From a virus: a DNA stretch of 64,000 nt. Below, piece by piece: positions 1 through 64,000 of the stretch. Positions within the stretch are counted from its first letter, which is position 1, and the number at the start of each line of letters is the position of its first letter. The notes beneath the pieces were generated by a model, which saw nothing but the letters and a program-made list of their open reading frames with translations, made no database searches and had not been told where the DNA came from. The translations under genes and the position numbers were made by a program. The stretch spans positions 1-64,000 of IMG/VR virus record IMGVR_UViG_3300030329_006476; one strand, given 5' to 3'.

Positions 1-1370
1 GCAGCTATAGCGAATCTACCCCATAAATTAGTATCATAACATACATAGAAGTAATTGGAATCATAATCCGTATCTCCAGCGCTTCCGGCCCCATGGGCAA
101 CGGCGGCTAGAGCTATCCTCTTCCATGTATTAAGGGCCACGCACTTATAGAAGTAATTGCTGTCATAACAAACTTGCCCCGGAGAGCCGGGCGCCGTAGC
201 ACTGGCGGGAGGACAGCTAGGCGCAACAGTAGTAGTGGTGGTAGTAGTGGTAGTGGTGGTAGTAGTGGGCCCAAAGTGTCCCTGCAGAAAGATGCCCTTG
301 GTCGTCGTGGTGGCGTCGCTTATTGAGGTGCTAAAGGTGAGGTTTACCGTTTTATTATCGGTAAAGGAAGAGCTCATGTTCTGGGAGTCAAGAGTGGCTC
401 CCTTCATTTGATATACCATGCTTGTGCCGCTACCACATCTATTCTTTAGCGTAATAGTGATATTTCTCTCGGTAGCAGGATTGCACAAAATGTCTCGCAG
501 TGTGCCCGAGCTCATGCTTCGTACGTTAGCTACGACATTTAGCGTAGGCGTAATGGGAAAATCCAGCTTCCGGTCTATAGGGTAAAAATGATCCACGCAT
601 AAGAGGGGGGTTCTGGGCATTGGAACATCCAAACTCACGCTTTGCACATAGGCGCCGCTATCTCCGGCCACCGTCATTCCCTCCAATATCGTACCGCCTT
701 GCTGTAAAGTATCGGCTCCAAAATTCAAGAGAATGTCCCCGGGCCTTAAGGCCGCCGCACTCAATTCGCCCGTTGTCGAAACAGGGATAGTGATATTTTG
801 CGAAAGAGGTTCGGCCGTATCAGTATTGACTCCGGGATTCTGAATATTAGAACTGCTGGTATCAAATCTTATATTACTCCCCTCGACGCTTACGTTGGCG
901 CGGGGCAGCTCTCCAATGCTGGCCTCCATTCCATAACTCGTAATGAAGGCATTCCCAATTCCCAATGTCCCGTTTTTGCTTCCTACATATGAACCAGCTC
1001 CGTTACTCGCATCTTGTCCTTCAGGCACCGTAAGTACATAATAATTCTTTTCGTCCTTGCCGTTATCGGTCATTAATCCCGATAATAAATTAGTATCCAC
1101 CGAGGGACCCCCACTGCCTTTTACGCTGAAGCCCATGGTGCGTTCGTTCCTGCCGTCTACCGTCAAATAAGAAAAATCCAGCCCCACTACGGGAGACTCT
1201 ATCATTTCTTCCCCTAATTTTGCCAAATGCCCAAACTCGGTAATATCTACATAGGTTACATCTACATTATGCACCGCTTCTTGCACTCTGTACAATTGAT
1301 TGGGGCTGCCTTGACCCGTGCTGCCCACATACAGAGCTTCGCTTTGATATATTACTCTTTTACGTGCCAT
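1..1370 (-). CDS. Tail-tube-like structural protein with poly-Thr linker and C-terminal repeats (3' end beyond window)
   Basis: The frame starts at ATG 1370 and stays open to base 1, so the C-terminus is missing. The N-terminal ~370 residues are clearly related to the protein at 2394-3527: both begin MARKR(V/I)IYQSEALY, share ITSYGxEASxGE(I/L)P and end the domain with a GDNK/TDNK-TVxLTFST strand. After this comes a run of about 14 Thr, then two tandem ~35-residue repeats built on YDSNYFYxC and W(K/G)R(I/F)A(L/I)A. The start lies one base after the stop of the next gene upstream (TAA-a-ATG), so translation is probably coupled. Inferred role: virion tail protein, perhaps a decorated tube variant. 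The duplicated Tyr/Trp repeat could be a surface-exposed binding module. Confidence 0.7.
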   Translation of the reverse strand, partial: MARKRVIYQSEALYVGSTGQGSPNQLYRVQEAVHNVDVTYVDITEFGHLAKLGEEMIESPVVGLDFSYLTVDGRNERTMGFSVKGSGGPSVDTNLLSGLMTDNGKDEKNYYVLTVPEGQDASNGAGSYVGSKNGTLGIGNAFITSYGMEASIGELPRANVSVEGSNIRFDTSSSNIQNPGVNTDTAEPLSQNITIPVSTTGELSAAALRPGDILLNFGADTLQQGGTILEGMTVAGDSGAYVQSVSLDVPMPRTPLLCVDHFYPIDRKLDFPITPTLNVVANVRSMSSGTLRDILCNPATERNITITLKNRCGSGTSMVYQMKGATLDSQNMSSSFTDNKTVNLTFSTSISDATTTTKGIFLQGHFGPTTTTTTTTTTTTTVAPSCPPASATAPGSPGQVCYDSNYFYKCVALNTWKRIALAAVAHGAGSAGDTDYDSNYFYVCYDTNLWGRFAIA

Positions 1371-1371
1371 T

Positions 1372-2319
1372 TTAGGGGGCTGGGGTTGTCGTGGTCGTAG
1401 TTGTGGTCGTGGTTGTTGTCGTGGTTGTTGTCGTGGTTGTTGTTGCTGGCGGAGCCTCAAATACTTTCGTGAGGGAGGTGATACTGTTATAGGACGATTG
1501 ATAGCTTAGGCTGGCACTCATGTTGTCTCCAATGCCGGCGGTGATACTTGAGTCGGTAAGCTTGGCACCGCTGAGCGTAAAATACCGCAGCACGTTACCA
1601 TCGCATTTCTCCTTCAGGGTAACCCCTATCGTACTGACGAAATCGTCGCTGCATAATGCCGACATGACTTCCTTGACCTCATAATCATTGACCGTAACGT
1701 CAAAATCCAAGGTGGCCACAATGGGATAATCTACCGTGACCGTACTTGCCTTAAGCTTGCTGCCTATCTTGTATATGGGGCTGACTCCAAAACTTAGTCC
1801 GAAACTATAAGATTGTATGGCATTTGTAGACCCGAATGGAGTGGTCAGAGTCATACTGTTCGGGGTAGCGACTTTAGGGGTGATAGCGGTATAGCTGGTA
1901 TCGGGAGTATAGGTGCTATTGCCCGCGCCGCCGTAAGAGGATAATGCAAAATCGCAAGTGGGGATATTGCCGATGGAAGCGCTCGAGCCGTAGGAAGTTA
2001 TATAGGCATCCGAAAAATTAAACGACTTGTCATACGATTCATCTTCCCCATAAAGCAAATAGCCCGTAACCGCCTTGCCGAAATAGCCCGTCAAGGGATC
2101 TTCTTTTCTTACGATCTGCCGCGAGACCGAGATATCCCCCACAAGAGCCCCCTCGATCTCATCGCCGGCAAATCCATGCCCGGCTGCCATCATGGCGGTC
2201 CGAGCAATAGACCATGACCCATCAAATGATTGCGTACCATGAACTTGTTCGACTACCGTCATGCCCCCTGTTCCCAAAAACAGAATTTGATCATTGTAGA
2301 AGTTTCGTCCGTACGCCAT
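1372..2319 (-). CDS. Tail-tube-like structural protein ending in poly-Thr
   Basis: 315 residues, more diverged than its two neighbours but with the same landmarks: ITSYGSSASIGNIP in the middle, a Cys-containing ALCSDD segment, a KCDG strand and a terminal GDNMSASLSYQ strand. It ends in PPA, about 20 consecutive Thr, then PAP. The Thr codons are mixed (ACC, ACA, ACG), so this is not a perfect DNA microsatellite. It is the middle of three tandem paralogues. The terminator at 2341-2372 separates it from the third, so it needs its own promoter or read-through. Virion localisation is inferred from position between neck-like genes and the window edge. Confidence 0.65.
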   Translation of the reverse strand: MAYGRNFYNDQILFLGTGGMTVVEQVHGTQSFDGSWSIARTAMMAAGHGFAGDEIEGALVGDISVSRQIVRKEDPLTGYFGKAVTGYLLYGEDESYDKSFNFSDAYITSYGSSASIGNIPTCDFALSSYGGAGNSTYTPDTSYTAITPKVATPNSMTLTTPFGSTNAIQSYSFGLSFGVSPIYKIGSKLKASTVTVDYPIVATLDFDVTVNDYEVKEVMSALCSDDFVSTIGVTLKEKCDGNVLRYFTLSGAKLTDSSITAGIGDNMSASLSYQSSYNSITSLTKVFEAPPATTTTTTTTTTTTTTTTTTTTPAP

Positions 2320-2340
2320 AGCCTATTGATTATTACACAA

Positions 2341-2372
2341 AAAAACCCCCAGCGAGAACCGGGGGTTTTTTG
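2341..2372 (-). terminator. Intrinsic terminator after the 2394-3527 tail gene
   Basis: CCCCC and GGGGG arms flank a short loop, with an A-run on one side and a T-run on the other. It sits just past the minus-strand stop at 2394. The symmetrical A/T flanks could let it work in both directions. Confidence 0.8.
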
Positions 2373-2393
2373 TTCTATGGTAGAATTTCAGTA

Positions 2394-3527
2394 TTAAAGC
2401 TTACCGGAAATAAACACACCGTTGTTCGTGTCGGTGGGACCCCCGATTTGAGTACTAAACGTCAAGTCGACGGTCTTGTTGTCGCCGATGGTCGAAGACA
2501 TGTTCTGAGAATCCATAATTGCATTCTTCATCTCGACTACCAAAGCCTTGCTGGCTTCACTTGTTCCGCATCGCGTACGCATCGTCAAGGTGATGTCGCG
2601 CTCGGAGGCGTCCGAGCAAAGCAAGTCCCGCAATGAACCAGACGAAATGTCGGCCAAATTAGCGGAAACGCTCAAGGTGGCGTTAATTGGAAAGTCCAAT
2701 TCCCGCGACTTGGGAAATACGCTACCCAAGCACTGTAATGGAGTACGGCCCAAAGGCAGGTCCAAGCTTACGCTTTGCACGCAGGCAATACCGGTATCTT
2801 GATCGCTATAACCCGGAAGAATAGCACCCCCCATTTGATTGAGAGTATTCCCAAAACTAAGCGTAATGTCGCCGGGTCGCAACGCAGCAGCTGCCAAAGT
2901 GCCCGTGTTCGAAATGGGAACTTCGACGTCGCCCGGCATAGCCGACCCGTCGGAAGTGCTAATGGCTGGATTGGGAACTCCACTGGAGCTCGTATCAAAT
3001 CTCAAATTTGAGGCTTCTACACTGACGCTCGCACTGGGAATCTCCCCAACGGAAGCTTCCAGTCCGTAACTTGTGATGTAACCATTACCGATGCCAATCA
3101 AACCGTTGGAGGAGGGGCTTGTATAAGTAGCGGCAGTGCCGCCATTGGAAGCATCTTCGCCTTCGGGAACAGTAACGATGTAATAATTCTTTTCTGCGTC
3201 GGTCGAATTTTGCTTCATGATGCCCGACAAACAATTCGTTGCCGAACTAACATTGTGACCATCGACACTAAAACCAAGGCCACTGGCCTCGTTTTGACCG
3301 TCTACTACATAGTAGGTAAAATCCAAACCAACAGTTGGGACTTCAATTACTTCTCGACTAAGAGCGGCCAATTTACCGAATTCATTAACATCGGTACGGG
3401 TGACTTCAACACTGTGGCTGACGTCTTGCACGCGATGAATCTGATTGATTCCGTCGCTGCCTTTGGTGGCTCCAGTCGCGCCCGCATAAAGGGCCTCGCT
3501 TTGATATATGATACGTTTTCTAGCCAT
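2394..3527 (-). CDS. Tail-tube-like structural protein
   Basis: 377 residues; the simplest of the three paralogues, with no Thr tail. Conserved landmarks are the MARKRIIYQSEALY start, VGLDFTYYVVDGQ, ITSYGLEASVGEIP, LRDLLCSDASERDITLTM and a C-terminal TIGDNKTVDLTFS. It is the first of three tail-like genes after the neck genes and ends in a strong terminator, as expected for the highly expressed major tail tube protein. Family assignment rests on position and internal paralogy only. Upstream of the ATG I see no strong Shine-Dalgarno. Confidence 0.65.
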   Translation of the reverse strand: MARKRIIYQSEALYAGATGATKGSDGINQIHRVQDVSHSVEVTRTDVNEFGKLAALSREVIEVPTVGLDFTYYVVDGQNEASGLGFSVDGHNVSSATNCLSGIMKQNSTDAEKNYYIVTVPEGEDASNGGTAATYTSPSSNGLIGIGNGYITSYGLEASVGEIPSASVSVEASNLRFDTSSSGVPNPAISTSDGSAMPGDVEVPISNTGTLAAAALRPGDITLSFGNTLNQMGGAILPGYSDQDTGIACVQSVSLDLPLGRTPLQCLGSVFPKSRELDFPINATLSVSANLADISSGSLRDLLCSDASERDITLTMRTRCGTSEASKALVVEMKNAIMDSQNMSSTIGDNKTVDLTFSTQIGGPTDTNNGVFISGKL

Positions 3528-3585
3528 GATAAAATAAATGCTTACCTAAACATACAGTAAAAACTTAAAAAAGAGAAACTTTTTT

Positions 3586-4491
3586 TTATATTTCTTGCTT
3601 AGGAAGCCTAGGAGTACTTAAGGTAAAGTCAATAAAGCCTATGCGCATGTTTCTGGGAATGTTCATTGCGGCCCCTGCAGTATCGTAAAGTTTGGAGGAA
3701 GACACCTTTTCCACAAAGGCATAGGGGCCGTTTGCGTTCATTTTCTGAGCATATAATCCGGAGTAGGTATAAGGCGGCGTTTTGAGATGATAATACTCCC
3801 CAAATGGGAAATCCCCAAAATCCACTATAGGCACGCACACTTCAGTAGAATCCCGAAATAAAGACAATGCTCCATCCAAGCTAAAATTGTCGTTTACCAC
3901 AACAACGGCGCGTATATTACTCTTGGTGTCTTGCATGCCTCCCAGCGCAAAAGGCTGGTTGTTGCTGGAATTATAACTCAAGAAGGCAGCGGGAACGGTA
4001 TAATTGGGAGTGCCTAAACCCGTAATGCTTTGGAGGAAAGATTGGTCATCATCGTCACTGAGCAAAAAATCCGTATTAAACAACAACTCTTCTTCGCTTT
4101 CATTGGTGATGTAGCAGTTGATGGTTTTTCTATTGAAGTTTCCGCTTATCGCGAGCGCACTTCCCATTCCCGAATTGAGTATAACGCGCCCCTTGTCAAA
4201 ATCTATCATTAACCCCGTGGTAGTATCGGGGCATTGATTTACAAAACTATATGAGCTTCCAAAGGCGCCACCGCTTATATATACGCCGGAGGGAACCCCC
4301 GTTCCGTTAGCCACCAATTGTCTGTCCGGACTGTAATAGGCAACCTGATTCGTGGGAACGTCCACATTTAAATCTGAATAGTAAAACTGCTGGCTGATGC
4401 CGGACTCGACGGCTTCTCCATATCGAGTCAACCTGTCGTCGAACCACAAATAAAAGCTGCTTAATACCTTATGGTCAAATTGGGGCTTCAT
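3586..4491 (-). CDS. Putative neck or tail-terminator structural protein
   Basis: 301 residues, no family recognised. It is rich in Ser, Asn, Gly and aromatic residues, which is typical of beta-rich virion proteins. Its start overlaps the stop of the 203-residue gene upstream by 4 bases. Position between small connector genes and the tail tube suggests a neck, tail-terminator or sheath-like role; this is inference from gene order. Confidence 0.5.
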   Translation of the reverse strand: MKPQFDHKVLSSFYLWFDDRLTRYGEAVESGISQQFYYSDLNVDVPTNQVAYYSPDRQLVANGTGVPSGVYISGGAFGSSYSFVNQCPDTTTGLMIDFDKGRVILNSGMGSALAISGNFNRKTINCYITNESEEELLFNTDFLLSDDDDQSFLQSITGLGTPNYTVPAAFLSYNSSNNQPFALGGMQDTKSNIRAVVVVNDNFSLDGALSLFRDSTEVCVPIVDFGDFPFGEYYHLKTPPYTYSGLYAQKMNANGPYAFVEKVSSSKLYDTAGAAMNIPRNMRIGFIDFTLSTPRLPKQEI

Positions 4492-5099
4492 AGCCTTTTC
4501 AGCGAGTTTTCCATGCTCTTCAGCATGTTGTTTAATATTTTGGAGATATAGGGAGTGGGCGATGAATTTCCAGCAGCGCGCACCTCCACCTTGGCCTCTA
4601 TACCGCCCCCGGACCTACTGGTTGTAAATCTTCCCTTTCGTGAAGAATATAAATAACGACCCAAACCACTCATCCCCTTTTCTATAGCTTCAGTCCAGCT
4701 TTCCGTTGACCATGGAGAAGGCGTTACCTTGGCAATCTCTTCCTGAGTGGGAACGGTAAACTTTAATATCAACGCCAGCTCTTTCCTTTTTTTTCGTATG
4801 CTGGTGATCTTAATCGACTTAGCCAATAGACTCCTGATTGGAGAAATGGGATCCGACCCTGATTCAAATCCAATAAAAGTAAAAAGATTTCCATACCCCC
4901 CAAGAGTATGAGAGATGTTTCTTGCGCCTTCGCCGCCCTCGATTTCTTTGGTGACTAAATCCGCTTCAAATTCCGTCACCAGCTTTTGGGTTTCCTTGGC
5001 AAAGATTTTTTCTACCCGAGGAGTGACCTTTTCCTTGAACAGCTTGTACCCTTTTTGAGCCAACTCGGCCTTCAGGCCTCTCATGTTTATTTTAGCCAT
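4488..5099 (-). CDS. Putative tail-completion or neck protein
   Basis: 203 residues: a basic N-terminal helix (KINMRGLKAELAQKGYKLFK), a mixed middle, then the Gly/Ser segment SSRKGRFTTSRSGGG. Size, basic charge and position resemble HK97 gp10-like or similar head-tail completion proteins, but no diagnostic motif is visible. It overlaps its neighbours by one to four bases on each side, so it is in the same late operon. Confidence 0.45.
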   Translation of the reverse strand: MAKINMRGLKAELAQKGYKLFKEKVTPRVEKIFAKETQKLVTEFEADLVTKEIEGGEGARNISHTLGGYGNLFTFIGFESGSDPISPIRSLLAKSIKITSIRKKRKELALILKFTVPTQEEIAKVTPSPWSTESWTEAIEKGMSGLGRYLYSSRKGRFTTSRSGGGIEAKVEVRAAGNSSPTPYISKILNNMLKSMENSLKRL

Positions 5100-5545
5100 T
5101 AATCCGCACGCCGCAAATATAAAGTATAAAACTTCACTACGAAAGGCCCTATCTTCGATGCGTCGCTTACAATGCGAAATGCTTCTCCGTCCACTTCTAT
5201 GTTGGAGGCCTTTTTAAAGAGGTTGTAGCCGGTTTCGTCTATCTTTACTCTAACTACCCCTTCACCCAGCGGCACATTAACCTGCGCTCTTGTCCCCGGA
5301 ATATCAATCTCCTTTTGTTCTTGCTGGTAGCGAATTCTAGCTTGAACCGTAGTTTGGGTTACTTTGGTCTTGGTGGTGTTTTCGTTGGCTATCCGCGCAT
5401 AGAGAGCATTATAGGTTCCGTTGGTCGCTACAAATATCTGATTCTCCTTTTGGAAGACCGTAACTGGCCTCGCAAAAGTATCGTGCATATCGTTGAAGAC
5501 ATTCCCGATTGCCGTTTTGTCGGCGCTGGAGATTAAGGAGCCCAT
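5099..5545 (-). CDS. Putative head-tail connector protein
   Basis: 148 residues. It starts MGSLISSADKTAIGNVFNDM and contains the strand pattern DIPGTRAQVNVPLGEGVVRVKI, followed by a C-terminal strand ending LYLRRAD. It has the length and place of a stopper or adaptor protein in the capsid-to-tail gene order. AAGGAG lies 7-12 bases upstream of the ATG on the minus strand, a good ribosome-binding site. Confidence 0.45.
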   Translation of the reverse strand: MGSLISSADKTAIGNVFNDMHDTFARPVTVFQKENQIFVATNGTYNALYARIANENTTKTKVTQTTVQARIRYQQEQKEIDIPGTRAQVNVPLGEGVVRVKIDETGYNLFKKASNIEVDGEAFRIVSDASKIGPFVVKFYTLYLRRAD

Positions 5546-5551
5546 GATTCA

Positions 5552-6049
5552 TTAATAAGGAGGGAAATAAAAAGGATATTGATAATACCCACTGCCCGAA
5601 ATGAATCCCCCGTCATAGCCAGCACTCTGCACCGGGGCCGCTTGATAGGAATTGTAGGAGTATATCAATTTTTCCAAGGCTTCGCCGGCGTCTTTCGCCA
5701 TCAATCTATAAGTACGCGCCGTATCCACTTTATTGGTCCGCACGATAGTGGTATCGCCTTCGGTTAAGCGGGTCCACTCGAGACTGCCTGTGGCGCCCAT
5801 GGAGAGTACCTTGCGGGCCTCTTTCGTGTAATAATCCTTGAGGTAAAGTTGGGTGAGGATGTTTTCCTCTTCCAGCTTGAACTCGCCAGTGGTGGCAAAG
5901 CTGGTATAGGTAAGATTGTTGAACTGACCGAGATTTCCCTCCAGCCAGCCCGATATGGCCTCTATCTTAAACTCTCGTTTAAGCTGAGTGGGTTCGTCGT
6001 CAAATTCGTTATCGTATATATTTGTCGCTATCTGCCCAATTTTAGCCAT
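5552..6049 (-). CDS. Putative head-tail adaptor protein
   Basis: 165 residues: a helical body (EENILTQLYLKDYYTKEARKV; DAGEALEKLIYSYNSYQA) and a Gly/Tyr/Pro-rich tail ending YYQYPFYFPPY. A mostly helical protein directly after the capsid gene and a SAP-like gene fits a portal-ring adaptor, but I recognise no specific family. Confidence 0.45.
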   Translation of the reverse strand: MAKIGQIATNIYDNEFDDEPTQLKREFKIEAISGWLEGNLGQFNNLTYTSFATTGEFKLEEENILTQLYLKDYYTKEARKVLSMGATGSLEWTRLTEGDTTIVRTNKVDTARTYRLMAKDAGEALEKLIYSYNSYQAAPVQSAGYDGGFISGSGYYQYPFYFPPY

Positions 6050-6050
6050 T

Positions 6051-6476
6051 TCATAAGCCTTCGTTTGAAATTCTTAGAATTTCAGCGGCGGCTTCGCTAT
6101 TGGGATCGACGAGAGGTTTTTGATATCCAATGTTATAACCAGCTCCGGCTCCCGCATGAGAGAGGAACTCTTTGGTTATTTTATTCTTTAAACTTAATTT
6201 GTTGCCACTGGGCAGGATTCCTATCCTTACCGCAAAGGCTTGGAGATCCGTAAGGGTCATTTCATTCATTCTCTCTTCGAGAACCGCCTTATTCGTGGTT
6301 CCAAAGGGATTTGTTTGCTGGACCCCTAACAATTCCTCAAGGTCTTTTATTTTCTCAATATCGCTTTTGCCGTCCGCTACCTGCATTGAATCAATCACGC
6401 TTTCCTTCTTTTTTGGAGCAGCGCGCTTCTTCGCAGTCTTTCTGGTGGTTTTCTTCGCTTTTTTTCTGGTTGCCAT
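6051..6476 (-). CDS. Basic protein with Lys-rich N-terminus and SAP/Rho-N-like domain
   Basis: 141 residues. The first ~25 are almost entirely Lys, Arg, Thr and Ala (MATRKKAKKTTRKTAKKRAA). A compact segment near residues 85-115 (LTDLQAFAVRIGI, LSLKNKITKEFL) has the spacing of a SAP or Rho-N helix-extension-helix nucleic-acid-binding fold. It lies between the major capsid gene and the adaptor. It could bind DNA at the portal or be a neck protein with a disordered basic arm. Confidence 0.5.
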   Translation of the reverse strand: MATRKKAKKTTRKTAKKRAAPKKKESVIDSMQVADGKSDIEKIKDLEELLGVQQTNPFGTTNKAVLEERMNEMTLTDLQAFAVRIGILPSGNKLSLKNKITKEFLSHAGAGAGYNIGYQKPLVDPNSEAAAEILRISNEGL

Positions 6477-6540
6477 AATATATTAGATGATTAATGATAT
6501 ATTATATTCCATAATACACAGAATTCAAGTAGTTGAGAAT

Positions 6541-6570
6541 AAAAAACCCGCTCCAAGCGGAGCGGGTTTT
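6541..6570 (-). terminator. Intrinsic terminator after the major capsid gene
   Basis: An 8-bp perfect stem, CCCGCTCC / GGAGCGGG, with an AAGC loop and A/T flanks. It lies 24 bases beyond the minus-strand stop at 6594. A strong terminator here fits very high capsid expression. Confidence 0.85.
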
Positions 6571-6593
6571 CTAAAACTATTTGGACTCTATTA

Positions 6594-7721
6594 TTAATGT
6601 CCGGCAACCACGACGCCCGTAAGCACGCGATTATCGACAACCATGCGGCCTTCTTCGATAGAACCGAACCAACCGAGCTTTTGCTGGCGGTTGCTGTACT
6701 GATCATCAGCGATCAAGCTGAATTCAGCACCGGTTTCCGAATCAGTAGCAACTGCGCGAATAAGAGATTCACGCGAACGGTCGATACCGATTACGAGATC
6801 GTCCATTACGTCAAAGTCAACCTTTCCGGCTACGGTAGAAGCGTCTTGGAAGGCTTGGAACAGCTTGGTGAACTTTCTGGAACGTCCCAATTCGTTCAGT
6901 TCCATAAGGCCGATGCCGTAAAGCTCGGGCACTCCACCATTAGCGAAGACCTTTTCGCGATATCCTTCGGGAGCAGCAACTACCCCAGCGCTTTGACCAC
7001 CAGCAGGGGCTACCCCACCAGCAATGTTCACAGGGTTATAAGACATAGCCCGAAGATCTTCCATGGTTTCAGGAGAAATCAAGAGATCGGTAATACCCTT
7101 GATGGAATCGGTAGGCGTTCCTCCCGTCCATGCGGTATTGATCCGCTTGGCCTTCGTAACCAACTTGTTAAAGTCGGCAAGCGTAAATCCAAGAGTATCG
7201 CTCGCTTGCTCCATTACGTGAGCCTCGCCATTGGTTTCCGCATCAGCCAACGATCCCAAGATCAGGTTGGCGGAAGTGGATTCCTGCTTCAGCAAGATTT
7301 CCTGAGCGACTCTCGTCATCGACTTTCCAACCACATCAAGACGTGATTGAAGAGCATAACGACGATCAAAGCTCACTGCGCTGTCCAGACGATAAGTCGT
7401 GAACTTCAGTTCGCTTGCGGTCGGCAGAACTTGGTTGGTGGGAAGACCACCGGGAACCGTAGTACTGTAAACCTTGATGTAGTCATCGGCGTTAATGTCG
7501 TAATAGAGATCCAGCGGCAGGCTTGGATTGCTATCTGCATTAAATTGAAATGAGCTAAAGAGATTGCTCACGGTCGGGGCCTGATTGATAACTTCCGCAA
7601 GAACGGGGCCCATGAACTCAGCCAAAGCGGCTTGAGCTTCATAAGCTACGCGACGGTCACGGGAAGCCATGGCCTTTACAAGCTCGATTTGCTCGTCGGT
7701 ACGTTTAAGAGTAATATTCAT
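6594..7721 (-). CDS. Major capsid protein
   Basis: 375 residues, acidic and Ala-rich. It starts with a helical arm (MNITLKRTDEQIELVKAMAS), has the long helix RVAQEILLKQESTSANLILG near its middle, and ends with beta segments (GKVDFDVMDDLVIGID). Gene order (terminase, portal, protease, decoration, this, connectors), size, a clear AAAGGA ribosome-binding site and its own strong terminator all point to the HK97-fold major head protein. No fold-level search was possible. Confidence 0.75.
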   Translation of the reverse strand: MNITLKRTDEQIELVKAMASRDRRVAYEAQAALAEFMGPVLAEVINQAPTVSNLFSSFQFNADSNPSLPLDLYYDINADDYIKVYSTTVPGGLPTNQVLPTASELKFTTYRLDSAVSFDRRYALQSRLDVVGKSMTRVAQEILLKQESTSANLILGSLADAETNGEAHVMEQASDTLGFTLADFNKLVTKAKRINTAWTGGTPTDSIKGITDLLISPETMEDLRAMSYNPVNIAGGVAPAGGQSAGVVAAPEGYREKVFANGGVPELYGIGLMELNELGRSRKFTKLFQAFQDASTVAGKVDFDVMDDLVIGIDRSRESLIRAVATDSETGAEFSLIADDQYSNRQQKLGWFGSIEEGRMVVDNRVLTGVVVAGH

Positions 7722-7746
7722 TATTCTATATCCTTTTGGTTAAAGG

Positions 7747-8442
7747 TTAACGGCTACCGCAATCAATGCGAGCTATGAGATAATGACCGGAAGCATTTGC
7801 AGCTCCAGTACCAACGGAAGGTCCAGCGAATTGGTCGCCAGCGACACCGCGATTAACACGGACTCCGGTACCCAAAACTTGACCAACGGTTTGCTGATTG
7901 GCTGGAATATCGTCCAATTGAGCGTAGCCCGTAACTTTACCAGCGTTAGAGCTGACGGTCAGCCAATAGCCGGGAGCGCAAGTTGAAAGAGGTCCATCGA
8001 CCGCATTAGGAAGCGTTCCGCCGCCCGCTGCAAGAGTAATGATACCCTTACCAAGGATGGGAACAGCCTCACCCGAGAGAACCGATTGCGTCTCTAACTT
8101 CTTCTGAGGATAGTAGAGAAGCTTTTCGTTATTCTCGTCGTATTGAGCGGTTTGCAGCAGCGTCACACCGAGACAAGCGTCTCCGGTAGTAGCGGCATTT
8201 ACTTTAAGCGGGACAACAGGATATTGATCGCGTCCAATAAAAGGATAATCCGTCTTACCGAGGTAAGAGTTGGTCTCATATTGAACAGGGTCAAGATTCA
8301 GGTCCCCAGCACTAACCTTTACGAAAACGCCGGCATCTCCTGCGCCACTGTCGGTAACTTGATTGTTAGCGGCAGAGTTGGCAAAGAGATTGACAACGTC
8401 TTCTTCGGCGTACTGACGGAATGGTAGTAGTCTAATAGCCAT
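7747..8442 (-). CDS. Capsid decoration or head-stabilising protein
   Basis: 231 residues, rich in Gly, Ala, Val and Thr, with beta-strand periodicity and motifs such as AVPILGKGIITLAAGGGTLP. It lies between the protease-scaffold gene and the major capsid gene, the usual place for a cementing protein (lambda gpD-like position). Identification is by position and composition. Confidence 0.55.
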   Translation of the reverse strand: MAIRLLPFRQYAEEDVVNLFANSAANNQVTDSGAGDAGVFVKVSAGDLNLDPVQYETNSYLGKTDYPFIGRDQYPVVPLKVNAATTGDACLGVTLLQTAQYDENNEKLLYYPQKKLETQSVLSGEAVPILGKGIITLAAGGGTLPNAVDGPLSTCAPGYWLTVSSNAGKVTGYAQLDDIPANQQTVGQVLGTGVRVNRGVAGDQFAGPSVGTGAANASGHYLIARIDCGSR

Positions 8443-8447
8443 GATTC

Positions 8448-10073
8448 TTAATATTTAACAGTTATGTTTTCTTTTGAAAATGCTTGATTGAACTTTTCGC
8501 GCAGGGTAGGTTCTTCAGCGGCCGCAGCTTCATTATTATTAGTTAGGGCGGCGGAAGCTTCTTCTTCTACGTTTTCCAGTACTTCTTCAAGTACCTCTTC
8601 TACAGCTTCCTGTTCTTCGGCTTCAGCCGTTGAAGCAGTACTTTCTGAAAGAGTGGAAAGGCGCTTGTTCACTTCTTCTTCAAGACGAGCGTTGAAAAGC
8701 TCTTCCTGCTCATTCAAGTAGGCCTTTGTCTTGTGTTGCCACATGACGCTAATGCGCTCTTGATACTGCGTAAACGCTTCGTCGGCAGCCTCGAGCTCCG
8801 AAAGTTCGGAGGCAACGATTCTGAGATCTTCATCATTCAATTCGAAGGCTTCCGTTACGGCAGCCATGCGAGAATTAAATCGATCCTTAGCTTCACGAAG
8901 ACGTTTTTCTTCAGCCAGTTCACCCAATTGTTTTTCAGTAGCTACCAATTTTTCCTTCAGCTCTTCCATTTCACCGGAAAGGGCGTCATGACGTTCCTTG
9001 GCTTCCACTTCGGCATTTTCCTTATCTGCCTTGGCTTGGCGCCACTGTTCGTCTTTTTCCTTGATAGCGTCCATCATTACCTTGGAAACACTGGCAACGG
9101 TCTCTTCGAAATGCTGACTCTCGCCAACTTTTTCCGAAAGAAGACCTTCGATTTGTTTCAATAGATCTTGAGTATCCATAATTAAGGTGTTTGACTTGTT
9201 TACATCATTTTCTCCGGAAAGGGAACTGTTTTTTTTCATTTTTTTATTTTTTGTGTAAAAATCGCGGTTCTGAATTTCAATTTTTTCTTGTGTGACGGCA
9301 TCCTCCTGATCCATCTTTACCTTGATGGGCCTCTCGTTTTCAACCAAGACCCCTTCTACTTCTGCAGCGGGGTTGCTGGTGAATCCTATGCCTAGGGGAT
9401 AAATTTCTCCCACTACCAACCGATGGACCAGAGTTCCGTCATCCATTTTGCCTTCTCCATCATAAGCCTTAAGATATTTACTTAACTCACTAATCTGGTT
9501 TTTATCAGTGACTACTTCAGCTTCACTCAGGTCATCGCTTCCGAGCGCAATATAATAGTCATTAAATCCTATTTCCCAACTCGCCGAAATGATATTATGA
9601 AATTCTTCACCTTCATCGGTATTCTCCAGCATTTTTGCAAAAGCTGGATTTACTACCTTATATACAAGAGCTCCTAATGCAATATTGAAGGGGGCCGTAA
9701 TATCTTGAGCCTCCTCAGGGCTAATAAGCTCACTCGTCTTATGATCGCTAAATGAGGACGATATAATATGTCCGACGACCTTTTCCTTTTGATGCTCGAT
9801 ATTCGTAGGCTTATTTATAAAATAATCCTTTATCTCCAGCGCGGTGGCGGTATCTATGCCGTCACCGTTCTTATTGAACTTATTGACGACAGCCGCATTA
9901 AACGCAACGCCAAGTAAATCGATGTTTTTGCTTAGGTCTACTTCGGGGGGAATGAGCGGACGTAAGTGATCCAAGGAAGCTTCGCTGATTCCAAAACGCT
10001 GACAGGTTCCGTCAACGCAGGAAGCGCTGATTGCACTATGGAAGGCGCTAGTATATAAAAATGGTGTATTCAT
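8448..10073 (-). CDS. Prohead protease fused to scaffolding domain
   Basis: 541 residues in two parts. Residues ~50-230 look like a herpesvirus-type/S78-like maturation protease: PTNIEHQKEKVVGHI contains candidate catalytic His 94 (also His 102), and NIISASWEIGF (about 160-170) contains the candidate nucleophile Ser 163/165. From about residue 298 on, the protein is a long Glu/Lys/Gln coiled coil ending in an acidic Glu/Ala tail, typical of a scaffold cleaved during maturation. An in-frame ATG at 9179 (MDTQDLLKQIEG) marks the start of the scaffold half and could give a separate scaffold, but it has no good Shine-Dalgarno. AGGATG precedes the main ATG. Confidence 0.7.
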   Translation of the reverse strand: MNTPFLYTSAFHSAISASCVDGTCQRFGISEASLDHLRPLIPPEVDLSKNIDLLGVAFNAAVVNKFNKNGDGIDTATALEIKDYFINKPTNIEHQKEKVVGHIISSSFSDHKTSELISPEEAQDITAPFNIALGALVYKVVNPAFAKMLENTDEGEEFHNIISASWEIGFNDYYIALGSDDLSEAEVVTDKNQISELSKYLKAYDGEGKMDDGTLVHRLVVGEIYPLGIGFTSNPAAEVEGVLVENERPIKVKMDQEDAVTQEKIEIQNRDFYTKNKKMKKNSSLSGENDVNKSNTLIMDTQDLLKQIEGLLSEKVGESQHFEETVASVSKVMMDAIKEKDEQWRQAKADKENAEVEAKERHDALSGEMEELKEKLVATEKQLGELAEEKRLREAKDRFNSRMAAVTEAFELNDEDLRIVASELSELEAADEAFTQYQERISVMWQHKTKAYLNEQEELFNARLEEEVNKRLSTLSESTASTAEAEEQEAVEEVLEEVLENVEEEASAALTNNNEAAAAEEPTLREKFNQAFSKENITVKY

Positions 10074-10107
10074 GCATCCTAATACACCTAAAATTTAAAA
10101 GAAGATT

Positions 10108-11250
10108 TTAATAGCACTCCGGGCAATTCATCGGAGCAGTGACTTTTTTAAGAGACTTTTCGTCTTCTTTCTCGTCCTTTTTTAAATCCTTGATTTGTTT
10201 TTTATCGTCCTTGATGGCGTCTTTCTCGTGCTCTTCTTTTTCCTTTTTGTCGTCGCGCTCGAGTTCGTCTTCATCTTCTTTCTCGTCATCTCCGGCGGTC
10301 TTTACCACCAATTGCTTCTGGTAGTCTAAATTGTTTAAGGGTGGAATTCCTTGAGCCTTCGACTCTTCTTTCTTTTTAGAGTCTTCTTTCTTTTTGGAGT
10401 CCTTGTCATCTGAATCTTTCTCGTCAGAGTCCTTGTCGTCATCATCTTTCTTTTGGAGCCATGGGGGAAGGTTTCCCTTCTTGGCCTTGGCTTTCGACTC
10501 GTTTTTCTTATCTTCCTTAATGTCTTTTTTAAGATCGTGAGTTTCGACACTCTTTTTTTCAGAAGGCTTATCCTTTTTGAGCTTTTCAAGCTTTCCCTCG
10601 TCATCCTTGACGGCATCTTTGTAGTGCTCCTTTTTTTCTTTCTTATCGTCCCGCTTGAGTTCTTTTTCGTCGATCTTCTCCCAATCTTTGGCCGAAGATT
10701 CATCTCTCCATGTTTTAGGCAGGGAGCTTTCGCAGCCCAATTTTTTAGCTCGGGCAGTAAGCTTCCGCTTGAACTCTTCAAAACTCATGGGCCCTTTATA
10801 CATGCCCCATGTACTTACAGCGGCACGAACATTCTTGCAGGAGACCACGGGGAAAGAGCGACGCTTGGGATCTAAAAATGCACTATCCTTCAATTCACTT
10901 CTTTTTTTACCATCATAACGCTCCGCACCCAGAGCTGTATCCTCGTCTACTTCAACACCCAACGCGGCAGCTTTAGCTTTTATAATAAGGTAGGCTTCGG
11001 CCTTGCCCTCTGCAGAAAGAGAGCTTTTTCCTAGCTCCGCCACAGATCTGGTGACAGAAGCTTCGTTATGCAGGGGAAAGCGTCGTAAGGAGTGGGGCAC
11101 CGTTTTACCGTCCACCTTTCTCCCTCCGGGCTCAATATAAGCAAAGGCGGAGTCAGGCAAAGCCGTGACCTCTTTGCGCGTTTTTTGCTCGGCCAACATT
11201 GTTTGCAATTTGTCCGAATCTTGTATTCTTTTAGAGAAGTCGAGTTCCAT
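10108..11250 (-). CDS. Highly charged protein with two DUF6582-like N-terminal modules
   Basis: 380 residues. Residues ~30-100 carry ALPDSAFAYIEPGG... RFPLHNEASV... AEAYLIIKAKAAALGVEV, a module common in phage head-gene clusters (DUF6582-like as I recognise it). A second, shorter copy follows (LKDSAFLDPKRRSFPV ... FKRKLTARAKKLGC). The C-terminal half is almost only Lys, Asp, Glu and Ser and must be disordered. It ends CPECY. Position between portal and protease suggests a head-assembly or internal protein. Confidence 0.55.
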   Translation of the reverse strand: MELDFSKRIQDSDKLQTMLAEQKTRKEVTALPDSAFAYIEPGGRKVDGKTVPHSLRRFPLHNEASVTRSVAELGKSSLSAEGKAEAYLIIKAKAAALGVEVDEDTALGAERYDGKKRSELKDSAFLDPKRRSFPVVSCKNVRAAVSTWGMYKGPMSFEEFKRKLTARAKKLGCESSLPKTWRDESSAKDWEKIDEKELKRDDKKEKKEHYKDAVKDDEGKLEKLKKDKPSEKKSVETHDLKKDIKEDKKNESKAKAKKGNLPPWLQKKDDDDKDSDEKDSDDKDSKKKEDSKKKEESKAQGIPPLNNLDYQKQLVVKTAGDDEKEDEDELERDDKKEKEEHEKDAIKDDKKQIKDLKKDEKEDEKSLKKVTAPMNCPECY

Positions 11251-11295
11251 ATCTTTTTAGGTTAAAAGTCGTTGCTAAAATAATACACTCGTTTT

Positions 11296-13395
11296 TTAGC
11301 TTTGAGAATTTTTTTCTTCGCCTTGGGCATGGTATACCAGCGCCGCCGGATAAATTTCAAGTTGGTGCTCTTCCGATGCCTGCAAAACCTCGGGAAGCGG
11401 ACTCAAGCCCTCAATCAAGGAAAAGTCTTTGACGCAAGCTTCCACTTCCGCCTCCCAATCTTCAGGCATTCTAGCCATGACGACCGACTGGCATAAATCT
11501 TCCAAAAGCTCCTTTTTTTTCTTGGAAAGACGCTTTATGTTGTTGGCGGCCTTCATTTCCTTTTGGGCATGCACCAATAAGTTTTCTGCCTGATAGACCA
11601 CTTCTTGCACTGCCTTGGTGGTCAATTTCATAGTATCACGCTTGTTAGAACCCGTGGGGCGCCCGTGTTGTTGGGGTGTGCGCGGATGGGGGCGCCCCAC
11701 TGTTACCGGACCCGCACCCGGTTCGATATCCTTGTCATCAACTACATCTTGCACGGTAGGGGTTTTGTCTTCAGGCTGATTGGTCTTGGAGGGATAGCCT
11801 TTGTCTCCCTCTTCTCCCATGTCAGGCATTAATGGTTGACCTCCCACTAAAGGAGTATAATAACCTTTTTGCCTTTCATCGATATAAGCTTCTTGCTTTC
11901 GAAGTAGTTCTTCCGTTTCAGGATACAGTCCAGTCTTGATGGTTTGAATACCTTGTTCTGGCGTGAGTATTCCGAGCTCCATGAGCCGAGTTGTAACTCT
12001 TTGTAATTGAACCTCGTCTTTGAGATCAATTTCTTGAAATGTTATGTTGGGGTATTTGCGGAATCCCATATTTTGGCAAACAAGCTTGACTTGCGGCTGA
12101 AGAAAGTCATTGATAAAGGCAGCGCGGGCTTCCTTTAATCGCTCGAGAAATATCTGAGCCTTGACCTGAGTATTGCTATACCGCTCATGCCCTACTACTA
12201 CATTCTGCAGAGCTTCCTTAATGTCTTTGTCGACAATTTCATATTTCTCCGGCCCAAGCACTTTGTTGAGGTCGGGTATCACAAAATCCGCCTTGGTGGT
12301 ATAATCGCTTACTAAAACGCGCCCAATACTTTCATTAGCAAACAAAGATTGCATTGCCTTGAGGTTATTTGGATTGATTCCCCCCTTGTCGGGAGTGTTG
12401 CCCATTGTAATCAACAGAATTACGTTTTCAATAGTTCTCGTGATGGCTTGATCCACCTTTTTCAATTCTAGCTTCCAATTCAGGTCGTCCAAAACGGGAA
12501 ACCCGAAAGGAATGGCAAAAGGTTCGTAATCTTGCTTTTTATAAAAAGAAAAGCTAAGCTTGACAGGATCGAGCTCCATGGATATTCCGTCATATCCATA
12601 TCCCCCATCCTTGATGAGTTGCTGCGTCTTTTTAGGGAGCCCCTCAAGGACTTCCTTATCATAAGGCGTCTTGGGCTCTTGGAGCCTCTCCAACTCAAAT
12701 TCAGAAAGTATCTTTCTATATACCTGCCCATGAAAATTGGTAGAGCGTACGGTAGCTATGTCATAAGGATTGAGAACGATATATTTGATCGGCAACTCCC
12801 CCGGGCGCAAAAACTTGGATCCGTAAATAGTGGAAAGCTTGGCAAAGTCTTCATCGGTAAACTTACTGTCAATCCTATATAAAAATACGTTACCGCTTCT
12901 GTAGTATTCTCTAAAAAATTGATCCTTGAGGTTCCATATTTTTATTTTTTGAAACCACTTGTCTATAAACGTCCTAGCCTTTTCAGTCCCCCCTTCTATA
13001 TAAAGTTCGGTATTGGCAAATTCGGACATGATGTCTATCACGTTCCGGAAAATGGGAATGTTCGCATAGGCCTTTTGGCATAAAAGTATACAATCCCTGA
13101 CATCTGCCCCCAGCTTTGTATAATAATACGGAAGCATACCCTCCCGGATATTAGAATACTTGAAAAGCTTGGGACCTATAGGGGCTCTATTGAGGCGGGT
13201 TTGAGTACGAGCGACGTCCGATCCCGGCCCATTTCTTTCGTAAGCTTTAGCTGTTTGGGTATAATATGAATCCCCCGCTAAAATGGGATTCCACGGAGGA
13301 TCTTCTCCTGCAATTTGTTGAGTAAGATCGTTTAGATCTTTGGGCTCAAACTGCTCCCAATACGAAGATCTTTTTGTATATTTTCGTTTTGCCAT
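11296..13395 (-). CDS. Portal protein
   Basis: 699 residues, directly after the large terminase. It has an N-terminal alpha/beta part, a central helical stem region (LELKKVDQAITRTIENVIL; KNVVVGHERYSNTQVKAQIF-like segment) and a Gly/Pro/Arg-rich C-terminal section, as in large portal proteins. A TAGACT-17 bp-TATAAT promoter-like sequence ends only 5 bases before the ATG on the minus strand, so this gene may also have a near-leaderless transcript. Confidence 0.75.
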   Translation of the reverse strand: MAKRKYTKRSSYWEQFEPKDLNDLTQQIAGEDPPWNPILAGDSYYTQTAKAYERNGPGSDVARTQTRLNRAPIGPKLFKYSNIREGMLPYYYTKLGADVRDCILLCQKAYANIPIFRNVIDIMSEFANTELYIEGGTEKARTFIDKWFQKIKIWNLKDQFFREYYRSGNVFLYRIDSKFTDEDFAKLSTIYGSKFLRPGELPIKYIVLNPYDIATVRSTNFHGQVYRKILSEFELERLQEPKTPYDKEVLEGLPKKTQQLIKDGGYGYDGISMELDPVKLSFSFYKKQDYEPFAIPFGFPVLDDLNWKLELKKVDQAITRTIENVILLITMGNTPDKGGINPNNLKAMQSLFANESIGRVLVSDYTTKADFVIPDLNKVLGPEKYEIVDKDIKEALQNVVVGHERYSNTQVKAQIFLERLKEARAAFINDFLQPQVKLVCQNMGFRKYPNITFQEIDLKDEVQLQRVTTRLMELGILTPEQGIQTIKTGLYPETEELLRKQEAYIDERQKGYYTPLVGGQPLMPDMGEEGDKGYPSKTNQPEDKTPTVQDVVDDKDIEPGAGPVTVGRPHPRTPQQHGRPTGSNKRDTMKLTTKAVQEVVYQAENLLVHAQKEMKAANNIKRLSKKKKELLEDLCQSVVMARMPEDWEAEVEACVKDFSLIEGLSPLPEVLQASEEHQLEIYPAALVYHAQGEEKNSQS

Positions 13396-13457
13396 ACGGT
13401 ATTATACACCAAAGTCTGGCAAAAGTCTAAGAAAAGTTAAAAGTCTACTTTTGACTT

Positions 13458-15329
13458 TCAGGCTACAAACATCGGAACGAATGTAGACTGAACTTCCTCG
13501 CCCTTAACATTCATCATGTCGTAATATATTTTTATCATCCAATTGCCCAATACTAAAGCCGAATACGAGTCCTTTCTCGCTTTTTCGGGACCCGTCTGAC
13601 GGCGCAGGTTATCCGGCAGATCAAACGTTTGGGTTCCTTGGGGTGTCGTTTTGATTTGTATGAGGGCACATTCAGCTTTTGTCTTTTCGATAAGATCTAC
13701 TTGATGCTCCACGAAGTCGATCATCTTCGCGGCGGCACTTTCCTTTTCCTCTTGAGCCATTCTAAGGTATCGAAGGGATTTTATAGGAATCCTTTTCTTT
13801 CTTTGACGTTTGTAATCATCATTAACGGCGCGGGCTCCAAAGAATATTTTCTTATGGTCGAAATTTGCTTGGAGTAACTCGTTAGCAATACGAATCCATT
13901 GGGATGTAGGCTTTCGAAGTATACAGATTTTCTTTTTATTTAAGTCATATTCCAGTTTAGCTTCTCTTAAAGCCTGCTGATAATTCTCTAAATTATCAAA
14001 ATTGCTACCAATAGTATGAATTTTCAGATCCGCCTGCTTGAAGAGGCTGCTCTCATTGCATGCGTTCAAAAATTGAACGCCGCCATTGTAGTCGCCGACG
14101 ATGGCCACTATATTAAAATGAGTAAGCAAGTAATGAAAATAGAAGATATGGTCTTTTAACCGCGCCCCGGAGAGGGCGTAGTTATGAACGAGAGTGCCAG
14201 TTTGGCTATCATCGTTTATCTTGAATACCTGCATGGCGAAATCATCGGAGCTTTCGCTTTCCGCCCAGCTAGGGTCAAATGACAAAACATATTTGTCCGC
14301 TGGCTCTCCAGCGACCTCGACGCAGGGAGACTGACCATCAGGAATAGTACAAGCCGCCATTTTGGATATCCGAAAATAACCGGAGCTGTCATCGGTGAAT
14401 ACCGCCCCGAACTCTCGGTCGAACTGGCTTTGGCTCATTGACGCCTTCGCTTGGGTGATCAAGTTCTGGTCATAGAGCTGTTGAGGAGCGCAATCATAGC
14501 TGAAATGCATTATGGTACGGTGTGCTGTACCTTTTTCCTTAGCCACTCCGGTGATAAGGTCCTCGAAGGTTTCGTACAGCTTGTACATGTATTCAAACTT
14601 GTAAGAAGCGGAAGAAAGCATAATAAGCTTATTGTTCGGCCACTGATGCCGATCCTCTTCCTTCATCTTTCCTTCGGCAATCATCTGAGTCTCGAGGTTA
14701 TACAAATCCTCCCTCTCGGTCGGATTTTCGACAACGGAAAGAAATGGAACTATAACTTCATTATATATTCTTTCGGGCATCAAGAGGAACTCATCGATAA
14801 TAATTCTATGAAAACGAAAGCCTCGAAGCTTCTCGCCGTCGCCTAAAGGGAGCGCATGAATCTTGCTTGCTCCGAGCTCCAGCGTCCATTGGTCATTATT
14901 CTTGGCTTTACGAGTTACGCATTGCGCAAGCATCGCCGCTTCCGGCTTAGCTAGGATATCCTCGATTTTCTTGAATATCATTTTCGATTGCCGAAATGAT
15001 TTGGAAATAATACCTATTTCAACGCCTTGATTCATTATGGCGTCAAGAAAGGCGAATATACCCGTAGTAAACGATTTGGACATGCCGCGAGACCATACTC
15101 CCATAAAATAATCGGATTCAAGCATTGCCTTGATTGCCATATGTTGAAATGGAAATAATTTAATTCCACTCAGCATGTCCACTGTAAAAGTGACATTACT
15201 GGAAAGAAATTTATAAAGCAATAGCTTTGCCTCGTGCTCGTCCAGAAATCCCTTCTTGGAAAGGATCTCTTGGTTGATCGCCGAGGAGTATTTGTCGCGC
15301 CCTTGCTGTTTGCCTGCAACCCAAGTCAT
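13458..15329 (-). CDS. terL: Terminase large subunit
   Basis: 623 residues from the ATG at 15329, which overlaps the upstream stop as TAATG; a GTG 36 bases earlier is the alternative. The ATPase domain has a Walker A-like VWSRGMSKSFTTG (about residues 78-90), preceded by the Q-motif-like FPFQHMAIKAML, and Walker B RIIIDEF with the catalytic Glu. The C-terminal RNase H-like nuclease has LSFDPSWAESESSDD, VAIVGDYNGG and a late Asp in KDSYSALVLGNW. It cuts and pumps DNA through the portal, which is encoded next. Confidence 0.9.
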   Translation of the reverse strand: MTWVAGKQQGRDKYSSAINQEILSKKGFLDEHEAKLLLYKFLSSNVTFTVDMLSGIKLFPFQHMAIKAMLESDYFMGVWSRGMSKSFTTGIFAFLDAIMNQGVEIGIISKSFRQSKMIFKKIEDILAKPEAAMLAQCVTRKAKNNDQWTLELGASKIHALPLGDGEKLRGFRFHRIIIDEFLLMPERIYNEVIVPFLSVVENPTEREDLYNLETQMIAEGKMKEEDRHQWPNNKLIMLSSASYKFEYMYKLYETFEDLITGVAKEKGTAHRTIMHFSYDCAPQQLYDQNLITQAKASMSQSQFDREFGAVFTDDSSGYFRISKMAACTIPDGQSPCVEVAGEPADKYVLSFDPSWAESESSDDFAMQVFKINDDSQTGTLVHNYALSGARLKDHIFYFHYLLTHFNIVAIVGDYNGGVQFLNACNESSLFKQADLKIHTIGSNFDNLENYQQALREAKLEYDLNKKKICILRKPTSQWIRIANELLQANFDHKKIFFGARAVNDDYKRQRKKRIPIKSLRYLRMAQEEKESAAAKMIDFVEHQVDLIEKTKAECALIQIKTTPQGTQTFDLPDNLRRQTGPEKARKDSYSALVLGNWMIKIYYDMMNVKGEEVQSTFVPMFVA

Positions 15330-15523
15330 TATTTCTCGTCCCCGGGCCTCCAGTGAATCGCCCACTTATAGCTGCGGGTAGCTATACCCTCCATATGCTT
15401 GGGGGGAAGGCAAGAAACCGCAGCTCGCAAGTTATGCTGCAAAGTCTCTATGACGACATAGAGGTCTTTAATCTGCTTGTCTTGTATATCTATTTTTCTT
15501 TCTAGGTGCTTATTCGAGTTCAT
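15329..15523 (-). CDS. Small coiled-coil protein before terL
   Basis: 64 residues from the ATG at 15523 (MNSNKHLERKIDIQDKQIKD). The N-terminal half has heptad-like spacing and the C-terminal half is Trp/Arg/Pro-containing (YKWAIHWRPGDEK). It overlaps the nuclease gene upstream by 14 bases and terL by TAATG. Its position could fit a terminase accessory or small subunit, although it is short for one. Confidence 0.5.
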   Translation of the reverse strand: MNSNKHLERKIDIQDKQIKDLYVVIETLQHNLRAAVSCLPPKHMEGIATRSYKWAIHWRPGDEK

Positions 15524-16451
15524 GATGATCAAAAAAATATTGTAAATCAACGTCCCATAGATCTTGGCCGTAATAAAGGAGCTTTGGCACTATTGATTGA
15601 GAGTTGGTTCGGGTTCCCGTAAAAAGAAATTGGCAATGGCCCTTGAATTCATGAGTTAGTACACGCATATTGTGCCATATGTAAGAAAGGTTGGATCTGT
15701 GTGGCCCGAAATTATTATTTTTCTTTATCTTCTCTATACTGCTTTCGGTAACTATATATAAGAATGCGCTAAATTGCCGCGCTCGTTCAAGCTCTCGCTT
15801 GAAGCGAGAAAGTCCCACCGTCATCGTTCCCTTGAAATCCCCCTCGCTTTTGCGGTCTACAAAGGTATAAGAATAATGATCTCCCCCCATGGTGTAATCT
15901 CCAAAATCCAATTTATGAGACTTGCTCTTCTTGAACCTCAAGGGCTTTTGTTCGCGGCTATCTATGTATATTGGAATTTCTTCTATTGAATTTTTTTTCC
16001 GGAAAAAGTTTTGTGTTATCCCTTTATTATATATTGGTTCAAGGCCAAGCTCTTTGCAGGCTTGTCCATAACCGCCGAAATTATTCTTATACAAATCAAT
16101 TGGCGGTAGTTTATTTAATTCTATTTCCAGATGATTAGGTCCATATTCAAGCTTATTCTTTTCTATTCTGTTCTTTAGTTGTCTTAAGATGTATTCCTTT
16201 ACTTCCTTTTTGTCTTTGTGCGTATTGCACCATTTAAGCATTTGCATACGGGTGGAGAAGTCCATCCCGAAGTAATCCGCTTTGTTCTTAAAGGGGAGAG
16301 GGTCTCCCGTAAGTCTATTGATTCGGGGATAGTAGGTGGTATAGTACTCCGCCACGGTTTTGCCGTGAACCTTTATATGACGGTGAAGTGCAGCATCGTT
16401 TGCAAATTCGTTGCCGCATTCCATGCACTTTACTTTTTCGCTACTTGCCAT
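15510..16451 (-). CDS. C2H2 zinc finger fused to ERCC4/XPF-type nuclease
   Basis: 313 residues. An N-terminal finger has Cys 9, Cys 12, His 25 and His 29 (CMECGNEFANDAALHRHIKVH), resembling phage and Ros/MucR fingers. The middle is helical and basic. From about residue 160 there is an ERCC4-type nuclease core: PIYIDSREQ, KLDFGDYT, TFVDRKSEGDF and a later RFKRELERA helix, giving the D, E/D-R-K active-site set of XPF-like enzymes. Such enzymes cut branched or flap DNA. Its place immediately before terL suggests it prepares or resolves replicated DNA for packaging; that is inference. Confidence 0.75.
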   Translation of the reverse strand: MASSEKVKCMECGNEFANDAALHRHIKVHGKTVAEYYTTYYPRINRLTGDPLPFKNKADYFGMDFSTRMQMLKWCNTHKDKKEVKEYILRQLKNRIEKNKLEYGPNHLEIELNKLPPIDLYKNNFGGYGQACKELGLEPIYNKGITQNFFRKKNSIEEIPIYIDSREQKPLRFKKSKSHKLDFGDYTMGGDHYSYTFVDRKSEGDFKGTMTVGLSRFKRELERARQFSAFLYIVTESSIEKIKKNNNFGPHRSNLSYIWHNMRVLTHEFKGHCQFLFTGTRTNSQSIVPKLLYYGQDLWDVDLQYFFDHHELE

Positions 16452-17047
16452 CTTCTTAGTTTCCAGAATAATTTTACAAATAGACTGGGTATTCTTAAAT
16501 TAAGACCTTTTGTGTTTTTTACTAATGGTTTTTGCGCAAATATTGCTCTTGACAGGATTTTTTTGTAGAAGGGCATATTCATTAATCTGCAGTTTTCTAT
16601 CCGTATTCCTTTTGTCTTGGGCAAATCATCAATGTCGTAATCCGACCAATTTCCCAAGTCTATGCAGGCACCGTCCCACCAATGCCTGAAGGGATTCAGG
16701 AAGAGGCTGTTTTTTATAGTTACTTGAGATACTTGGCATTTGATGGTAAAATGATGCTTGGTGTTAAGCGCCACGAATACGCATCCGTCAAATGTTATTC
16801 GTCCTCCCCGCACTATGTCCACACAATCTTCATAACCCCCTGATATTATACAGTTTTTTACATTGACGTCCCATACGTTCGACAGCTTAAGCCCTTCGGC
16901 CACTCCATTCGCTTGAATTACGCAATTTACGATGGCTATGTCTCTGCAATTGCCGAAACCCAAGGCGTTATCGTCCCATTGACCTTTGGCCTTATCCGGA
17001 TCCCCCTTGAAAAAGGAATCCTTTATTACTATAGCTGGGTCAGCCAT
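16430..17047 (-). CDS. Right-handed parallel beta-helix protein
   Basis: About 205 residues from the ATG at 17047 (MADPAIVIKDSFFKG). It has repeated rungs such as DIAIVNCVIQANG, DVNVKNCIISGG, RITFDGCVFVAL, QVTIKNSLFLNP and GIRIENCRLMN, the stacked N/D-C-x-(I/F) ladder of pectate-lyase-like helices. No signal peptide. In phages this fold usually serves in tail spikes or capsular depolymerases, but here it lies outside the tail genes and is short. Confidence 0.6.
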   Translation of the reverse strand: MADPAIVIKDSFFKGDPDKAKGQWDDNALGFGNCRDIAIVNCVIQANGVAEGLKLSNVWDVNVKNCIISGGYEDCVDIVRGGRITFDGCVFVALNTKHHFTIKCQVSQVTIKNSLFLNPFRHWWDGACIDLGNWSDYDIDDLPKTKGIRIENCRLMNMPFYKKILSRAIFAQKPLVKNTKGLNLRIPSLFVKLFWKLRRWQVAKK

Positions 17048-17253
17048 ACGAAAAGAGGCATTCCGGCCCCTACCCAAGTAGCCCAGCAATCAGCCACATC
17101 AGAGGTGCCTCTTTTGCTTTTGTCGTCCCATACCTCCTTCGCCATGCCGGCTATAAAACCCAAGGCAAAAAGGGGCTCCCACACAAAACCGCAAGACGAA
17201 AACAACGCTCCGGCTACGAAATGAAGAAATTTATCGTAATGCTTAAAGTACAT
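17029..17253 (-). CDS. Small membrane protein with DK-LHF motif
   Basis: 74 residues: HYDKFLHFVAGALFSSCGF, then a second hydrophobic stretch and AKEVWDDKSKRGTSDVADCWATWVGA. The DKxLHFxAG start with a conserved K-E-D-D loop is found in small phage and bacterial inner-membrane proteins of unknown role (DUF2279-like). The gene at 56810-57184 carries the same motif. It overlaps both neighbours. Confidence 0.55.
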   Translation of the reverse strand: MYFKHYDKFLHFVAGALFSSCGFVWEPLFALGFIAGMAKEVWDDKSKRGTSDVADCWATWVGAGMPLFVWLTQL

Positions 17254-18301
17254 CTTCCTTCCTTAATCCCAATACCCGGGCCTTCCAATCCGGCATTGAC
17301 TCGAGGTTTCCCGCTTCTTCTTTCACGAGCTCCTTTTGCATCTCAGCTATTTTTATCATAACGTTCCTTTCTTCCTCTTGTTGAAATAATTGAACCAAAT
17401 TAAGAATAGATGCATTTTGCTGTTGTTTACTTTGGACTCTTTTTGCTCTATCCCCGTTTAAGCGGGTTATTAGGCTCTCCATGCGCTTTTCGCACTGATT
17501 ATACTCTTCACTCTTGGTTTTCAGCAATTCGGCCAACCGCACGGTCATATCCCGCTGGTCTTCGCACTGTTCAAACATGTAGTTTAATTTATCCACCGCT
17601 TTCTGAATATTCATTAAATTAACGTAGTCAATGCAAACGTTTATGTAGAGGTTGACTTCATCGGACGTCAGATCAGGCTTGTCCCATGTAGCGCGCACGA
17701 ATTCAGCCTCAAATAAAACGCGGTCTTGTTTGTTGGTATAATTACTGATAGTTTGAATCAGACGCGGCGATTGGAGAAAAGTTACGAGTGCCTCTATTCC
17801 ATTTTTTATCTGTAGGGGCATTTTACTCTCATCCAAGGCTTGGCTTGTGGTTTCATTTACTTTTTTCAATACAGCCTCAAAACCCTTAGGGGGGGAATAC
17901 CGGGTTCCAATGGCCGTATCCGCCGGATGAACGTCTTCGGGAGCATTTTCCTTAATAAAGGCCGCGACCACAATTGACTCCTTGCTTAGGGGCGTCAAGG
18001 ACTTTTCCTTAAACAGTAGTTGCGCTACGTCAAAGGCTTTCATGCCCGCATCTACATTTTCTAATATAAATTCTTTTTGATCATCCGTAAGTTTTACCGG
18101 CGGCACTCTTTTGGCTTTGGTAGTTTTATATTTGTAGTCTTTGGCGGCCATATATTCACGCACCGCGCGCCCCTCTTTGGAGCGGCCATCCAAATTTTCG
18201 GACATGAATACCGCACAGGTCAACTCGTTCAAGTTGCAGATTCTTTTGTGGTGAGAATCTATGTAAGCTTTTTGCTCGTCATTTAGTTTTATCTTTTCCA
18301 T
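17243..18301 (-). CDS. Unknown helical protein with duplicated N-terminal module
   Basis: 352 residues. Two similar segments, LNDEQKAYIDSHHKRICNLNELTCAVF and LTDDQKEFILENVDAGMKAFDVAQLLF, look like repeated helix-turn-helix units. The C-terminal half is coiled coil (LNYMFEQCEDQRDMTVRLAE; MESLITRLNGDRAKRVQSKQ). It could be a DNA-binding packaging factor such as a small terminase, or a regulator paired with the sigma gene it overlaps by 23 bases. Neither is shown. Confidence 0.45.
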   Translation of the reverse strand: MEKIKLNDEQKAYIDSHHKRICNLNELTCAVFMSENLDGRSKEGRAVREYMAAKDYKYKTTKAKRVPPVKLTDDQKEFILENVDAGMKAFDVAQLLFKEKSLTPLSKESIVVAAFIKENAPEDVHPADTAIGTRYSPPKGFEAVLKKVNETTSQALDESKMPLQIKNGIEALVTFLQSPRLIQTISNYTNKQDRVLFEAEFVRATWDKPDLTSDEVNLYINVCIDYVNLMNIQKAVDKLNYMFEQCEDQRDMTVRLAELLKTKSEEYNQCEKRMESLITRLNGDRAKRVQSKQQQNASILNLVQLFQQEEERNVMIKIAEMQKELVKEEAGNLESMPDWKARVLGLRKEDVL

Positions 18302-19007
18302 AGAATATATCCTTGGTCGCCAATATTCTTTCCGCTTTTTGCTTAAATTGTTTTTTGAGGTTCTTTATCTGCTTGTAACCGGCCTTTCTTCCTTTTTCGG
18401 TAGTCCGGTATCCCAATTCTTTGGCGGCGTCTTCCTCCGTCATGTTTTCGATAAAGAGCATTTGATAGATTCGGTAGTTTTTCTCGCTCAACACCTTTTT
18501 CATTTCCGCATGCAGCCTTATTTGCGCATCTTCTATCTCGAATGACTCGGCCCCCGAGCTTTCCAGCTCGTGCATATGATTCTCTATTGTTACGGCCATT
18601 TTGATATCGAAAGCGGCCTTCTTCGTCTTTTCCCATTTAGCGTAGAGGGGGCACTCATTGCATTGTAGTCGGCTCGTTGTAAACCCGCAAAAGCCTTGTT
18701 CCGTCTCATCCGTCACTCCGGTTTGATTGAAGGGACAATTAAGGCACGGTTTAGCGAAATTGCTGTAATAGTTGCGCAGAATGTTTTTTAGCTGATTAGT
18801 AATGATCCTGTTCAGCCATGGACGCAGGGGCCGTTCTTGGTCCCACTGCTCCCATTTCTTATAAAGATGAGTCCGGATTATTTGCTTAACATCGTCGAAA
18901 TCAACCCACGTCAGGGATTTTAGAAACCACTTGGCTCGACGCTTGTTAAGCTCTACTTCTATAATCTCGTACTTTTCTTCGTAGGTAATCTTAGGTTGTT
19001 TGGCCAC
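18279..19007 (-). CDS. Sigma-70-family factor with Cys-rich insert
   Basis: 242 residues. Residues ~34-80 resemble sigma region 2 (WVDFDDVKQIIRTHLYKKW, RPLRPWLNRIITNQLKNILR). Residues ~87-125 hold CLNCPF ... GFCGF ... LQCNECPLY, enough Cys for a zinc site, inserted between the domains. Residues ~170-230 resemble region 4, a helix-turn-helix (VLSEKNYRIYQML, MTEEDAAKELGY). It is likely to redirect host RNA polymerase, most plausibly to late promoters given its place in the late block. Confidence 0.65.
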   Translation of the reverse strand: MAKQPKITYEEKYEIIEVELNKRRAKWFLKSLTWVDFDDVKQIIRTHLYKKWEQWDQERPLRPWLNRIITNQLKNILRNYYSNFAKPCLNCPFNQTGVTDETEQGFCGFTTSRLQCNECPLYAKWEKTKKAAFDIKMAVTIENHMHELESSGAESFEIEDAQIRLHAEMKKVLSEKNYRIYQMLFIENMTEEDAAKELGYRTTEKGRKAGYKQIKNLKKQFKQKAERILATKDIFYGKDKTK

Positions 19008-19374
19008 CTACCTCTTTGGGTTCTCTAGCGGATCGACATTGATCCAATGTGGCCTGAATAATATCTTCCCCCGGGTTCTGAGCCATCTCAGGGCGCGGAG
19101 GCATTTTATTATATTCTCCCTTGGGGTCAGCTGATGCTTGGGCGACCAAGTCTCCAAAAGTAGGAATTCTTGGCGCGCCTCCTATCTCGTACTCTAAACG
19201 CGAAAGGCTCGGAAGTTGGTTTTCGGATTTATCGAGAGCTGTTTCCCCCTCGGCTATCTCCGTTGAGCTGATTTCCTTTGCGTTGATTGAGCACCCGCAA
19301 CTAGAACAAAAGTTTGGCTTTTTGAGAGTGTATTGCACTTTTCCGCCGCAATTGATACAGAATTCTGTATTCAT
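18991..19374 (-). CDS. Zinc-ribbon protein
   Basis: 127 residues with an N-terminal ribbon: FCINCGGKV then NFCSSCGCSI (two CxxC pairs). The rest is low-complexity, acidic and probably disordered. It overlaps the sigma gene by 17 bases, so the two are made together and may act together; similar ribbons occur in transcription accessory proteins. Confidence 0.55.
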   Translation of the reverse strand: MNTEFCINCGGKVQYTLKKPNFCSSCGCSINAKEISSTEIAEGETALDKSENQLPSLSRLEYEIGGAPRIPTFGDLVAQASADPKGEYNKMPPRPEMAQNPGEDIIQATLDQCRSAREPKEVGGQTT

Positions 19375-19412
19375 AACTTATATTATAATATAAAAATAAA
19401 TTTTTCCAGCAA

Positions 19413-20003
19413 TTAAATTAAGTAGCCCGAAATGATCCGAGCTTGCCTTTTCATGAATTTAAATTTTTCTTCGGACCGAATATCTTCCGGAGCGTCGCTT
19501 TTGACGTAATCGATTCCCAGAATACCGATAATCTTTCCATTAAGGGTCTTTATGGGTATGTTGTATATGCTTTTAACCCCCTTACCCTTGGCGAGTTTTA
19601 AAAAGGCCCTGTCGTGAATTTCCTCCATGTCGCGATATGCAAAGCGATTGTCGTTGATCATTTCGCTTATGTACTCATGGTAATTAGACACCCGGTGATT
19701 TTGAGAGTTTTCGCATTCAATGCTGATCCCATCGCTTACCACCTCATAGGTGCAGCTAAATTTTTGCTGACCCCGTCCGGAAAAATAATGTTCACCGTTA
19801 TGAAACTCCATAACGTAAACCCGGTCGGCGTCAGTCTCCCCAATAATGAATTTGAGTGCCATATAGACGTTTGCGTTCTGGACGGTTTCTTTAACTATGC
19901 AGTCTTTTTCTTTGCGGTTAATATAGCGGCGCCCCAGCCACACACTAAACAAGGTAGCGGCGGCAGTTATAAGAGCCGCGATTATAGAAGTAACTCCATC
20001 CAT
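19413..20003 (-). CDS. Membrane-anchored GAF-like protein
   Basis: 196 residues. One N-terminal transmembrane helix (SIIAALITAAATLFSVWLG) is followed by a GAF-like domain: RVYVMEFHNGEHYFSG ... SIYNIPIKTLNGKIIGILGIDYV. GAF domains bind small ligands or mediate dimerisation; no effector domain follows. It is known to me as a recurrent protein of large phages without an assigned job. Confidence 0.55.
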   Translation of the reverse strand: MDGVTSIIAALITAAATLFSVWLGRRYINRKEKDCIVKETVQNANVYMALKFIIGETDADRVYVMEFHNGEHYFSGRGQQKFSCTYEVVSDGISIECENSQNHRVSNYHEYISEMINDNRFAYRDMEEIHDRAFLKLAKGKGVKSIYNIPIKTLNGKIIGILGIDYVKSDAPEDIRSEEKFKFMKRQARIISGYLI

Positions 20004-20017
20004 GTATTTATATACAC

Positions 20018-20731
20018 TTAACTGCCCGTTTCCTTCTGTAATTTAGTGATGATAAATTTCTGAATTTCACTTCTCATGATATCCTCCGTAGTAAATGAGA
20101 AGGAATGTATGCCCTTTTTCCTGCTGGGGGCATCGTCGAAAAGATCAAACATTTTACGAAACCCAGTTTTTCCGTTAATGTCGCTTTGCATGAAGTCACC
20201 GCAGACAAACATGGTGCTGTCTTTTCCTAGCCGAGTTATCAGGGTAGTCAATTCCTTAAAAGTGAAATTTTGAGCTTCGTCAGCTACCACGACTTTGTTG
20301 CTCCAGCTCGCGCCCCTCAAATAGTTTATGGGCATCGCTTGTATTCTATGACTCTCCAACAGGTCATGGCGGATACTGGGGCTCATGTTCTTAGGCAACA
20401 TTTCAAATAATTTGTCTTCTAGCGGCGCCATGTAGGGATTTATCTTTTCTTCGATATTTCCCGGCAATGCCCCTAGTCCTTTTTCGCCGCTTTCTATCGC
20501 CGTCCTTACATATAGCATGTCTAAATCAGAATAGGCGCTTAAATGCCTTAAAGCCGCATAAACTGCCATATAAGTTTTCGTTGAACCTGCTGGCCCGCTA
20601 ATGAACATAATGTTCGTCTTGTGATGGAGGGCAAGCGCCAAAAATTCCTTCTGACGATCAGAGAGGCGAAAATTATTAACCTTAAAGGTTATCTTAAGTT
20701 GAGGTATTTCGACCTTTTTACTGTTAGCCAT
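20018..20731 (-). CDS. phoH: PhoH-like ATPase
   Basis: About 237 residues from the ATG at 20731. The nucleotide-binding core is intact: Walker A GPAGSTKT, VRTAIESGEKGLGALPG, Walker B KVVVADEAQNF and the sensor-like MFVCGDFMQSD. PhoH-like proteins are common in large and marine phages and act as RNA helicase/RNase-associated ATPases; their role in infection is unsettled. First gene of the leftward late block, divergent from the plus-strand genes. Confidence 0.85.
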   Translation of the reverse strand: MANSKKVEIPQLKITFKVNNFRLSDRQKEFLALALHHKTNIMFISGPAGSTKTYMAVYAALRHLSAYSDLDMLYVRTAIESGEKGLGALPGNIEEKINPYMAPLEDKLFEMLPKNMSPSIRHDLLESHRIQAMPINYLRGASWSNKVVVADEAQNFTFKELTTLITRLGKDSTMFVCGDFMQSDINGKTGFRKMFDLFDDAPSRKKGIHSFSFTTEDIMRSEIQKFIITKLQKETGS

Positions 20732-20756
20732 TCGCAATATATATACACAAGGACTA

Positions 20757-20785
20757 TTGGATTTTTTGCAGTTTTTTGGTATTAT
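20757..20785 (+). promoter_or_regulatory. Promoter for the 20811-21282 pair
   Basis: TTGGAT, 17 bp, TATTAT. The predicted start is near 20792 and the leader contains TAAGG about 12 bases before the GTG start. Confidence 0.55.
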
Positions 20786-20810
20786 ACGTAAATAAGGTGT
20801 ATATTACTTC

Positions 20811-21068
20811 GTGAAGCCACAGAAGAAAAAAGGGTCCGTCAAGAAAGGTGCAGACAGCATTGAATTTTGTCTGGGAGATGCCGGGCCGACAAAATATGAA
20901 ATCATGACCGCTATAGCTAAACGCTATACGGTTTATGGTGCGACAGTTTGGCTGAACGAACCGTTAGAGGAACTTGGTGGAAAGAGTCCCGCGAAATTGA
21001 TGCTCGAAGGCGACCTTGAGACTGTCGCCAAGTTAATCAAAGACTCTAATGAACGAGACAATATGTAA
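20811..21068 (+). CDS. DUF2384-like (Xre/MbcA/ParS antitoxin C-terminal) protein
   Basis: 85 residues from GTG 20811. The segment YGATVWLNEPLEELGGKSPAKLM ... VAKLI closely follows the toxin-binding domain of RES-Xre/MbcA antitoxins (WLNxPxxxLGGxxPxxLL). The usual N-terminal helix-turn-helix is absent; a short Lys-rich N-terminus is there instead. No RES or ADP-ribosyltransferase toxin follows. A phage-borne solo antitoxin domain could neutralise a host toxin. Confidence 0.6.
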   Translation: MKPQKKKGSVKKGADSIEFCLGDAGPTKYEIMTAIAKRYTVYGATVWLNEPLEELGGKSPAKLMLEGDLETVAKLIKDSNERDNM

Positions 21069-21282
21069 TCTCTGCTGGGAATTTTGCTACGAAGTCATCC
21101 CGGCGCAGCTGAACAAGAACAACGAGCCCTGCGTTTTGATTCTTAATCTACCCCTGATTTTTTCAGAAGTAATCGAGTCCCTATTGAAGAAAAAGGGCTT
21201 TTCGTGCGTTACCTTCAAACCTCACGGCAAAAGCGCCGTGATTATGAAATTTGAAAAAGTGATGTCGGAGGTACAGGGTTAA
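21049..21282 (+). CDS. Small unknown protein coupled to the DUF2384-like gene
   Basis: 77 residues (MNETICNLCWEFCYEVIPAQ). It has an N-terminal CxxC plus another Cys and an alpha/beta pattern. It overlaps the gene upstream by 20 bases, so it is co-translated. It is not a recognisable RES toxin. Its stop overlaps the stop of the convergent gene at 21279. Confidence 0.5.
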   Translation: MNETICNLCWEFCYEVIPAQLNKNNEPCVLILNLPLIFSEVIESLLKKKGFSCVTFKPHGKSAVIMKFEKVMSEVQG

Positions 21283-21578
21283 GCGGGAGCGCCGGCCTCT
21301 TCGGCCACTACTTCAGCCGCGTCCTCCACGACTTCGACTTCAGCTTCTTCAACTTCTTTCTCACTCTCTTCCGACGCCGCTTTGGCAGCAGCTTCGGCAG
21401 CTTCTTTCGCTGCGGTAATCTGCTTTTCCAATTCAGCCTTTTCCTCGTCAGAGGCGTTTTCGTAAATCTCGGTGGCCTTTTCCACGCAGAATGAGCGCAT
21501 CATTGAAATGATATCATTGACGTTGGCGTTAGAGAACAAGTCGTTGGCGATTGCTGTGATTATTTCGTCTTTATCCAT
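21279..21578 (-). CDS. Acidic Ala/Glu-rich protein
   Basis: 99 residues: a helical N-terminus (MDKDEIITAIANDLFSNANV) and a C-terminal half made mainly of Glu, Ala, Val and Lys. AGGGAAT precedes the ATG. The composition suggests a disordered acidic tail, as in DNA mimics or chaperone-like small proteins, but no function can be assigned. Confidence 0.5.
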   Translation of the reverse strand: MDKDEIITAIANDLFSNANVNDIISMMRSFCVEKATEIYENASDEEKAELEKQITAAKEAAEAAAKAASEESEKEVEEAEVEVVEDAAEVVAEEAGAPA

Positions 21579-21842
21579 ATTCCCTATAATATTCGCGGCA
21601 TGATGGTTTTTCTAATCTTTTTCAAACTTTAATAATTCCTTAAACAATAATTTGAAAGATCTCGCTTAAAATTGGTTCCGGATTTTTTTTGCTTCCGCCA
21701 TTATTTGAAATAACTGTATTGAATTTTGAAATTGAAAAAAGGGACCCCCCGCCACATTCTCACCAAAAGTTGACTGATTCAATCCATAAAAACGGTAGGG
21801 GTATCATGCAATAAAATAACCTAAAGTTCTTCATAAAAAAAT

Positions 21843-21871
21843 TTGCAATTAGATCATGGCTGTGTTACCTT
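21843..21871 (+). promoter_or_regulatory. Cassette promoter, leader type
   Basis: TTGCAA, 17 bp, TACCTT, followed by TATAGTATAA. The start is expected near 21878; the ~27-base leader has AAGGA before the ATG at 21905. Confidence 0.7.
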
Positions 21872-21904
21872 ATAGTATAACAAATTAAAAAAGGAAAAAA
21901 AATT

Positions 21905-22093
21905 ATGTCCGTTAATCACATCGCAATCACTCCAGACGAAAACGACGAAGCTCTGCAAGAGTTCATCACGCAAGAAGGCTTCGTTCTCGTTGCTCCGGAA
22001 ATGGATCTCTTCGAATGTCCCGGCGGACACATCTGGCACATTGACCAGATCCTTGACCATATGAATGAATGCCTCAGGGAAAGCTGCCTATAA
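21905..22093 (+). CDS. Small unknown protein
   Basis: 62 residues. It contains LFECPGGHIWHIDQILDHM, with a Cys and three His that could bind metal. It has a clear ribosome-binding site (AAGGA), unlike most neighbouring cassette genes. Confidence 0.5.
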   Translation: MSVNHIAITPDENDEALQEFITQEGFVLVAPEMDLFECPGGHIWHIDQILDHMNECLRESCL

Positions 22094-22109
22094 AAAGGCA
22101 AAATAAAAT

Positions 22110-22138
22110 TTGACAAACAAGCCAAACTAGCGTAAGTT
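22110..22138 (+). promoter_or_regulatory. Cassette promoter, leaderless type
   Basis: TTGACA, 17 bp, TAAGTT, then 6 bases to the ATG at 22145. The predicted transcript starts at or next to the ATG. Confidence 0.75.
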
Positions 22139-22144
22139 TATAAT

Positions 22145-22309
22145 ATGAATAATAAAGATAAAGCCGTCGTCGCCTTCTGGCAATCAGTCCAACGCAATGC
22201 TCAAGCCAACGGAATTCTGAAAGAGTTCCAAGCTTCCCAAGCTCCCAAGCTTAAAGCTCCCAAATTCACGCCCGCAATGCTGGCTTTCCTTGACACCTTA
22301 ACCAACTAA
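22145..22309 (+). CDS. Small unknown protein with PKFTPA C-terminal motif
   Basis: 54 residues (MNNKDKAVVAFWQSVQRN). The C-terminus LKAPKFTPAMLAFLDTLTN matches the end of the 46-residue protein at 26433-26573 (LQRPKFSPAQIAWMQSS), so the two cassettes share a protein family. Leaderless promoter; no Shine-Dalgarno. Confidence 0.55.
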   Translation: MNNKDKAVVAFWQSVQRNAQANGILKEFQASQAPKLKAPKFTPAMLAFLDTLTN

Positions 22310-22329
22310 AAAAAACACACAAAACTATC

Positions 22330-22443
22330 ATGCACTATCTAGCTGAAAAGTACTCTCATGCAGTTAACGCCGTTGCCTATACGGTTAGCTTATACATCTG
22401 CCATGTTGTCCTAATGGACTGGATTCGTTTCCTAACTAGTTGA
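22330..22443 (+). CDS. Tiny membrane protein
   Basis: 37 residues with a hydrophobic helix (AVNAVAYTVSLYICHVVLMD). It lies 20 bases after the previous gene, and its TGA stop lies inside the downstream 82-bp repeat. No Shine-Dalgarno is seen, so its translation is less certain. Confidence 0.35.
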   Translation: MHYLAEKYSHAVNAVAYTVSLYICHVVLMDWIRFLTS

Positions 22444-22512
22444 GCATCAACGAGTTACGACGCGGGCAGGGGGGCGCCGGCGTCATAAGTGCCTGACAGT
22501 CAAAGACTTACG
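22431..22512. repeat. Cassette repeat, copy 1
   Basis: Two palindromic arms flank a GC-rich core (GGGCAGGGGGGCGCCGGC). Arm consensus is TAAGTCGTTGA, three bases, TCAACGACTTA. It lies between the end of one cassette and the promoter of the next. Confidence 0.85.
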
Positions 22513-22592
22513 CAAATGCCGTACAAATACCGTGCCAATTCCGTGTAATGTGATTGTGCAAGAAAATAGTTGAATCTTTTTGATAAAAAAAT

Positions 22593-22621
22593 TTGCAATA
22601 TCGGCAAAACTGTGATACCTT
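22593..22621 (+). promoter_or_regulatory. Cassette promoter, leader type
   Basis: TTGCAA, 17 bp, TACCTT, followed by TATAGTATAAG as in the promoter at 21843. The leader has AAAGGA before the ATG at 22656. Confidence 0.7.
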
Positions 22622-22655
22622 ATAGTATAAGTTAAATTAAGAAAGGAAAAAAATC

Positions 22656-22856
22656 ATGAACATTCTCACCGATCAAGAACTTGCCGAAAGGCTCACCAAA
22701 AAAGAAGCCAACCTTGAATGGTGGGAGGCTAAGCTTGCCAAGTCTCGCAAGGCAAGCCTTATCGGGATTCGCTCTGCCCACTGTGCAATGCTCCGCAAAG
22801 AGATTGCCGAGATAAAAGGCGTTCAGTTTGCAAGGCATTGCGCCGAGCAAGTTTAA
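22656..22856 (+). CDS. Small helical unknown protein
   Basis: 66 residues, predicted all helical (LTDQELAERLTKKEANLEWW ... SAHCAMLRKEIAEIKG). A good ribosome-binding site fixes the start. Confidence 0.5.
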   Translation: MNILTDQELAERLTKKEANLEWWEAKLAKSRKASLIGIRSAHCAMLRKEIAEIKGVQFARHCAEQV

Positions 22857-22873
22857 AAAACTTCAGAAAAAAT

Positions 22874-22902
22874 TTGACAAACCAGCAAAACTAGAGTAAG
22901 TT
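22874..22902 (+). promoter_or_regulatory. Cassette promoter, leaderless type
   Basis: TTGACA, 17 bp, TAAGTT, then 5 bases to the ATG at 22908. The spacer contains AAACTAGAG as in the promoter at 22110 (AAACTAGCG). Confidence 0.75.
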
Positions 22903-22907
22903 TAGGT

Positions 22908-23177
22908 ATGATAAAAATTAAAAGAGATCTACTCACAGGCAAAAAGGTTCCCCATGTCCTTTTCCGTCAGGCTGAAATCAAAATGAGCCTTTCCAGCGGT
23001 CGCACGCTTGGAACAGTTCAAACTCTGGACTTTCAAGAAGATGCTCCAACCAAAGAGCAATGGCTTGCAAAAGTCCGTAAATCTTGGGATGTCGCAGATA
23101 TCTCTTTCCGTGACTTTGGTGTCCAATCCTGCATTGCTCCTCGTGGGCATGATGCTTGGAAAACCGTAAATTCTTAA
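22908..23177 (+). CDS. Small unknown protein
   Basis: 89 residues, mixed alpha/beta (MIKIKRDLLTGKKVPHVLFR ... KVRKSWDVADISFRDFGVQ). No family recognised. The start is set by the leaderless promoter rather than a ribosome-binding site. Confidence 0.55.
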   Translation: MIKIKRDLLTGKKVPHVLFRQAEIKMSLSSGRTLGTVQTLDFQEDAPTKEQWLAKVRKSWDVADISFRDFGVQSCIAPRGHDAWKTVNS

Positions 23178-23179
23178 AA

Positions 23180-23254
23180 ATGATTGAAATAATAATGCTG
23201 CTAGTTTTCGCCTCTTTGGGGCATACAATTATCCACGCTTGGAAAGAAGCTTGA
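23180..23254 (+). CDS. Possible 24-residue membrane peptide
   Basis: It starts two bases after the previous stop (MIEIIMLLVFASLGHTIIHA) and ends before the terminator at 23283. One hydrophobic helix. It may be read by coupling from the gene upstream. Too short to be sure. Confidence 0.3.
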   Translation: MIEIIMLLVFASLGHTIIHAWKEA

Positions 23255-23282
23255 CCTTTGTAAGAGTTTTTTTCTAAAAATT

Positions 23283-23321
23283 GACCGCTCTGTTTCCATG
23301 TTGGCAGGGCGGTCTTTTTTT
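23283..23321 (+). terminator. Intrinsic terminator of the 22908 cassette
   Basis: GACCGCTCTG and CAGGGCGGTC form a 10-bp stem with one G-T pair and a 12-base loop, followed by seven T. This is the only classical terminator among the plus-strand cassettes. Confidence 0.85.
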
Positions 23322-23332
23322 GCACGTATAAT

Positions 23333-23416
23333 TCTCCTAACTCATTGACTATCAAGCACTTACGACGCTGGCGCGGGGCCCTCGCCGTCATAAGTCGTTG
23401 ATGTACAGGTAGTTAC
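23333..23416. repeat. Cassette repeat, copy 2
   Basis: Arms CTCATTGACTATCAAGCACTT and TAAGTCGTTGATGTACAGG flank the core GCGCGGGGCCCTCGCC. It follows the terminator at 23283. Confidence 0.8.
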
Positions 23417-23423
23417 GTAAAAT

Positions 23424-23453
23424 CTCCTAAGTCGTTGATAATCAACCCATTAA
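23424..23453. repeat. Half-unit of the cassette repeat
   Basis: A single palindromic arm (TAAGTCGTTGATAATCAAC, then CCATTA) placed right after copy 2. It has no second arm; instead it runs into the two-copy element at 23455. Confidence 0.7.
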
Positions 23454-23454
23454 C

Positions 23455-23513
23455 GAGGCGCGCCCGAAAAGATTCTATTTGTAAGGCCCGCGTTTCGAGG
23501 GCAAGCGCATTGG
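23455..23513. repeat. GC-rich two-copy element, copy A
   Basis: Shares GGCGC(G)CCCGAAAAGRTTCT and a downstream hairpin with the element at 24692. The hairpin here is GCCCGCG-TTT-CGAGGGC. No other copies seen in the window. Confidence 0.7.
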
Positions 23514-23548
23514 GTAATAAATTAGTTTTTTATTCTTGGGCAAAAAAT

Positions 23549-23577
23549 TTGACAAATAGCTTTTTATGCTGTATGTT
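23549..23577 (+). promoter_or_regulatory. Cassette promoter, very short leader
   Basis: TTGACA, 17 bp, TATGTT, then 14 bases to the ATG at 23592. The leader would be about 8 bases and has no Shine-Dalgarno. Confidence 0.7.
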
Positions 23578-23591
23578 GTAGATATAATAAG

Positions 23592-24026
23592 ATGAGGAAC
23601 ATACAAGACAGTTGCCCGTTGATAGTAATGCGAGACGATCCTAATCAGCTGACTCCTTGGCTAGATGATTGGAGTGACGATGATTGCCGACAGGTGCAAG
23701 CTATGGTTGACAGGCATGATGCAGTAATGAAGCCAACTCCGCTCACCAAGGATCAAGCGGGCGAAGCCCGACGCATGTGGGCAAGGTGGCAAGCCCACAC
23801 TACTGGCAAGAGCTTTGTTCTACAGGTGCAAAACAGGACTTGCGACCATACCTTTAGGGTTCACGCCCACGGCAAGAATGTGTTCCAAGCTGTCCTGAGG
23901 CATTACAGGGGATTAGGGCACAATGGCACCACCATATGGCAATGCACCAAGGTAGTTGCGGTATTCGACTGCGTTTGTGACCGAACTGTCCAAGCTGGCA
24001 AGTTGCTCTGCGGTAATCCAGTTTAG
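23592..24026 (+). CDS. Unknown protein
   Basis: 144 residues. An acidic N-terminal third (LTPWLDDWSDDDCRQVQAMV), then a basic, His/Cys-containing C-terminal part (NRTCDHTFRVHAHGKNVFQA; VFDCVCDRTVQAGKLLCG). The Cys/His content would allow metal binding. No family recognised. The longest gene of the plus-strand cassettes. Confidence 0.6.
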   Translation: MRNIQDSCPLIVMRDDPNQLTPWLDDWSDDDCRQVQAMVDRHDAVMKPTPLTKDQAGEARRMWARWQAHTTGKSFVLQVQNRTCDHTFRVHAHGKNVFQAVLRHYRGLGHNGTTIWQCTKVVAVFDCVCDRTVQAGKLLCGNPV

Positions 24027-24110
24027 CCTAAGTAGTTGGCTATTAATAGTTTACGGCCCGGAATCCCCCTGCGCGCCGTCATAAGTCGTTGACATTCAAT
24101 AACTTCTGAC
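24027..24110. repeat. Cassette repeat, copy 3
   Basis: Arms TAAGTAGTTGGCTATTAATAG and TAAGTCGTTGACATTCAATA around a core of CCCGGAATCCCCCTGCGCG. It starts directly after the TAG stop of the gene at 23592. Confidence 0.8.
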
Positions 24111-24137
24111 AAAATTAAAAATAAGTGATAAAAAAAT

Positions 24138-24166
24138 TTGACTTTACCGCTAAAGTGGGGTATGTT
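24138..24166 (+). promoter_or_regulatory. Cassette promoter, leaderless type
   Basis: TTGACT, 17 bp, TATGTT, then 6 bases to the ATG at 24173. The spacer TTACCGCTAAAGTGGGG is almost identical to that of the promoter at 25817. Confidence 0.75.
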
Positions 24167-24172
24167 GTTAGT

Positions 24173-24454
24173 ATGAATAAAGAATTACAATATCTATACT
24201 CAACGCAAGCTTTCGTGTCCACAAGGCATCGTAACGCCTTGCCTCTCTGGAACACGAAAACCAATTCCTTCGTGGATTCCACTAGCACTACGAACAACCT
24301 TGAATGCTGGGCAAAAAATGAATCTGAAGCCCGTGAAAAATTCTGCCGAATGGTTCGCCGTATTCAGAGCAAAGTCCAAATGCGTCAGAATTTCTTATGG
24401 AAAAAAGGCGATACTGCCGATTTTTACCTTACGCAAATTTGGCAAAAAATTTGA
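24173..24454 (+). CDS. Small unknown protein
   Basis: 93 residues from ATG 24173. An earlier in-frame GTG at 24125 lies upstream of the promoter and is rejected. The C-terminal half is basic and helical (ARE KFCRMVRRIQSKVQMRQN). No family recognised. Confidence 0.55.
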   Translation: MNKELQYLYSTQAFVSTRHRNALPLWNTKTNSFVDSTSTTNNLECWAKNESEAREKFCRMVRRIQSKVQMRQNFLWKKGDTADFYLTQIWQKI

Positions 24455-24479
24455 CTTTTCGCCTTAACTGAACTAGATT
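24451..24479 (+). promoter_or_regulatory. Cassette promoter, leaderless type
   Basis: TTGACT, 17 bp, TAGATT, then 5 bases to the ATG at 24485. The -35 overlaps the stop codon region of the previous gene. Confidence 0.7.
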
Positions 24480-24484
24480 GAATT

Positions 24485-24592
24485 ATGATGAAAAAAATAA
24501 TAGACTTCCTAGAGGTAGCCATTCCCTTTATAGTAACAACGACGCTAGTAGTCACCATTGGCGGCTCCGCGTTTGCCTTGTGTTTTTTCTGA
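24485..24592 (+). CDS. Tiny single-pass membrane protein
   Basis: 35 residues, mainly one hydrophobic helix (AIPFIVTTTLVVTIGGSAFA). Its own leaderless promoter supports expression. It ends just before repeat copy 4. Confidence 0.5.
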   Translation: MMKKIIDFLEVAIPFIVTTTLVVTIGGSAFALCFF

Positions 24593-24596
24593 AAAT

Positions 24597-24679
24597 CCCC
24601 TAAGTACTTGAAGGTCAACGGGTTACGGCCCGGAGGCCCCGGCTCCGCTGTCGTAAGTCGTTGATAGTCAACACCTTGC
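24597..24679. repeat. Cassette repeat, copy 4
   Basis: Arms TAAGTACTTGAAGGTCAACG and GTAAGTCGTTGATAGTCAAC around the core CCCGGAGGCCCCGGCTCCG. Confidence 0.85.
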
Positions 24680-24691
24680 ATGACTCCAGCT

Positions 24692-24752
24692 GAGGGGCGC
24701 CCGAAAAGGTTCTATTTACAAGGCTCGCGTTTCGCGGGCCGGACGCTCTAGG
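24692..24752. repeat. GC-rich two-copy element, copy B
   Basis: Second copy of the element at 23455. The hairpin GCTCGCG-TTT-CGCGGGC keeps pairing where its sequence differs from copy A. It lies between repeat copy 4 and the promoter at 24794. Confidence 0.7.
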
Positions 24753-24793
24753 ATTAGTCAATAAAAATAAGCGAATTATGTAATACAAAAAAT

Positions 24794-24822
24794 TTGCAAT
24801 CTCGCTGGAAATGGTTTACTTT
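24794..24822 (+). promoter_or_regulatory. Cassette promoter, leaderless type
   Basis: TTGCAA, 17 bp, TACTTT, then 5 bases to the ATG at 24828. Confidence 0.7.
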
Positions 24823-24827
24823 GTATT

Positions 24828-24983
24828 ATGTTTATCTTACAAAGCATCTTGAACAAGGCTGGAGCCGTATGGGTTACGGAAACCCTCCCGCTGTCTAAAG
24901 CGAAAGCTCATAGAGTGATCGCTTCACGCCGTCAGAACGCAACTGGCAATCGACGCTTTCGCTTGGTAAAGGTGGGAACATGA
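24828..24983 (+). CDS. Small basic unknown protein
   Basis: 51 residues (MFILQSILNKAGAVWVTETL) with an Arg-rich C-terminus (RVIASRRQNATGNRRFRLV). It is the first of three genes joined by ATGA overlaps. Confidence 0.5.
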   Translation: MFILQSILNKAGAVWVTETLPLSKAKAHRVIASRRQNATGNRRFRLVKVGT

Positions 24984-25087
24984 AAAAAGTTAGGATTCCC
25001 ATGGTCTTTACTAAGGCTCGCCCTCACAAAAGAAAAAACAAAATTTTGCCACGCAAGGCAAAGCACAAGAAAGCTCTTATATCATGA
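24980..25087 (+). CDS. Very basic 35-residue protein
   Basis: Lys/Arg-rich throughout (MKKVRIPMVFTKARPHKRKN ... RKAKHKKALIS), so it probably binds nucleic acid or ribosomes. It overlaps both neighbours by ATGA, so translation is coupled. Confidence 0.45.
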   Translation: MKKVRIPMVFTKARPHKRKNKILPRKAKHKKALIS

Positions 25088-25416
25088 CCCGTACTGTGAC
25101 GCATCACGCCTTCCAGAGGTTCGCGGATCGCTTGCGACCCTCCGAACAAGAAACAACCTTGAATAATGTCCGCACGGCTTGCCGTCAATATGGCTCCGAA
25201 TCGCTTGGGGTTATAGCATACAAGCTTCGCTCGCATCGTGGACAGCATTGGGGAATGTCAAGCAACGGGGATTATGTCGTCGCCATTGTAAGGAATGGTC
25301 AACTCGTCACGGCTTACTTGCGTCGAGGCACGCAAAGCTTTTGCACTAGCGTGACTCGCACTCGAGTCTTGGTGGACATGACGGGGAACCTACTGAAAAA
25401 ACCGATTTTTTCTTAA
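25084..25416 (+). CDS. Unknown protein with weak similarity to toxin-like folds
   Basis: 110 residues. HAFQRFADRLRPSE near the start and YVVAIVRNGQLVTAYLRR later resemble the H-x3-R and V-x-(D/N)-G-x-(V/L)-V-T pattern of small RelE/DUF4258-like proteins. The match is weak and no active-site set can be confirmed. Third gene of a coupled trio. Confidence 0.45.
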   Translation: MTRTVTHHAFQRFADRLRPSEQETTLNNVRTACRQYGSESLGVIAYKLRSHRGQHWGMSSNGDYVVAIVRNGQLVTAYLRRGTQSFCTSVTRTRVLVDMTGNLLKKPIFS

Positions 25417-25424
25417 AAAATAAT

Positions 25425-25453
25425 TTGACTTATGAGATAAACTGGAGTAGGTT
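25425..25453 (+). promoter_or_regulatory. Cassette promoter, leaderless type
   Basis: TTGACT, 17 bp, TAGGTT, then ATAGT and the ATG at 25459. Confidence 0.75.
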
Positions 25454-25458
25454 ATAGT

Positions 25459-25812
25459 ATGACAATTGAAAAAATAAAAGAAATTCTCGCCAATATAAAA
25501 GCCGAACTGGAAAAGGTTGAAAGCGTAGACATTGCCGAGGCGGTCAAGTCGATTAAATACATTGACTCCATGGGCGTAATGTCGACTTTGTCTGGAGCTG
25601 TCGAAGATATCGGAACCGATAGCTCCGAAGTTGCCGACTTGGACAATGCGTTTTTCTCGGCAAAAAGAAAGCTAGAAAATTCCTTGTACGCTTACGAGGA
25701 AAAAATCATCGAGCGACGAAAAGAGCTAGAGCTTGCCATTGACGACATCGAAAGCTTTCTGCATGATGGCGAGTTTGCGTATGCATCACGGGTCGCAAAA
25801 AACTTCGAATAA
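25459..25812 (+). CDS. Coiled-coil unknown protein
   Basis: 117 residues, largely helical with heptad-like Ile/Leu/Lys/Glu spacing (EKIKEILANIKAELEKVE; YEEKIIERRKELELAIDD). No family recognised. Confidence 0.55.
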   Translation: MTIEKIKEILANIKAELEKVESVDIAEAVKSIKYIDSMGVMSTLSGAVEDIGTDSSEVADLDNAFFSAKRKLENSLYAYEEKIIERRKELELAIDDIESFLHDGEFAYASRVAKNFE

Positions 25813-25816
25813 AAAT

Positions 25817-25845
25817 TTGACTTTACCGCTAAAGTGGAGTAGGTT
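25817..25845 (+). promoter_or_regulatory. Cassette promoter, leaderless type
   Basis: TTGACT, 17 bp, TAGGTT, then ATAGT and the ATG at 25851. The spacer is TTACCGCTAAAGTGGAG. Confidence 0.75.
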
Positions 25846-25850
25846 ATAGT

Positions 25851-26054
25851 ATGAAGATTAAAAGAATAAGAGTAAAAGAATTCGATACTTTCTGGAGCAT
25901 TCGCATCTGGGACAGAGAAACGCAAGACCGCCCACGGGTTCGCACTGCAGGAATCGACGCCAAAGGGCGTGCGCCACATCTGGACAGGATTCTTGCCGAA
26001 GAAAAAAGCCCATGGGCAGGCGACTTCGACAGGGTCGAGGTGGTTTGGCAATAA
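25851..26054 (+). CDS. Small unknown protein
   Basis: 67 residues (MKIKRIRVKEFDTFWSIRIW) with an alternating beta/alpha look and a Trp-rich end (FDRVEVVWQ). No family recognised. Confidence 0.5.
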   Translation: MKIKRIRVKEFDTFWSIRIWDRETQDRPRVRTAGIDAKGRAPHLDRILAEEKSPWAGDFDRVEVVWQ

Positions 26055-26056
26055 AA

Positions 26057-26138
26057 TCCCTAAACCCTTAAAGGTCAAGGAGTTACGACCCGGGGGCCGG
26101 GGGCACGCTGTCGTAAGTCGTTGATAATCAACAAGATA
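26057..26138. repeat. Cassette repeat, copy 5
   Basis: Arms CCTTAAAGGTCAAGGAGTTACG and TAAGTCGTTGATAATCAAC around the core CCCGGGGGCCGGGGGCACGC. It starts two bases after the stop at 26054. Confidence 0.85.
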
Positions 26139-26227
26139 CATTTTTGGAGACTCATGCACTTTTCCATTCGTTAGTTATTTAACCCTATTTGAATTGGTCC
26201 CCCGCGACAGATTTACTGAAAAAAAAT

Positions 26228-26256
26228 TTGCATTCCTGTGCTTTATGTGCTAAGTT
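26228..26256 (+). promoter_or_regulatory. Cassette promoter, leaderless type
   Basis: TTGCAT, 17 bp, TAAGTT, then 6 bases to the ATG at 26263. Confidence 0.7.
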
Positions 26257-26262
26257 ATTTAT

Positions 26263-26445
26263 ATGAAATCAAGAGAAGACCTAGAGCAAATCATCGACCG
26301 AGAATCTTCTGACGCAAACGACGGATGCGTTCGAGCAAGACTATTAGTTGTCAACGCCGAACTAGCCTTGGACGATTTGGACAACGCCGAACTAGCCATG
26401 AGGCTCAGACAACAAGAGGAGGAGGACGAATTATGCGCAATATAA
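26263..26445 (+). CDS. Small acidic unknown protein
   Basis: 60 residues. It contains an internal duplication, NAELALDDLDNAELAMRL. Leaderless promoter. Its last 13 bases overlap the next gene. Confidence 0.5.
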   Translation: MKSREDLEQIIDRESSDANDGCVRARLLVVNAELALDDLDNAELAMRLRQQEEEDELCAI

Positions 26446-26573
26446 TTAAAAATGCAAAAACGCTAGCGTTAGTAGCTCACCTGAAGAAACAGGAAACGGT
26501 TGCAACCCCCAAGCTGCAAAGGCCCAAGTTTTCCCCCGCTCAAATTGCATGGATGCAATCTAGTCGTAAGTAG
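26433..26573 (+). CDS. Small unknown protein with PKFSPA C-terminal motif
   Basis: 46 residues from ATG 26433, chosen because AGGAGGAGGA precedes it, the best Shine-Dalgarno of the cassette region. The end LQRPKFSPAQIAWMQSS is related to the protein at 22145-22309. Its stop lies inside repeat copy 6. Confidence 0.55.
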   Translation: MRNIIKNAKTLALVAHLKKQETVATPKLQRPKFSPAQIAWMQSSRK

Positions 26574-26646
26574 CTCACCTTCAACGAGTTACGCGACGGC
26601 AGGCCCGGCGCCCGCGTCGTAAGTCGTTGGCTATCAAGGACTTACA
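26564..26646. repeat. Cassette repeat, copy 6
   Basis: Arms GTAAGTAGCTCACCTTCAACG and GTAAGTCGTTGGCTATCAAGG around the core CGGCAGGCCCGGCGCCCG. It separates the convergent plus-strand and minus-strand arrays and overlaps the ends of genes on both sides. Confidence 0.8.
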
Positions 26647-26887
26647 AAGAAACCCCCATCCCTTCAAGCCAATCGGCGAAAGCGAAAATGTGCCATCCCT
26701 CGGACAAGTTGACCTTTTCGGCAATGTCTATTATATTACCGCTTGCCCAATTTTTTTCCACACAAGCTTGCCCAATGCTAATGTCGTATTTTTCAGGGGT
26801 GCGGTCAGGATGTTGAGACGAACAAATCACGGGCATTCCATTGTCGCCTAGTTTTGTCAACACCCAAAAAGGTTTGTTCGATTCCAT
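26642..26887 (-). CDS. Small unknown protein
   Basis: 81 residues (MESNKPFWVLTKLGDNGMPV), mixed alpha/beta with two Cys and five Trp. It starts by TAATG overlap with the GP88-like gene and ends in repeat copy 6. Probably co-expressed with GP88. Confidence 0.5.
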   Translation of the reverse strand: MESNKPFWVLTKLGDNGMPVICSSQHPDRTPEKYDISIGQACVEKNWASGNIIDIAEKVNLSEGWHIFAFADWLEGMGVSL

Positions 26888-27612
26888 TAGGAATTTACCC
26901 CTTCCTGAACAAATCCTGTCTTATCCTTTTTTGCAAGACCCTTTTCAATTAGCCCCACGACTACGCCTTTTTTATCTAGAAAACGCAAATCGTTTTCGTC
27001 ACCGTTGACGACTTCAAATCCTTTCCAAGTCTTAGGAAGTTGATTGCGAAAAACTACGGCGACATTCCCGCCCATTTGCAAGACCATATCGCACAACGAA
27101 TCGTTATGTTCCGAGCGTGAAAAAGTCAAATGATAGTTTCTGGGAAAATCCTTTGCTTGGTTGACGAACTTTGCCATACGCTGAAAGGACTTGGTATAAT
27201 CGTAGAATTGAGAACCGCAGAAGTACTCAAAAATATTGTACGCAGGGTCTTTCATGAAAATCTTTTCCCATTCGATGTCGCTTGTGAGATTCAAACGGAA
27301 AACTGCCGTCATTTCCTTTTTGGTGGCAAGCTTAACTGTCGAAGCAATTTCTTTGCAAAGCTTACGCATGAAATCAGCTTGCTTTTCAAAAAACAATTTT
27401 GTCTTTGCAATGCGTGAATCTTGCGTGCGTTCCATGCGACCACGCCCTGCCGTATTCAAACAAGAGAAGGTGCAACCCTTGCTTCGCCAACGGCACGCCT
27501 CGTATCCTGAAAGATTTGCGGGAGCAAGATGAATACCCTTTGTAAGGTAACCAAGTTTTTCGCCTTTTACAATTTTGGCATTTCCTGCCGTGAGTAGAGT
27601 TTGCTTAATCAT
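26887..27612 (-). CDS. GP88-like phage protein
   Basis: 241 residues. It matches the phage gene-product-88 family by LAPANLSGYEACRWRSKGC, SCLNTAGRGRM, RIAKTKLFFEKQADFM, RLNLTSDIEWE, FYDYTKS, YHLTFSRSE, NVAVVFRNQLP and LRFLDKKGVVVGL. The family is widespread in phages; its conserved Cys, Arg and His residues suggest an enzyme, but its reaction is not known to me. Own leaderless promoter. Confidence 0.75.
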   Translation of the reverse strand: MIKQTLLTAGNAKIVKGEKLGYLTKGIHLAPANLSGYEACRWRSKGCTFSCLNTAGRGRMERTQDSRIAKTKLFFEKQADFMRKLCKEIASTVKLATKKEMTAVFRLNLTSDIEWEKIFMKDPAYNIFEYFCGSQFYDYTKSFQRMAKFVNQAKDFPRNYHLTFSRSEHNDSLCDMVLQMGGNVAVVFRNQLPKTWKGFEVVNGDENDLRFLDKKGVVVGLIEKGLAKKDKTGFVQEGVNS

Positions 27613-27618
27613 GACTAT

Positions 27619-27647
27619 AACCTAACCTCTTTTGCTTTGTTTGTCAA
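27619..27647 (-). promoter_or_regulatory. Cassette promoter, leaderless type
   Basis: TTGACA, 17 bp, TAGGTT, then ATAGTC and the ATG at 27612. It overlaps the 3' end of the gene upstream. Confidence 0.75.
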
Positions 27648-27783
27648 CAATTTCTTGTGCTTTTTTTATTCCCTTTTCCATGCCGAATTGGCTTACGAGT
27701 CGCTTGAATGTTTCCCAAGCAATCGTGTTTTCTGGCAAACTTTTCCATGCCTGCATTCTTTCTTGTGATGTGATGTTTTTCAT
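27622..27783 (-). CDS. Small helical unknown protein
   Basis: 53 residues (MKNITSQERMQAWKSLPENT ... GMEKGIKKAQEIVDKQSK). Start overlaps the previous stop as ATGA. Its last codons contain the promoter of the GP88-like gene. Confidence 0.5.
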   Translation of the reverse strand: MKNITSQERMQAWKSLPENTIAWETFKRLVSQFGMEKGIKKAQEIVDKQSKRG

Positions 27784-27953
27784 GAGTGTGCGGTTTTTCT
27801 GACGACTATCCAGTTTGACGCCATGCCCTCGACAAAGTCCTCGGCAACTTTTCTGCTAGGTGCTGTAATCTCGGCAACCTTTGGCTTGCCCGTGGTTTTG
27901 TCAACTGCTGCAATTTCAAACTTGAAAATCGCTTTAATATCGTTTTTGTCCAT
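27780..27953 (-). CDS. Small unknown protein
   Basis: 57 residues (MDKNDIKAIFKFEIAAVDKT ... ITAPSRKVAEDFVEGM). Predicted beta-alpha. First gene of a cassette headed by a leaderless promoter and repeat copy 7. Confidence 0.5.
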   Translation of the reverse strand: MDKNDIKAIFKFEIAAVDKTTGKPKVAEITAPSRKVAEDFVEGMASNWIVVRKTAHS

Positions 27954-27958
27954 GTCTT

Positions 27959-27987
27959 AATAAAACACAGATTCACTCAAAACGCAA
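27959..27987 (-). promoter_or_regulatory. Cassette promoter, leaderless type
   Basis: TTGCGT, 17 bp, TTTATT, then AAGAC and the ATG at 27953. Confidence 0.6.
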
Positions 27988-28010
27988 ATTTTTTCTTAAA
28001 CTTTTTTTGG

Positions 28011-28092
28011 CGCAAGTTGTTGATGTTCAAGCACTTACGACGAGGCGGCCGGGGCGCCAGCGACCTAAGTCGCTGACCATCAAGGATTTACC
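28011..28092. repeat. Cassette repeat, copy 7
   Basis: Arms AAGTTGTTGATGTTCAAGCAC and TAAGTCGCTGACCATCAAGG around the core AGGCGGCCGGGGCGCCAGCG. It lies just upstream (minus sense) of the promoter at 27959. Confidence 0.85.
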
Positions 28093-28152
28093 CTACAATT
28101 TCTTTGTGCAGGATATAAAAGACAATTGCCCAAGTGATGACAAAGTAGAGAA

Positions 28153-28401
28153 TCATCCTAGAATCTTCTCAATGACTGGAGAGGCAATCAAATTGCGGAC
28201 AGCGTAACCTCGCTTACCGTACTGAGCACCCCTCACTACCGACTTGAAAGAGCGACTGACAAAATCATAATAGGCGGGAACGGCTGAACCTTCCCTGTTT
28301 ACATAGGTAAACCACAGCTTGTCACCTACCCTTTCAGCCTCTTGCGGTTGATAGTTGGCGACTGCGTGAGCCTTCTTGGCAAATGAGAACTCTTGTTGCA
28401 T
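28153..28401 (-). CDS. Small unknown protein
   Basis: 82 residues (MQQEFSFAKKAHAVANYQPQ), beta-rich middle (GDKLWFTYVNREGSAVPAYY). AAAGGAAAAGC precedes the ATG. Last gene of a three-gene cassette starting at 29146. Confidence 0.5.
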   Translation of the reverse strand: MQQEFSFAKKAHAVANYQPQEAERVGDKLWFTYVNREGSAVPAYYDFVSRSFKSVVRGAQYGKRGYAVRNLIASPVIEKILG

Positions 28402-28425
28402 TGCTTTTCCTTTCTTTTGAGTTTT

Positions 28426-28731
28426 TTAATAGGCTTGAATTACCAAGCCACCGTTGTCCAATTCTAAAACCAAAGTTTCCTCTCTGAAATAGTTGAGGAC
28501 ATCGTCATCGTCCTCGCAATCTTCGGGAACCGAATAATCGCTCTTGAGTTCGTTCAGGTCTTCATATTCTGAAAACTCGCAACAAATGGCAATCGGGTCA
28601 AGTTCCATGTCGGGGCTTACTTCCTCGAAGAAATCAAACAAAGCCTTGCGACCTGCCACAGAGAAATTTTCTGACCTGTTCATCTGGTCAAAGGCGTTAA
28701 CGAAATCTCGCTCAGTAATTGTTTTAATCAT
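28426..28731 (-). CDS. Acidic unknown protein
   Basis: 101 residues, very acidic (SDYSVPEDCEDDDDVLNYFR). The CxxFxEYEDLxELxxDY pattern (CCEFSEYEDLNELKSDY) is one I have seen in small phage proteins of unknown role. AAAGGA precedes the ATG. Confidence 0.55.
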   Translation of the reverse strand: MIKTITERDFVNAFDQMNRSENFSVAGRKALFDFFEEVSPDMELDPIAICCEFSEYEDLNELKSDYSVPEDCEDDDDVLNYFREETLVLELDNGGLVIQAY

Positions 28732-28750
28732 GGTTTTTTATTCCTTTCTT

Positions 28751-29146
28751 TTAGTTGTAAATCTCGGCTTGATGCTTTTCTTTTGCCAAATGTAAGTTGT
28801 CGATGAAATCCGTGGCTCCATCGCCTTGTAAATTGTTCATCAACTTGTTGATGTCGTCTTTGGTTTGCCATCCAAGCACATCGTCATAAGAAGCAAGAGG
28901 AATCATGGAATCATTTCTGAAAACCGCAACCTCATAAGTTCCCTTGGACGCATTGCCATAAAGCCCGCCGAAGGATTGGTCTTTATCTTTCATAGCGACC
29001 ACAGAAATCTGTAAACCATTTCCAAGGTCAAGCTTGGCTTGAATGGCATCTGCTTTAACAGCGTGTGCGTTAAACTTTAGGTCTTGGAAGCTATAATGCT
29101 TACGAAACAAAGACCTTAACCAATTTAATATCTTCTTTACTGTCAT
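28751..29146 (-). CDS. Unknown protein, leaderless
   Basis: 131 residues from ATG 29146 (MTVKKILNWLRSLFRKHYSF). An ATG 18 bases earlier lies inside the -10 to start interval and is rejected. Basic amphipathic N-terminus, then a beta-rich domain (GNGLQISVVAMKDKDQSFGG). Confidence 0.5.
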   Translation of the reverse strand: MTVKKILNWLRSLFRKHYSFQDLKFNAHAVKADAIQAKLDLGNGLQISVVAMKDKDQSFGGLYGNASKGTYEVAVFRNDSMIPLASYDDVLGWQTKDDINKLMNNLQGDGATDFIDNLHLAKEKHQAEIYN

Positions 29147-29152
29147 AGTAAT

Positions 29153-29181
29153 AATATCGCACACTTTACCCCTAAACGCAA
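29153..29181 (-). promoter_or_regulatory. Cassette promoter, leaderless type
   Basis: TTGCGT, 17 bp, GATATT, then ATTACT and the ATG at 29146. Confidence 0.65.
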
Positions 29182-29209
29182 ATAAAAAATGAACTTTTTT
29201 TAAAATAGT

Positions 29210-29292
29210 TCTAACTCGTTGGCAGTGAAGGGGTTATGACTCGCGCGGCGGGGCCCTCGGCCCCTAAGTCGTTGAGTATCAGCGGCTTACGC
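29210..29292. repeat. Cassette repeat, copy 8
   Basis: Arms CTAACTCGTTGGCAGTGAAGG and TAAGTCGTTGAGTATCAGCGG around the core GCGCGGCGGGGCCCTCGGCC. The next gene upstream ends exactly at its border. Confidence 0.85.
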
Positions 29293-29475
29293 CTATTGTG
29301 TCGACGCTTTGCCTATGGTGTAGGGCGAGTGACTCGCGTATCGGTCAATATTACGCTCCAGAATTTTAATCATCTCCACAGCAGCGTTCAAGGTATATAA
29401 ATCCTTTGTGCCGTCTGAAGCCCTCAAGGCTTTGCCGTGCTTTAGTATAACATAGTTGTTTAATTGTGAATCCAT
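29293..29475 (-). CDS. Small helical unknown protein
   Basis: 60 residues (MDSQLNNYVILKHGKALRAS ... LNAAVEMIKILERNIDRYAS). No Shine-Dalgarno; it starts 6 bases after the previous stop. Fourth gene of the cassette that begins at 30240. Confidence 0.5.
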   Translation of the reverse strand: MDSQLNNYVILKHGKALRASDGTKDLYTLNAAVEMIKILERNIDRYASHSPYTIGKASTQ

Positions 29476-29481
29476 TGTATA

Positions 29482-29763
29482 TTAGTTTAAATACCCCCAA
29501 TTTTTTATAGGATTAACTTGCTTTCTTAACTCGCTAGGAGAATCTTCTTCTCTTTGAGCTAACCTCTTGACCTCCCTGTCAGACAATTCAAGACTTCTAG
29601 GGATGTCGGGAGACTTGGGGTCATCAACGATTAAATGTAATGACATTCCCGGGTCTGCTATTACCTTAAAGGTTTTTTCGCAAAAATCGGGAATCCTCTC
29701 AGCTTTAATCCCCAAGGCGTTTAGATGTTTAGTGGCTAGTTCAAAAGTTTTGTTATCAATCAT
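29482..29763 (-). CDS. Unknown protein
   Basis: 93 residues from ATG 29763, preferred over the longer frame because AAGGG lies just before it and the upstream gene stops at 29771. Mixed alpha/beta (FELATKHLNALGIKAERIPD ... LHLIVDDPKSPDIP). Confidence 0.5.
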   Translation of the reverse strand: MIDNKTFELATKHLNALGIKAERIPDFCEKTFKVIADPGMSLHLIVDDPKSPDIPRSLELSDREVKRLAQREEDSPSELRKQVNPIKNWGYLN

Positions 29764-29770
29764 GACACCC

Positions 29771-30055
29771 TTAGTCCTTTTGGTTGAATGTGGCAAGCAA
29801 TTCTGGGCTTGCGTCCGCATAAGCCTCGTCTTCCTCGTCTACGCTTTCAGCCGAGTCAGTGCCGAGAAAACTCAATTCGTCGCCCAAATCCGTCTGGTCA
29901 GGTGCAAGTTGCCCGTGTTCGGCAAGAAAAGCTTCGGTCGCTTCTTGCTCGACGATTTCCTCAACTTCTTGCTTGGTGAGGGCAGGTTGACCATTTTTTA
30001 CTCTCTGCAAGGTTGCCTCGTAGATTCTGCGTTTTGCTTCTTCAGTATAATCCAT
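29771..30055 (-). CDS. Acidic unknown protein
   Basis: 94 residues from ATG 30055 with GAGGAG upstream. Helical N-terminus (MDYTEEAKRRIYEATLQRVK) and an acidic C-terminus, ending FNQKD. No family recognised. Confidence 0.55.
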   Translation of the reverse strand: MDYTEEAKRRIYEATLQRVKNGQPALTKQEVEEIVEQEATEAFLAEHGQLAPDQTDLGDELSFLGTDSAESVDEEDEAYADASPELLATFNQKD

Positions 30056-30057
30056 TT

Positions 30058-30240
30058 TTAGATTTCTCCTCTCGTTACTAAGTTGCCCAAAAAAGAGAAT
30101 CCTGCATCCCCTTCTTTCTTGGCGAGTTTGTTGGCAAGGCGAAGTGCCTTTGCCCGACTTTGGACTTGCTCTACAAGGAATCCTCCAACAAAAATGTTGA
30201 ACCATCCTTGGAGATTTTCGTTTTTCTCAATCTTAATCAT
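30058..30240 (-). CDS. Small unknown protein, leaderless
   Basis: 60 residues from ATG 30240 (MIKIEKNENLQGWFNIFVGG ... SRAKALRLANKLAKKEG). The longer frame reads back through the promoter and is rejected. Confidence 0.55.
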   Translation of the reverse strand: MIKIEKNENLQGWFNIFVGGFLVEQVQSRAKALRLANKLAKKEGDAGFSFLGNLVTRGEI

Positions 30241-30246
30241 ACTTAC

Positions 30247-30275
30247 AAGGTAAACTAGTTTTGCGCAAAATGCAA
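30247..30275 (-). promoter_or_regulatory. Cassette promoter, leaderless type
   Basis: TTGCAT, 17 bp, TACCTT, then GTAAGT and the ATG at 30240. It lies just beyond the 3' end of the candidate RNA at 30298. Confidence 0.7.
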
Positions 30276-30297
30276 ATAAAAAATGAACTTTTTTTAA

Positions 30298-30494
30298 AAA
30301 TAAAGTGAATGAGAGTCGAGCCGCCACACTCGATAAAGCTTTCAAGGGTTGACCTACTAGGCGTTGTACTGCCTCTCAAAATTGTGTCTCGTGCTGTGCC
30401 ACATGACTGCACCCAGATTTGTGAAGGTTGCGATCCTCCTGTCTTGAGGGGTTTATGTCTCAAGTCTGACACGAGACTGAAATGTTAAAGAACT
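30298..30494 (-). ncRNA. Candidate structured RNA with cassette promoter
   Basis: A GC-richer island without a credible gene. Reading the minus strand, GTCTCGTG near the 5' end pairs perfectly with CACGAGAC about 90 bases later, enclosing CTTGAG/CTCAAG. A second domain has TCGAG/CTCGA inside GAGAG/CTCTC. It is followed by a T-rich stretch, and it is headed by a TTGCAA-17-TATTGT promoter. No tRNA or known RNA family recognised. Exact ends are estimates. Confidence 0.5.
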
Positions 30495-30500
30495 ATAAAT

Positions 30501-30529
30501 ACAATAACCCCGAAACCTAATAATTGCAA
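30501..30529 (-). promoter_or_regulatory. Promoter of the candidate RNA
   Basis: TTGCAA, 17 bp, TATTGT, with a predicted start near 30494. Same -35 class and spacing as the gene cassettes, but no start codon follows. Confidence 0.6.
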
Positions 30530-30556
30530 GAAAAAAGTGAAGTTTTTTACAAATAG

Positions 30557-30640
30557 TCGTAACCCTCTGACTGTCAAGGAGTTACGACCGGCACGGCCCG
30601 GCGCCCGAGTCATAAGTCGTTGATAGTCAAAGACTTGCAA
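30557..30640. repeat. Cassette repeat, copy 9
   Basis: Arms CGTAACCCTCTGACTGTCAAGG and ATAAGTCGTTGATAGTCAAAG around the core CCGGCACGGCCCGGCGCCCG. It lies between the terminator at 30656 and the candidate RNA promoter. Confidence 0.85.
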
Positions 30641-30655
30641 CCAAATAAGTGATCC

Positions 30656-30690
30656 AAAAAAACCCCCAGAGATTTCTCTCCGGGGGCTTT
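30656..30690 (-). terminator. Intrinsic terminator after the DUF932-like gene
   Basis: CCCCC and GGGGG, extended by AGAGA/TCTC, with a run of T on the minus strand after the stem. It lies 34 bases past the stop at 30724. Confidence 0.85.
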
Positions 30691-30723
30691 ATTTGGTAGG
30701 GATTCGTTTCCTTTTTGGACGCC

Positions 30724-31557
30724 TTAGGACAGGGTGACCAATCCCTCTTGTACATCCACTTCCGCATAAGGGTCAAGTACGGAATGCAAAGCATAGGAGC
30801 GATTTCTCACATTCGTGGGCTGATTGAAGTTCACATGACTTCCCTTGTAGGTTTCGGTGAAGGCATTGTAAAGAGAATTTACATTCCTGTCCCAAAATTC
30901 GGAATGGTCGCTACTTTCCCATTGGTTGAGAACATCAGGAATTTGCGTGACATTTATCGCCTTCGCCTTGTAAGCTTGGATAATAAGGTCATTAGCCTCG
31001 GAATTGCTAATCTCTCTGTTCTTGTAGCCATCAACCCTTGTATCTTGGGTGTTCCACATGGTGAAGAGCTTTCCAATCCCCTCTACCATTCTTTGCCTGA
31101 ACGATTCAAGTAATTGTGGCAGTTCGCCAGTATGCTTATGCTTTACCTCAACCTCATTTGAGAAAATCAAATTATCACAAACAAAGGGTGCATCTCCTGC
31201 ACACATACCAACCGAAAACTTCTTGTCATTGGAGTTTCGCAATCCTACGACTGTCCCACGCTCGTTTTGACCCTTTCTGGTGGAATGGGTAACTTGAAAC
31301 AAACCAAAGTAACGCTTTCCTTCGTGACCAAGATTGTGGCATTCGTTCTCTACCCTGAAGTTTCTTTCGTTCAAAACGGAACGCAACGAGTCGATTACAT
31401 CCTTGTGGGGTAACGGTTGGTGGGAAATCGAAACGCTTCCATCCTTTCTGGCTTTTTGCCGATAAGTGGCTGGAGGGGTTGGGGTTGCTTTTACTCGTGA
31501 TAGGCAAACTACTTCGTGTTGGTTTCCGCAGATGCTTAAGTCTAATTTTTTTGTCAT
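30724..31557 (-). CDS. DUF932-like phage/plasmid protein
   Basis: 277 residues from ATG 31557. KRYFGLFQV, VVGLRNSNDKKFSVGMCAGD and PFVCDNLIFSNEVEVKHKHTG match the DUF932 phage/plasmid-like family (VGxRNSxDKxF, xFVCDNxxF). Function is unknown; related proteins accompany replication or recombination genes. It has a normal leader with TAAGGA and a strong terminator, so it differs from its leaderless neighbours. Confidence 0.75.
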   Translation of the reverse strand: MTKKLDLSICGNQHEVVCLSRVKATPTPPATYRQKARKDGSVSISHQPLPHKDVIDSLRSVLNERNFRVENECHNLGHEGKRYFGLFQVTHSTRKGQNERGTVVGLRNSNDKKFSVGMCAGDAPFVCDNLIFSNEVEVKHKHTGELPQLLESFRQRMVEGIGKLFTMWNTQDTRVDGYKNREISNSEANDLIIQAYKAKAINVTQIPDVLNQWESSDHSEFWDRNVNSLYNAFTETYKGSHVNFNQPTNVRNRSYALHSVLDPYAEVDVQEGLVTLS

Positions 31558-31591
31558 AATTTTATCCTTACTTTGTTGTTTTAATATATAT

Positions 31592-31620
31592 ACAATATAA
31601 TAATGGTGGGTTTTTGTCAA
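31592..31620 (-). promoter_or_regulatory. Promoter of the DUF932-like gene
   Basis: TTGACA, 17 bp, TATTGT. The leader of about 28-35 bases carries TAAGGA before the ATG at 31557. Confidence 0.75.
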
Positions 31621-31623
31621 TAG

Positions 31624-31866
31624 TTAATTTCGATAATTTTGATGTAATTTACCTTGCTCGTAAAGTTCTTCGTAGCTAATGGCTTTATCGGCAATAAGCT
31701 TGAGGTGGGCGCGGACTGCTCCAAGGATAACTTTGTCATCCAAGGAGAGCTTGGAATCCATAGGGCGAATTAAAAGTTCTGCAATTACTTCGAGGCAAGC
31801 CCCAAAGCTTTCGGCGGTTCCAAGGTCATCAACTAGAACTTCTTCTTTGTTATTGTTAAATCTCAT
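31624..31866 (-). CDS. Small helical unknown protein, leaderless
   Basis: 80 residues (MRFNNNKEEVLVDDLGTAES ... LSLDDKVILGAVRAHLKLIA). The start is fixed by the promoter. No family recognised. Confidence 0.55.
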   Translation of the reverse strand: MRFNNNKEEVLVDDLGTAESFGACLEVIAELLIRPMDSKLSLDDKVILGAVRAHLKLIADKAISYEELYEQGKLHQNYRN

Positions 31867-31872
31867 TTTATA

Positions 31873-31901
31873 ATAATCGCATAAAACAGAATAAAACGCA
31901 A
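31873..31901 (-). promoter_or_regulatory. Cassette promoter, leaderless type
   Basis: TTGCGT, 17 bp, GATTAT, then TATAAA and the ATG at 31866. Confidence 0.65.
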
Positions 31902-31929
31902 GGAAAAAAATCGTTTTTTAAAAAAAAGT

Positions 31930-32012
31930 TGTAAACCCCTCTGCATCAACAAGTTACGACGGCAGGGGCCCCGCGCCGGCGCCGCAAGTCCTTGATGGTC
32001 AACGACTTACGG
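31930..32012. repeat. Cassette repeat, copy 10
   Basis: Arms GTAAACCCCTCTGCATCAACAAG and CAAGTCCTTGATGGTCAACG around the core GGCAGGGGCCCCGCGCCGGC. Confidence 0.85.
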
Positions 32013-32034
32013 CCCGGGAGGAGATTCGTGGCTC

Positions 32035-32253
32035 TTAGGCTCTTCGCTCCAAGTCGTAAAGCTTGTTCAGCAAATTGCGGTGATAATCCTTCTTTTGGTA
32101 ATAATCGGGAGTGTTTTCACCGTACATTTCCCGCACGGCAAGCTGGTACCCCAATTCTCTGAGGGCATGGCTTATTTTGAGGGCAGCTTTTCGCTCCCCT
32201 ATTTGCTTGTCGGTCAATTCCTTCCCTAGGAGTAGTTCTGGTGACGCAGTCAT
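32035..32253 (-). CDS. Small helical unknown protein
   Basis: 72 residues, basic and helical (ERKAALKISHALRELGYQLA ... YHRNLLNKLYDLERRA). It starts one base after the previous stop. Last gene of the cassette that begins at 32708. Confidence 0.5.
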   Translation of the reverse strand: MTASPELLLGKELTDKQIGERKAALKISHALRELGYQLAVREMYGENTPDYYQKKDYHRNLLNKLYDLERRA

Positions 32254-32254
32254 C

Positions 32255-32491
32255 TTATACTCTATTCAATGCCACTACTCGGTCGTACCTGAACGAACGA
32301 TAGGCGTTACGATTGTGACAATAAGCTCGGAAGCCTGCCACCTTCACGCCTTCAGCCACATTTCCAAATTCCCGTTCGTGGTCGGGCTTATCGATGGTAT
32401 ACAACTCCGTCCTCCCGTCTTGCGTCTTGTAGACCAATTGGAATACGGGATTCTTGAGTAGGCGTTGGATTTTCTTTAGTGCTTTCTTCAT
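32255..32491 (-). CDS. Small basic unknown protein
   Basis: 78 residues (MKKALKKIQRLLKNPVFQLV) with a beta-rich C-terminus. No Shine-Dalgarno; it starts 7 bases after the previous stop. Confidence 0.5.
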   Translation of the reverse strand: MKKALKKIQRLLKNPVFQLVYKTQDGRTELYTIDKPDHEREFGNVAEGVKVAGFRAYCHNRNAYRSFRYDRVVALNRV

Positions 32492-32498
32492 ATCGGTA

Positions 32499-32708
32499 TT
32501 AGTTTTCTTCGGGTTGCGTGTTAAGGTAAACTCGATTTGCCTCGTCTACTGTATCGAAGGGGATTTCCAGATAGTCTTTGTCCAACTTGTATGGACAATG
32601 AGGCGAATCAGCTTCCTCGTAAATTAAAAGGTACTGGTCGTTTTCCTTGTCGTATATGGGTTTGTCCTCCGCAGGGAGAACGCAATTTTCTCGAATGTAG
32701 TTAATCAT
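32499..32708 (-). CDS. Small acidic unknown protein, leaderless
   Basis: 69 residues (MINYIRENCVLPAEDKPIYD ... YLEIPFDTVDEANRVYL). The start is set by the promoter at 32715. Confidence 0.55.
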   Translation of the reverse strand: MINYIRENCVLPAEDKPIYDKENDQYLLIYEEADSPHCPYKLDKDYLEIPFDTVDEANRVYLNTQPEEN

Positions 32709-32714
32709 GGCGCT

Positions 32715-32743
32715 ATTCTCTCAGATTAAGAGGTGGTTGTCAA
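32715..32743 (-). promoter_or_regulatory. Cassette promoter, GAGAAT subclass
   Basis: TTGACA, 17 bp, GAGAAT, then AGCGCC and the ATG at 32708. The -35 lies inside the end of the gene upstream; same architecture as at 33468. Confidence 0.6.
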
Positions 32744-32983
32744 GTCTGCTTTGCTATCTTCCTCGACTTCCACCCCAAGGTGGCTCATTAGCTCGTACAT
32801 CGCGGGGTCATACTTGAAGTATTCATATGCGTGGTTGAGTAAACGAGTCAAATCAGAGTGGGAAGATTCGGTTCCCCTGTACCCTACATAAGAACTCATC
32901 TCCTTTACCTCATCGTATATCTCAAAGATATTGAGATTCCAATTCCAACCTTCGACTCTCGCTTCAATTTCTTTATCGGTCAT
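32726..32983 (-). CDS. Acidic unknown protein
   Basis: 85 residues (MTDKEIEARVEGWNWNLNIF ... TRLLNHAYEYFKYDPAMYEL). Overlaps the gene upstream by 11 bases. No family recognised. Confidence 0.5.
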   Translation of the reverse strand: MTDKEIEARVEGWNWNLNIFEIYDEVKEMSSYVGYRGTESSHSDLTRLLNHAYEYFKYDPAMYELMSHLGVEVEEDSKADLTTTS

Positions 32984-33152
32984 TTTTTTGCTCCTTTACT
33001 TTTTCGTTGTGTTCGTCTGCCCACTTGGCGAGACTAAGAAGTTCTTCCTTAATCTCCCTTTTGGATTGGTCGGACGCTTTTGGATTAGCGAGAACTGCTA
33101 CCATGGTGGGTATGAGTCCTTGCCATTTGGGTGTGATGTCGATTTCTTTCAT
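32973..33152 (-). CDS. Small helical unknown protein
   Basis: 59 residues (MKEIDITPKWQGLIPTMVAV; SKREIKEELLSLAKWADEHN), with AAAAGGGAG-type codon use. Overlaps both neighbours by a few bases, which supports it as real despite its length. Confidence 0.5.
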   Translation of the reverse strand: MKEIDITPKWQGLIPTMVAVLANPKASDQSKREIKEELLSLAKWADEHNEKVKEQKNDR

Positions 33153-33256
33153 TTAAAGCTAACTTCCAAAGTACTTTCCGTGATGATTATAGTGCCACCC
33201 CCTGCGTTCTTGAGGCGAGCTTGAAGTTCTTTTACCATTTCTGCGAATTCTTGCAT
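33149..33256 (-). CDS. 35-residue unknown protein
   Basis: Starts at ATG 33256 (MQEFAEMVKELQARLKNAGG), 4 bases after the previous stop, and overlaps the next gene by ATGA. The pattern helix, GGG, then IIITESTLEV suggests a small helix-strand fold. Confidence 0.45.
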   Translation of the reverse strand: MQEFAEMVKELQARLKNAGGGTIIITESTLEVSFK

Positions 33257-33260
33257 TGTG

Positions 33261-33461
33261 CTATTCCCCCTGAAGTTTCTCCATATGGACAACAGACTCA
33301 TGCTCTTCCCATAGCTTCTCCCCCAATTCTCCAAGACTTTTATAGAGAGGCATCCACGGGTCACTCTTATCTACCTTTCCCCCCATCTCAGAGTAAAGTA
33401 TATGCTCTCTAAGTAGAGCAGACATTTCCAGTAATTGCTTGTAGTACTTTGTATCATTCAT
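33261..33461 (-). CDS. Small helical unknown protein, leaderless
   Basis: 66 residues (MNDTKYYKQLLEMSALLREH). Start set by the promoter at 33468. The C-terminus is Glu/His rich. Confidence 0.5.
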   Translation of the reverse strand: MNDTKYYKQLLEMSALLREHILYSEMGGKVDKSDPWMPLYKSLGELGEKLWEEHESVVHMEKLQGE

Positions 33462-33467
33462 GCGTGT

Positions 33468-33496
33468 ATTCTCTCAAATTTTGGTTGCGTTGTCAA
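33468..33496 (-). promoter_or_regulatory. Cassette promoter, GAGAAT subclass
   Basis: TTGACA, 17 bp, GAGAAT, then ACACGC and the ATG at 33461. It lies within the last codons of the gene upstream. Confidence 0.6.
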
Positions 33497-33695
33497 TAGA
33501 AAATTCAAAACTTTTCGCCTTGCAATAACATTCCGTTAAATACTCCTCAATCTCCTCGAATATAGAGTAAACATCCTGCCCGTATGCATAGATATCGTCT
33601 CCGTGCTCAAGTTCGTGCTCCATAGAGGTAGGGAGGCTATCCAACAAGTATTCATTGTCAGTTTCCCAGTTTATGTCGGTAATAGAGGCAATCAT
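33474..33695 (-). CDS. Acidic unknown protein
   Basis: 73 residues with many Glu, Asp and Tyr (YAYGQDVYSIFEEIEEYLTE). Downstream of the MGLDQYA gene by 4 bases. Confidence 0.5.
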   Translation of the reverse strand: MIASITDINWETDNEYLLDSLPTSMEHELEHGDDIYAYGQDVYSIFEEIEEYLTECYCKAKSFEFSIDNATKI

Positions 33696-33699
33696 GTCT

Positions 33700-34101
33700 T
33701 TACCACCAACAACTATAGTAAACCTTTTGTCCCTCAGAGATTGCTTCTCTTGCCTCTCTGATAAAGTTTAGGTCAGTTTCCTTGTAGTAATAGTCTCCAT
33801 CTTCAAATGGCTTCCCATCTTCATCTTCCCAAGAGAAAGAGTCTTCTCCGAAAAAGAATCCACCTGTTTCGGGTAGCGATTTGTTCTCAATATGAGCTTC
33901 AAGTTGCTCAAGGTCAGAAAGAGTAACCTCAAGCTCGATACAATTAAACCCACCTTCTTTTGCGTTTGGGCAACCCTTGTCCACCCAAAGTTGTTCCATC
34001 CAACCTTGGAGTCGATTATGCTTTCGCCAGTAAGCGAGTTCAATGTTTTCTTCCGAGGTTTCCTCTGGAAGCCTTCTGTATGCGTATTGGTCTAATCCCA
34101 T
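33700..34101 (-). CDS. Conserved phage protein of the MGLDQYA type
   Basis: 133 residues. It has the signature of a family I know from many phages: MGLDQYAY, YWRKHNRLQGWMEQLW, FNCIELEVTLSDLEQLE, LPETGGFFFGEDS and the terminal VYYSCWW. It is often mislabelled in databases and its function is unknown. AAGGAG upstream. Confidence 0.75.
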   Translation of the reverse strand: MGLDQYAYRRLPEETSEENIELAYWRKHNRLQGWMEQLWVDKGCPNAKEGGFNCIELEVTLSDLEQLEAHIENKSLPETGGFFFGEDSFSWEDEDGKPFEDGDYYYKETDLNFIREAREAISEGQKVYYSCWW

Positions 34102-34113
34102 TTTTTTATCTCC

Positions 34114-34359
34114 TTATAGTTGCGCTGAATTAAAAGAGGAGGTGATGCCAATCTCGTCTCGAAGCAAAGTCAAGTCTGTAATAATATCGTCGAGGACTTC
34201 CTCTGCCGACTGAATGGTATAACCTTCCTTGCCCTTATGAAATGCGTTTTTCACCCTGTCCATGCAAACTGGGTCATTCGGGGTGCAATAACGCAAATTG
34301 CCGTGAACTAGTTGAACGATTGTTTGTCGGATTTCTGATTGTTTCATGGGTTTTAACAT
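34114..34359 (-). CDS. Small unknown protein
   Basis: About 81 residues from ATG 34359 (MLKPMKQSEIRQTIVQLVHG); ATG 34347 is an alternative and the longer frame to 34404 is less likely because it overlaps the upstream gene. Helical, with RYCTPNDPVCMDRV in the middle. Confidence 0.45.
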   Translation of the reverse strand: MLKPMKQSEIRQTIVQLVHGNLRYCTPNDPVCMDRVKNAFHKGKEGYTIQSAEEVLDDIITDLTLLRDEIGITSSFNSAQL

Positions 34360-34375
34360 ATCAAATTGAGGTTTA

Positions 34376-34576
34376 CTACGCAAGCCTAAAAACGAAATCT
34401 TCAAAGTAATCTGGCTCTAGACCAAATTCTTGGACAAATTCATTTTGCCATTGGAAGATGTCGCCTCCAGCGTCGATGTCTTCACACATCTCGAAAAAGA
34501 AACGCCAGACTTGTTTTTTTGCGTCCGCTTGAGATAAACCGTCACGGGACATTAGGATTTTTATTGTTTCAATCAT
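34376..34576 (-). CDS. Small acidic unknown protein, leaderless
   Basis: 66 residues (MIETIKILMSRDGLSQADAK ... FVQEFGLEPDYFEDFVFRLA). Helical. The sequence GGAGGC immediately before the ATG is too close to act as a normal Shine-Dalgarno. Confidence 0.5.
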   Translation of the reverse strand: MIETIKILMSRDGLSQADAKKQVWRFFFEMCEDIDAGGDIFQWQNEFVQEFGLEPDYFEDFVFRLA

Positions 34577-34581
34577 GCCTC

Positions 34582-34610
34582 CATAATGACAGATTGGGGG
34601 TAAAACGCAA
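34582..34610 (-). promoter_or_regulatory. Cassette promoter, leaderless type
   Basis: TTGCGT, 17 bp, ATTATG, then GAGGC and the ATG at 34576. Confidence 0.55.
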
Positions 34611-34638
34611 GAAAAAAATGCATTAAAAGCGAAAATAG

Positions 34639-34722
34639 TTCTAACCCCTTGGTATTCAAGGACTTGCGCGGGCGGGGAGGCACCCTTGGGCCCCTAAACC
34701 CTTTACGGTCAAACACTTAGGA
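34639..34722. repeat. Cassette repeat, copy 11
   Basis: Arms CTAACCCCTTGGTATTCAAGG and TAAACCCTTTACGGTCAAACAC around the core CGGGCGGGGAGGCACCCTTGG. The stop codon of the gene at 34717 lies in the outer arm. Confidence 0.75.
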
Positions 34723-35136
34723 CGCTGACGCCCTAACCTCTTGGGGGTGCAGCTGAACGAATGAAGCGAACCACCGAGGCTTTTCCGTTCGTTGGTCTAC
34801 GAACGATTCGTACTTGTAGGGATTATAAGTGACTGGCGTCATTTCCCACCAACCCAAGTCATCCCAACAAGCAAACTCAGGTTCAGGATGGGATAAAAAC
34901 CCTCGCACCCCTGCATGAACATTCTTTCTTTGTTCTCGCAGGACTTTTTCTCTACCCTTGCGGTTTACCTTAAAGGCACATGAGTACAAGCGTATCACAT
35001 CATTTTTCTCGGTATGAGCCTTAACTAATCCATCTTGTTTTATCGACCAGCAATTCTTGTGAAGGTTCTTGTAAACAAATACCTTTCTGCTTTCGTCAAT
35101 TTTGTACCGTGGGTCTTCTTGCTTTAATTTAATCAT
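34717..35136 (-). CDS. Unknown protein
   Basis: 139 residues, basic in its first half (MIKLKQEDPRYKIDESRKVF; VNRKGREKVLREQRKNVHAG). It starts by TAATG overlap with the gene upstream and its stop lies in repeat copy 11. Confidence 0.5.
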   Translation of the reverse strand: MIKLKQEDPRYKIDESRKVFVYKNLHKNCWSIKQDGLVKAHTEKNDVIRLYSCAFKVNRKGREKVLREQRKNVHAGVRGFLSHPEPEFACWDDLGWWEMTPVTYNPYKYESFVDQRTEKPRWFASFVQLHPQEVRASAS

Positions 35137-35387
35137 TACTTTACTCCGAATACTTCTTTTAACTTTTGGAAGCTTGAAGATTTAATAAAAACTTCTCTGC
35201 AGTAGTCTCCATGCAATCTCTCAACTGCCTCGATGCGATGAGCAACTCGGGACGCAGGACAGGCTTCTCTTGGAAGATAACCCCATTTAATAATCAATGT
35301 AGTATCGGGGAAATAGCAAGCAAGCTCTTGGCATTGCTCGGCATCCACATTACCCCATTGGGCGACAATCTCTTTTAGTAGTTTCAT
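35136..35387 (-). CDS. Small unknown protein
   Basis: 83 residues (MKLLKEIVAQWGNVDAEQCQ ... LPREACPASRVAHRIEAVER). Helical. It has a near-leaderless promoter and is the rightmost gene of the cassette array. Confidence 0.5.
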   Translation of the reverse strand: MKLLKEIVAQWGNVDAEQCQELACYFPDTTLIIKWGYLPREACPASRVAHRIEAVERLHGDYCREVFIKSSSFQKLKEVFGVK

Positions 35388-35394
35388 GTCTCTA

Positions 35395-35423
35395 AATATG
35401 ACAGATTACACCTTTAAAGTCAA
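35395..35423 (-). promoter_or_regulatory. Cassette promoter, near-leaderless
   Basis: TTGACT, 17 bp, CATATT, then 7 bases to the ATG at 35387. Confidence 0.6.
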
Positions 35424-35446
35424 GGGGTTTTTTAAAAAAAGATTTC

Positions 35447-35530
35447 GCGTAACCCTTTCTCCCTCAATGACTTACGCGTCTAGACTCCCGCGCGCCGCGC
35501 CCTAACCCCTTGACCCTCAAGGACTTACGA
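35447..35530. repeat. Cassette repeat, copy 12
   Basis: Arms GTAACCCTTTCTCCCTCAATGAC and CTAACCCCTTGACCCTCAAGG around the core CTAGACTCCCGCGCGCCGCG. Last copy; it marks the right border of the array. Confidence 0.75.
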
Positions 35531-35606
35531 CTTAATGTTAATCTTTTCAGTTAAACTACAAAACTTATTCTAATAGGCGTTATTTATCTAATTTATGTTT
35601 GTATAT

Positions 35607-35735
35607 TTATTCTGGTTTTATTAGATTTTGTACTATCATTCCTCCTAGGGCAATCATAATAAGTGGTAAGTAAATTGCTATATTGGTTGGATTAATAAAA
35701 GATATAAAAAGTAATAAACCTAAAGTTTCTGTCAT
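35607..35735 (-). CDS. Small membrane protein
   Basis: 42 residues with two hydrophobic stretches (TLGLLLFISFINPTNIAIYL; IMIALGGMIVQN). It has its own TTGACA-17-TAGCAT promoter and a C/A-rich leader (ACTAACCAACACAACAATACC) without Shine-Dalgarno. Confidence 0.5.
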   Translation of the reverse strand: MTETLGLLLFISFINPTNIAIYLPLIMIALGGMIVQNLIKPE

Positions 35736-35785
35736 ATGGTATTGTTGTGTTGGTTAGTGTTTAGTGCTGTGTACTTAAAGGATCA

Positions 35786-35814
35786 ATGCTAGCACATACT
35801 GGGTGAGTTGTCAA
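35786..35814 (-). promoter_or_regulatory. Promoter of the 42-residue membrane protein
   Basis: TTGACA, 17 bp, TAGCAT. It lies immediately after the terminator of the candidate RNA. The leader is about 45 bases. Confidence 0.6.
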
Positions 35815-35816
35815 AT

Positions 35817-35861
35817 AAAAACCCCCCTCCCAACCGCAGGGAGGTCGGAAAGGGGGTACCC
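35817..35861 (-). terminator. Intrinsic terminator of the candidate RNA
   Basis: On the minus strand ACCTCCC and GGGAGG form the stem around TGCGGTT, followed by G-run and then TTTTTATTT. Confidence 0.8.
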
Positions 35862-36239
35862 ACGAAAAAATAGATGTGGGGAAGGATTACTGTATACCTT
35901 CAACTTTTCGGCGTGAACATCAGTTCATAGATTACCTACTTCGAACCACAGATCAGACATGGTATTAGTCTTATGCTCATCCGATTGGACTCCGCACCCC
36001 CACCACAGGGGATCTGCATACCTTAGCCCGCTCACGACAGGCTTGTTCGGTCACCCACAGGACGCCTCCGTCGAGACATCCAAAATACAACTCAAGACAG
36101 GCTGGGCAGATTACCCGTGAGAACCAGTGAGGCCTGTCCTGAGCTTAAAAAGAAAATGTAAAAGAACGTGGGGCTATTTTTTCGAGTCGCCCCTTCTCGA
36201 TCAGATTATTACGTATATACCTCACCTGAAGGCAAAGTA
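35818..36239 (-). ncRNA. Candidate ~420-nt structured RNA
   Basis: Bounded by a near-consensus promoter (36246-36274) and an intrinsic terminator (35817-35861), with no credible reading frame. It stands out as GC-rich in an AT-rich region. On the minus strand there are many self-complementary segments: GGGGC/GCCCC near the 5' end, CCCAC/GTGGG near the 3' end, and three GACAGGC/GCCTGTC boxes spaced 35-60 bases apart, one in inverted orientation. It does not look like a tRNA, tmRNA or RNase P RNA by eye. Confidence 0.6.
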
Positions 36240-36245
36240 TACTTT

Positions 36246-36274
36246 ATAATAACATATTCAATTCAATTTGTCAA
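36246..36274 (-). promoter_or_regulatory. Promoter of the candidate RNA
   Basis: TTGACA, 17 bp, TATTAT: the closest match to the general sigma-70 consensus in the window. The predicted start is near 36239. Confidence 0.75.
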
Positions 36275-36312
36275 GTGGTTTTTAAAATATTGTGGATTTT
36301 TTGTTAACCCCT

Positions 36313-36562
36313 ACTTTTCAGCAAAGAAAACCCACATAAAAAACTTTCTGTCGTATCGGTAAGTAGGCAACCGTTATGATATATAGATCGATGAGCTTTT
36401 TGTCGCAACCAACTTTTCAGAAAAGAAAGCTCACCTAAAAACTCTCTGTCGCATCGGTAGGTTGGGAACCAAAGTTTAATGAATAGATCGGCAAGCTTTT
36501 TGAGGTGTCTCTCGGTTACAGCAAAGAAAACTCGCCTAAAAAACTTTCTGTTATAATTGTTG
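36313..36562. repeat. Three imperfect tandem repeats, period 99 and 111 bp
   Basis: Each unit contains CAG(C/A)AAAGAAA, then TAAAAAACTTTCTGT. Units 1 and 2 also share TCG(T/C)ATCGGTA, AACC and AGATCG...AGCTTTTTG. Anchors are at 36319, 36418 and 36529. No gene lies between 36275 and 36706; nothing else is recognised there. Confidence 0.75.
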
Positions 36563-36706
36563 AGAGAAATAAAATTTTCCTGCTTTTATGTGATTACAGG
36601 AAGGGTGATGAAAATTAACCAGAGAAAAACAACGAAACTCCGCCACAATACCCGATTTATAAACTGTTTGATTATTCGTTATTTAAAGCAAAGACAGTTA
36701 GAACTT

Positions 36707-36901
36707 TCAAGCTGTTGAGCGAATCTTTTGTTGCGCCCTTATCTCTCTGCGCGCCTCCGCTTGCTCGGCAAGCCAAGTGGAATAGAAAGGACTATCCTCT
36801 GGGACGGAACCGTAGTTTGCAAACTTTGATTGCTTTGCATACTTTCCCGATTCGACATTTCTCATAATCTGTGAACACATTGCGTTTTTTGCTATACTCA
36901 T
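36707..36901 (-). CDS. Small basic unknown protein
   Basis: 64 residues (MSIAKNAMCSQIMRNVESGK ... AEQAEARREIRAQQKIRS). GAAAGGATC precedes the ATG. A TTGACT-17-ATGCTT match lies upstream. Confidence 0.5.
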   Translation of the reverse strand: MSIAKNAMCSQIMRNVESGKYAKQSKFANYGSVPEDSPFYSTWLAEQAEARREIRAQQKIRSTA

Positions 36902-36919
36902 AAGATCCTTTCTCGATTG

Positions 36920-37111
36920 TTATGACTCAAGCATAGAGGTTTTCTTGTAAAAGTCAAGAGTTTTCTCTCGAAATTCGGGAAAATCAAGGGGAATCGCATT
37001 CGGGGGCAGGATAGGTTGCTGATAATCAGATTTATTTGACGCACATCCAATAACCGATAGCGCCGAAATTATTATAATCAATTTATTTATGGTGTTTAAT
37101 ATTTGCGGCAT
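36920..37111 (-). CDS. Small lipoprotein
   Basis: 63 residues. The N-terminus LIIIISALSVIGCAS is a signal peptide with lipobox VIGC. The mature part is short and ends in a helix. It could be an outer-membrane spanin-type lysis protein, or simply a surface lipoprotein; no partner inner spanin was found beside it. Confidence 0.5.
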   Translation of the reverse strand: MPQILNTINKLIIIISALSVIGCASNKSDYQQPILPPNAIPLDFPEFREKTLDFYKKTSMLES

Positions 37112-37112
37112 T

Positions 37113-37382
37113 TTATTTTTGGTTTAAATCGTTTATATAATATTGGTTGGTAAATAAGTCTCTGCAATTCTGTCCACTATTGGTTATTTGAATTAAATTG
37201 TCTTTTATTCTGCCCATGAGTTCCTCGGCGACATCGATTGCGTCTTCCCGTGTGACGGTCGTACCCTCTTCGATGTTATTAAGCGTTCCAGAAGGGGGAA
37301 CCTCCTTGATTAGGTCGGCTATCTCGTTTCTTATTCTTATCAGGTCGTCCAGACCTTCGTTAACTTGTCTAGCTAGGTTCAT
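37113..37382 (-). CDS. Helical unknown protein
   Basis: 89 residues from ATG 37382 (MNLARQVNEGLDDLIRIRNE). Helical, with EGTTVTREDAIDVAEELMGR in the middle. One base before the lipoprotein gene, so probably the same operon. Confidence 0.45.
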   Translation of the reverse strand: MNLARQVNEGLDDLIRIRNEIADLIKEVPPSGTLNNIEEGTTVTREDAIDVAEELMGRIKDNLIQITNSGQNCRDLFTNQYYINDLNQK

Positions 37383-37517
37383 TTGGTTTATTTGGATTTT
37401 TTTAAAAAAACGGGCGCTTTGTAACACCTGTCTTCAAGGCGAGCGCTTTGAAGAATCTGCCTTGTTGAAGTATAGAGCGCCCCAACTATCTTCTTACTGA
37501 TTAAGACAGAAAATCAT

Positions 37518-37712
37518 TTATTTGTCCTCGGCTAAAAAAACTGGCATTAATAAAATTATATTTGAATCAAATAAAGTCGCAATTGGTCGAAATTCATTCC
37601 AATCTTGTTCATGCCAAAAGACATTTTCGACAATATATTCCTCCAAGAGTTCCTTGAAAGTGGTCTGCATGTGCATGTGAACATGCTCTGAGGTCGCTTC
37701 TTCGATGTCCAT
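37518..37712 (-). CDS. Small acidic unknown protein
   Basis: 64 residues from ATG 37712 (MDIEEATSEHVHMHMQTTFK). Helical with a hydrophobic C-terminal strand (NIILLMPVFLAED). Isolated in an AT-rich stretch, so expression is less sure. Confidence 0.4.
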   Translation of the reverse strand: MDIEEATSEHVHMHMQTTFKELLEEYIVENVFWHEQDWNEFRPIATLFDSNIILLMPVFLAEDK

Positions 37713-37935
37713 TGTGAAAACAAGAATAGACCAAAAACGCCGAAAAAGCAAGAAAAAAAGCTAAAAAAAGCCAAAATGCCCCGAAATTTTTATTTTTCAA
37801 TTATTTTTAGTGTTTAAAATTTGGCGGTATATCAATTTTATTTGCGCTTTGTGAGGGCTTTATTTTGAAGTATGGAACGCAGAACCATCTTTGTTAATAA
37901 GTAATAAAGCAACTTATATTATTTGCAAAAATTGT

Positions 37936-38110
37936 AAAAAAATGGTGCATTTGACTGTGCTTTGATCCTCGGCAAGTATGCACCAAAACTTCCTTTGTCA
38001 GCGAGTGACCAAAGAACCTCGCACCACTTTGCGTCTACTCTCCCCTTGAGGTACAGAGTGGTCAACTGTCCTCATGAATTGGAAAGCCCCATTTATTTCG
38101 CCGAATCTTA
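37936..38110 (-). ncRNA. Candidate structured RNA ending in a terminator-like hairpin
   Basis: On the minus strand GGTGCAT (37978-37984) pairs with ATGCACC (37944-37950), followed by seven T. Further pairs are GCGAG/CTCGC and GAGG/CCTC upstream. It is a GC-richer island between AT-rich flanks without a credible gene. No clear promoter was found, so both ends and even the strand are uncertain. Confidence 0.35.
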
Positions 38111-38500
38111 TTTGCATTTTTTTTATTTGCATTTAATTTCGACTTTAAAATCAAATATATTTTGTGAATTAAATTCATTTTTATTTTCCATTTATTTTTG
38201 GCTATTAAAATTTGGGGCTATTCTTATTTATCTATTTATTTGTTTCTTATTCATTCCTTCAGGACTGAATTCAGATCAAAATTTATTTAAATTTAATTAA
38301 ATATATTTAAATCTGAGTGGTCACATCCACCATTTTCACCAATTTCACCCAATTATTGATTTTCATTATTTTTTTCTGTTGTATTTAATGAATAGTTAAG
38401 TATTTGCGGTATAAAAGCCTATATATTGTCTATATAACTTATGTATATTGATGTGATATTTGGAAAAGGGATTGGCGAAAGGATTGCGATAGGGAATTTA
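38111..38500. other. AT-rich intergenic region
   Basis: Contains direct TATTTGCATTT repeats near 38109-38135 and a run of TTAAAT/ATTTAA steps near 38280-38312. No gene, promoter or terminator is convincing. Such a region could hold a replication origin, but nothing specific shows it. Confidence 0.4.
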
Positions 38501-39010
38501 CTATTGAGTTACTTTGGACTTACTTATGAAGTATGCGTGGGGAGGATGGATTCCGAAGAGGTATACGGAGTCCTCCTTAGTCCCTCCGTTACAAGTCCTC
38601 TGAGTGGTCTTGGTGACCCTTCTATGGGGTGCTGTGATGTTTCCTTCATGGTCGCTTATCTTGATCCTCAGAATGTAATCATCTTCCATTAGGTTTACGA
38701 AAATAAGAAAAGGTATTTTTGACTTTTTTGCCCTTGAAATATTAATGTCAACTTTTTCTTGAGATATTAAATATTCGTTATTAAAGGCGGTTTCTAATGT
38801 CTTTTTATTAAGGTTTCTTGATTTGATTTCCAATAAGGCAAGTTCCTTGTTTACCGCCGATATTGCAAGGCGATCTGCTCTGGACGCATCGTCATCGAAT
38901 TTTTGGAGGCGCACATTTTTTATTGCAAGAAAATTTTTCTCTATAAAGTCTGCTGTTTCAGACTCACTTCTTATATAGATTTTTCCCTTTGGAGTGTGAC
39001 AGTCTAACAT
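38501..39010 (-). CDS. PD-(D/E)XK-like nuclease or related protein
   Basis: 169 residues. RADRLAIS (Asp) and LALLEIKSRNLNK (E-x-K) are placed as in PD-(D/E)XK nucleases, after an N-terminal helix (ESETADFIEKNF). The C-terminal part has a strand PFLIFVNLMEDDYILRIK and a basic end. It could be a Holliday-junction or DNA-end nuclease. An 83-residue plus-strand frame inside it is rejected as a shadow. Confidence 0.55.
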   Translation of the reverse strand: MLDCHTPKGKIYIRSESETADFIEKNFLAIKNVRLQKFDDDASRADRLAISAVNKELALLEIKSRNLNKKTLETAFNNEYLISQEKVDINISRAKKSKIPFLIFVNLMEDDYILRIKISDHEGNITAPHRRVTKTTQRTCNGGTKEDSVYLFGIHPPHAYFISKSKVTQ

Positions 39011-39097
39011 TTGAGTTTTGACATAACTAGTATTGAGTTTTGAAGCTACTCATCCTCGGAGTAAAGAACTCTAACTTTCTCCCTTGCGCCGACAGGA

Positions 39098-39463
39098 CTA
39101 GAAGTCGGATTGTGCCAATGCAATATTTGAATCAACTAAACTTTTATGGAAGTTTCTTACGGTTAAAATGGATTCTTCGGCAAGCAACGCATCTGCCGAC
39201 GACTCCAACGGAGTAGTGGAGACTTGCTCTTGCGCCAGTTCCAATACATTATATATTGCTATCTTTAATTTTTCTACATTAGGGTGAGAAATTGAGGACT
39301 GTGCCATGCAACAGTCCTCATTAACTTCACCTTCGCTATTAGTTACTTCCATCCTCATTGTCCCATCATCATAGGGAGGAAGAGTAACTTTGTCAAACAC
39401 TTTTTCGTCCGCTCTAGTCATTTTTAAGCTTTCTAAAGCCTTACTCTTGAAGTTCGCTAACAT
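39098..39463 (-). CDS. Unknown protein
   Basis: 121 residues (MLANFKSKALESLKMTRADE). Helical C-terminal two-thirds. It overlaps the next gene upstream by 23 bases, in an operon with rIIB. Confidence 0.5.
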   Translation of the reverse strand: MLANFKSKALESLKMTRADEKVFDKVTLPPYDDGTMRMEVTNSEGEVNEDCCMAQSSISHPNVEKLKIAIYNVLELAQEQVSTTPLESSADALLAEESILTVRNFHKSLVDSNIALAQSDF

Positions 39464-39638
39464 TTTCTAGCTTGATATAGCGCTGAGTAGAATTAAAGGA
39501 TTCAAGTTCTTGGTTGGTGAAATGCGCCTCTCCGCTAGTGAGAAAAATCGGAGTGGGAAGAAGATTGTTTTCGAGAGTTGGCGCTTGCCCACTCTCCACC
39601 ATCACATACTCAAACTCTTGAGGGGTCTCGTCGCTCAT
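39441..39638 (-). CDS. Small acidic unknown protein
   Basis: 65 residues (MSDETPQEFEYVMVESGQAP). Overlaps the rIIB stop by ATGA, so it is co-translated with rIIB. Confidence 0.5.
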   Translation of the reverse strand: MSDETPQEFEYVMVESGQAPTLENNLLPTPIFLTSGEAHFTNQELESFNSTQRYIKLENVSELQE

Positions 39639-40750
39639 GAAAAAACGACAAGTTCGCTAGGGGTTTTGTCCTCGTTGACCTCAAGCGAAAACCCAAGGTC
39701 ACGAACAATTTGGGCAACATCCTTACAGCGCAACCCTTCATCCCTGCACACTTTGAGGGAAGAAATATGGTTGACGGAAGGGTCAATCCCAAGTTCGTGC
39801 TTGTTTTCGATGTAGTTACGAATTGCCAAGGATGCCATATCCAACCCCCCGTCAAACGAACTATCGACAACATCCATGTCGGAGTCATCCGTCCAAAGAT
39901 AGTCACGACCTTCATCCTCGTCATCCCAATCTTCACCTGCATCAACATCAGACCCATAGAGAGGCTTATTAGCTTCATAGACAGGCTTATTAATTTCGGT
40001 GCGAGTATCGGTAATATCCGCAACTACGGTATACTTGCAGACCCTCAACTTTTGGAAATCGCAATCAGTTGGAACGGAAACCGCATCTTCAGGGTCAAAT
40101 TCCACCACAAGCAAGCGTCCATCCTCTCCTGCCCAATTATTAGCGTAATCATAACTCCCAATATGGAGTCCATAGGAGCAATGATGGTCTCGATTGTCAT
40201 CCACGCACTTGCGCTGAACCTCAATCACCTCTCCAACCCCATTAAAGATTTGATGGCGCTCGTTGGTCTTGCCCTGTACCACAAAAGTATCGGCATTGCC
40301 CGTATGAGACCAGAAGTCGCCTTGAACCCCCTTGTATCCCAACACCTTACCTTCTGGAGTGTTGGGGAGAGACTTGTAGCTCAAGAACGAATACAATTCA
40401 TTCACCGAATTAGCAGAGGGATTAGACTGCAAACGAGTAATGAAATTCACTAGAGGAGCAGAATCCTTCATTCCTGCACGAAGCATCTCCAATAGTTTAT
40501 CAACTACAACTCCATGCAAACGATAGCCCTTGTAATAAACAATCTCGTTTTCAACCTTGATGTCGCCTTGGGCAAAATCTTCTACTGTCTTAACAATATC
40601 AAGATATTGAGGAATGTCTTCGTATCGTGCCTCAAAAATGGCATCTTTCAAAGGAGCAAAATTGGCGTTGCCTTCCCTGACGGAGTAAGGCTTGCCTTCC
40701 CAGAAAACGGTGATGGAATCTTCGCTAAGTATATAAGGAACTTTATTCAT
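39635..40750 (-). CDS. rIIB: RIIB-like protein
   Basis: 371 residues from ATG 40750. T4 rIIB-type features: DSITVFWEGKPYSVREGNAN at the start, FITRLQSNPSANSVNELYSFL, GKVLGYKGV, then HCSYGLHIGSYDYAN, and an acidic linker before a C-terminal helix-turn-helix-like end. RIIB acts with RIIA, encoded just upstream, in T4-type lysis control and superinfection/exclusion phenotypes; the biochemical role is unresolved. Shares a promoter motif with rIIA. Confidence 0.8.
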   Translation of the reverse strand: MNKVPYILSEDSITVFWEGKPYSVREGNANFAPLKDAIFEARYEDIPQYLDIVKTVEDFAQGDIKVENEIVYYKGYRLHGVVVDKLLEMLRAGMKDSAPLVNFITRLQSNPSANSVNELYSFLSYKSLPNTPEGKVLGYKGVQGDFWSHTGNADTFVVQGKTNERHQIFNGVGEVIEVQRKCVDDNRDHHCSYGLHIGSYDYANNWAGEDGRLLVVEFDPEDAVSVPTDCDFQKLRVCKYTVVADITDTRTEINKPVYEANKPLYGSDVDAGEDWDDEDEGRDYLWTDDSDMDVVDSSFDGGLDMASLAIRNYIENKHELGIDPSVNHISSLKVCRDEGLRCKDVAQIVRDLGFSLEVNEDKTPSELVVFS

Positions 40751-40786
40751 GGATTTAGTTGTTAGTTTGGTTCGATTTTTCAATGA

Positions 40787-40798
40787 TTATGTGATACA
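40787..40798 (-). promoter_or_regulatory. TGTATCACATAA motif upstream of rIIB
   Basis: A 12-base motif on the minus strand, 21 bases after a TTGACT and 36 bases before the ATG. The identical 12-mer lies upstream of rIIA with almost the same spacing to TTGACA. Confidence 0.45.
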
Positions 40799-40849
40799 TT
40801 TTGCACATTTTTATAGGATAGTCAAGAAAAAAAGTGAGGGAAGGCAAAA

Positions 40850-43168
40850 TTATTCGCCTCCCCCCACCATATCACACAAGAAAATATAGTTGAGAATATT
40901 CTTTCCAAGGTTGTCATCTCGTAGGGATTGCCAAGAGTAAATGTTCTTGGAAAGATTAGTTAAAAGAGGGTAGGAGTCGGCTACGGCATTACATTTCTGG
41001 TTGAAATCCTCCGTAGTGGAATTGAATGGGCAATGTTTCTGTACCCACTCAGAATCAGCGGACTCCATATACTTCAGGAGGCGCTGAAGAGGCACAAGGT
41101 TGTCCGTACCTTCCAGAGTCATCAGTTCAATATCGTGCATAAGGACTCTCCACGGATGCTTTCTATCCTTGATTTCCTTCTGGAGAAGCTTGCGAAAGTC
41201 ACCATTGTCCAACAGAGACGAAAGCTTTTTGTAGGAGTCCATGCTGTAGCGACTCTCGTCAAAAGAAGCAAGCCTTTGAGCGTCAAGCACCTTATCCTTA
41301 TGCTCCAAAATAAAACCCTTGGCAAAGTTTTGCTTGTACTTCTGCCAAGAGACCCAACGAGACTTGGTAAGCTTTGAGCAGTCTTTTCGGCGCACACCTA
41401 TCACCAAGGGAGGATTAACCTCCTCATTTTCATCGGCGTTTAACCTTTTAAGTTTAAAAACTCCAGAAATATCTCGGCGCAAACTCTCTAATGAGATGCA
41501 CTCTTCCTGACCCGTTCCGAATTCATCCACTACCTTATAATTTGCCAAAGGTACATAAATCAATTCCCTGTCTCCACTTTCTAGGTCATCAATAGAGTCG
41601 GTGCAATTAAGCCAATAATCGGTATTGCGTCGATGGGTTCGCCCTTCAGAATCAAACTCAAAGAAAGGAACATCCCCCCGACTTTCTCCGCTTACTGCCC
41701 GTCCACGGGACTGCAATTTAGCCTTTTCAACATCAGAAAAGTAGACAAATCGCTCCTTTTTTATCTTGGAAAAACCCATGCCCCTATCGACATCATAAAC
41801 ATACTCTTCTGCCCTGTCACCATCCCAAGAGACCAAATAAATAACCTCTAGCTTATCATTCTGACTAAAAAGAGTCCTTGCCCTTAAAGCGTTGCCATGA
41901 GTAGACTTCAAGTCCTGTATCGCCAAGACTGCATTAACTTGCGGATGAATGCGAGTTACGGCAGACGAAGTTACTTTGTATCCATCAGTAGCGTCAGCTT
42001 CGTCACTTTTACGATATTCTCGTATCGTTACCTCATCCTGCCACTTATAACTCCTGTTAATATCCGAATGACTGACCGAAACACCATCCCATTCAAAAGA
42101 GTCGCTAAAAATATCTCGCAAAGAATAAGGCAACGCATTGACAACCTGCGCATAGTAGATTTTAGCATCCCATAAATCTTCTGCACCAACTAATTTTTCC
42201 TTGGCAATTTCAGCAACATCGTCCTTTAGCTGAGAAAGGATTTCGATAATCTTTGCTTGGGTCTGAGCATTATACTCCAAAGATTCACGACTATGGTGCA
42301 ACTTGAGTTCACCAATATCTACTCGCACATAAAGATTGGAATGACATGCCAGTTGGTGTAATTTATCCCCCTCTTCCACCCCATCAAAATTAATGGCAGT
42401 AGCATCCAAGGGATACTTTACCCTGCCCATTAGAACCGTAGGATGGGCATGAGTCCTCTCCCAACTAGGGCGCTCATCCTGCACCATAAACCATGAACCG
42501 TCTTTTGCTTCAATAACGGTTTCCAATTCGGGAAAGAAATTTTCCTCTTCTGTGAGACCAATAAAATGAGGCAACTCATCTTGAGAAAAGAAAGTGAAAA
42601 AATCACGCACTACACCCCTAAAAGTGTCAGTATCCGTATCGACAATCGCAACCTCTACGCATAATCCATCAGCTTCATCAGAAACTTCTGAATGCAGTTT
42701 GGCGATTTGGGTATCGTCATCCTCATTAACAAAAACATTGTAAGAGGATTTGGTTCCATTGTGATAAGAAACTACAGTAAAGTTATCTCCATAAGACAGA
42801 GGCGCAAATTTGCCGATACCAAAAGCGCCGATATAATTGTTACTACCTCGCTTAGTGGACTTGCCATACTTGGAATAAAGACCAAAAACATCTTCTTCGC
42901 TCAACCCTCCCCCAAAATCCCTAACGATAAATCGAGGATTAAGAGTGGAAGGAATAGTGACTTCGATAGGACGAGTCGAATTAGCCTCGGCATTAGCATC
43001 CAAGGCATTAGCAACCACTTCCCTGACTACTGCCAGAGGAGGATTGGAATAATTGTTGCGCAAAAGAGATGCGACATAGCGCATGTCCTCGGCATCAATC
43101 GTGCAATTTACGGAATCGAAGTCATGCGACTGCACAACCCTCTTGGACTTGTCTTGTGTGATAATCAT
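40850..43168 (-). CDS. rIIA: RIIA-like protein with GHKL ATPase domain
   Basis: 772 residues. The N-terminal Bergerat ATP-binding fold is clear: VREVVANALDANAE (N-box), FIVRDFGGGLSEEDV (G1) and IGAFGIGKFAPLSYGDNF (G2), as in HSP90/MutL-type proteins and T4 RIIA. The remainder is a long alpha/beta region typical of RIIA. It precedes rIIB. No Shine-Dalgarno: the leader is C/A-rich (CCAACACACAAGAAA). Confidence 0.85.
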   Translation of the reverse strand: MIITQDKSKRVVQSHDFDSVNCTIDAEDMRYVASLLRNNYSNPPLAVVREVVANALDANAEANSTRPIEVTIPSTLNPRFIVRDFGGGLSEEDVFGLYSKYGKSTKRGSNNYIGAFGIGKFAPLSYGDNFTVVSYHNGTKSSYNVFVNEDDDTQIAKLHSEVSDEADGLCVEVAIVDTDTDTFRGVVRDFFTFFSQDELPHFIGLTEEENFFPELETVIEAKDGSWFMVQDERPSWERTHAHPTVLMGRVKYPLDATAINFDGVEEGDKLHQLACHSNLYVRVDIGELKLHHSRESLEYNAQTQAKIIEILSQLKDDVAEIAKEKLVGAEDLWDAKIYYAQVVNALPYSLRDIFSDSFEWDGVSVSHSDINRSYKWQDEVTIREYRKSDEADATDGYKVTSSAVTRIHPQVNAVLAIQDLKSTHGNALRARTLFSQNDKLEVIYLVSWDGDRAEEYVYDVDRGMGFSKIKKERFVYFSDVEKAKLQSRGRAVSGESRGDVPFFEFDSEGRTHRRNTDYWLNCTDSIDDLESGDRELIYVPLANYKVVDEFGTGQEECISLESLRRDISGVFKLKRLNADENEEVNPPLVIGVRRKDCSKLTKSRWVSWQKYKQNFAKGFILEHKDKVLDAQRLASFDESRYSMDSYKKLSSLLDNGDFRKLLQKEIKDRKHPWRVLMHDIELMTLEGTDNLVPLQRLLKYMESADSEWVQKHCPFNSTTEDFNQKCNAVADSYPLLTNLSKNIYSWQSLRDDNLGKNILNYIFLCDMVGGGE

Positions 43169-43195
43169 TTTCTTGTGTGTTGGATTAACTGATTG

Positions 43196-43207
43196 TTATG
43201 TGATACA
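43196..43207 (-). promoter_or_regulatory. TGTATCACATAA motif upstream of rIIA
   Basis: Identical to the motif before rIIB; 22 bases after TTGACA and 27 bases before the rIIA ATG. Confidence 0.45.
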
Positions 43208-43244
43208 GTCTGTCAGATTAGGAAAGTAATGTCAACAGTTTTTT

Positions 43245-43403
43245 TTATTCTACGAGACAATTCCCCTCTCCTCCTAGTAAATATCGAGCTTGCATAAGGC
43301 AATTTATCTCATGTATGTAGCGTTCCTCGTTCTCTTGAGTGTCGATTGAGTAATTTTCAATCTCTTCAATTTTTTTGTCGATTAACTCTAGTAGTTCTTT
43401 CAT
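43245..43403 (-). CDS. Small helical unknown protein
   Basis: 52 residues (MKELLELIDKKIEEIENYSI). Acidic coiled-coil-like. Starts by ATGA overlap with the previous gene. Confidence 0.5.
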   Translation of the reverse strand: MKELLELIDKKIEEIENYSIDTQENEERYIHEINCLMQARYLLGGEGNCLVE

Positions 43404-43585
43404 GCTTTTGTCCTGTATTTACTTTCTTGAGCCTTTCTTACTTTTAAAGTGACCATCACATTAGGGTCAAAAAGAGATTGTGTCAAGCCCTTATTGCCAG
43501 TATGTGACATTTTTTTTGAAACCGTGTGAAGTTTCTCGCTTTCCTCTTTTGGGGTTACACCCTTAGTCGTTGCTTTCTTGCTCAT
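43400..43585 (-). CDS. Small basic unknown protein
   Basis: 61 residues, Lys/Ser/Thr-rich (MSKKATTKGVTPKEESEKLH) with a strand VMVTLKVRKAQ. Overlaps its neighbours. Confidence 0.45.
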   Translation of the reverse strand: MSKKATTKGVTPKEESEKLHTVSKKMSHTGNKGLTQSLFDPNVMVTLKVRKAQESKYRTKA

Positions 43586-43755
43586 TATTTACTTCCCCCA
43601 TTTATTTGGACATTTTCTCTTTGTTGGGCATGATAAGCTACTTCAATTTCTTTTACAACTAAGTCATTGATGTTACTTAAATCCTCTATGTCTGTATTTA
43701 GCTTTGCATCCAATATTTGTGCAATTTCCTCGGTTATCTCGTAAAACTCACTCAT
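43585..43755 (-). CDS. Small acidic unknown protein
   Basis: 56 residues from ATG 43755 (MSEFYEITEEIAQILDAKLN). Helical. AGAGGAAT lies upstream on the minus strand. Confidence 0.45.
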   Translation of the reverse strand: MSEFYEITEEIAQILDAKLNTDIEDLSNINDLVVKEIEVAYHAQQRENVQINGGSK

Positions 43756-43791
43756 GCTAATTATTCCTCTTAGATTCATTATGCCTCCACA

Positions 43792-44007
43792 TTAAACTAA
43801 CTTTTTCAACCTGTCAAGCACTTTTTCTTCCAAATCGTTAGCGCTTAATTCGCCAAACTCTTTTACTTCATCCAGAATACAGACCACTTTGGCGCAAATA
43901 AACCTTTTGCCCGTTAAAAATCCTGCATCCCAATTATCCATGACGCAACCGTAGGAGGTGCGCTTATCATCTTCTTTATATGCTTCTACTATTTGGCTTG
44001 CATTCAT
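43792..44007 (-). CDS. Small unknown protein
   Basis: 71 residues (MNASQIVEAYKEDDKRTSYG ... ICAKVVCILDEVKEFGELSA). Starts by TGATG overlap with the gene upstream. Confidence 0.5.
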   Translation of the reverse strand: MNASQIVEAYKEDDKRTSYGCVMDNWDAGFLTGKRFICAKVVCILDEVKEFGELSANDLEEKVLDRLKKLV

Positions 44008-44270
44008 CAGAAGTTCGGCTTACTCATGTCCTTTACCAAGCTTTTCTGGCGCTTGGATTCCGATTTGTGGTCGCCATGAGTTTTAAGTCGATGTATGGCA
44101 ACTTCTTCTTTAATCCTACCTGCAAGCACATCCGTCACCATCACGGTTACGGGACGATAAGTTAAACGATGGGGAAAGGTGCGATAAAGAAATTTATAAA
44201 ACTTTCCACTAATTCTTCCTTGCTTTAATTTTTTGTGCAAGAATTCTCTGTATTTGCATTTAGTGTTCAT
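44007..44270 (-). CDS. Basic unknown protein
   Basis: 87 residues, very basic (MNTKCKYREFLHKKLKQGRI ... LKTHGDHKSESKRQKS); may bind nucleic acid. ATG overlaps the stop of the small membrane protein upstream. Confidence 0.5.
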   Translation of the reverse strand: MNTKCKYREFLHKKLKQGRISGKFYKFLYRTFPHRLTYRPVTVMVTDVLAGRIKEEVAIHRLKTHGDHKSESKRQKSLVKDMSKPNF

Positions 44271-44369
44271 TTAATCAGAGTCCACACTAGTGACAATTAA
44301 AAGAAAAAGCAAGACTAAAACGCACCCAATTAGAACATTTATGCCCTGAAATACTTCGGGGAAATTCAT
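44271..44369 (-). CDS. Tiny single-pass membrane protein
   Basis: 32 residues with one hydrophobic helix (VLIGCVLVLLFLLIVTSV). ATGA overlap with the gene upstream and abutting the next gene support it. Confidence 0.45.
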   Translation of the reverse strand: MNFPEVFQGINVLIGCVLVLLFLLIVTSVDSD

Positions 44370-44554
44370 TCAAAATCCTTTACGATAGTCTTGTCGAACA
44401 ATTTGTCGGAAAGATAGCGCAAGCGTCCTGCGATTATATTAAGCTCAACACTCGTAGTTTTAAAGGCGACATCAGAGTTGCATGGCGCTTTTCTAAGCAT
44501 CTTTAAGTGCGAGATTTGGTTATCCAACATACTGTATATTTCTTCTTGAGTCAT
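44366..44554 (-). CDS. Small helical unknown protein
   Basis: 62 residues (MTQEEIYSMLDNQISHLKML). Two helices; no family recognised. Confidence 0.5.
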   Translation of the reverse strand: MTQEEIYSMLDNQISHLKMLRKAPCNSDVAFKTTSVELNIIAGRLRYLSDKLFDKTIVKDFE

Positions 44555-44584
44555 CTCGTCATTTACTTAAAGGCGTTATATTCT

Positions 44585-44833
44585 TTATTTTCCAGATTTA
44601 TTTTCACGATTTGTGATTTTTTTAAATTTAGTGATGTCGCCACTCCACCAAGAAGGCACTTCTATAGCTTCACCCCCTCGGACTTTAATCAATTTTCTCG
44701 GCACATCATAAAAAGCATATTGTCTATTCTGCTGTTTTGCAGTCTCCTTTTGAAAGTAATAGGTTTTTGATGCAATAAAGTCCTCGTCCTTATCCAAGGA
44801 GACCAATTTATATTCATACAATTTCTTCTTCAT
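44585..44833 (-). CDS. Small unknown protein with WWSG motif
   Basis: 82 residues (MKKKLYEYKLVSLDKDEDFI). Contains EVPSWWSGDITKFKKI; a YTWWSGSKESARLGGF segment occurs in the protein at 46254-46577, so the two may share a module. Confidence 0.5.
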   Translation of the reverse strand: MKKKLYEYKLVSLDKDEDFIASKTYYFQKETAKQQNRQYAFYDVPRKLIKVRGGEAIEVPSWWSGDITKFKKITNRENKSGK

Positions 44834-44889
44834 ATACTATAGAGGGGAGTTAGACTTATTTTTTCGGTTTTATTTTCAAGATTTGCGAT

Positions 44890-45186
44890 TTAATTCCAAT
44901 CGAAGTCTATTGAGTGAGCAAATGCCATTCTATCTTTCCAAGGTTTTCCGTATTCGTCTTGTTGAGTAGGGTCGGTAATCCTTACTATAATACTCATACC
45001 TTCATGCAATTCCTCCCCATCGGTGGAGAATATACATTCTATATTTAAAGTGTCCGTATGTTCGATATGAACATCCTCCTTATAGTCAAGGAAGTGGACA
45101 GGTACGGATAGACCATCTTCTACTAAATCATCTCTGATAGTCAAGTGACTACCATCATACTCCAATTCATTACATTTTACTTTCAT
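44890..45186 (-). CDS. Small beta-rich unknown protein
   Basis: 98 residues (MKVKCNELEYDGSHLTIRDD). Beta pattern throughout, ending in an acidic WKDRMAFAHSIDFDWN. No family recognised. Confidence 0.5.
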   Translation of the reverse strand: MKVKCNELEYDGSHLTIRDDLVEDGLSVPVHFLDYKEDVHIEHTDTLNIECIFSTDGEELHEGMSIIVRITDPTQQDEYGKPWKDRMAFAHSIDFDWN

Positions 45187-45204
45187 GACTATTATCCAAC
45201 AAGA

Positions 45205-45813
45205 TTATACCGCAATTAACTCAAGGTCATCAACCGACTCACCAACTCCATTACGAAGAGGTACTACTTTCTCAACCAAAAATTTCCTAATAGCTTCAAG
45301 AATACTCACGACTTCCAAGAATTCACGATGAGACAAATCATGGTTAGCGCCTTGACCTGCATACGAAAAGCGATAACCTTCCCCCAACGGACAAGCATTG
45401 CCCACCGCAATCCTTGCCCAATCGCCACCATTAACCCTCTTCCATTCATAAGACTGGTGACGAGAGATTATATGAGTCAAAAGATACAAGGAGCCAAGGT
45501 TGTTACCTACACTATCTCGTCGCTCGGTAAGGTCGATAAAATCGACGCTTGCCCAAGGATAGTCGGTTTTCAAATCATTCAAGCGCACCATAACCCCTTT
45601 GCAATTGTTGGTGCTGTAATACCCACCATAACCTTTAATGGCAACACCCCCCGTTTCCTTGGCTAATAGGTCATCCCTCTCCCTTTTGGTTTTCCAAGAC
45701 ATAAGGTTCTGGGGAGGCAATAGCTTTTTAGTAAGAGCATTGCGCTTAAATATAATACTATCTGGGCTGAAGTTAGTCCATTCAATGTTTTGGCTTGCGA
45801 AATAATTGTTCAT
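45205..45813 (-). CDS. Unknown protein
   Basis: 202 residues. GGVAIKGYGGYYSTNNCKGV and LGEGYRFSYAGQGANHDLSH are the most distinctive segments. It has a classical promoter and a leader with AAAGGAC. No family recognised. Confidence 0.55.
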   Translation of the reverse strand: MNNYFASQNIEWTNFSPDSIIFKRNALTKKLLPPQNLMSWKTKRERDDLLAKETGGVAIKGYGGYYSTNNCKGVMVRLNDLKTDYPWASVDFIDLTERRDSVGNNLGSLYLLTHIISRHQSYEWKRVNGGDWARIAVGNACPLGEGYRFSYAGQGANHDLSHREFLEVVSILEAIRKFLVEKVVPLRNGVGESVDDLELIAV

Positions 45814-45845
45814 GGGTTCAAGTCCTTTCTGATTAATAAAGCCCC

Positions 45846-45874
45846 ACTATAAAGAGACTTAGGTGGGATGTCAA
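45846..45874 (-). promoter_or_regulatory. Promoter of the 45205-45813 gene
   Basis: TTGACA, 17 bp, TATAGT. The leader of about 25 bases carries AAAGGA. Confidence 0.75.
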
Positions 45875-45881
45875 GACTTTT

Positions 45882-46061
45882 TTAAATATCTTCTGGGATA
45901 GGTACTCCAAAAGTGTTTTCCCAATCCTCACGAATTTCTATATCGGGCATATTCTCAAGTCCTTCAAACCCCTCAATCAACATATTTGTGAGGTCAAGAA
46001 TAGTCATATTCATTACCTCTAGTTGCGCCAATTCATAGCGCATATCGTCCATAGTTTTCAT
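45882..46061 (-). CDS. Small acidic unknown protein
   Basis: 59 residues (MKTMDDMRYELAQLEVMNMT ... IREDWENTFGVPIPEDI). ATGA overlap with the gene upstream. Confidence 0.5.
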   Translation of the reverse strand: MKTMDDMRYELAQLEVMNMTILDLTNMLIEGFEGLENMPDIEIREDWENTFGVPIPEDI

Positions 46062-46261
46062 GTCTCTATTTCTCCATGTCTCCTTAATTCTTCAATATAA
46101 TCGTCAAAAAAAGCCAATGCAACTACATAGTCATCGCTCTCGGCGCAATGTCCATCGTTATCAAGCTGATTCATGTGCATTGCGCAACCCTCACGCACTT
46201 TCTGAAGTATATCGCCCAGAGGAATTGGGTCATGTTGCTCTATGGTGTCATATTCACCCAT
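46058..46261 (-). CDS. Small acidic unknown protein
   Basis: 67 residues (MGEYDTIEQHDPIPLGDILQ). His/Asp/Glu-rich and helical. Overlaps both neighbours. Confidence 0.5.
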   Translation of the reverse strand: MGEYDTIEQHDPIPLGDILQKVREGCAMHMNQLDNDGHCAESDDYVVALAFFDDYIEELRRHGEIET

Positions 46262-46577
46262 TATGTTCCTTTAAGTGTTCTTCTGATTTCTTTAGTCCTA
46301 CTGCAAAATCCCTAACTTCCCTCAAAGCATGACAGAACTCGTCAATCTTGTCAAGGGGAATGTCAAAATTCTTCCAATAACTCTCTCCATGAGAAGTGTG
46401 AGCAGTTACCTTTACTGACCCATCAACCTCCGACTCATTATATTTGCCTATATTAGTAATAGTGAAACCCCCAAGGCGAGCAGACTCCTTGCTCCCACTC
46501 CACCAAGTATATTTGGGTTGCTCGGATTTCTTTTTGCCTTCTGCCCACTTAACTTCTTTATACATTTTTGTATTCAT
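46254..46577 (-). CDS. Unknown protein with WWSG motif
   Basis: 107 residues. YTWWSGSKESARLGGFTITN is followed by a beta-rich part and a basic helical C-terminus. See the related WWSG segment at 44585-44833. Confidence 0.5.
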   Translation of the reverse strand: MNTKMYKEVKWAEGKKKSEQPKYTWWSGSKESARLGGFTITNIGKYNESEVDGSVKVTAHTSHGESYWKNFDIPLDKIDEFCHALREVRDFAVGLKKSEEHLKEHNG

Positions 46578-46741
46578 GATTCTATTTCCTTTATTTCTAC
46601 AAAGATATGATAATCATCTTGGTCTCGGCTTATTTTAAGAGTAACTGATTTGTTGTAGTCCTTCCAGAGTAATTGCTTGACGAGAGTTGTAACATTATCG
46701 TCATGTAAGCCTCCCAAGACTACTCCCACCTTATGCTTCAT
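46574..46741 (-). CDS. Small unknown protein
   Basis: 55 residues (MKHKVGVVLGGLHDDNVTTL), beta-alpha-beta pattern. ATGA overlap with the next gene. Confidence 0.5.
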   Translation of the reverse strand: MKHKVGVVLGGLHDDNVTTLVKQLLWKDYNKSVTLKISRDQDDYHIFVEIKEIES

Positions 46742-46913
46742 CGCTCTGAGCTAAATACTCCTCGACTGCTTGGGAAATTTCTGCTTCAATTGTCTCGTCA
46801 TCCTCCTCGTTTAATTCCATGTCGTAAGCTGAGTCCATAAAGCGCTCTGCTTCTGGATGAGTCAAGCGCCCTTCGGCGACCAACTCGGTAAGATATATAT
46901 TTACTTCATTCAT
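46731..46913 (-). CDS. Small acidic unknown protein
   Basis: 60 residues from ATG 46913 (MNEVNIYLTELVAEGRLTHP); that start overlaps the previous stop as ATGA. Glu-rich C-terminus. Confidence 0.5.
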   Translation of the reverse strand: MNEVNIYLTELVAEGRLTHPEAERFMDSAYDMELNEEDDETIEAEISQAVEEYLAQSDEA

Positions 46914-47074
46914 TTCCCACCATCTTTCCATACTTTGCCATCTTTGTCAAGCTCGGAACTCAAAATCATGACTTTCCTATAAAATGGATACAACCAACCA
47001 AAATGATTAAAGCGCAAAAACCAACTAACCAAATCTCCCACATGATAGAGGAGTCTACTTAGAAATGTTTTCAT
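46910..47074 (-). CDS. Small conserved phage protein
   Basis: 54 residues (MKTFLSRLLYHVGDLVSWFL ... YRKVMILSSELDKDGKVWKD). The pattern RLLYxxGDxVSxxL ... LYxxYxxxMxxSxxLDxxGxxWK is one I know from many small phage proteins of unknown function. Confidence 0.6.
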   Translation of the reverse strand: MKTFLSRLLYHVGDLVSWFLRFNHFGWLYPFYRKVMILSSELDKDGKVWKDGGK

Positions 47075-47077
47075 TAC

Positions 47078-47347
47078 TCATAATGTACTTCCATGCTCGT
47101 CATCACAAATAATTCTTCCACCCGTAGATTCGTATAACGCTTTGGAATCGCTCATAGGGACGAAAACTTTATTTAATAACATTTGTTTTTCTGATGATTT
47201 TATTTCATCTACATAACAGATATTAAAATCACAATCCATTAAAGTTTTGTATACATCTAATTCTCTAACTTTTTGTTCGGCTTCTTCTTCTGAATCAGCC
47301 TCGACTTCAAAACTATTAAAAATTTTTACTCCAACTTGGTATTTCAT
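47078..47347 (-). CDS. DpnD-like small protein
   Basis: 89 residues: MKYQVGVKIFNSFEVEADSEEEAEQKVREL, the strand-strand-helix start shared by DpnD/PcfM-type proteins, then an unrelated C-terminal part. One of at least five such proteins between 47 and 53.2 kb. Function unknown. Confidence 0.55.
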   Translation of the reverse strand: MKYQVGVKIFNSFEVEADSEEEAEQKVRELDVYKTLMDCDFNICYVDEIKSSEKQMLLNKVFVPMSDSKALYESTGGRIICDDEHGSTL

Positions 47348-47823
47348 TGTTTGTCCTCTTTTCTCTCTGTGCGTATTATGTGATGCACTTCTTCCTCAAA
47401 TTCTTCAGTACAATACCATTCTACATGCGTAACCCCCTTGAGGGTATCGCAGTCATCGTCAAAAAAGGATTTAGTTATTCCAAGTGGAGGACTCCATGCC
47501 GTTCTAAAACAATACTCTACATGAGTGTCGGATTCATTGACAATTTCTGCATCCTGAGAGTTCCATTTAGTACCCCAATTATTTAAACTCCATACATACC
47601 AATTATTAGGCTTGCCTTCTTTGATAACAAGGTCGCCATCGACCATCTCCATGTCATCGCTATTTACTCCACCCTTCGCTTGAAACTTCTTTGAGTTTTT
47701 GGGCATAGGTATAATTTTATTAAAATCAAAGACATTATCTTTGGATTTAAATTTCTTTTTAAGCTCGGAAATTTTTTCCTTAGAAGCTTCAATTCTAAAT
47801 GTATTAGTAACCCAGTTAGGCAT
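47344..47823 (-). CDS. Api92/YubB-like protein
   Basis: 159 residues: MPNWVTNTFRIEAS at the start, FDFNKIIPMPKN, SLNNWGTKWNSQDAE and the FRTAWSPPLGITKSF pattern. These are the hallmarks of the Api92-like/YubB ferredoxin-fold family (DUF1281) of phages and plasmids. Function unknown. Confidence 0.75.
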   Translation of the reverse strand: MPNWVTNTFRIEASKEKISELKKKFKSKDNVFDFNKIIPMPKNSKKFQAKGGVNSDDMEMVDGDLVIKEGKPNNWYVWSLNNWGTKWNSQDAEIVNESDTHVEYCFRTAWSPPLGITKSFFDDDCDTLKGVTHVEWYCTEEFEEEVHHIIRTERKEDKQ

Positions 47824-47843
47824 TTTTTCTCTCCTTTTATTTA

Positions 47844-48023
47844 TTATTGCGGATAATTATGATGATGTCTTAGCTCGTCTACTTTGTCAATCACTAAATC
47901 AAAATTATTGCAGGTGCATTCTTGGGAATCGTCTGAATCCGCAGGACACACATGGAAATCTGCGTCACGCAAATCCCTTATTTGTTGCATTATTTGTTCT
48001 AAATAAGATTCAAAATCAGTCAT
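47844..48023 (-). CDS. Small Cys/His-rich acidic protein
   Basis: 59 residues (MTDFESYLEQIMQQIRDLRD). Contains HVCPADSDDSQECTCNNF and ends HHHNYPQ, so a metal site is possible. Confidence 0.5.
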   Translation of the reverse strand: MTDFESYLEQIMQQIRDLRDADFHVCPADSDDSQECTCNNFDLVIDKVDELRHHHNYPQ

Positions 48024-48162
48024 TGTCTTTAACTTTCTTTAATATTACTGCCCATGCTTTCTCAAGCTCTTGTAGCGCTTCCTCGTTGTCTCTGCCCACA
48101 CAATCCTCTGCATACCCCTCAAGGGCAATGTGGATAGTATCTAATGCTGATTCAATATTCAT
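48016..48162 (-). CDS. Small helical acidic protein
   Basis: 48 residues (MNIESALDTIHIALEGYAED). Overlaps both neighbours, which supports it. Confidence 0.45.
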   Translation of the reverse strand: MNIESALDTIHIALEGYAEDCVGRDNEEALQELEKAWAVILKKVKDND

Positions 48163-48326
48163 TTCTCGTACATATAAACATAGGATTCATCTAAGCCAAC
48201 AGACCTACAATACTTCACGCATTCTTTTTCTGTTTTGAATTTTAATATTTTATTGTTGTCATCCAAGAGATATTCATTTCCGTTTATACTCACTCCATTT
48301 ATTGGTCTGGCTATTACATATTTCAT
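48159..48326 (-). CDS. Small unknown protein
   Basis: 55 residues (MKYVIARPINGVSINGNEYL ... KECVKYCRSVGLDES). Two strands then a helix; resembles small phage proteins that start with MKYVI and a GxE loop. Confidence 0.5.
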   Translation of the reverse strand: MKYVIARPINGVSINGNEYLLDDNNKILKFKTEKECVKYCRSVGLDESYVYMYEK

Positions 48327-48329
48327 TAT

Positions 48330-48677
48330 TTATGCCTCGTACATAAAAATAGGTTTATTTGGGTCATCCATTGGCTCAAATGTCCCTGCAATATTGTAAT
48401 CAAAATGGTCTACGGCATCTTCCCAAGTTGCTCCATCGCACTCCATAATCGTAGAAATTAGCTCTTCGTAAGAATAAATTGCCCTGCCACACAATGAGTA
48501 ACCATGAATTGCATTGTCGTACATTTCTCTCGGCTCAAGTAGCATGGCATCGGGATTATATTCAGCTAGTGACTCGGTAAGCCATTCTAGGCGCTCTTTG
48601 CGCTTTACCCTAAGTTCGGCAATAATATCTTGCTCTTCGTTTTGATTCTCTATATCTTTTTCGCTCATGTGACTCAT
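48330..48677 (-). CDS. Unknown acidic protein
   Basis: 115 residues; helical (IIAELRVKRKERLEWLTESL), then SYEELISTIMECDGATWEDAVDHF. The last segment, a helix followed by DHFDYNI, recurs in small phage proteins. Start could be MSHMSEK or MSEK. Confidence 0.5.
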   Translation of the reverse strand: MSHMSEKDIENQNEEQDIIAELRVKRKERLEWLTESLAEYNPDAMLLEPREMYDNAIHGYSLCGRAIYSYEELISTIMECDGATWEDAVDHFDYNIAGTFEPMDDPNKPIFMYEA

Positions 48678-48940
48678 GTGGCAGTTTCCTCTTGGTGAAT
48701 TTCCTTTAATTTGTTATATTCTTCTTCTCCAATCATGAACTTGGCTACATCATGGTCAATGGAGGGAAGTTCTCCATCCACGAAACCGTCTGTATCGTGA
48801 ATTGAAGCAATGAACCTATCATCCTCAACGACATAAGTCAAGGTAAATCTTATTCCTCTTTCGGAATTTTCTACGATGCTCTCAGAATAGTCTATGTATT
48901 TGCCGTGAGGGTCTGTATGATAATAGCCAAGCAGTTTCAT
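48674..48940 (-). CDS. Small beta-rich unknown protein
   Basis: 88 residues from ATG 48940 (MKLLGYYHTDPHGKYIDYSE). Overlaps the gene upstream by 4 bases. Confidence 0.5.
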   Translation of the reverse strand: MKLLGYYHTDPHGKYIDYSESIVENSERGIRFTLTYVVEDDRFIASIHDTDGFVDGELPSIDHDVAKFMIGEEEYNKLKEIHQEETAT

Positions 48941-49158
48941 TTTAATTCCTCGCAACTTAATGTTGTTCTATCTCCATGCGTATGCCTAGTATGATATTTA
49001 GATAAATCTTTTTTGTCTTCTGGAATTGGATAAAAGAGTCTATCGCATCCATATTCAGCCAACAACTCTTCCACAAGATTTTCTGCTTGGTTAGCATCTT
49101 TAGCTTCAACATCAATGTATCCGCTGAGTTCTTCCCATATTCCTACTCTATATTTCAT
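48937..49158 (-). CDS. DpnD-like small protein
   Basis: 73 residues: MKYRVGIWEELSGYIDVEAK then a helix (NQAENLVEELLAEYG). Same strand-strand-helix architecture as 47078-47347. Overlaps the GIY-YIG gene by 4 bases. Confidence 0.55.
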   Translation of the reverse strand: MKYRVGIWEELSGYIDVEAKDANQAENLVEELLAEYGCDRLFYPIPEDKKDLSKYHTRHTHGDRTTLSCEELK

Positions 49159-49637
49159 GTTATATCTCCTAGTACCTTTAAAGGATTATCGAGGGTTTGG
49201 GAAATGTGGGAGTCTATTTCCTCCTCAAGACGACGAAGGCATTTTTTAGCTACATTACAGTTATTTAAGGGGGGCAAGTGTTCTTTTATTAAGTCTACCT
49301 CAAGCGAGCGGATTTCTGCAAGGGGATGCTCGCTAAAATAAATTTTATCAAAAACCTTATCCTTCTTATGGAGAGCTTTCCTTGAATGAAAATTTGTATC
49401 CGTATTAGCCTTTCCGATATACTCTATGCTCATATAATGATTATCAATTATTTTTACCAAAAAATAAACTATACCTAGAAGTGGCGACATGGGGTGTACG
49501 CCATATTCCTTTAACTCACCTTCTTCAGGCTTGCCCAAAAGCAGAAAATTCGTAAAGCGGGGGATGTAACGGCTTCGTTTAAGTGACAACGCCCGACTCA
49601 ACATTTCTTGTCTGAACTCTTCTACATATTTTTTCAT
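49155..49637 (-). CDS. GIY-YIG nuclease-domain protein
   Basis: 160 residues. GIVYFLVKI, then IEYIGKAN, a basic stretch with Arg and His (FHSRKALHKKDKVFDKIYFS) and the downstream Glu (AEIRSLEVDLIKEHLPPLN) match a GIY-YIG fold. No intron or homing context is visible; it may act in host DNA degradation or repair. Confidence 0.65.
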   Translation of the reverse strand: MKKYVEEFRQEMLSRALSLKRSRYIPRFTNFLLLGKPEEGELKEYGVHPMSPLLGIVYFLVKIIDNHYMSIEYIGKANTDTNFHSRKALHKKDKVFDKIYFSEHPLAEIRSLEVDLIKEHLPPLNNCNVAKKCLRRLEEEIDSHISQTLDNPLKVLGDIT

Positions 49638-49822
49638 TATTGCTCCTTGTCTGACTCGACGGTTATTATTGATACTTCAGCATTTTCCTTCCAAGCTGTA
49701 CTGGTTTCTGCATCGGCGTCCAATACTTTATAGGCGAACCTTTCCGCTTGCTTCTTGCTAACGGCATTAACTTCATAAACTCGGTAGGTAGTGGACTTAA
49801 ATTCTACGGCATATTTTTTCAT
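49637..49822 (-). CDS. DpnD-like small protein
   Basis: 61 residues: MKKYAVEFKSTTYRVYEVNAVSKKQAERFAYKVLD; then an acidic strand. Overlaps its neighbours by one to four bases. Confidence 0.55.
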   Translation of the reverse strand: MKKYAVEFKSTTYRVYEVNAVSKKQAERFAYKVLDADAETSTAWKENAEVSIITVESDKEQ

Positions 49823-50088
49823 GTTAATTCTTCTATAAAATCTAAAACCTTCTTGTATTTCTTATGCACCAACCTTAACTTAACTTCCTTGGCTTTGTCA
49901 AGGTTTTTCGTCTTGTAATAAACGCATTGAGAAGAGGGGAGGTCGGGAGTCATTAATATTTGATAATATTTGTGACCATTCTTCATCCCGTAACTGGAAT
50001 AAGGAATCACCTCTTTCTTCTGGTTAGGAAGAAGTAACGCATAACTGCCTCCCTTTAATTTATTCCAACCAACCTCTAGTTCGCTCAT
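49819..50088 (-). CDS. Unknown protein
   Basis: 89 residues from ATG 50088 (MSELEVGWNKLKGGSYALLL), set by the promoter at 50098. A longer frame to 50193 would include the promoter and is rejected. Basic C-terminus. Confidence 0.5.
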   Translation of the reverse strand: MSELEVGWNKLKGGSYALLLPNQKKEVIPYSSYGMKNGHKYYQILMTPDLPSSQCVYYKTKNLDKAKEVKLRLVHKKYKKVLDFIEELT

Positions 50089-50097
50089 CGTCCCCCC

Positions 50098-50126
50098 ACT
50101 ATGACAGAAGAACGAAAAACTGTCAA
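50098..50126 (-). promoter_or_regulatory. Promoter with very short leader
   Basis: TTGACA, 17 bp, CATAGT, then GGGGGGACG and the ATG at 50088. It overlaps the end of the gene upstream. Confidence 0.65.
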
Positions 50127-50401
50127 GGACTTTTTTCCCCTCCCCAAAATTTTTCTTCAGCATCGCTAATGTAATCGCACAACCATAGCCCAAAATCCCT
50201 TAAATCATAGATGAAGCGCTTTGGGTCTTCTTCGTGCAACCAAAAGTCACCTTGGCGCATGAATATTTCCATGCGAGAGGCAATCTCCTCCAGTTGGGGT
50301 ACGGTCATATTGCCAAGGCAATTATCGACCAAATATTTTATTTCAGAAATTAAAAGATCAAGTTCGGGCGAATCCCATTCCCTCTCCTCTTCATTCCACA
50401 T
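50123..50401 (-). CDS. Acidic helical unknown protein
   Basis: 92 residues (MWNEEEREWDSPELDLLISE), Trp-rich (WLCDYISDAEEKFWGGEKSP). No family recognised. Confidence 0.5.
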   Translation of the reverse strand: MWNEEEREWDSPELDLLISEIKYLVDNCLGNMTVPQLEEIASRMEIFMRQGDFWLHEEDPKRFIYDLRDFGLWLCDYISDAEEKFWGGEKSP

Positions 50402-50591
50402 GGGGGCGAGGAGAATGCTTCTGGGGGGTTATTATAGCCTCCACAAAATCCTGCAAATAAATATTTAATTCCTTCTCCAATGCAGTAGCAATCATTTCTT
50501 GAGCCGCTTTTGACTGAAGGTTTATTTGGCAGGATTCACCTGCATCATTACACCCAAATCTTCCTAAAACTTCAAGAATTATCTCTTTCAT
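50391..50591 (-). CDS. Small unknown protein
   Basis: 66 residues (MKEIILEVLGRFGCNDAGES), helical. Overlaps both neighbours. Confidence 0.5.
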   Translation of the reverse strand: MKEIILEVLGRFGCNDAGESCQINLQSKAAQEMIATALEKELNIYLQDFVEAIITPQKHSPRPHVE

Positions 50592-50844
50592 CGGCGTTGA
50601 TTATAGCATTTATTTGATCGGAAGTCAAGGGATTTTTCATATATTCATCGTAAGAGGATTGTGCAACTTCGGGATGTTCCGTTGCCTCAAACTTACGGCG
50701 CAACGCATTAGCTTGATCTTTAGTCATGCCAATGCGCTCGGTATAGTTTTCAAAAAGATTAAACTTGCCCTGCACCCATAAGTCCCATTCAGCTTGCGTA
50801 AAGAACCCCTGAAAAACTTCGGAAAATAAAGAGTCGTCAGCCAT
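50572..50844 (-). CDS. Helical unknown protein
   Basis: 90 residues from ATG 50844 (MADDSLFSEVFQGFFTQAEW), right after the stop at 50847. Helical with MTKDQANALRRKFEAT. Confidence 0.5.
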   Translation of the reverse strand: MADDSLFSEVFQGFFTQAEWDLWVQGKFNLFENYTERIGMTKDQANALRRKFEATEHPEVAQSSYDEYMKNPLTSDQINAIINADERDNS

Positions 50845-50846
50845 GC

Positions 50847-51092
50847 TTAAGAAGCACCATGCAAGGTGATAGGCGCAAAGGGAGAAACATTCCATTCAAG
50901 CAATTTGTCCATACCTTTAACATCCTGCCATAAATCATCCACTTGAATAAAGGTAGGCTCAAACTCCGACAAGCGCACGGACGGCTCACATTGTCCCTTC
51001 AAAACTTTCTCTTTTGCTTCTTTGGAGGTTTCCGCAATAACTTCATAATTGGAGGCATGTATTTCCTTGGCGGTAACAATATATTTCTTCAT
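50847..51092 (-). CDS. DpnD-like small protein
   Basis: 81 residues: MKKYIVTAKEIHASNYEVIAETSKEAKEKVLKG, the same strand-strand-helix start, then a unique C-terminal region. One base after the lipoprotein gene. Confidence 0.55.
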   Translation of the reverse strand: MKKYIVTAKEIHASNYEVIAETSKEAKEKVLKGQCEPSVRLSEFEPTFIQVDDLWQDVKGMDKLLEWNVSPFAPITLHGAS

Positions 51093-51093
51093 G

Positions 51094-51465
51094 TCACGGA
51101 GTGCTTGTTTCGATTAATTCACCTGTTTTTAAATCATAAAGGAAAAGGTCGTTATGGGACATGCCGTACTCATGTAGATAGCTCCGTGCGTCACGCAAAG
51201 AACGGGTATTGTAAAGCAGGTCGTCTCTGGCATCGTTTTTATGCCTAATTTCATAACGGTAATTTACAATGCGTACCTTGTAGTCATGCCCACTATCCAT
51301 GCTGTTGCGCTCGGCATAATCGAGCGCTTCTTGCTCGGTATTAAAGATAGGCTTGATTTCAGGCATGTCCCAAGAAGGATCATACGCTTGAAAATATACG
51401 CCCTTTTGAGGCGCAAGATTACAACCTAACGCAAACAACGGAAAAACTAAAGATATATATTTCAT
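51094..51465 (-). CDS. Lipoprotein
   Basis: 123 residues. ISLVFPLFALGCNLAP is a short lipoprotein signal with lipobox ALGC. The mature part is basic and helical (RYEIRHKNDARDDLLYNTRS). Not recognisable as a spanin or lysis protein. Confidence 0.5.
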   Translation of the reverse strand: MKYISLVFPLFALGCNLAPQKGVYFQAYDPSWDMPEIKPIFNTEQEALDYAERNSMDSGHDYKVRIVNYRYEIRHKNDARDDLLYNTRSLRDARSYLHEYGMSHNDLFLYDLKTGELIETSTP

Positions 51466-51653
51466 TATAAATGGTGTCGGAATCCTATGCGAGCCAATTC
51501 CCGAAACTCAGCCTCTGTTTGTTTGATATAAAAAAGCATGGGGCGCAAAATCTCCTCAACCCAATAAGCGGAGGAATCATCTGGGAGGTTTGAGAGTTCA
51601 GCTATTTGAGCCTGTATCTTAACTTTTAATTTTTCTCTTTCTTTAGTAGTCAT
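51465..51653 (-). CDS. Small helical unknown protein
   Basis: 62 residues (MTTKEREKLKVKIQAQIAEL). Overlaps both neighbours by one or four bases; between two lipoprotein genes. Confidence 0.5.
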   Translation of the reverse strand: MTTKEREKLKVKIQAQIAELSNLPDDSSAYWVEEILRPMLFYIKQTEAEFRELARIGFRHHL

Positions 51654-51910
51654 TTTGCCCCCAAGTTAGCGTTGAGTTCTTTTTGGCGCAAATACTCTAT
51701 CTTGCCATTGGTGAGGGCATGAAGATAATCTACATAGCGTATATTTAGGGAGCGCGCCCTCGCTCTGAGGAACTCCTCATCATAGCGCTCCAGAGGCACG
51801 GGACATTTGCTCGGGTCAATCACGGGATAATTGTGAAGAGTGTCGGCGCTTTTGTTCGGAGAAGCGCAGGATGAAAGGAGAAGTGCTAATGCGGTAAATA
51901 GTTTTTTCAT
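51650..51910 (-). CDS. Lipoprotein
   Basis: 86 residues. MKKLFTALALLLSSCAS is a clear lipoprotein signal with lipobox LSSC. The mature part is helical and basic. Two lipoproteins and a helical protein in a row suggest a cell-envelope function. Confidence 0.55.
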   Translation of the reverse strand: MKKLFTALALLLSSCASPNKSADTLHNYPVIDPSKCPVPLERYDEEFLRARARSLNIRYVDYLHALTNGKIEYLRQKELNANLGAK

Positions 51911-51954
51911 CTTATATTAATTATAGCAAAATTTATTAAAATTTCTACAGCGAG

Positions 51955-52029
51955 TCAGCAACCGCAGTTACCTTTGTCGAACTCCCACAAGAACCAATAA
52001 AATTCCTCAAAGTTGTCACGGTTATACAT
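51955..52029 (-). CDS. Possible 24-residue peptide
   Basis: MYNRDNFEEFYWFLWEFDKG and a CGC end; aromatic and acidic. It overlaps the end of the gene upstream by 8 bases. Too short to be sure. Confidence 0.3.
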   Translation of the reverse strand: MYNRDNFEEFYWFLWEFDKGNCGC

Positions 52030-52243
52030 CTTTCCAAAAATCAAATCCCTCCAGTTCAGGCTCCATTTCCTTCCCCAGAGGGAATAATTTAACAGACAAC
52101 CTGTCATCACGGTTGGAGATGAATAAAGACTGTCCATCAATCCTCAACCAAGCGCTTTTGCCTGTCAAGACAAAATCTTCTCCACCGTGAGAGCCATCGT
52201 TATTACCTATGGAATCATGGTTTACATCGGGCTGTATGTTCAT
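52022..52243 (-). CDS. Small unknown protein
   Basis: 73 residues from ATG 52243 (MNIQPDVNHDSIGNNDGSHG), then a beta-rich part (AWLRIDGQSLFISNRDDRLS). Four bases after the gene upstream. Confidence 0.5.
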   Translation of the reverse strand: MNIQPDVNHDSIGNNDGSHGGEDFVLTGKSAWLRIDGQSLFISNRDDRLSVKLFPLGKEMEPELEGFDFWKDV

Positions 52244-52247
52244 TGTG

Positions 52248-52913
52248 CTATTCTGCATAATCATATTCTCCTGTTTCGGCATTAAAGGTATTTTCCAAAG
52301 TCACCTCAATATCATTAACCCTCGCCTTATGCGCAAGCCTTGAGAGGACTTGTTGGCGCAAATCATCGGGATTAGTTCCGACTTCGGCATCAACGGCAAT
52401 TATGCTGTCAACCCTGAAGTCAAAGGTAATCATCTGAGGCTGAGTCTTTTTTTCCATAATGTCCACGATTGCTTGTCGGTCATCATTCAACCACAATTCA
52501 ACAATCTTGTCAATGTTTTTATCGTCTGGATTGATATTATAAGACTCTCCCTTGTGATATATCGTTCCAAAGATATAATTCTCAAAAAATTGCAAGTCAT
52601 TATCTTCGGCAAACTTCTTTGCCAGAGATAAAAAGCTATTCTCCCTAGCCTCGTCTTCAAGATACCTCCAACCTTCCTGCCAACCCTCATGGAGAGAAAT
52701 AGAAAATTCAAACATACCCTTAAGTACCAAGTCTCTCGCCCAAACATGGTCATCGCCATGCTGAATTAATTCAACGGGATGCCCCATCTTTACATACTCC
52801 CTAAGAGGACACTCCGTAAAAAAGATTTTATTAAATTCTTTATGAAGTTCTTCCGTAGACCTAGTGGTCTTGCTAGTCCTTCTAAATGTATAACCTTTGC
52901 CTTCTCCGCTCAT
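52248..52913 (-). CDS. Unknown protein
   Basis: 221 residues. A first half with HKEFNKIFFTECPLREYVKM and WRYLEDEARENSFLSLAKKF, and a C-terminal ferredoxin-like pattern (RVDSIIAVDAEVGTNPDDLR ... INDIEVTLEN) related in style to the DpnD-like proteins nearby. Confidence 0.5.
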   Translation of the reverse strand: MSGEGKGYTFRRTSKTTRSTEELHKEFNKIFFTECPLREYVKMGHPVELIQHGDDHVWARDLVLKGMFEFSISLHEGWQEGWRYLEDEARENSFLSLAKKFAEDNDLQFFENYIFGTIYHKGESYNINPDDKNIDKIVELWLNDDRQAIVDIMEKKTQPQMITFDFRVDSIIAVDAEVGTNPDDLRQQVLSRLAHKARVNDIEVTLENTFNAETGEYDYAE

Positions 52914-52931
52914 TTTTATTTTAATTAAGAA

Positions 52932-53171
52932 TTAAGCTCCCTTGACCCATTCCTTTGACCTCCAAGCTTCTTCAAGATAGGCATCTCTGTAATCCTTGTC
53001 GCTAATTTCTAGCAACTCCCCAAGAATCGTCGTTCCACCTCCTTCTCGCAAAAGCTGTCTAGCTTCTTCTTCGGTGTCGGCATCTATCTCGTAGACACAA
53101 GTAGCAGGAACACTAAATATATAAGTATTCTTTTTGCTCAAATCCAACCTATCATTATAATTGCTTTTCAT
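52932..53171 (-). CDS. DpnD-like small protein
   Basis: 79 residues: YIFSVPATCVYEIDADTEEEARQLLREGG is the family core, here after a ~15-residue N-terminal extension. Confidence 0.55.
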   Translation of the reverse strand: MKSNYNDRLDLSKKNTYIFSVPATCVYEIDADTEEEARQLLREGGGTTILGELLEISDKDYRDAYLEEAWRSKEWVKGA

Positions 53172-53186
53172 CTTTTTACCAATCTT

Positions 53187-53618
53187 TCATTGTTCGTTAT
53201 GACACTTAATCTCGCCACCTTTATAGGCAAACAAGGACTGAAAATGGTCGGTATTAATTCTAAAGAATTCTTCTTTGTCTAACTCAACTGCATAAGCAGA
53301 GCAATGCCACTCTAAAGACTCACCATCATATTCTTCGCCAAAATTTGCTTCATGCACATTAAAGTCGATTCTCTCATTAAAAGAAAACCAAGCATCGTAA
53401 GGGTCTACATCCTCCATTTGAATGTCGGGGTTATCTTCCACCGTTTTAATATGAGCCAACGCCTCTTCTATAATTTTAGATTTGGTTGCATCATCTAAAT
53501 GAAGCATTTTACTGCCCCTTAATTCCCTGTAGGGAAGGGGCGCAGGAGCAGATTTATGGTAGTCTGCCACAACTTGCTCGTATGTAGGATAATCGTCGCC
53601 TATAATTTCTTTATTCAT
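53187..53618 (-). CDS. Unknown acidic protein
   Basis: 143 residues (MNKEIIGDDYPTYEQVVADY). Two-part: a helical N-terminus and a beta-rich C-terminus with SLEWHCSAYAVELDKEEFFR. Start overlaps the previous stop. Confidence 0.5.
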   Translation of the reverse strand: MNKEIIGDDYPTYEQVVADYHKSAPAPLPYRELRGSKMLHLDDATKSKIIEEALAHIKTVEDNPDIQMEDVDPYDAWFSFNERIDFNVHEANFGEEYDGESLEWHCSAYAVELDKEEFFRINTDHFQSLFAYKGGEIKCHNEQ

Positions 53619-53914
53619 TATTCAATGCCCCAATCTTTTCTATATTTAGCTCTTTCCTCGTCGGTGAGCTTCTCCCACCAATTCTCGTCAAAGTTTTCTG
53701 CAATAGTGTCCTTCCCGAAGCTCTCGACAGACCTACCTTCAGGCATCATGGACTGAATTACCTCCAACACTTTCTTGCCTACGCTGTCGTGTACTGCGCC
53801 CTTCTCGTCTCCAAAATTATAAGTCCACATATCTTTATCGCTACCATACCCAAACTGGATTTCGATGTAGCAATCGTCTATAAGGTCGGCTCTATCTGTT
53901 ACTGGACACTTCAT
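53618..53914 (-). CDS. Unknown acidic protein
   Basis: 98 residues (MKCPVTDRADLIDDCYIEIQ). Ends ENWWEKLTDEERAKYRKDWG. Overlaps the macro domain gene by 4 bases, so made with it. Confidence 0.5.
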   Translation of the reverse strand: MKCPVTDRADLIDDCYIEIQFGYGSDKDMWTYNFGDEKGAVHDSVGKKVLEVIQSMMPEGRSVESFGKDTIAENFDENWWEKLTDEERAKYRKDWGIE

Positions 53915-54531
53915 TGCGTTCTTTCAAAGGATGATTTTTGCCAATCGGAAGGCGAGTCCTTCCCCATGCTGTCGTACTTCACAATATAGGTTTCTATCGG
54001 AGAGTCAAGAAAAATATCTTCTATAATGGCTTTTATTATTTTCCAGTTGCCTCCTGCAAGTCCGCAAGAAATGCCGTAAGGCAAGCCCAAGACTTGAGGT
54101 TGACCTGTTCCTTCCTGAATAGAGATTAAATCTTCTTGCATGGCTTTCAATGCTCGCCAAAAATATTCATAATTGACTTCTCTTTTCTTGGTGGAATATC
54201 CCGATTGGGTGTATAGATTGTAAATGGTAACCTGAGCTAATCTGCCATGAGTTAAAGGGGCAAATTTGGTTTTTATTACTGCTTTAGAGTAGTCCCCTAT
54301 TCGTACTTTCCAGTTCCCCCCTTCATTGTATTCGTTATTGTAACACTCCCTATCCGCTTTAAAAGCTTGGGGGTAGCGCTCCTTTATTTGCTTTGCAATA
54401 CCTGCGCCCATAACATTTTGACAATTGCAGGAGTGGGCAATAACATTGATTCCTAGATATTTGTCGGAGTCAGTTTTGCAGTAGGATGGGAAATCTAGCA
54501 GATTACCGCTGATAATGTGTATGCCGTTCAT
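53911..54531 (-). CDS. Macro domain protein (ADP-ribose phosphatase/hydrolase type)
   Basis: 206 residues. IISGNLLDF, NVIAHSCNCQNVMGAGIAKQIKERYP and LPYGISCGLAGGNWKII match macro domains of the Poa1p/Appr-1''-p phosphatase branch (GNL, N-C-x-G-x-MGxGIA, G-x-CGLAGG-x-W). They bind and hydrolyse ADP-ribose derivatives. In a phage this could recycle RNA-repair products or reverse ADP-ribosylation by host defence; which one is not shown. Own promoter, 8-base leader. Confidence 0.8.
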   Translation of the reverse strand: MNGIHIISGNLLDFPSYCKTDSDKYLGINVIAHSCNCQNVMGAGIAKQIKERYPQAFKADRECYNNEYNEGGNWKVRIGDYSKAVIKTKFAPLTHGRLAQVTIYNLYTQSGYSTKKREVNYEYFWRALKAMQEDLISIQEGTGQPQVLGLPYGISCGLAGGNWKIIKAIIEDIFLDSPIETYIVKYDSMGKDSPSDWQKSSFERTQ

Positions 54532-54539
54532 GGATACCC

Positions 54540-54568
54540 ACTCTATATTAAGAGGAATTCTCTGTCAA
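54540..54568 (-). promoter_or_regulatory. Promoter of the macro domain gene
   Basis: TTGACA, 17 bp, TAGAGT, then 8 bases to the ATG at 54531. Confidence 0.65.
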
Positions 54569-54745
54569 GCTTTTTTTATAATCAAGGTAGAATCCTATGG
54601 CTACGACTATATTCAAGCCACAAGAAGCTAAAATCTCATGAATGTCCTCGTAGATATTCATAGATAGATGCACATGACCTATCATCCAGAACGGGATAGC
54701 GAGGTTTTGGCTAATCCAAATCAGAGTGAAGCGCACCAACCTCAT
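54548..54745 (-). CDS. Small membrane protein
   Basis: 65 residues with two hydrophobic segments (FTLIWISQNLAIPFWMIGHV; ASCGLNIVVAIGFYLDY) and a short basic end. Overlaps the gene upstream by 4 bases. Confidence 0.5.
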   Translation of the reverse strand: MRLVRFTLIWISQNLAIPFWMIGHVHLSMNIYEDIHEILASCGLNIVVAIGFYLDYKKSLTENSS

Positions 54746-55032
54746 GGACGCAAGCGCTCGGCAATATCAACAATAAAATCGTCACGATTAATTTCAACAC
54801 CCAAAATCTCCGAAGCCTTAAGAATCTGCTCGGCGGTAAGCAACGCAAAGTCAGAAACTAGAGATTGGTCGGTTATAAATGAACACCTATATCTATCGTC
54901 TTCGTAAGAAGCAGAGAAAGCAGATAAAATACTGTCAATCTCCTTCTTGAGTGCATCTGACCGCAGAGTGGGGGCGGTAGTAAAGTGTTCTTCCATAAAT
55001 TGTCGGAAATATTCACAAGTTAATTCTTTCAT
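54742..55032 (-). CDS. Unknown helical protein
   Basis: 96 residues (MKELTCEYFRQFMEEHFTTA). Helical; contains SALLTAEQILKASEILGVEI-like helix-turn pattern (FALLTAEQILKASEILGVEI). GGAG lies before the ATG. Confidence 0.5.
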   Translation of the reverse strand: MKELTCEYFRQFMEEHFTTAPTLRSDALKKEIDSILSAFSASYEDDRYRCSFITDQSLVSDFALLTAEQILKASEILGVEINRDDFIVDIAERLRP

Positions 55033-55048
55033 ATGATCTCCAAGCTAT

Positions 55049-55474
55049 TTACATTACAATACTCCATTCTTCCGCTTTGTCAAGCCAATCTTTATATTTC
55101 TCCTTTCCCCCTCTAGCAGACCAATCGGAGTCAATAGTGAGCTTGGAAGAGATGCCTCCCCTCGGATTGAAGACCATGACCAAGCGCAACCTGTCTGGCT
55201 CATATGCCTCCATGAGATGGTCGTAAAAAATATTTATTAATCTTTCATAGGAAACCACTATATCTCTTAAATGAAAAACATATTGCTTGAGGCTTTTTAA
55301 TTCTATTATTTTTCCTTTGGGGTAAAAACTTATATAAGCATTCGCAAAGTCAGGCTGTTCCCTGACTCCAAGAAAGGTAAATTCAGGTATCTTGACCTTT
55401 ATTTCGTATGCACCTTTGCTCGGGTTGGGTAAAGATTTTAGGATGCCTTTATTTATTTGGTCGTATTTTTTCAT
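55049..55474 (-). CDS. QueF-like protein lacking the catalytic cysteine
   Basis: 141 residues. The T-fold signature of QueF (7-cyano-7-deazaguanine reductase) is plain: IPEFTFLGVREQPDFA (about 29-44), the NADPH-motif-like IIELKSLKQYVF (56-67) and VMVFNPRGGISS (99-110). In QueF the first motif reads EFTSLCPxTGQPDF with the catalytic Cys; here that Cys is replaced by Gly 36 and the loop is one residue shorter, while the catalytic Asp (Asp 42) remains. So it probably binds a 7-deazaguanine or related base but cannot form the usual thioimide. No other queuosine-pathway gene is seen in the window. A deazaguanine DNA-modification role is inferred. Confidence 0.75.
   Translation of the reverse strand: MKKYDQINKGILKSLPNPSKGAYEIKVKIPEFTFLGVREQPDFANAYISFYPKGKIIELKSLKQYVFHLRDIVVSYERLINIFYDHLMEAYEPDRLRLVMVFNPRGGISSKLTIDSDWSARGGKEKYKDWLDKAEEWSIVM
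55057..55084 (-). promoter_or_regulatory. Promoter of the 54742-55032 gene
   Basis: TTGACA, 16 bp, TATTGT, within the 3' end of the QueF-like gene; the leader contains GGAG. Confidence 0.55.
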
Positions 55475-55617
55475 CAGAGGAGAATGCTGAGAATAAACCC
55501 GCAGGTTTTCAAAAACTTAAGCTCAGGCAAACGAACGAAAGTAAAAAAGCGTTGGCAATATTTCCTCGAAAGGAATCTTCCTCTATAAAGGGCATATTTG
55601 GCTGTAATGTATTTCAT
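55474..55617 (-). CDS. Small basic unknown protein
   Basis: 47 residues (MKYITAKYALYRGRFLSRKY) with a hydrophobic C-terminus (CGFILSILL). Its stop overlaps the QueF-like start (TGATG), so it is coupled to it. Confidence 0.4.
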   Translation of the reverse strand: MKYITAKYALYRGRFLSRKYCQRFFTFVRLPELKFLKTCGFILSILL

Positions 55618-55632
55618 AAGTCTTTTATTACA

Positions 55633-55902
55633 CTACCAACTATTAAAGGTTATGTTTTCTCTATTATTTAAATGCTCTTTAATTTCTTTTAATATTTGCC
55701 TTAGAATATCTTTCTGGGCAAGTATCTTGAGTCTGCCCTCTGACCTTGGGCATTTCTCGTATTGTTTATCAAGGTTCTTAATCATATCCTCTATTATCGA
55801 ACGATCAAATCTCCCCTTATAAGACCAACCTAGGTCGAAGCCTCGTTGCAGACCTTTTTGGTGAGCTTCCTCGAACTCGTTATTTATTCCATTATCCCAC
55901 AT
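55633..55902 (-). CDS. Unknown helical protein
   Basis: 89 residues from ATG 55902 (MWDNGINNEFEEAHQKGLQR). Helical with a basic-acidic C-terminal coiled coil. Confidence 0.5.
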   Translation of the reverse strand: MWDNGINNEFEEAHQKGLQRGFDLGWSYKGRFDRSIIEDMIKNLDKQYEKCPRSEGRLKILAQKDILRQILKEIKEHLNNRENITFNSW

Positions 55903-56036
55903 CACAGACCCCTCAATAAACGAGGGTCAACATAATAACCCCCAGAAGAAACGCTCTCGGTCTCATCCCACAAAGGGTCAAGGAAATTTTCCACATACAA
56001 ATCCCAAATACTTTTGCCGTAGGTATCCGTATTCAT
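55902..56036 (-). CDS. Small unknown protein
   Basis: 44 residues (MNTDTYGKSIWDLYVENFLD). Overlaps both neighbours by one base or codon. Confidence 0.45.
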   Translation of the reverse strand: MNTDTYGKSIWDLYVENFLDPLWDETESVSSGGYYVDPRLLRGL

Positions 56037-56320
56037 TATCCTCCCTCCTCCACGCATTGCCATCCTTCTTCATAAGCCCCTTCAGGGGGCGCAGGATAGG
56101 ATTCCTTGTCCTTTAAGTCAAAACCCTCGGGAACATACATCCAATGCGTCACATCGCCCGTAAGCCATCCATTCGCGCCTCCAAAGACATGACCAGTTTC
56201 AGGGCAGTAATCCACCTCAATCCCATCGTATTTTCCTGCATGAACACCCACGCCATCAAAAAAATAAAAAAGTAGCCTCTCTTTCTCAGGCACTTCGTCC
56301 TCTATATTAATCCACTTCAT
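56036..56320 (-). CDS. DUF551-like protein
   Basis: 94 residues. MKWINIEDEVPEKERLLFYF at the start and VTHWMYVPEGFDLK later follow the DUF551 pattern (W-x-x-(V/I)-x-D-x-(L/V)-P ... VTHWMPLP) of many phages. Function unknown. Confidence 0.65.
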   Translation of the reverse strand: MKWINIEDEVPEKERLLFYFFDGVGVHAGKYDGIEVDYCPETGHVFGGANGWLTGDVTHWMYVPEGFDLKDKESYPAPPEGAYEEGWQCVEEGG

Positions 56321-56576
56321 TTATAAATTTATTTAAAGTTCCTTTTTCTATATATAATTCATCCTCTAGCATAGGTATGATTGTTTCACCTATTTCTATA
56401 TCATGATCCGCGCTCAAGGAATCAAGTAATGAAACTATACCTTTTCCTGTATTTTCCCTGCCTTCTGTACCACTAAGAAACAAGTTGTCGGCAGTTACAA
56501 GCATAAGGTCGTCAAGTTTAATGATGATTGCAGATACTGCATCTTCGGTTCCTCTTATTCCTAGTTTAATTTTCAT
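56307..56576 (-). CDS. Unknown protein
   Basis: 89 residues (MKIKLGIRGTEDAVSAIIIK). Acidic, with alternating strands and helices. Overlaps the DUF551-like gene by 14 bases. Confidence 0.5.
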   Translation of the reverse strand: MKIKLGIRGTEDAVSAIIIKLDDLMLVTADNLFLSGTEGRENTGKGIVSLLDSLSADHDIEIGETIIPMLEDELYIEKGTLNKFINEVD

Positions 56577-56607
56577 GTCGATATTTCGCTATTTTGTAAA
56601 CATGTAT

Positions 56608-56748
56608 TTATGATCTGTCGATGAGATAAACATAAGCCTTGATTACAACATAGATACCAACGAATGTCAAGACAAATTTCCAGAAACCCATCTCTAAAAC
56701 ACCTTCACTCCAAAACATTTCGGTAAAAGTCTTTACAAGGTCGCCCAT
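56608..56748 (-). CDS. Small membrane protein
   Basis: 46 residues: amphipathic start (MGDLVKTFTEMFWSEGVLEM) and one hydrophobic helix (KFVLTFVGIYVVIKAYVYL). Confidence 0.45.
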   Translation of the reverse strand: MGDLVKTFTEMFWSEGVLEMGFWKFVLTFVGIYVVIKAYVYLIDRS

Positions 56749-56820
56749 CTATCTCCAAAGGATCACAACAATAGCCACTGCTATCATCAACACCCAACCC
56801 CATGATATTTTATCTTCCAT
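56749..56820 (-). CDS. Tiny membrane peptide
   Basis: 23 residues with one hydrophobic helix (MEDKISWGWVLMIAVAIVVI). It sits directly between two membrane-protein genes with no gap. Confidence 0.35.
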   Translation of the reverse strand: MEDKISWGWVLMIAVAIVVILWR

Positions 56821-57184
56821 TATTTGAAAAAAGTTTAAACACACTTACAAGCGCCAATACCCCTGCGCATCCTGCACCTATGTCATCTAAATTAAAGTGT
56901 CTATTAGGGAAGATGGCTTGAGAGCCTTCCTCAACCAACAAAAGAGACATGACCCAAAAAGCTATGCGATTAGGACAAAAACGATGCCTACAGATATGAC
57001 ACATCATAAAGGCTATGGCGCCAGCACCCCAAAAATGAAGCATCTTGTCTCCCCCTGCATAAACCTCAATAGTTGTAGCTATACCCCCACCAATATTAAA
57101 AGTTTTAAAGATGGATAGACAACCAAGAAAAAAAACAAAAAGAACAAAAGCTATTTTTATTAAAATATCAACAGATTTCTCCAT
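56810..57184 (-). CDS. VanZ-like membrane protein with DK-LHF motif
   Basis: 124 residues and about four hydrophobic segments. AGGDKMLHFWGAGAIAFM and EEGSQAIFPNRHFNLDDIGAG follow the VanZ-like pattern (DK-x-x-H-F ... E-x-x-Q ... R-x-x-x-x-x-D). The same DK-LHF start occurs at 17029-17253. May alter the host membrane. Confidence 0.55.
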   Translation of the reverse strand: MEKSVDILIKIAFVLFVFFLGCLSIFKTFNIGGGIATTIEVYAGGDKMLHFWGAGAIAFMMCHICRHRFCPNRIAFWVMSLLLVEEGSQAIFPNRHFNLDDIGAGCAGVLALVSVFKLFSNNGR

Positions 57185-57271
57185 TTACCTATTCCAGAAA
57201 TTCTTAATTATTTCAAATGTAAAAACTATAACCACAAAAGCGGCTATATAAAAAAAAGGGTCAGTCGTCAT
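57185..57271 (-). CDS. Tiny membrane protein
   Basis: 28 residues, mostly one hydrophobic helix (FFYIAAFVVIVFTFEIIKNF). It ends next to the VanZ-like start. Three tiny membrane proteins lie within 700 bases here. Confidence 0.4.
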   Translation of the reverse strand: MTTDPFFYIAAFVVIVFTFEIIKNFWNR

Positions 57272-57446
57272 TTTTTATCTCCATCAACTCTTTTATCCAT
57301 TTTTTGGCATCTTCTAATTCATCAAAGATTTTACCCCAATTCTTTTTGTGTGGCTTGTTGACGGCATGAAGTAATTCAACCGCCAGTTCGTTTAGTTCTT
57401 CAGCGCACTTTAAAAAAATATGTTTTTCTTCGTCACTTAGTTTCAT
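57261..57446 (-). CDS. MazG-like nucleotide pyrophosphohydrolase fragment-size protein
   Basis: 61 residues from ATG 57446. KCAEELNELAVELLHAVNKP ... IFDELEDAKKWIKELM has the E-E-L-x-E and D-E-L-x-D metal-binding pairs of MazG-like enzymes, in a minimal form. Such phage proteins hydrolyse nucleotides or (p)ppGpp-like signals. Confidence 0.6.
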   Translation of the reverse strand: MKLSDEEKHIFLKCAEELNELAVELLHAVNKPHKKNWGKIFDELEDAKKWIKELMEIKNDD

Positions 57447-57714
57447 CTTGCTTGGGGAGGGAGGATAGCATGGCTCGGTAGTTTTCAACGGTTATAGCTA
57501 CCTGTAGTTCTTTGGTGAGACATTTGTCGCACTCCTTGAGATATTCTTCGCCATGATGGATTATTTGTTTAGCAGTAGCAATATAGGTTTTATTTAATAC
57601 TCTTACTTTCTCGGGAAAATACTCCGTAGGATGCTTGAGTAGGTCTCTTTTGATTAAGGTAGCGCGTTGAATGCCCTCTTCGTAAGCGTTGTAATGATGA
57701 GATAAAGTGTCCAT
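57433..57714 (-). CDS. Unknown helical protein
   Basis: 93 residues (MDTLSHHYNAYEEGIQRATL). Basic and helical; His/Lys-rich (AKQIIHHGEEYLKECDKCLT). Between the RuvB-like and MazG-like genes and overlapping the latter by 14 bases. Confidence 0.5.
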   Translation of the reverse strand: MDTLSHHYNAYEEGIQRATLIKRDLLKHPTEYFPEKVRVLNKTYIATAKQIIHHGEEYLKECDKCLTKELQVAITVENYRAMLSSLPKQDETK

Positions 57715-57729
57715 GAAGCAATTTACACT

Positions 57730-58662
57730 TTAAAAAGCCTCGCATACCTCTCGACCTTTCGATGTTATTTTGCGCTTTCCGTCGATTTCCATAAGATTTT
57801 TGCTTAAAAGATATAGCTCATGGTCTCGCTGTATCGAGGTCTTGCTCATGCCTAATTTTGCGCACAAAGTGGTTAAGGTGAGCGCTCCATGATTGTGGAG
57901 CTTTTCCAGAATCTGTTTTTCGGTATAAGTAATTCCAAGAGGCAAAATGCCAACTGCATCTTGCAATGCCTTAAAATCATCAAGATTAAAATCAAACTTA
58001 TCCTTGGCTCCGCAATAAAGAGCGATTTCCTTTGCCCGTTTAACGGCGCTACGAGCATTCCCTCGGAGAGTCCCGACAATTGCCTTGAGGCAATCGGGAG
58101 GAAAGAAGGTTTCGGGAGCGCATAACTCCAAGATTTTGCCTAATTCAATATCGCTATACGGCTCAAAATCAATAACCGTCAGCCTATCCTTGAGTGGAGG
58201 AAACAATTTGTCCGACTCCGTAGTGGCAAAGATGAAAGTTTGGCGCTTAAAATCAAACTCAAAATTCATCTCATTCCAAGAGATAGTCTTGCGAGACTTC
58301 TTTTCGCTATTAAAGACTGTTAGAAACGCCTGTTCTAGGTCGGAAGGCAACTCATGAGCCTCATCGAACAAGACCACTATTTCGTTATCCGCTATCAACG
58401 GAAGAAATATTTGCTCGAAAAACTGCTCATTATTCTTGATGGTAGAACAGTTGAGTTCCAAGAAGGGGCGCTTTGCTCCATCCTCGGTATAAAGGTTTTT
58501 GGCAAAAGCCTTGGCGAACTCGGTCTTGCCTATTCCCGCCCTTCCTGCAAAAAAGAGAAAAGGACATTGGCGAGTCTTATTGAAAGCTTCTATATAGAAG
58601 GCAAGCTTCTTTTTTACCGCCCGTTGCCCCACAAGGTCTGGAAAATATTTATCACTCATCAT
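57730..58662 (-). CDS. RuvB-like AAA+ ATPase
   Basis: 310 residues from ATG 58662. DLVGQRAVKKKLAFYIEA, Walker A FFAGRAGIGKTEFAKAF, Walker B IVVLFDEAHELP, sensor 1 TFIFATTESDKL, arginine-finger segment PPLKDRLTVIDFEP, and sensor 2 GNARSAVKRAKEI. The C-terminus is a winged helix (LTLTTLCAKLGMSKTSIQRD), as in RuvB. Likely a branch-migration or clamp-loader-type motor for replication or recombination. No RuvA is seen. Confidence 0.8.
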   Translation of the reverse strand: MMSDKYFPDLVGQRAVKKKLAFYIEAFNKTRQCPFLFFAGRAGIGKTEFAKAFAKNLYTEDGAKRPFLELNCSTIKNNEQFFEQIFLPLIADNEIVVLFDEAHELPSDLEQAFLTVFNSEKKSRKTISWNEMNFEFDFKRQTFIFATTESDKLFPPLKDRLTVIDFEPYSDIELGKILELCAPETFFPPDCLKAIVGTLRGNARSAVKRAKEIALYCGAKDKFDFNLDDFKALQDAVGILPLGITYTEKQILEKLHNHGALTLTTLCAKLGMSKTSIQRDHELYLLSKNLMEIDGKRKITSKGREVCEAF

Positions 58663-58999
58663 CAAATTGGGTTAAGGTGTATTCGATTTTTGACTCAACA
58701 TCCTGAGCGTATTGAGGTTTTTGAGAATTGTCAAGAGAATTCTTGGTATTTTTTGAGGCTGACCCCTCTTTATAGCAAGACTTGCATTGCGACCGCTTCC
58801 CGAATTGCCTACGCTTATCGTTATTAAAGCAATCCAAAGGAAGAAACTCATTGCACTTACTGCACTTTTTCTTCGCCTCTAGAGCGCCTCGGATAACTTC
58901 TAGCCAAGAAGAACTAACAAGAATGGTGGCTTTTCTGCCCACATAATCTCCAAGCTCTTCGTAAGTTATTTCGGTATGTAAGGATGAATTTTTTGACAT
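58652..58999 (-). CDS. Zinc-finger protein (HNH-N-terminal-like)
   Basis: 115 residues. CSKCNEFLPLDCFNNDKRRQFGKRSQCKSCYKE is a CxxC ... CxxC finger of the kind found before phage HNH domains, but no HNH follows. The N-terminus is YEELGDYVGRKATILV. Its end overlaps the RuvB-like start, so it may help load that ATPase. Confidence 0.6.
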   Translation of the reverse strand: MSKNSSLHTEITYEELGDYVGRKATILVSSSWLEVIRGALEAKKKCSKCNEFLPLDCFNNDKRRQFGKRSQCKSCYKEGSASKNTKNSLDNSQKPQYAQDVESKIEYTLTQFDDE

Positions 59000-59008
59000 G
59001 ATGCCCTC

Positions 59009-59037
59009 ACCCTACAGCATCTTCAGGGGAATGTCAA
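59009..59037 (-). promoter_or_regulatory. Promoter of the zinc-finger/RuvB-like pair
   Basis: TTGACA, 17 bp, TAGGGT, then 9 bases to the ATG at 58999. Confidence 0.65.
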
Positions 59038-59534
59038 GGACATTTATAATTTTTAACTTCTTTGTACAACAGGCGCGAGGAGCGACGATGAGATTTAATC
59101 AAGTCCTTCGTGCTGTTGCCCAAGTCATCAATAAGCGCGGGATCAGATATTTCATGGTGAGCAGGGATGTCGTAAGGATATTCGGTATAAAATGCCTTAA
59201 TGTCCTTTATGGTATGAAGATGTTTTAAGTATAAAGCCTCTAAGTCTTTGGAGACCCTCTTTATTTGCGAAAGAAGAGTATTTCGATCTATGGGAACTTC
59301 CTCCGCATCGTATCCTTCTAGAAGAGATTGGACTTCATTTACTAACTCCGTAGGAAGCGTAGCTTCAAATGCAGGATCAGACTCCATCTGACGCATGGCT
59401 TCGATCACGGGTTGATAAAAAAACATCCGCGCCCTTTCGGCTAGGAAGGAGAACTCCTCTTCAAGCACGTTTATTTGCTGAAGATAAAAATTGTGGCTCT
59501 CCCACAAAGTATTAATTTTTTCCGAATGATCCAT
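59034..59534 (-). CDS. Unknown helical protein
   Basis: 166 residues, almost all helical (MDHSEKINTLWESHNFYLQQ; NTLLSQIKRVSKDLEALYLK). Basic Arg-rich C-terminus (KSHRRSSRLLYKEVKNYKCP). No family recognised. Confidence 0.55.
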   Translation of the reverse strand: MDHSEKINTLWESHNFYLQQINVLEEEFSFLAERARMFFYQPVIEAMRQMESDPAFEATLPTELVNEVQSLLEGYDAEEVPIDRNTLLSQIKRVSKDLEALYLKHLHTIKDIKAFYTEYPYDIPAHHEISDPALIDDLGNSTKDLIKSHRRSSRLLYKEVKNYKCP

Positions 59535-59543
59535 CCTCTTATA

Positions 59544-59714
59544 TTAGATGAATTTGTGGAGGATTTCTAGCTGTGAGGTTCCTAGATATTTGCAAAAATA
59601 AGCACAGAATTCAGTGGTCTCACGCGCATTCCATTGCCTGACGGCATCGCCCACCTCAGTATATTTACCGTCTTGCCATAGCTCGGTCAAATTCAAAAAA
59701 GAAACATTGTTCAT
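59544..59714 (-). CDS. Small unknown protein
   Basis: 56 residues (MNNVSFLNLTELWQDGKYTE ... AVRQWNARETTEFCAYFCKY). Helical. Its leader contains two direct ACTAACCAAT repeats and no Shine-Dalgarno. Confidence 0.5.
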   Translation of the reverse strand: MNNVSFLNLTELWQDGKYTEVGDAVRQWNARETTEFCAYFCKYLGTSQLEILHKFI

Positions 59715-59750
59715 ATAGTATATTGGTTAGTATTGGTTAGTAATGAGGGC

Positions 59751-59779
59751 AATCATGCATATTTATTTAGTCCTGTCAA
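59751..59779 (-). promoter_or_regulatory. Promoter of the 59544-59714 gene
   Basis: TTGACA, 17 bp, ATGATT. The ~30-base leader holds ACTAACCAAT twice in tandem. Confidence 0.45.
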
Positions 59780-59964
59780 GAGTTTTTTTCAAAAAGGTAA
59801 TCCAGAATATTCTGAACCACGGCTCCATCCTTGGTCATGATAGCCTCTCCATGCGAAAGAACGATCTTCCACATTGAATAATTTTTGCGCTCTTTTAAAT
59901 AGATTATGTGCGCGCCATTAATATAAAAGATTTCACCATTGTTGTCTGTTACTTTAAATGTCAT
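59776..59964 (-). CDS. Small beta-rich protein
   Basis: 62 residues (MTFKVTDNNGEIFYINGAHI). Beta-hairpin pattern, then a helix (GAVVQNILDYLFEKNS). Overlaps the sigma-like gene by 11 bases; could be its partner. Confidence 0.5.
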   Translation of the reverse strand: MTFKVTDNNGEIFYINGAHIIYLKERKNYSMWKIVLSHGEAIMTKDGAVVQNILDYLFEKNS

Positions 59965-60472
59965 TTGAGTTGGGGGTTATAAGTTTTCGTATTTTAGCAA
60001 TGAGGCGAGACTTATAGACGCTGACTGAAGGGGTGGGGAGGGACATCGCTTCTGCAATTTCCCTCACCGTGTGACCGTCAACCAACAAATTAAATACCAT
60101 TTTTTCTTGAGCGCCTAAGTTTCGGTCGAGGGCTTTGAGGAAGTTTACCCTTTCGGTCTTGATGATCTCTGCAAAAGGGACATCGGCGAGCCAGTCAGGA
60201 TTAAGGGGCAAGTCGGCATCAATAGGAATGGTGGAGGCATGGGAGAGGCTGTCTCGCGATCTTCGGGTTAAATAGGCTTTTATTTGAAAGCGCGCGATCC
60301 CCAAAGCCCAACTCGAAAAGGGTCGAGAGGGGTCATAAAGAGACTCTTTGTTGATAAGGACTTCATTAGACAATTGAATAACATCTTGGGCATCCGCCTC
60401 ATTAAAAATGCGGCGCTTGATATACTTTTCGAGTTGGGGTTGGACTTCTTCAATGGAGGACTGATAACACAT
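59954..60472 (-). CDS. ECF-type sigma factor
   Basis: 172 residues. Region 2: FNEADAQDVIQLSNEVLINKE and RPFSSWALGIARFQIKAYLTRR. Region 4: LGAQEKMVFNLLVDGHTVREIAEAMSLPTPSVSVYKSR. This is the ordinary layout and length of ECF sigma factors. It would give the phage a second sigma beside the one at 18279. It may drive one of the promoter classes seen here. Confidence 0.8.
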   Translation of the reverse strand: MCYQSSIEEVQPQLEKYIKRRIFNEADAQDVIQLSNEVLINKESLYDPSRPFSSWALGIARFQIKAYLTRRSRDSLSHASTIPIDADLPLNPDWLADVPFAEIIKTERVNFLKALDRNLGAQEKMVFNLLVDGHTVREIAEAMSLPTPSVSVYKSRLIAKIRKLITPNSNDI

Positions 60473-61029
60473 TAAAAGGGAACCGCATTATTTACAACGG
60501 CGGTTTGCTTTTTCGGTTTGGCTTTCGCCTTCTTGGTGGTTTTAGTCTTCTTTTTGGTTTTTTGAGGGAGATGCCATTTATATTGCTCTAGCACGAGGCT
60601 ATTGGTGCCGTAGAGGTCGTCTACAGCTAAATGAAGGGTCTCCAAAGCATAGCGAGAAAGAGTAAGGGTTCCCCAATGTTGACCCGCATCAAGACGATTG
60701 TACACCCTTAGCAGAAGCTCTTTGGCCTCATCGGCGCTCGATGGGGAGGCGAGTTCCAATAAGTCCTTCCAGTAGCGATAAGTACCTCTCTGGCGATAGC
60801 GCTTCTTTATTTCGGCCTCTCTCTTCGCTTTGGTTCTCTCCTTGGGAGGTGAGAAATCCAATTCAGTCTGTATTTGCTCTATAATGGAAGACGGAAGACG
60901 GAAAGAGGAGTCTTCCATTTTTTGCGCATGAAGATAAACGAGATTAAGTAAGTTTTGTTGGCGACGCAAAGCCTTCTCTTTTGAAATACCGCCATTGGCT
61001 TGGCGCGCACGCTGCATGGTCATAGTCAT
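60472..61029 (-). CDS. Unknown basic protein
   Basis: 185 residues, very basic. Helical N-terminal two-thirds (EKALRRQQNLLNLVYLHAQK; REAEIKKRYRQRGTYRYWKD) and a Lys/Thr-rich tail (KTKKKTKTTKKAKAKPKKQ). Likely nucleic-acid binding. AAAGGATC precedes the ATG. Just before the sigma gene. Confidence 0.55.
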   Translation of the reverse strand: MTMTMQRARQANGGISKEKALRRQQNLLNLVYLHAQKMEDSSFRLPSSIIEQIQTELDFSPPKERTKAKREAEIKKRYRQRGTYRYWKDLLELASPSSADEAKELLLRVYNRLDAGQHWGTLTLSRYALETLHLAVDDLYGTNSLVLEQYKWHLPQKTKKKTKTTKKAKAKPKKQTAVVNNAVPF

Positions 61030-61069
61030 AGTATAAGATCCTTTGAGATTAATTTATTTAAAGAAGGCT

Positions 61070-61098
61070 ATCTTAGCATGCCTTCGAGGCATTGTCAA
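61070..61098 (-). promoter_or_regulatory. Promoter with inverted repeat in the spacer
   Basis: TTGACA, 17 bp, TAAGAT. The spacer contains ATGCCT, 3 bases, AGGCAT, a candidate operator. It heads the basic protein/sigma operon. Confidence 0.65.
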
Positions 61099-61103
61099 GG
61101 ATA

Positions 61104-61361
61104 TTATTTGCGCGAATTTATTTGCAAAGAAAGATGGTAGCCATCGGACTCTTTCTTTATCGTAGCATCAATTTCGGTATGTCCCCGCGTATAAATTAAA
61201 TGAGAAATAATCTGGGAAAGGCGCACGGGACTTAACCCGCCATGCACGCTTCCCTCTTTATAGGGGTCATCAGAAATAAGAGATTGTATGACAGACTTAA
61301 GCTGTTTCATGGAAAAAGGCAAATCATCTTCAGGTAGTTGACCTTTATTGAACGCAATCAT
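61104..61361 (-). CDS. Unknown protein
   Basis: 85 residues (MIAFNKGQLPEDDLPFSMKQ ... LSQIISHLIYTRGHTEIDAT). Mixed alpha/beta. Ends just before the promoter at 61070. Confidence 0.5.
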   Translation of the reverse strand: MIAFNKGQLPEDDLPFSMKQLKSVIQSLISDDPYKEGSVHGGLSPVRLSQIISHLIYTRGHTEIDATIKKESDGYHLSLQINSRK

Positions 61362-61384
61362 TGAATATTTGTGTATATATAAAG

Positions 61385-61558
61385 GTGAAAAAGGCTAAAA
61401 TTACCCATAAAATAACATCCGATTTTGTAATAGATTTATATAAGAAAGCCCGAGAAGAAACAGGAGAGAAAAGAGAAAACCTACTCAAGCAAGCCAAGTT
61501 TTTCAGTAAACATATAGGGAAATATTTGGCTCAAGAGGTTTCGGAATCAAGCACCTGA
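61385..61558 (+). CDS. Possible small basic protein on the plus strand
   Basis: 57 residues from GTG 61385 (MKKAKITHKITSDFVIDLYK). Basic and helical. It fills the only gap among minus-strand genes here, with AAAGG just before the start, and overlaps the end of the convergent gene. Moderate support only. Confidence 0.4.
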   Translation: MKKAKITHKITSDFVIDLYKKAREETGEKRENLLKQAKFFSKHIGKYLAQEVSESST

Positions 61559-61770
61559 CTTTCGTCCTCCCACTCGTTCGAATAAGGATTTTTCTTCTCT
61601 ACGGACAACAATTTCAAGTCTGAGTTTTTAGCCTTAATGCTTTCAAGCTGAAAAGCCAGCGCTTCTTCAGGGGTAAAACAGTTATAATAATGGTAAAAAG
61701 TGCTAATATCATCGGGATATTGGCACTTAATCCTAAAATCAAAACTTCTCTCAATCTTTTTCTTCTTCAC
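61531..61770 (-). CDS. Unknown protein
   Basis: 79 residues from GTG 61770. The N-terminal part of the longer frame is Pro/Leu-rich and overlaps the gene upstream, so the later start is preferred. It contains IKCQYPDDISTFYHYYNCFT followed by an acidic C-terminus. Confidence 0.45.
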   Translation of the reverse strand: MKKKKIERSFDFRIKCQYPDDISTFYHYYNCFTPEEALAFQLESIKAKNSDLKLLSVEKKNPYSNEWEDESQVLDSETS

Positions 61771-62221
61771 CAGTCTTGGATAATGGGGGGAAGGGGGTGG
61801 AAATAGGGGAGGCTTCTTCAGAAGGAGGGGGAGGGTCACTATCAAGGGCGTTTTCCTTTAGCATAGCGGAAATGTCCTCCCCCAACTGTTCGAGCAGCTT
61901 AATGTACTGAGAATCCACAAATAAATGATTTTGTGCAATTGCCGCATGATAACCATCGGAATAATTGTACAGGGTATCCCCGTCTGCAAGAACGCTGGAA
62001 GCTTGCGTGCGCCCAGCCTCAAATCCCACTTGATAAGAGGCATCCTTTGTTGCCAACAACTGCTGGCCGAAATCGGCTATTTGGGCATCCTGAATATTGG
62101 ATTCGAGCTGATAGGTCTCCAGTAATATCTGAAGCGATTCGCGCTTACTTGACTGGGCTTGAATAATAAATCCGCATAAAATAACGGCAGCAATCCACAG
62201 ATATCTTTCATGTACTTTCAT
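61751..62221 (-). CDS. Membrane-anchored unknown protein
   Basis: 156 residues. One N-terminal transmembrane helix (YLWIAAVILCGFIIQAQS), a helical middle and a Pro/Ser/Glu-rich end (SDPPPPSEEASPISTPFPPL). Topology resembles an inner-membrane spanin or a periplasmic anchor. Confidence 0.5.
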   Translation of the reverse strand: MKVHERYLWIAAVILCGFIIQAQSSKRESLQILLETYQLESNIQDAQIADFGQQLLATKDASYQVGFEAGRTQASSVLADGDTLYNYSDGYHAAIAQNHLFVDSQYIKLLEQLGEDISAMLKENALDSDPPPPSEEASPISTPFPPLSKTGEEEKD

Positions 62222-62228
62222 ATATATA

Positions 62229-62399
62229 TTAGTATTGAGGGTTCCAGTAAATGTTTTTAAAAAGAACTAGGCGAACCTGAGGGCCTTCATCTACATCCAG
62301 CCCGATAGGCTCGCCCTCGGGAACAGCTTCCTCGCTGTCTTCATAAAAAAACTCTTCTACATCAGAAGCAAAAACTAGGTCTATCGTATTCATATTCAT
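62229..62399 (-). CDS. Small acidic unknown protein
   Basis: 56 residues (MNMNTIDLVFASDVEEFFYE), acidic middle, and a C-terminal strand LVLFKNIYWNPQY. Second ATG at 62393 is possible. Confidence 0.5.
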   Translation of the reverse strand: MNMNTIDLVFASDVEEFFYEDSEEAVPEGEPIGLDVDEGPQVRLVLFKNIYWNPQY

Positions 62400-62408
62400 T
62401 ATAAAGGA

Positions 62409-62666
62409 TTATTTAAACATCATAAGTTGGTTTGGGTCATATTCTTCTTCTACATCATTACTTTCTGCAACTCCGCTCGTCTTGGGTATTGGGCGCTTAG
62501 TGCGTAGCCAATTTCGCTGAGCAATCCGAACTACAAACCGCATAAATGCAAACGAGTATATTTTATTAAGGGTCACGCTGGAACCATCTTCTTCAGTGAT
62601 GGTAAAAGCTTTACCCTCCTCATCGTACGAAAACGTGGCGTATTTTAGTTCCTTAGTTATTTTCAT
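62409..62666 (-). CDS. Small protein with possible clamp-binding C-terminus
   Basis: 85 residues. A beta-rich N-terminus (ATFSYDEEGKAFTITEEDGS), a helix, and an acidic linker ending DPNQLMMFK. QLMMF resembles the QL(S/D)LF sliding-clamp-binding motif. It overlaps the helicase-like gene by ATGA, so a replication role is plausible. Confidence 0.5.
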   Translation of the reverse strand: MKITKELKYATFSYDEEGKAFTITEEDGSSVTLNKIYSFAFMRFVVRIAQRNWLRTKRPIPKTSGVAESNDVEEEYDPNQLMMFK

Positions 62667-64000
62667 GATGGATGCTTGTTGAAAATGGTGGAATCCGATT
62701 TTACCTCCCCGCTGATAGGCTCTGATGGATCATTGGGTAGACGTGGACGAGAAATACACACCTGACAGAGGCGCCCCTCAAAGTGAAGATCCCTTAGATC
62801 TTGTAGGGTTTTAATCTCTAGATTGCTGTCAGCGAATGGACCGCTCTTCATATTATCTAATATCGTCTGCACATACGCGTCATCAGATATCTTTTGGTTA
62901 AAGCGTTTAGATCCAGACAGAACTGTAGCCGCTCGTTCCTCTAACTCTTCAGGAGCAAAGGGATCGCCTTTTCTGACTTTTTCAATAGTACCCTTTATGA
63001 GCGCCTTAATTTCGAAGGCGGTCTTCGTGCGAAAATAGGAATCGAAGGTATTGCGGGCGCGGATTTCTCCCCCATAAGAGGATTCCTCCATTATCGCCTT
63101 AAAGATATCTCTCTCAGTTCCAAAGGGACTTTCTGCAGAACAATACATCTGCCTTCTGCTCGCCGAATAATGCGGAGCCAAACTCTTGATATGAGGTAGG
63201 TTTCTAAGGAAATCATTGATTCCTGAAACCTGAGCATAGTTCTGAATATGCGAACCATCGTTGTCATAACGGGTAGGGCAAACAGGAAGGGCAAGCCAGT
63301 GAAATTCTTGAATTGAATTTTTAGGCTTCTTTTTTATTGCTACAACACCAGTCGCAAGATGGTGAACATGAGATTGGTCAGGATCGTCCGTCTCAAGGAG
63401 ATTCAACAACTCATCACCATTACCTATAGACTGCGGATCCATACACAACTTCTCAAAACACTCTAAAGCATAGGCATTACACGTGATGACTATATTCCAG
63501 TTCTTCCGATTGTGCATGCAGAGCCTTCCGGGCAAACCTTGCACCACTGCAGCCACATTCTTATAGGCATCTGTAACCCCTACAACCCTTTCTTTAGTGC
63601 TGGCCCCAAAATTTTTGCCAGCTTTAAAGGAGTCTACCACGAGGATAAGAGTGCGACAGAAAGGGTTTCCCAACGCATGGAGCACCTTGTCCCTAATATC
63701 TTTGGAAGCAGCAAACAAAAACTCGTCATCTATTTCCTCGAAACCTGTCTTTCCATCGCAAGCAGTAATGACACGAAGCAACCCGTCCTCAATTTCTTGA
63801 CGATATTCTCGTTGGATCACCTTATTGAGATATACGGCCACTTTTTTACCGCTCTTACTTACATTTCTATTAGCCTTCCTCACGGCCATGAAAGAAACAC
63901 CACTGGGAGGAGAGCTTAGAAGATGCTCTACATGACGCCTTACCAAGGGGGTGGACGACCACTGCTTAGAGAACCCCTTTTCTCCTTCAAGTACGCATTG
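62663..64000 (-). CDS. C-terminal part of a probable superfamily II helicase (5' end beyond window)
   Basis: The frame is open to base 64000, so the N-terminus is missing. ILVVDSFKAGKNFGAST resembles helicase motif V and AAVVQGLPGRLCMHN the motif VI Q-x-x-GR core; a long basic C-terminal extension follows. The ATP-binding motifs would lie outside the window. A helicase fits the neighbouring DNA-metabolism genes, but the call rests on two motifs. Confidence 0.5.
   Translation of the reverse strand, partial: QCVLEGEKGFSKQWSSTPLVRRHVEHLLSSPPSGVSFMAVRKANRNVSKSGKKVAVYLNKVIQREYRQEIEDGLLRVITACDGKTGFEEIDDEFLFAASKDIRDKVLHALGNPFCRTLILVVDSFKAGKNFGASTKERVVGVTDAYKNVAAVVQGLPGRLCMHNRKNWNIVITCNAYALECFEKLCMDPQSIGNGDELLNLLETDDPDQSHVHHLATGVVAIKKKPKNSIQEFHWLALPVCPTRYDNDGSHIQNYAQVSGINDFLRNLPHIKSLAPHYSASRRQMYCSAESPFGTERDIFKAIMEESSYGGEIRARNTFDSYFRTKTAFEIKALIKGTIEKVRKGDPFAPEELEERAATVLSGSKRFNQKISDDAYVQTILDNMKSGPFADSNLEIKTLQDLRDLHFEGRLCQVCISRPRLPNDPSEPISGEVKSDSTIFNKHPS

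Follow-up and report, generated by a model that had tools for sequence, protein, structure and literature searches.

The manA RNA was first described as a probable riboswitch from marine metagenomes, two gamma-proteobacteria and cyanophages, situated possibly in the 5' UTRs of varied genes (PMC2864571), and its Rfam alignment was corrected later (PMC7779021). Our literature search on manA RNA found no experimental work, ligand or functional test. A second relevant system is the leader of rRNA operons, where NusB and S10 bind to boxA (PMC4807359). The E. coli rrnB leader, which we read directly, is composed of TTGACT-17-TATTAT, a hairpin and GCTCTTTAACAATTTA. Use of boxA extends to other untranslated RNAs: in Legionella, an 11-bp boxA, GTTCTTTAAAA, stands before an untranslated CRISPR array and raises expression about tenfold (PMC7862264).

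The locus considered here lies in a window of 64,000 nt, the whole stretch of DNA that was analysed, which belongs to a virus record of 103,799 bases. Positions 36274-35821 (-) are predicted to form a structured non-coding transcription unit of about 425 nt. We consider it likely that the locus is a stand-alone structured-RNA gene of the manA family, carried by a marine phage, headed by an rRNA-style leader and acting in trans. A previous sequence-only reading had proposed a stand-alone structured noncoding RNA of ~420 nt with its own promoter and terminator. That proposal is well supported and right about the size, the unit lying on the minus strand; its further statement that the RNA could not be matched no longer holds. 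The Rfam search it had suggested returned one family, manA (RF01745), at 35871-36081 (-), with a covariance-model score of 86.6 bits (E 1e-20; gathering cut-off 55.2 bits) and a match spanning model positions 1-192 of 192. manA is the sole Rfam family at threshold in the 64-kb window. GOLLD and ROOL, which are likewise large structured phage RNAs, differ in having no match in the window at the Rfam gathering threshold.

The expectation of a structured body without a credible gene was borne out as well. The minus strand of the locus folds better than its shuffles (z -3.96, 0/100 as good), and the plus strand folds no better than shuffles (z -0.99, 18/100 as good). The cores of relatives have no common reading frame: stops interrupt all three forward frames in each of the 42 manA cores tested, and 13 cores have one open reverse frame, but it is not the same frame throughout. 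The "repeated GACAGGC boxes", on the other hand, are not a repeat family. Two copies pair with each other as the two sides of a single 14-bp hairpin (36145-36089), a third forms one side of a manA helix, and another falls within an 83-aa gene.

Relatives of the unit were collected by pattern scans of IMG/VR, which gave 62, 40 and 40 loci, and by a manA profile, which matched 83 sequences, the window included. The family was reachable only via a covariance model, a profile or short patterns; one of these, the 15-mer GGTATACAGTAATCC, also matches unrelated sequence in about a third of contigs. Searching phage genomes with blastn gave chance-level matches only for the region itself and none for a window-type relative used as query. 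The profile matches fall into two types, the cyanophage type and that of the window. About 60 related viral loci, 46 of them distinct, have the same anatomy as the window, in a conserved order: a TTGACA-17-TATAAT promoter, a small H-type pseudoknot, boxA, a module of 0-211 nt, manA, a terminator and a new promoter. Comparison of sequences shows family membership, anatomy, conservation and covariation. The covariation analysis, which the sequence-only reading had also proposed, revealed compensatory change in the manA helices: when 31 window-type cores were aligned to the named structure, 92.1% of cells were paired and 26 pairs had changed on both sides, with a covariation of 0.311 (0.152 shuffled, at most 0.119 slid). 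The window's RNA shares with RF01745 the full-model match, the conserved GGUAUACAGUAAUCC loop, the closing GUGGG/CCCAC helix and the covarying stems. It belongs, however, to a divergent subgroup that scores ~62-93 bits, compared with ~158-187 for cyanophage members, and it is built as a stand-alone unit with a boxA leader and a terminator, not as the evident 5' UTR of a metabolic gene. The descriptive label of RF01745 (5' UTR, cis-regulatory), which is an annotation and not a homology criterion, does not describe the arrangement in the window or in most relatives of its clade. A candidate loop-loop contact inside manA (CUG/CAG, or CUA/UAG in L071, L110 and L111) partly overlaps a stem.

How is the unit headed? 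The TTGACA-17-TATTAT promoter named by the sequence-only reading is present at 36274-36246 (-), has a TG before the -10 element and predicts a start at ~36240. Of 56 loci whose 5' core is intact, 52 have a TTGACA/TATAAT promoter with boxA behind it. The remaining four comprise two that are truncated where the retrieved DNA begins, one whose boxA is a variant and one whose promoter is weak. A 5'-terminal 12-bp hairpin (36215-36242, -) occurs only in the window's phage, where it stretches the spacing from -10 to boxA to 78 nt. Behind it, TCGAG/CTCGA and GGGGC/GCCCC are predicted to form an H-type pseudoknot (36170-36200, -). Most leaders contain a 5-bp hairpin (TTGAG/CTCAA) between promoter and boxA. 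In the 17 that have a loop other than a plain A-rich one, loop bases can pair with the linker upstream of boxA (GGGGC/GCCCC, GAGGC/GCCUC, GGAU/AUCC, GGGU/ACCC, AAGCU/AGCUU and others). When partners were swapped among relatives, pairing dropped from the observed 11.6 to 8.66 +/- 0.53, and 0 of 1500 swaps reached the observed value. The case for the pseudoknot is built on this test because the MAFFT alignment loses the register of the second helix.

An rRNA-type boxA, GTTCTTTTACA, followed by TTTT, comes next (36153-36167, -), so that promoter, hairpin and boxA stand in the order of an rRNA-type antitermination leader. Among relatives the consensus is GWTCTTTWAYA followed by TTT. The boxA 14-mer occurs in 42 of 42 distinct leaders (0.08 expected), a count that measures rarity and is not independent, because the inner 11-mer helped to locate the leaders. 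The likeness to E. coli rrnB lies in this order, in similar spacing and in the untranslated structured RNA downstream; the phage units differ in that the hairpin is often an H-type pseudoknot, the cargo is a phage RNA and the dependence on Nus factors is predicted. The L106 leader contains the exact 11-mer GTTCTTTAAAA of the boxA-led CRISPR arrays of L. pneumophila Lens, which likewise place boxA upstream of a long untranslated RNA (PMC7862264), although the phage units lack a repeat-spacer array and make another product. Judging from these resemblances, we infer that the phage boxA may recruit Nus factors.

Just upstream of the manA promoter, at 36298-36560, we noticed three direct repeats of ~100 nt, whose ends differ yet match one another (CCUACUU/AAGUAGG, CCAAC/GUUGG, UCUCUC/GAGAGA). 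On either strand the repeats fold no better than shuffles, and a search with the repeat pattern found only three viral contigs, none of which looks related. As to the host, a scan of genome contigs led to two uncultivated bins (Rickettsiales and Neomarinimicrobiota) that are no evidence of host, and the relatives of the terminase and of RIIA are too distant to name one.

What separates the RNA from its neighbours bears directly on the cis-regulatory interpretation, in which manA would be a riboswitch or attenuator that, on sensing a ligand, acts on the terminator behind it and thereby controls the downstream genes. The intrinsic terminator claimed by the sequence-only reading is a 15-pair structure at 35857-35821 (-), about 13 nt past the core, a proximity that fits such control, as does the family's description as a probable cis-regulatory riboswitch (PMC2864571). 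The relatives confirm the terminator: 37 of 46 distinct loci have one of -14 kcal/mol or lower no more than 220 nt behind manA, compared with 4 of 103 control positions. The distance from core to terminator, however, varies widely and includes inserted stretches; in some relatives this gap holds additional conserved stretches that look structured. Moreover, a new promoter follows the terminator in 33 of 46 loci, its -10 element commonly just 6-7 nt from the ATG that starts an 84-aa protein (for example in L016, L021, L028 and L043), which suggests leaderless mRNAs. In the window, a separate promoter for the downstream genes, TTGACA-17-TAGCAT, was located by scan and by comparison with relatives at 35786-35814 (-). 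Terminator and new promoter together would set the RNA apart from the next gene.

The genes beyond offer something to either view. The first ORF after the unit encodes 42 hydrophobic residues (35607-35735, -) and has no Pfam match. It is followed by an 83-aa ORF (35136-35387, -) without a Pfam or PHROG match; in relatives, the homologues of this ORF (~84 aa) usually come first behind the terminator. The conservation of this 84-aa gene favours control in cis, and its usual place behind the unit could be read as a regulatory link. Adjoining the 83-aa gene, at 34717-35136 (-), is a homologue of mycobacteriophage L5 gp82 (PF25735, E 7e-31; phrog_586) with no assigned function. Cis-like placements are also found: manA stands directly before a rubrerythrin gene in Pelagibacter phage Mosig EXVC030M (64.0 bits), directly before purL in Prochlorococcus phage P-SSM2 and just before the ssDNA-binding protein gene gp32 in Prochlorococcus phage P-HM2, and in L026, L064 and L093 an ORF begins 16-26 nt past manA with no terminator between them. 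All six count against the stand-alone reading. Yet the genes that follow manA are unrelated across phages (ssDNA-binding protein, purL, rubrerythrin, 84-aa protein), and manA is also found behind a tmRNA: in one viral contig, L130, a permuted tmRNA (126-608) is succeeded after 54 nt by manA (662-870), both on one strand. Another viral contig, L034, has an array of 28 tRNAs (3828-9787) with a manA-like RNA between two of them; that this match, at 29.2 bits, is under the family cut-off again counts against the stand-alone reading. Across the whole manA family, tandem-ncRNA and cis-like placements both exist. For the window's clade, the conserved anatomy with its rrnB-like leader order argues against the Rfam label "cis-regulatory", and we regard a riboswitch as unlikely there; for other members of the family the riboswitch view is possible. 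Two further observations concern tmRNAs. L118 has a sequence similar to the tmRNA-manA arrangement of L130 that is cut by the contig end, and in viral contig L026 ARAGORN calls a tmRNA at 10941-11374 (-) with an unusually long, basic tag peptide.

Alternatively, the unit might be mainly a carrier: the exchangeable modules would be the active small RNAs, and manA, as a stable 3' domain, would protect them or aid their processing. In the window, the gap between boxA and manA is occupied by a stem-closed module with a 14-bp closing stem (36089-36145, -; fold z -3.57). The inserts at this position range from 0 to 211 nt and are closed by helices; they vary greatly between relatives while the leader and manA stay, a pattern that speaks for a carrier. 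The closing helices are real: 20 modules score 18.5, compared with 12.25 +/- 0.68 when ends are swapped, and 0 of 1000 swaps reach the observed value. One module family is, in addition, present without manA in a second boxA unit of the window. Nevertheless, a module of at least 30 nt is missing from about half of the relatives, and manA contains highly conserved unpaired positions, which suggest a role of its own. That the unit is mainly a carrier is improbable, more so than a riboswitch.

The second boxA-led unit (30308-30529, -) lacks manA and begins with a weaker promoter-like sequence, TTGCAA-17-TATTGT. Its boxA (30479-30493, -) precedes two stem-closed modules, the first at 30386-30477 (-) and the second at 30308-30377 (-). 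The latter is a copy of what we call the CAGUAYAA motif, which occurs at 33 viral loci. It is characterised by the sequence CAGUAYAA close to the 5' end, by pairing of a hairpin-loop GGCN with an upstream NGCC and, usually, by a hairpin with the loop GGUAAGA; this last hairpin is absent from the window's copy, which is short. Among 14 distinct sequences, 94.8% of the cells are paired, and 17 of 22 pairs have changes on both sides. The covariation of 0.670 (0.167 shuffled, at most 0.145 slid) is strong even though the slid control somewhat favours the structure, because the structure was named by eye from the same sequences. No Rfam family of its own was found at the gathering threshold for the sites of this motif. 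L028 carries the motif between boxA and manA, and L118, L130 and L166 carry it within the intervening segment of their permuted tmRNAs. A tRNA-like element stands next to the motif in L082, L103 and L116, directly after boxA or a module (L103 ~6550-6680, L082 ~11905-12010, L116 on the minus strand); this element has an acceptor stem, a GUUCGAAUC T-arm and a long, odd middle part and is not called by ARAGORN.

Could the unit be a chance assembly of promoter and terminator look-alikes in AT-rich intergenic DNA around a degenerate manA relic? Simple scans of the region find 6 promoters (6.0 in shuffles) and 3 terminators (3.1), so that such elements alone prove nothing and the case rests on the relatives; but all elements are conserved in order across tens of these, with compensatory changes, and the comparative data contradict an assembly by chance, which we consider highly improbable. 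It is this conservation that makes the promoter and terminator of the window credible.

How, then, might a stand-alone manA gene work? We envision a scenario whereby host RNA polymerase starts at the strong sigma70-type promoter and the rRNA-type pseudoknot and boxA leader recruits host Nus factors, so that a long, untranslated and structured transcript could be completed without premature termination by Rho. This transcript would carry an exchangeable stem-closed module and then the manA core, and would end at the intrinsic terminator, apart from the next gene with its own promoter. The manA RNA would then act in trans, most plausibly in the setting of translation or RNA metabolism in which its relatives are found; both the mode of action and this functional area are suggested by relatives that adjoin tmRNA and tRNAs.

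The manA family was already known; here it is probably built as a gene of its own and not as the gene-control switch of its label. The label of cis-regulatory riboswitch candidate dates from 2010. A large clade of separately promoted, boxA-led and terminated manA RNAs would explain the absence of one constant metabolic gene, and it redirects the search for manA function to a trans-acting role. The clade also provides an example, in phages, of rRNA-style leaders heading non-coding cargo other than rRNA, and the CAGUAYAA motif adds a further structured RNA with strong covariation. More tentatively, and at somewhat less than even chances, marine phages may carry boxA-led ncRNA operons built like rRNA operons, whose trans-acting cargo would be stable structured RNAs: manA, permuted tmRNA, elements resembling tRNA, and exchangeable modules of which the CAGUAYAA motif is one. 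In these operons manA would act in trans in translation or RNA metabolism and not as a riboswitch.
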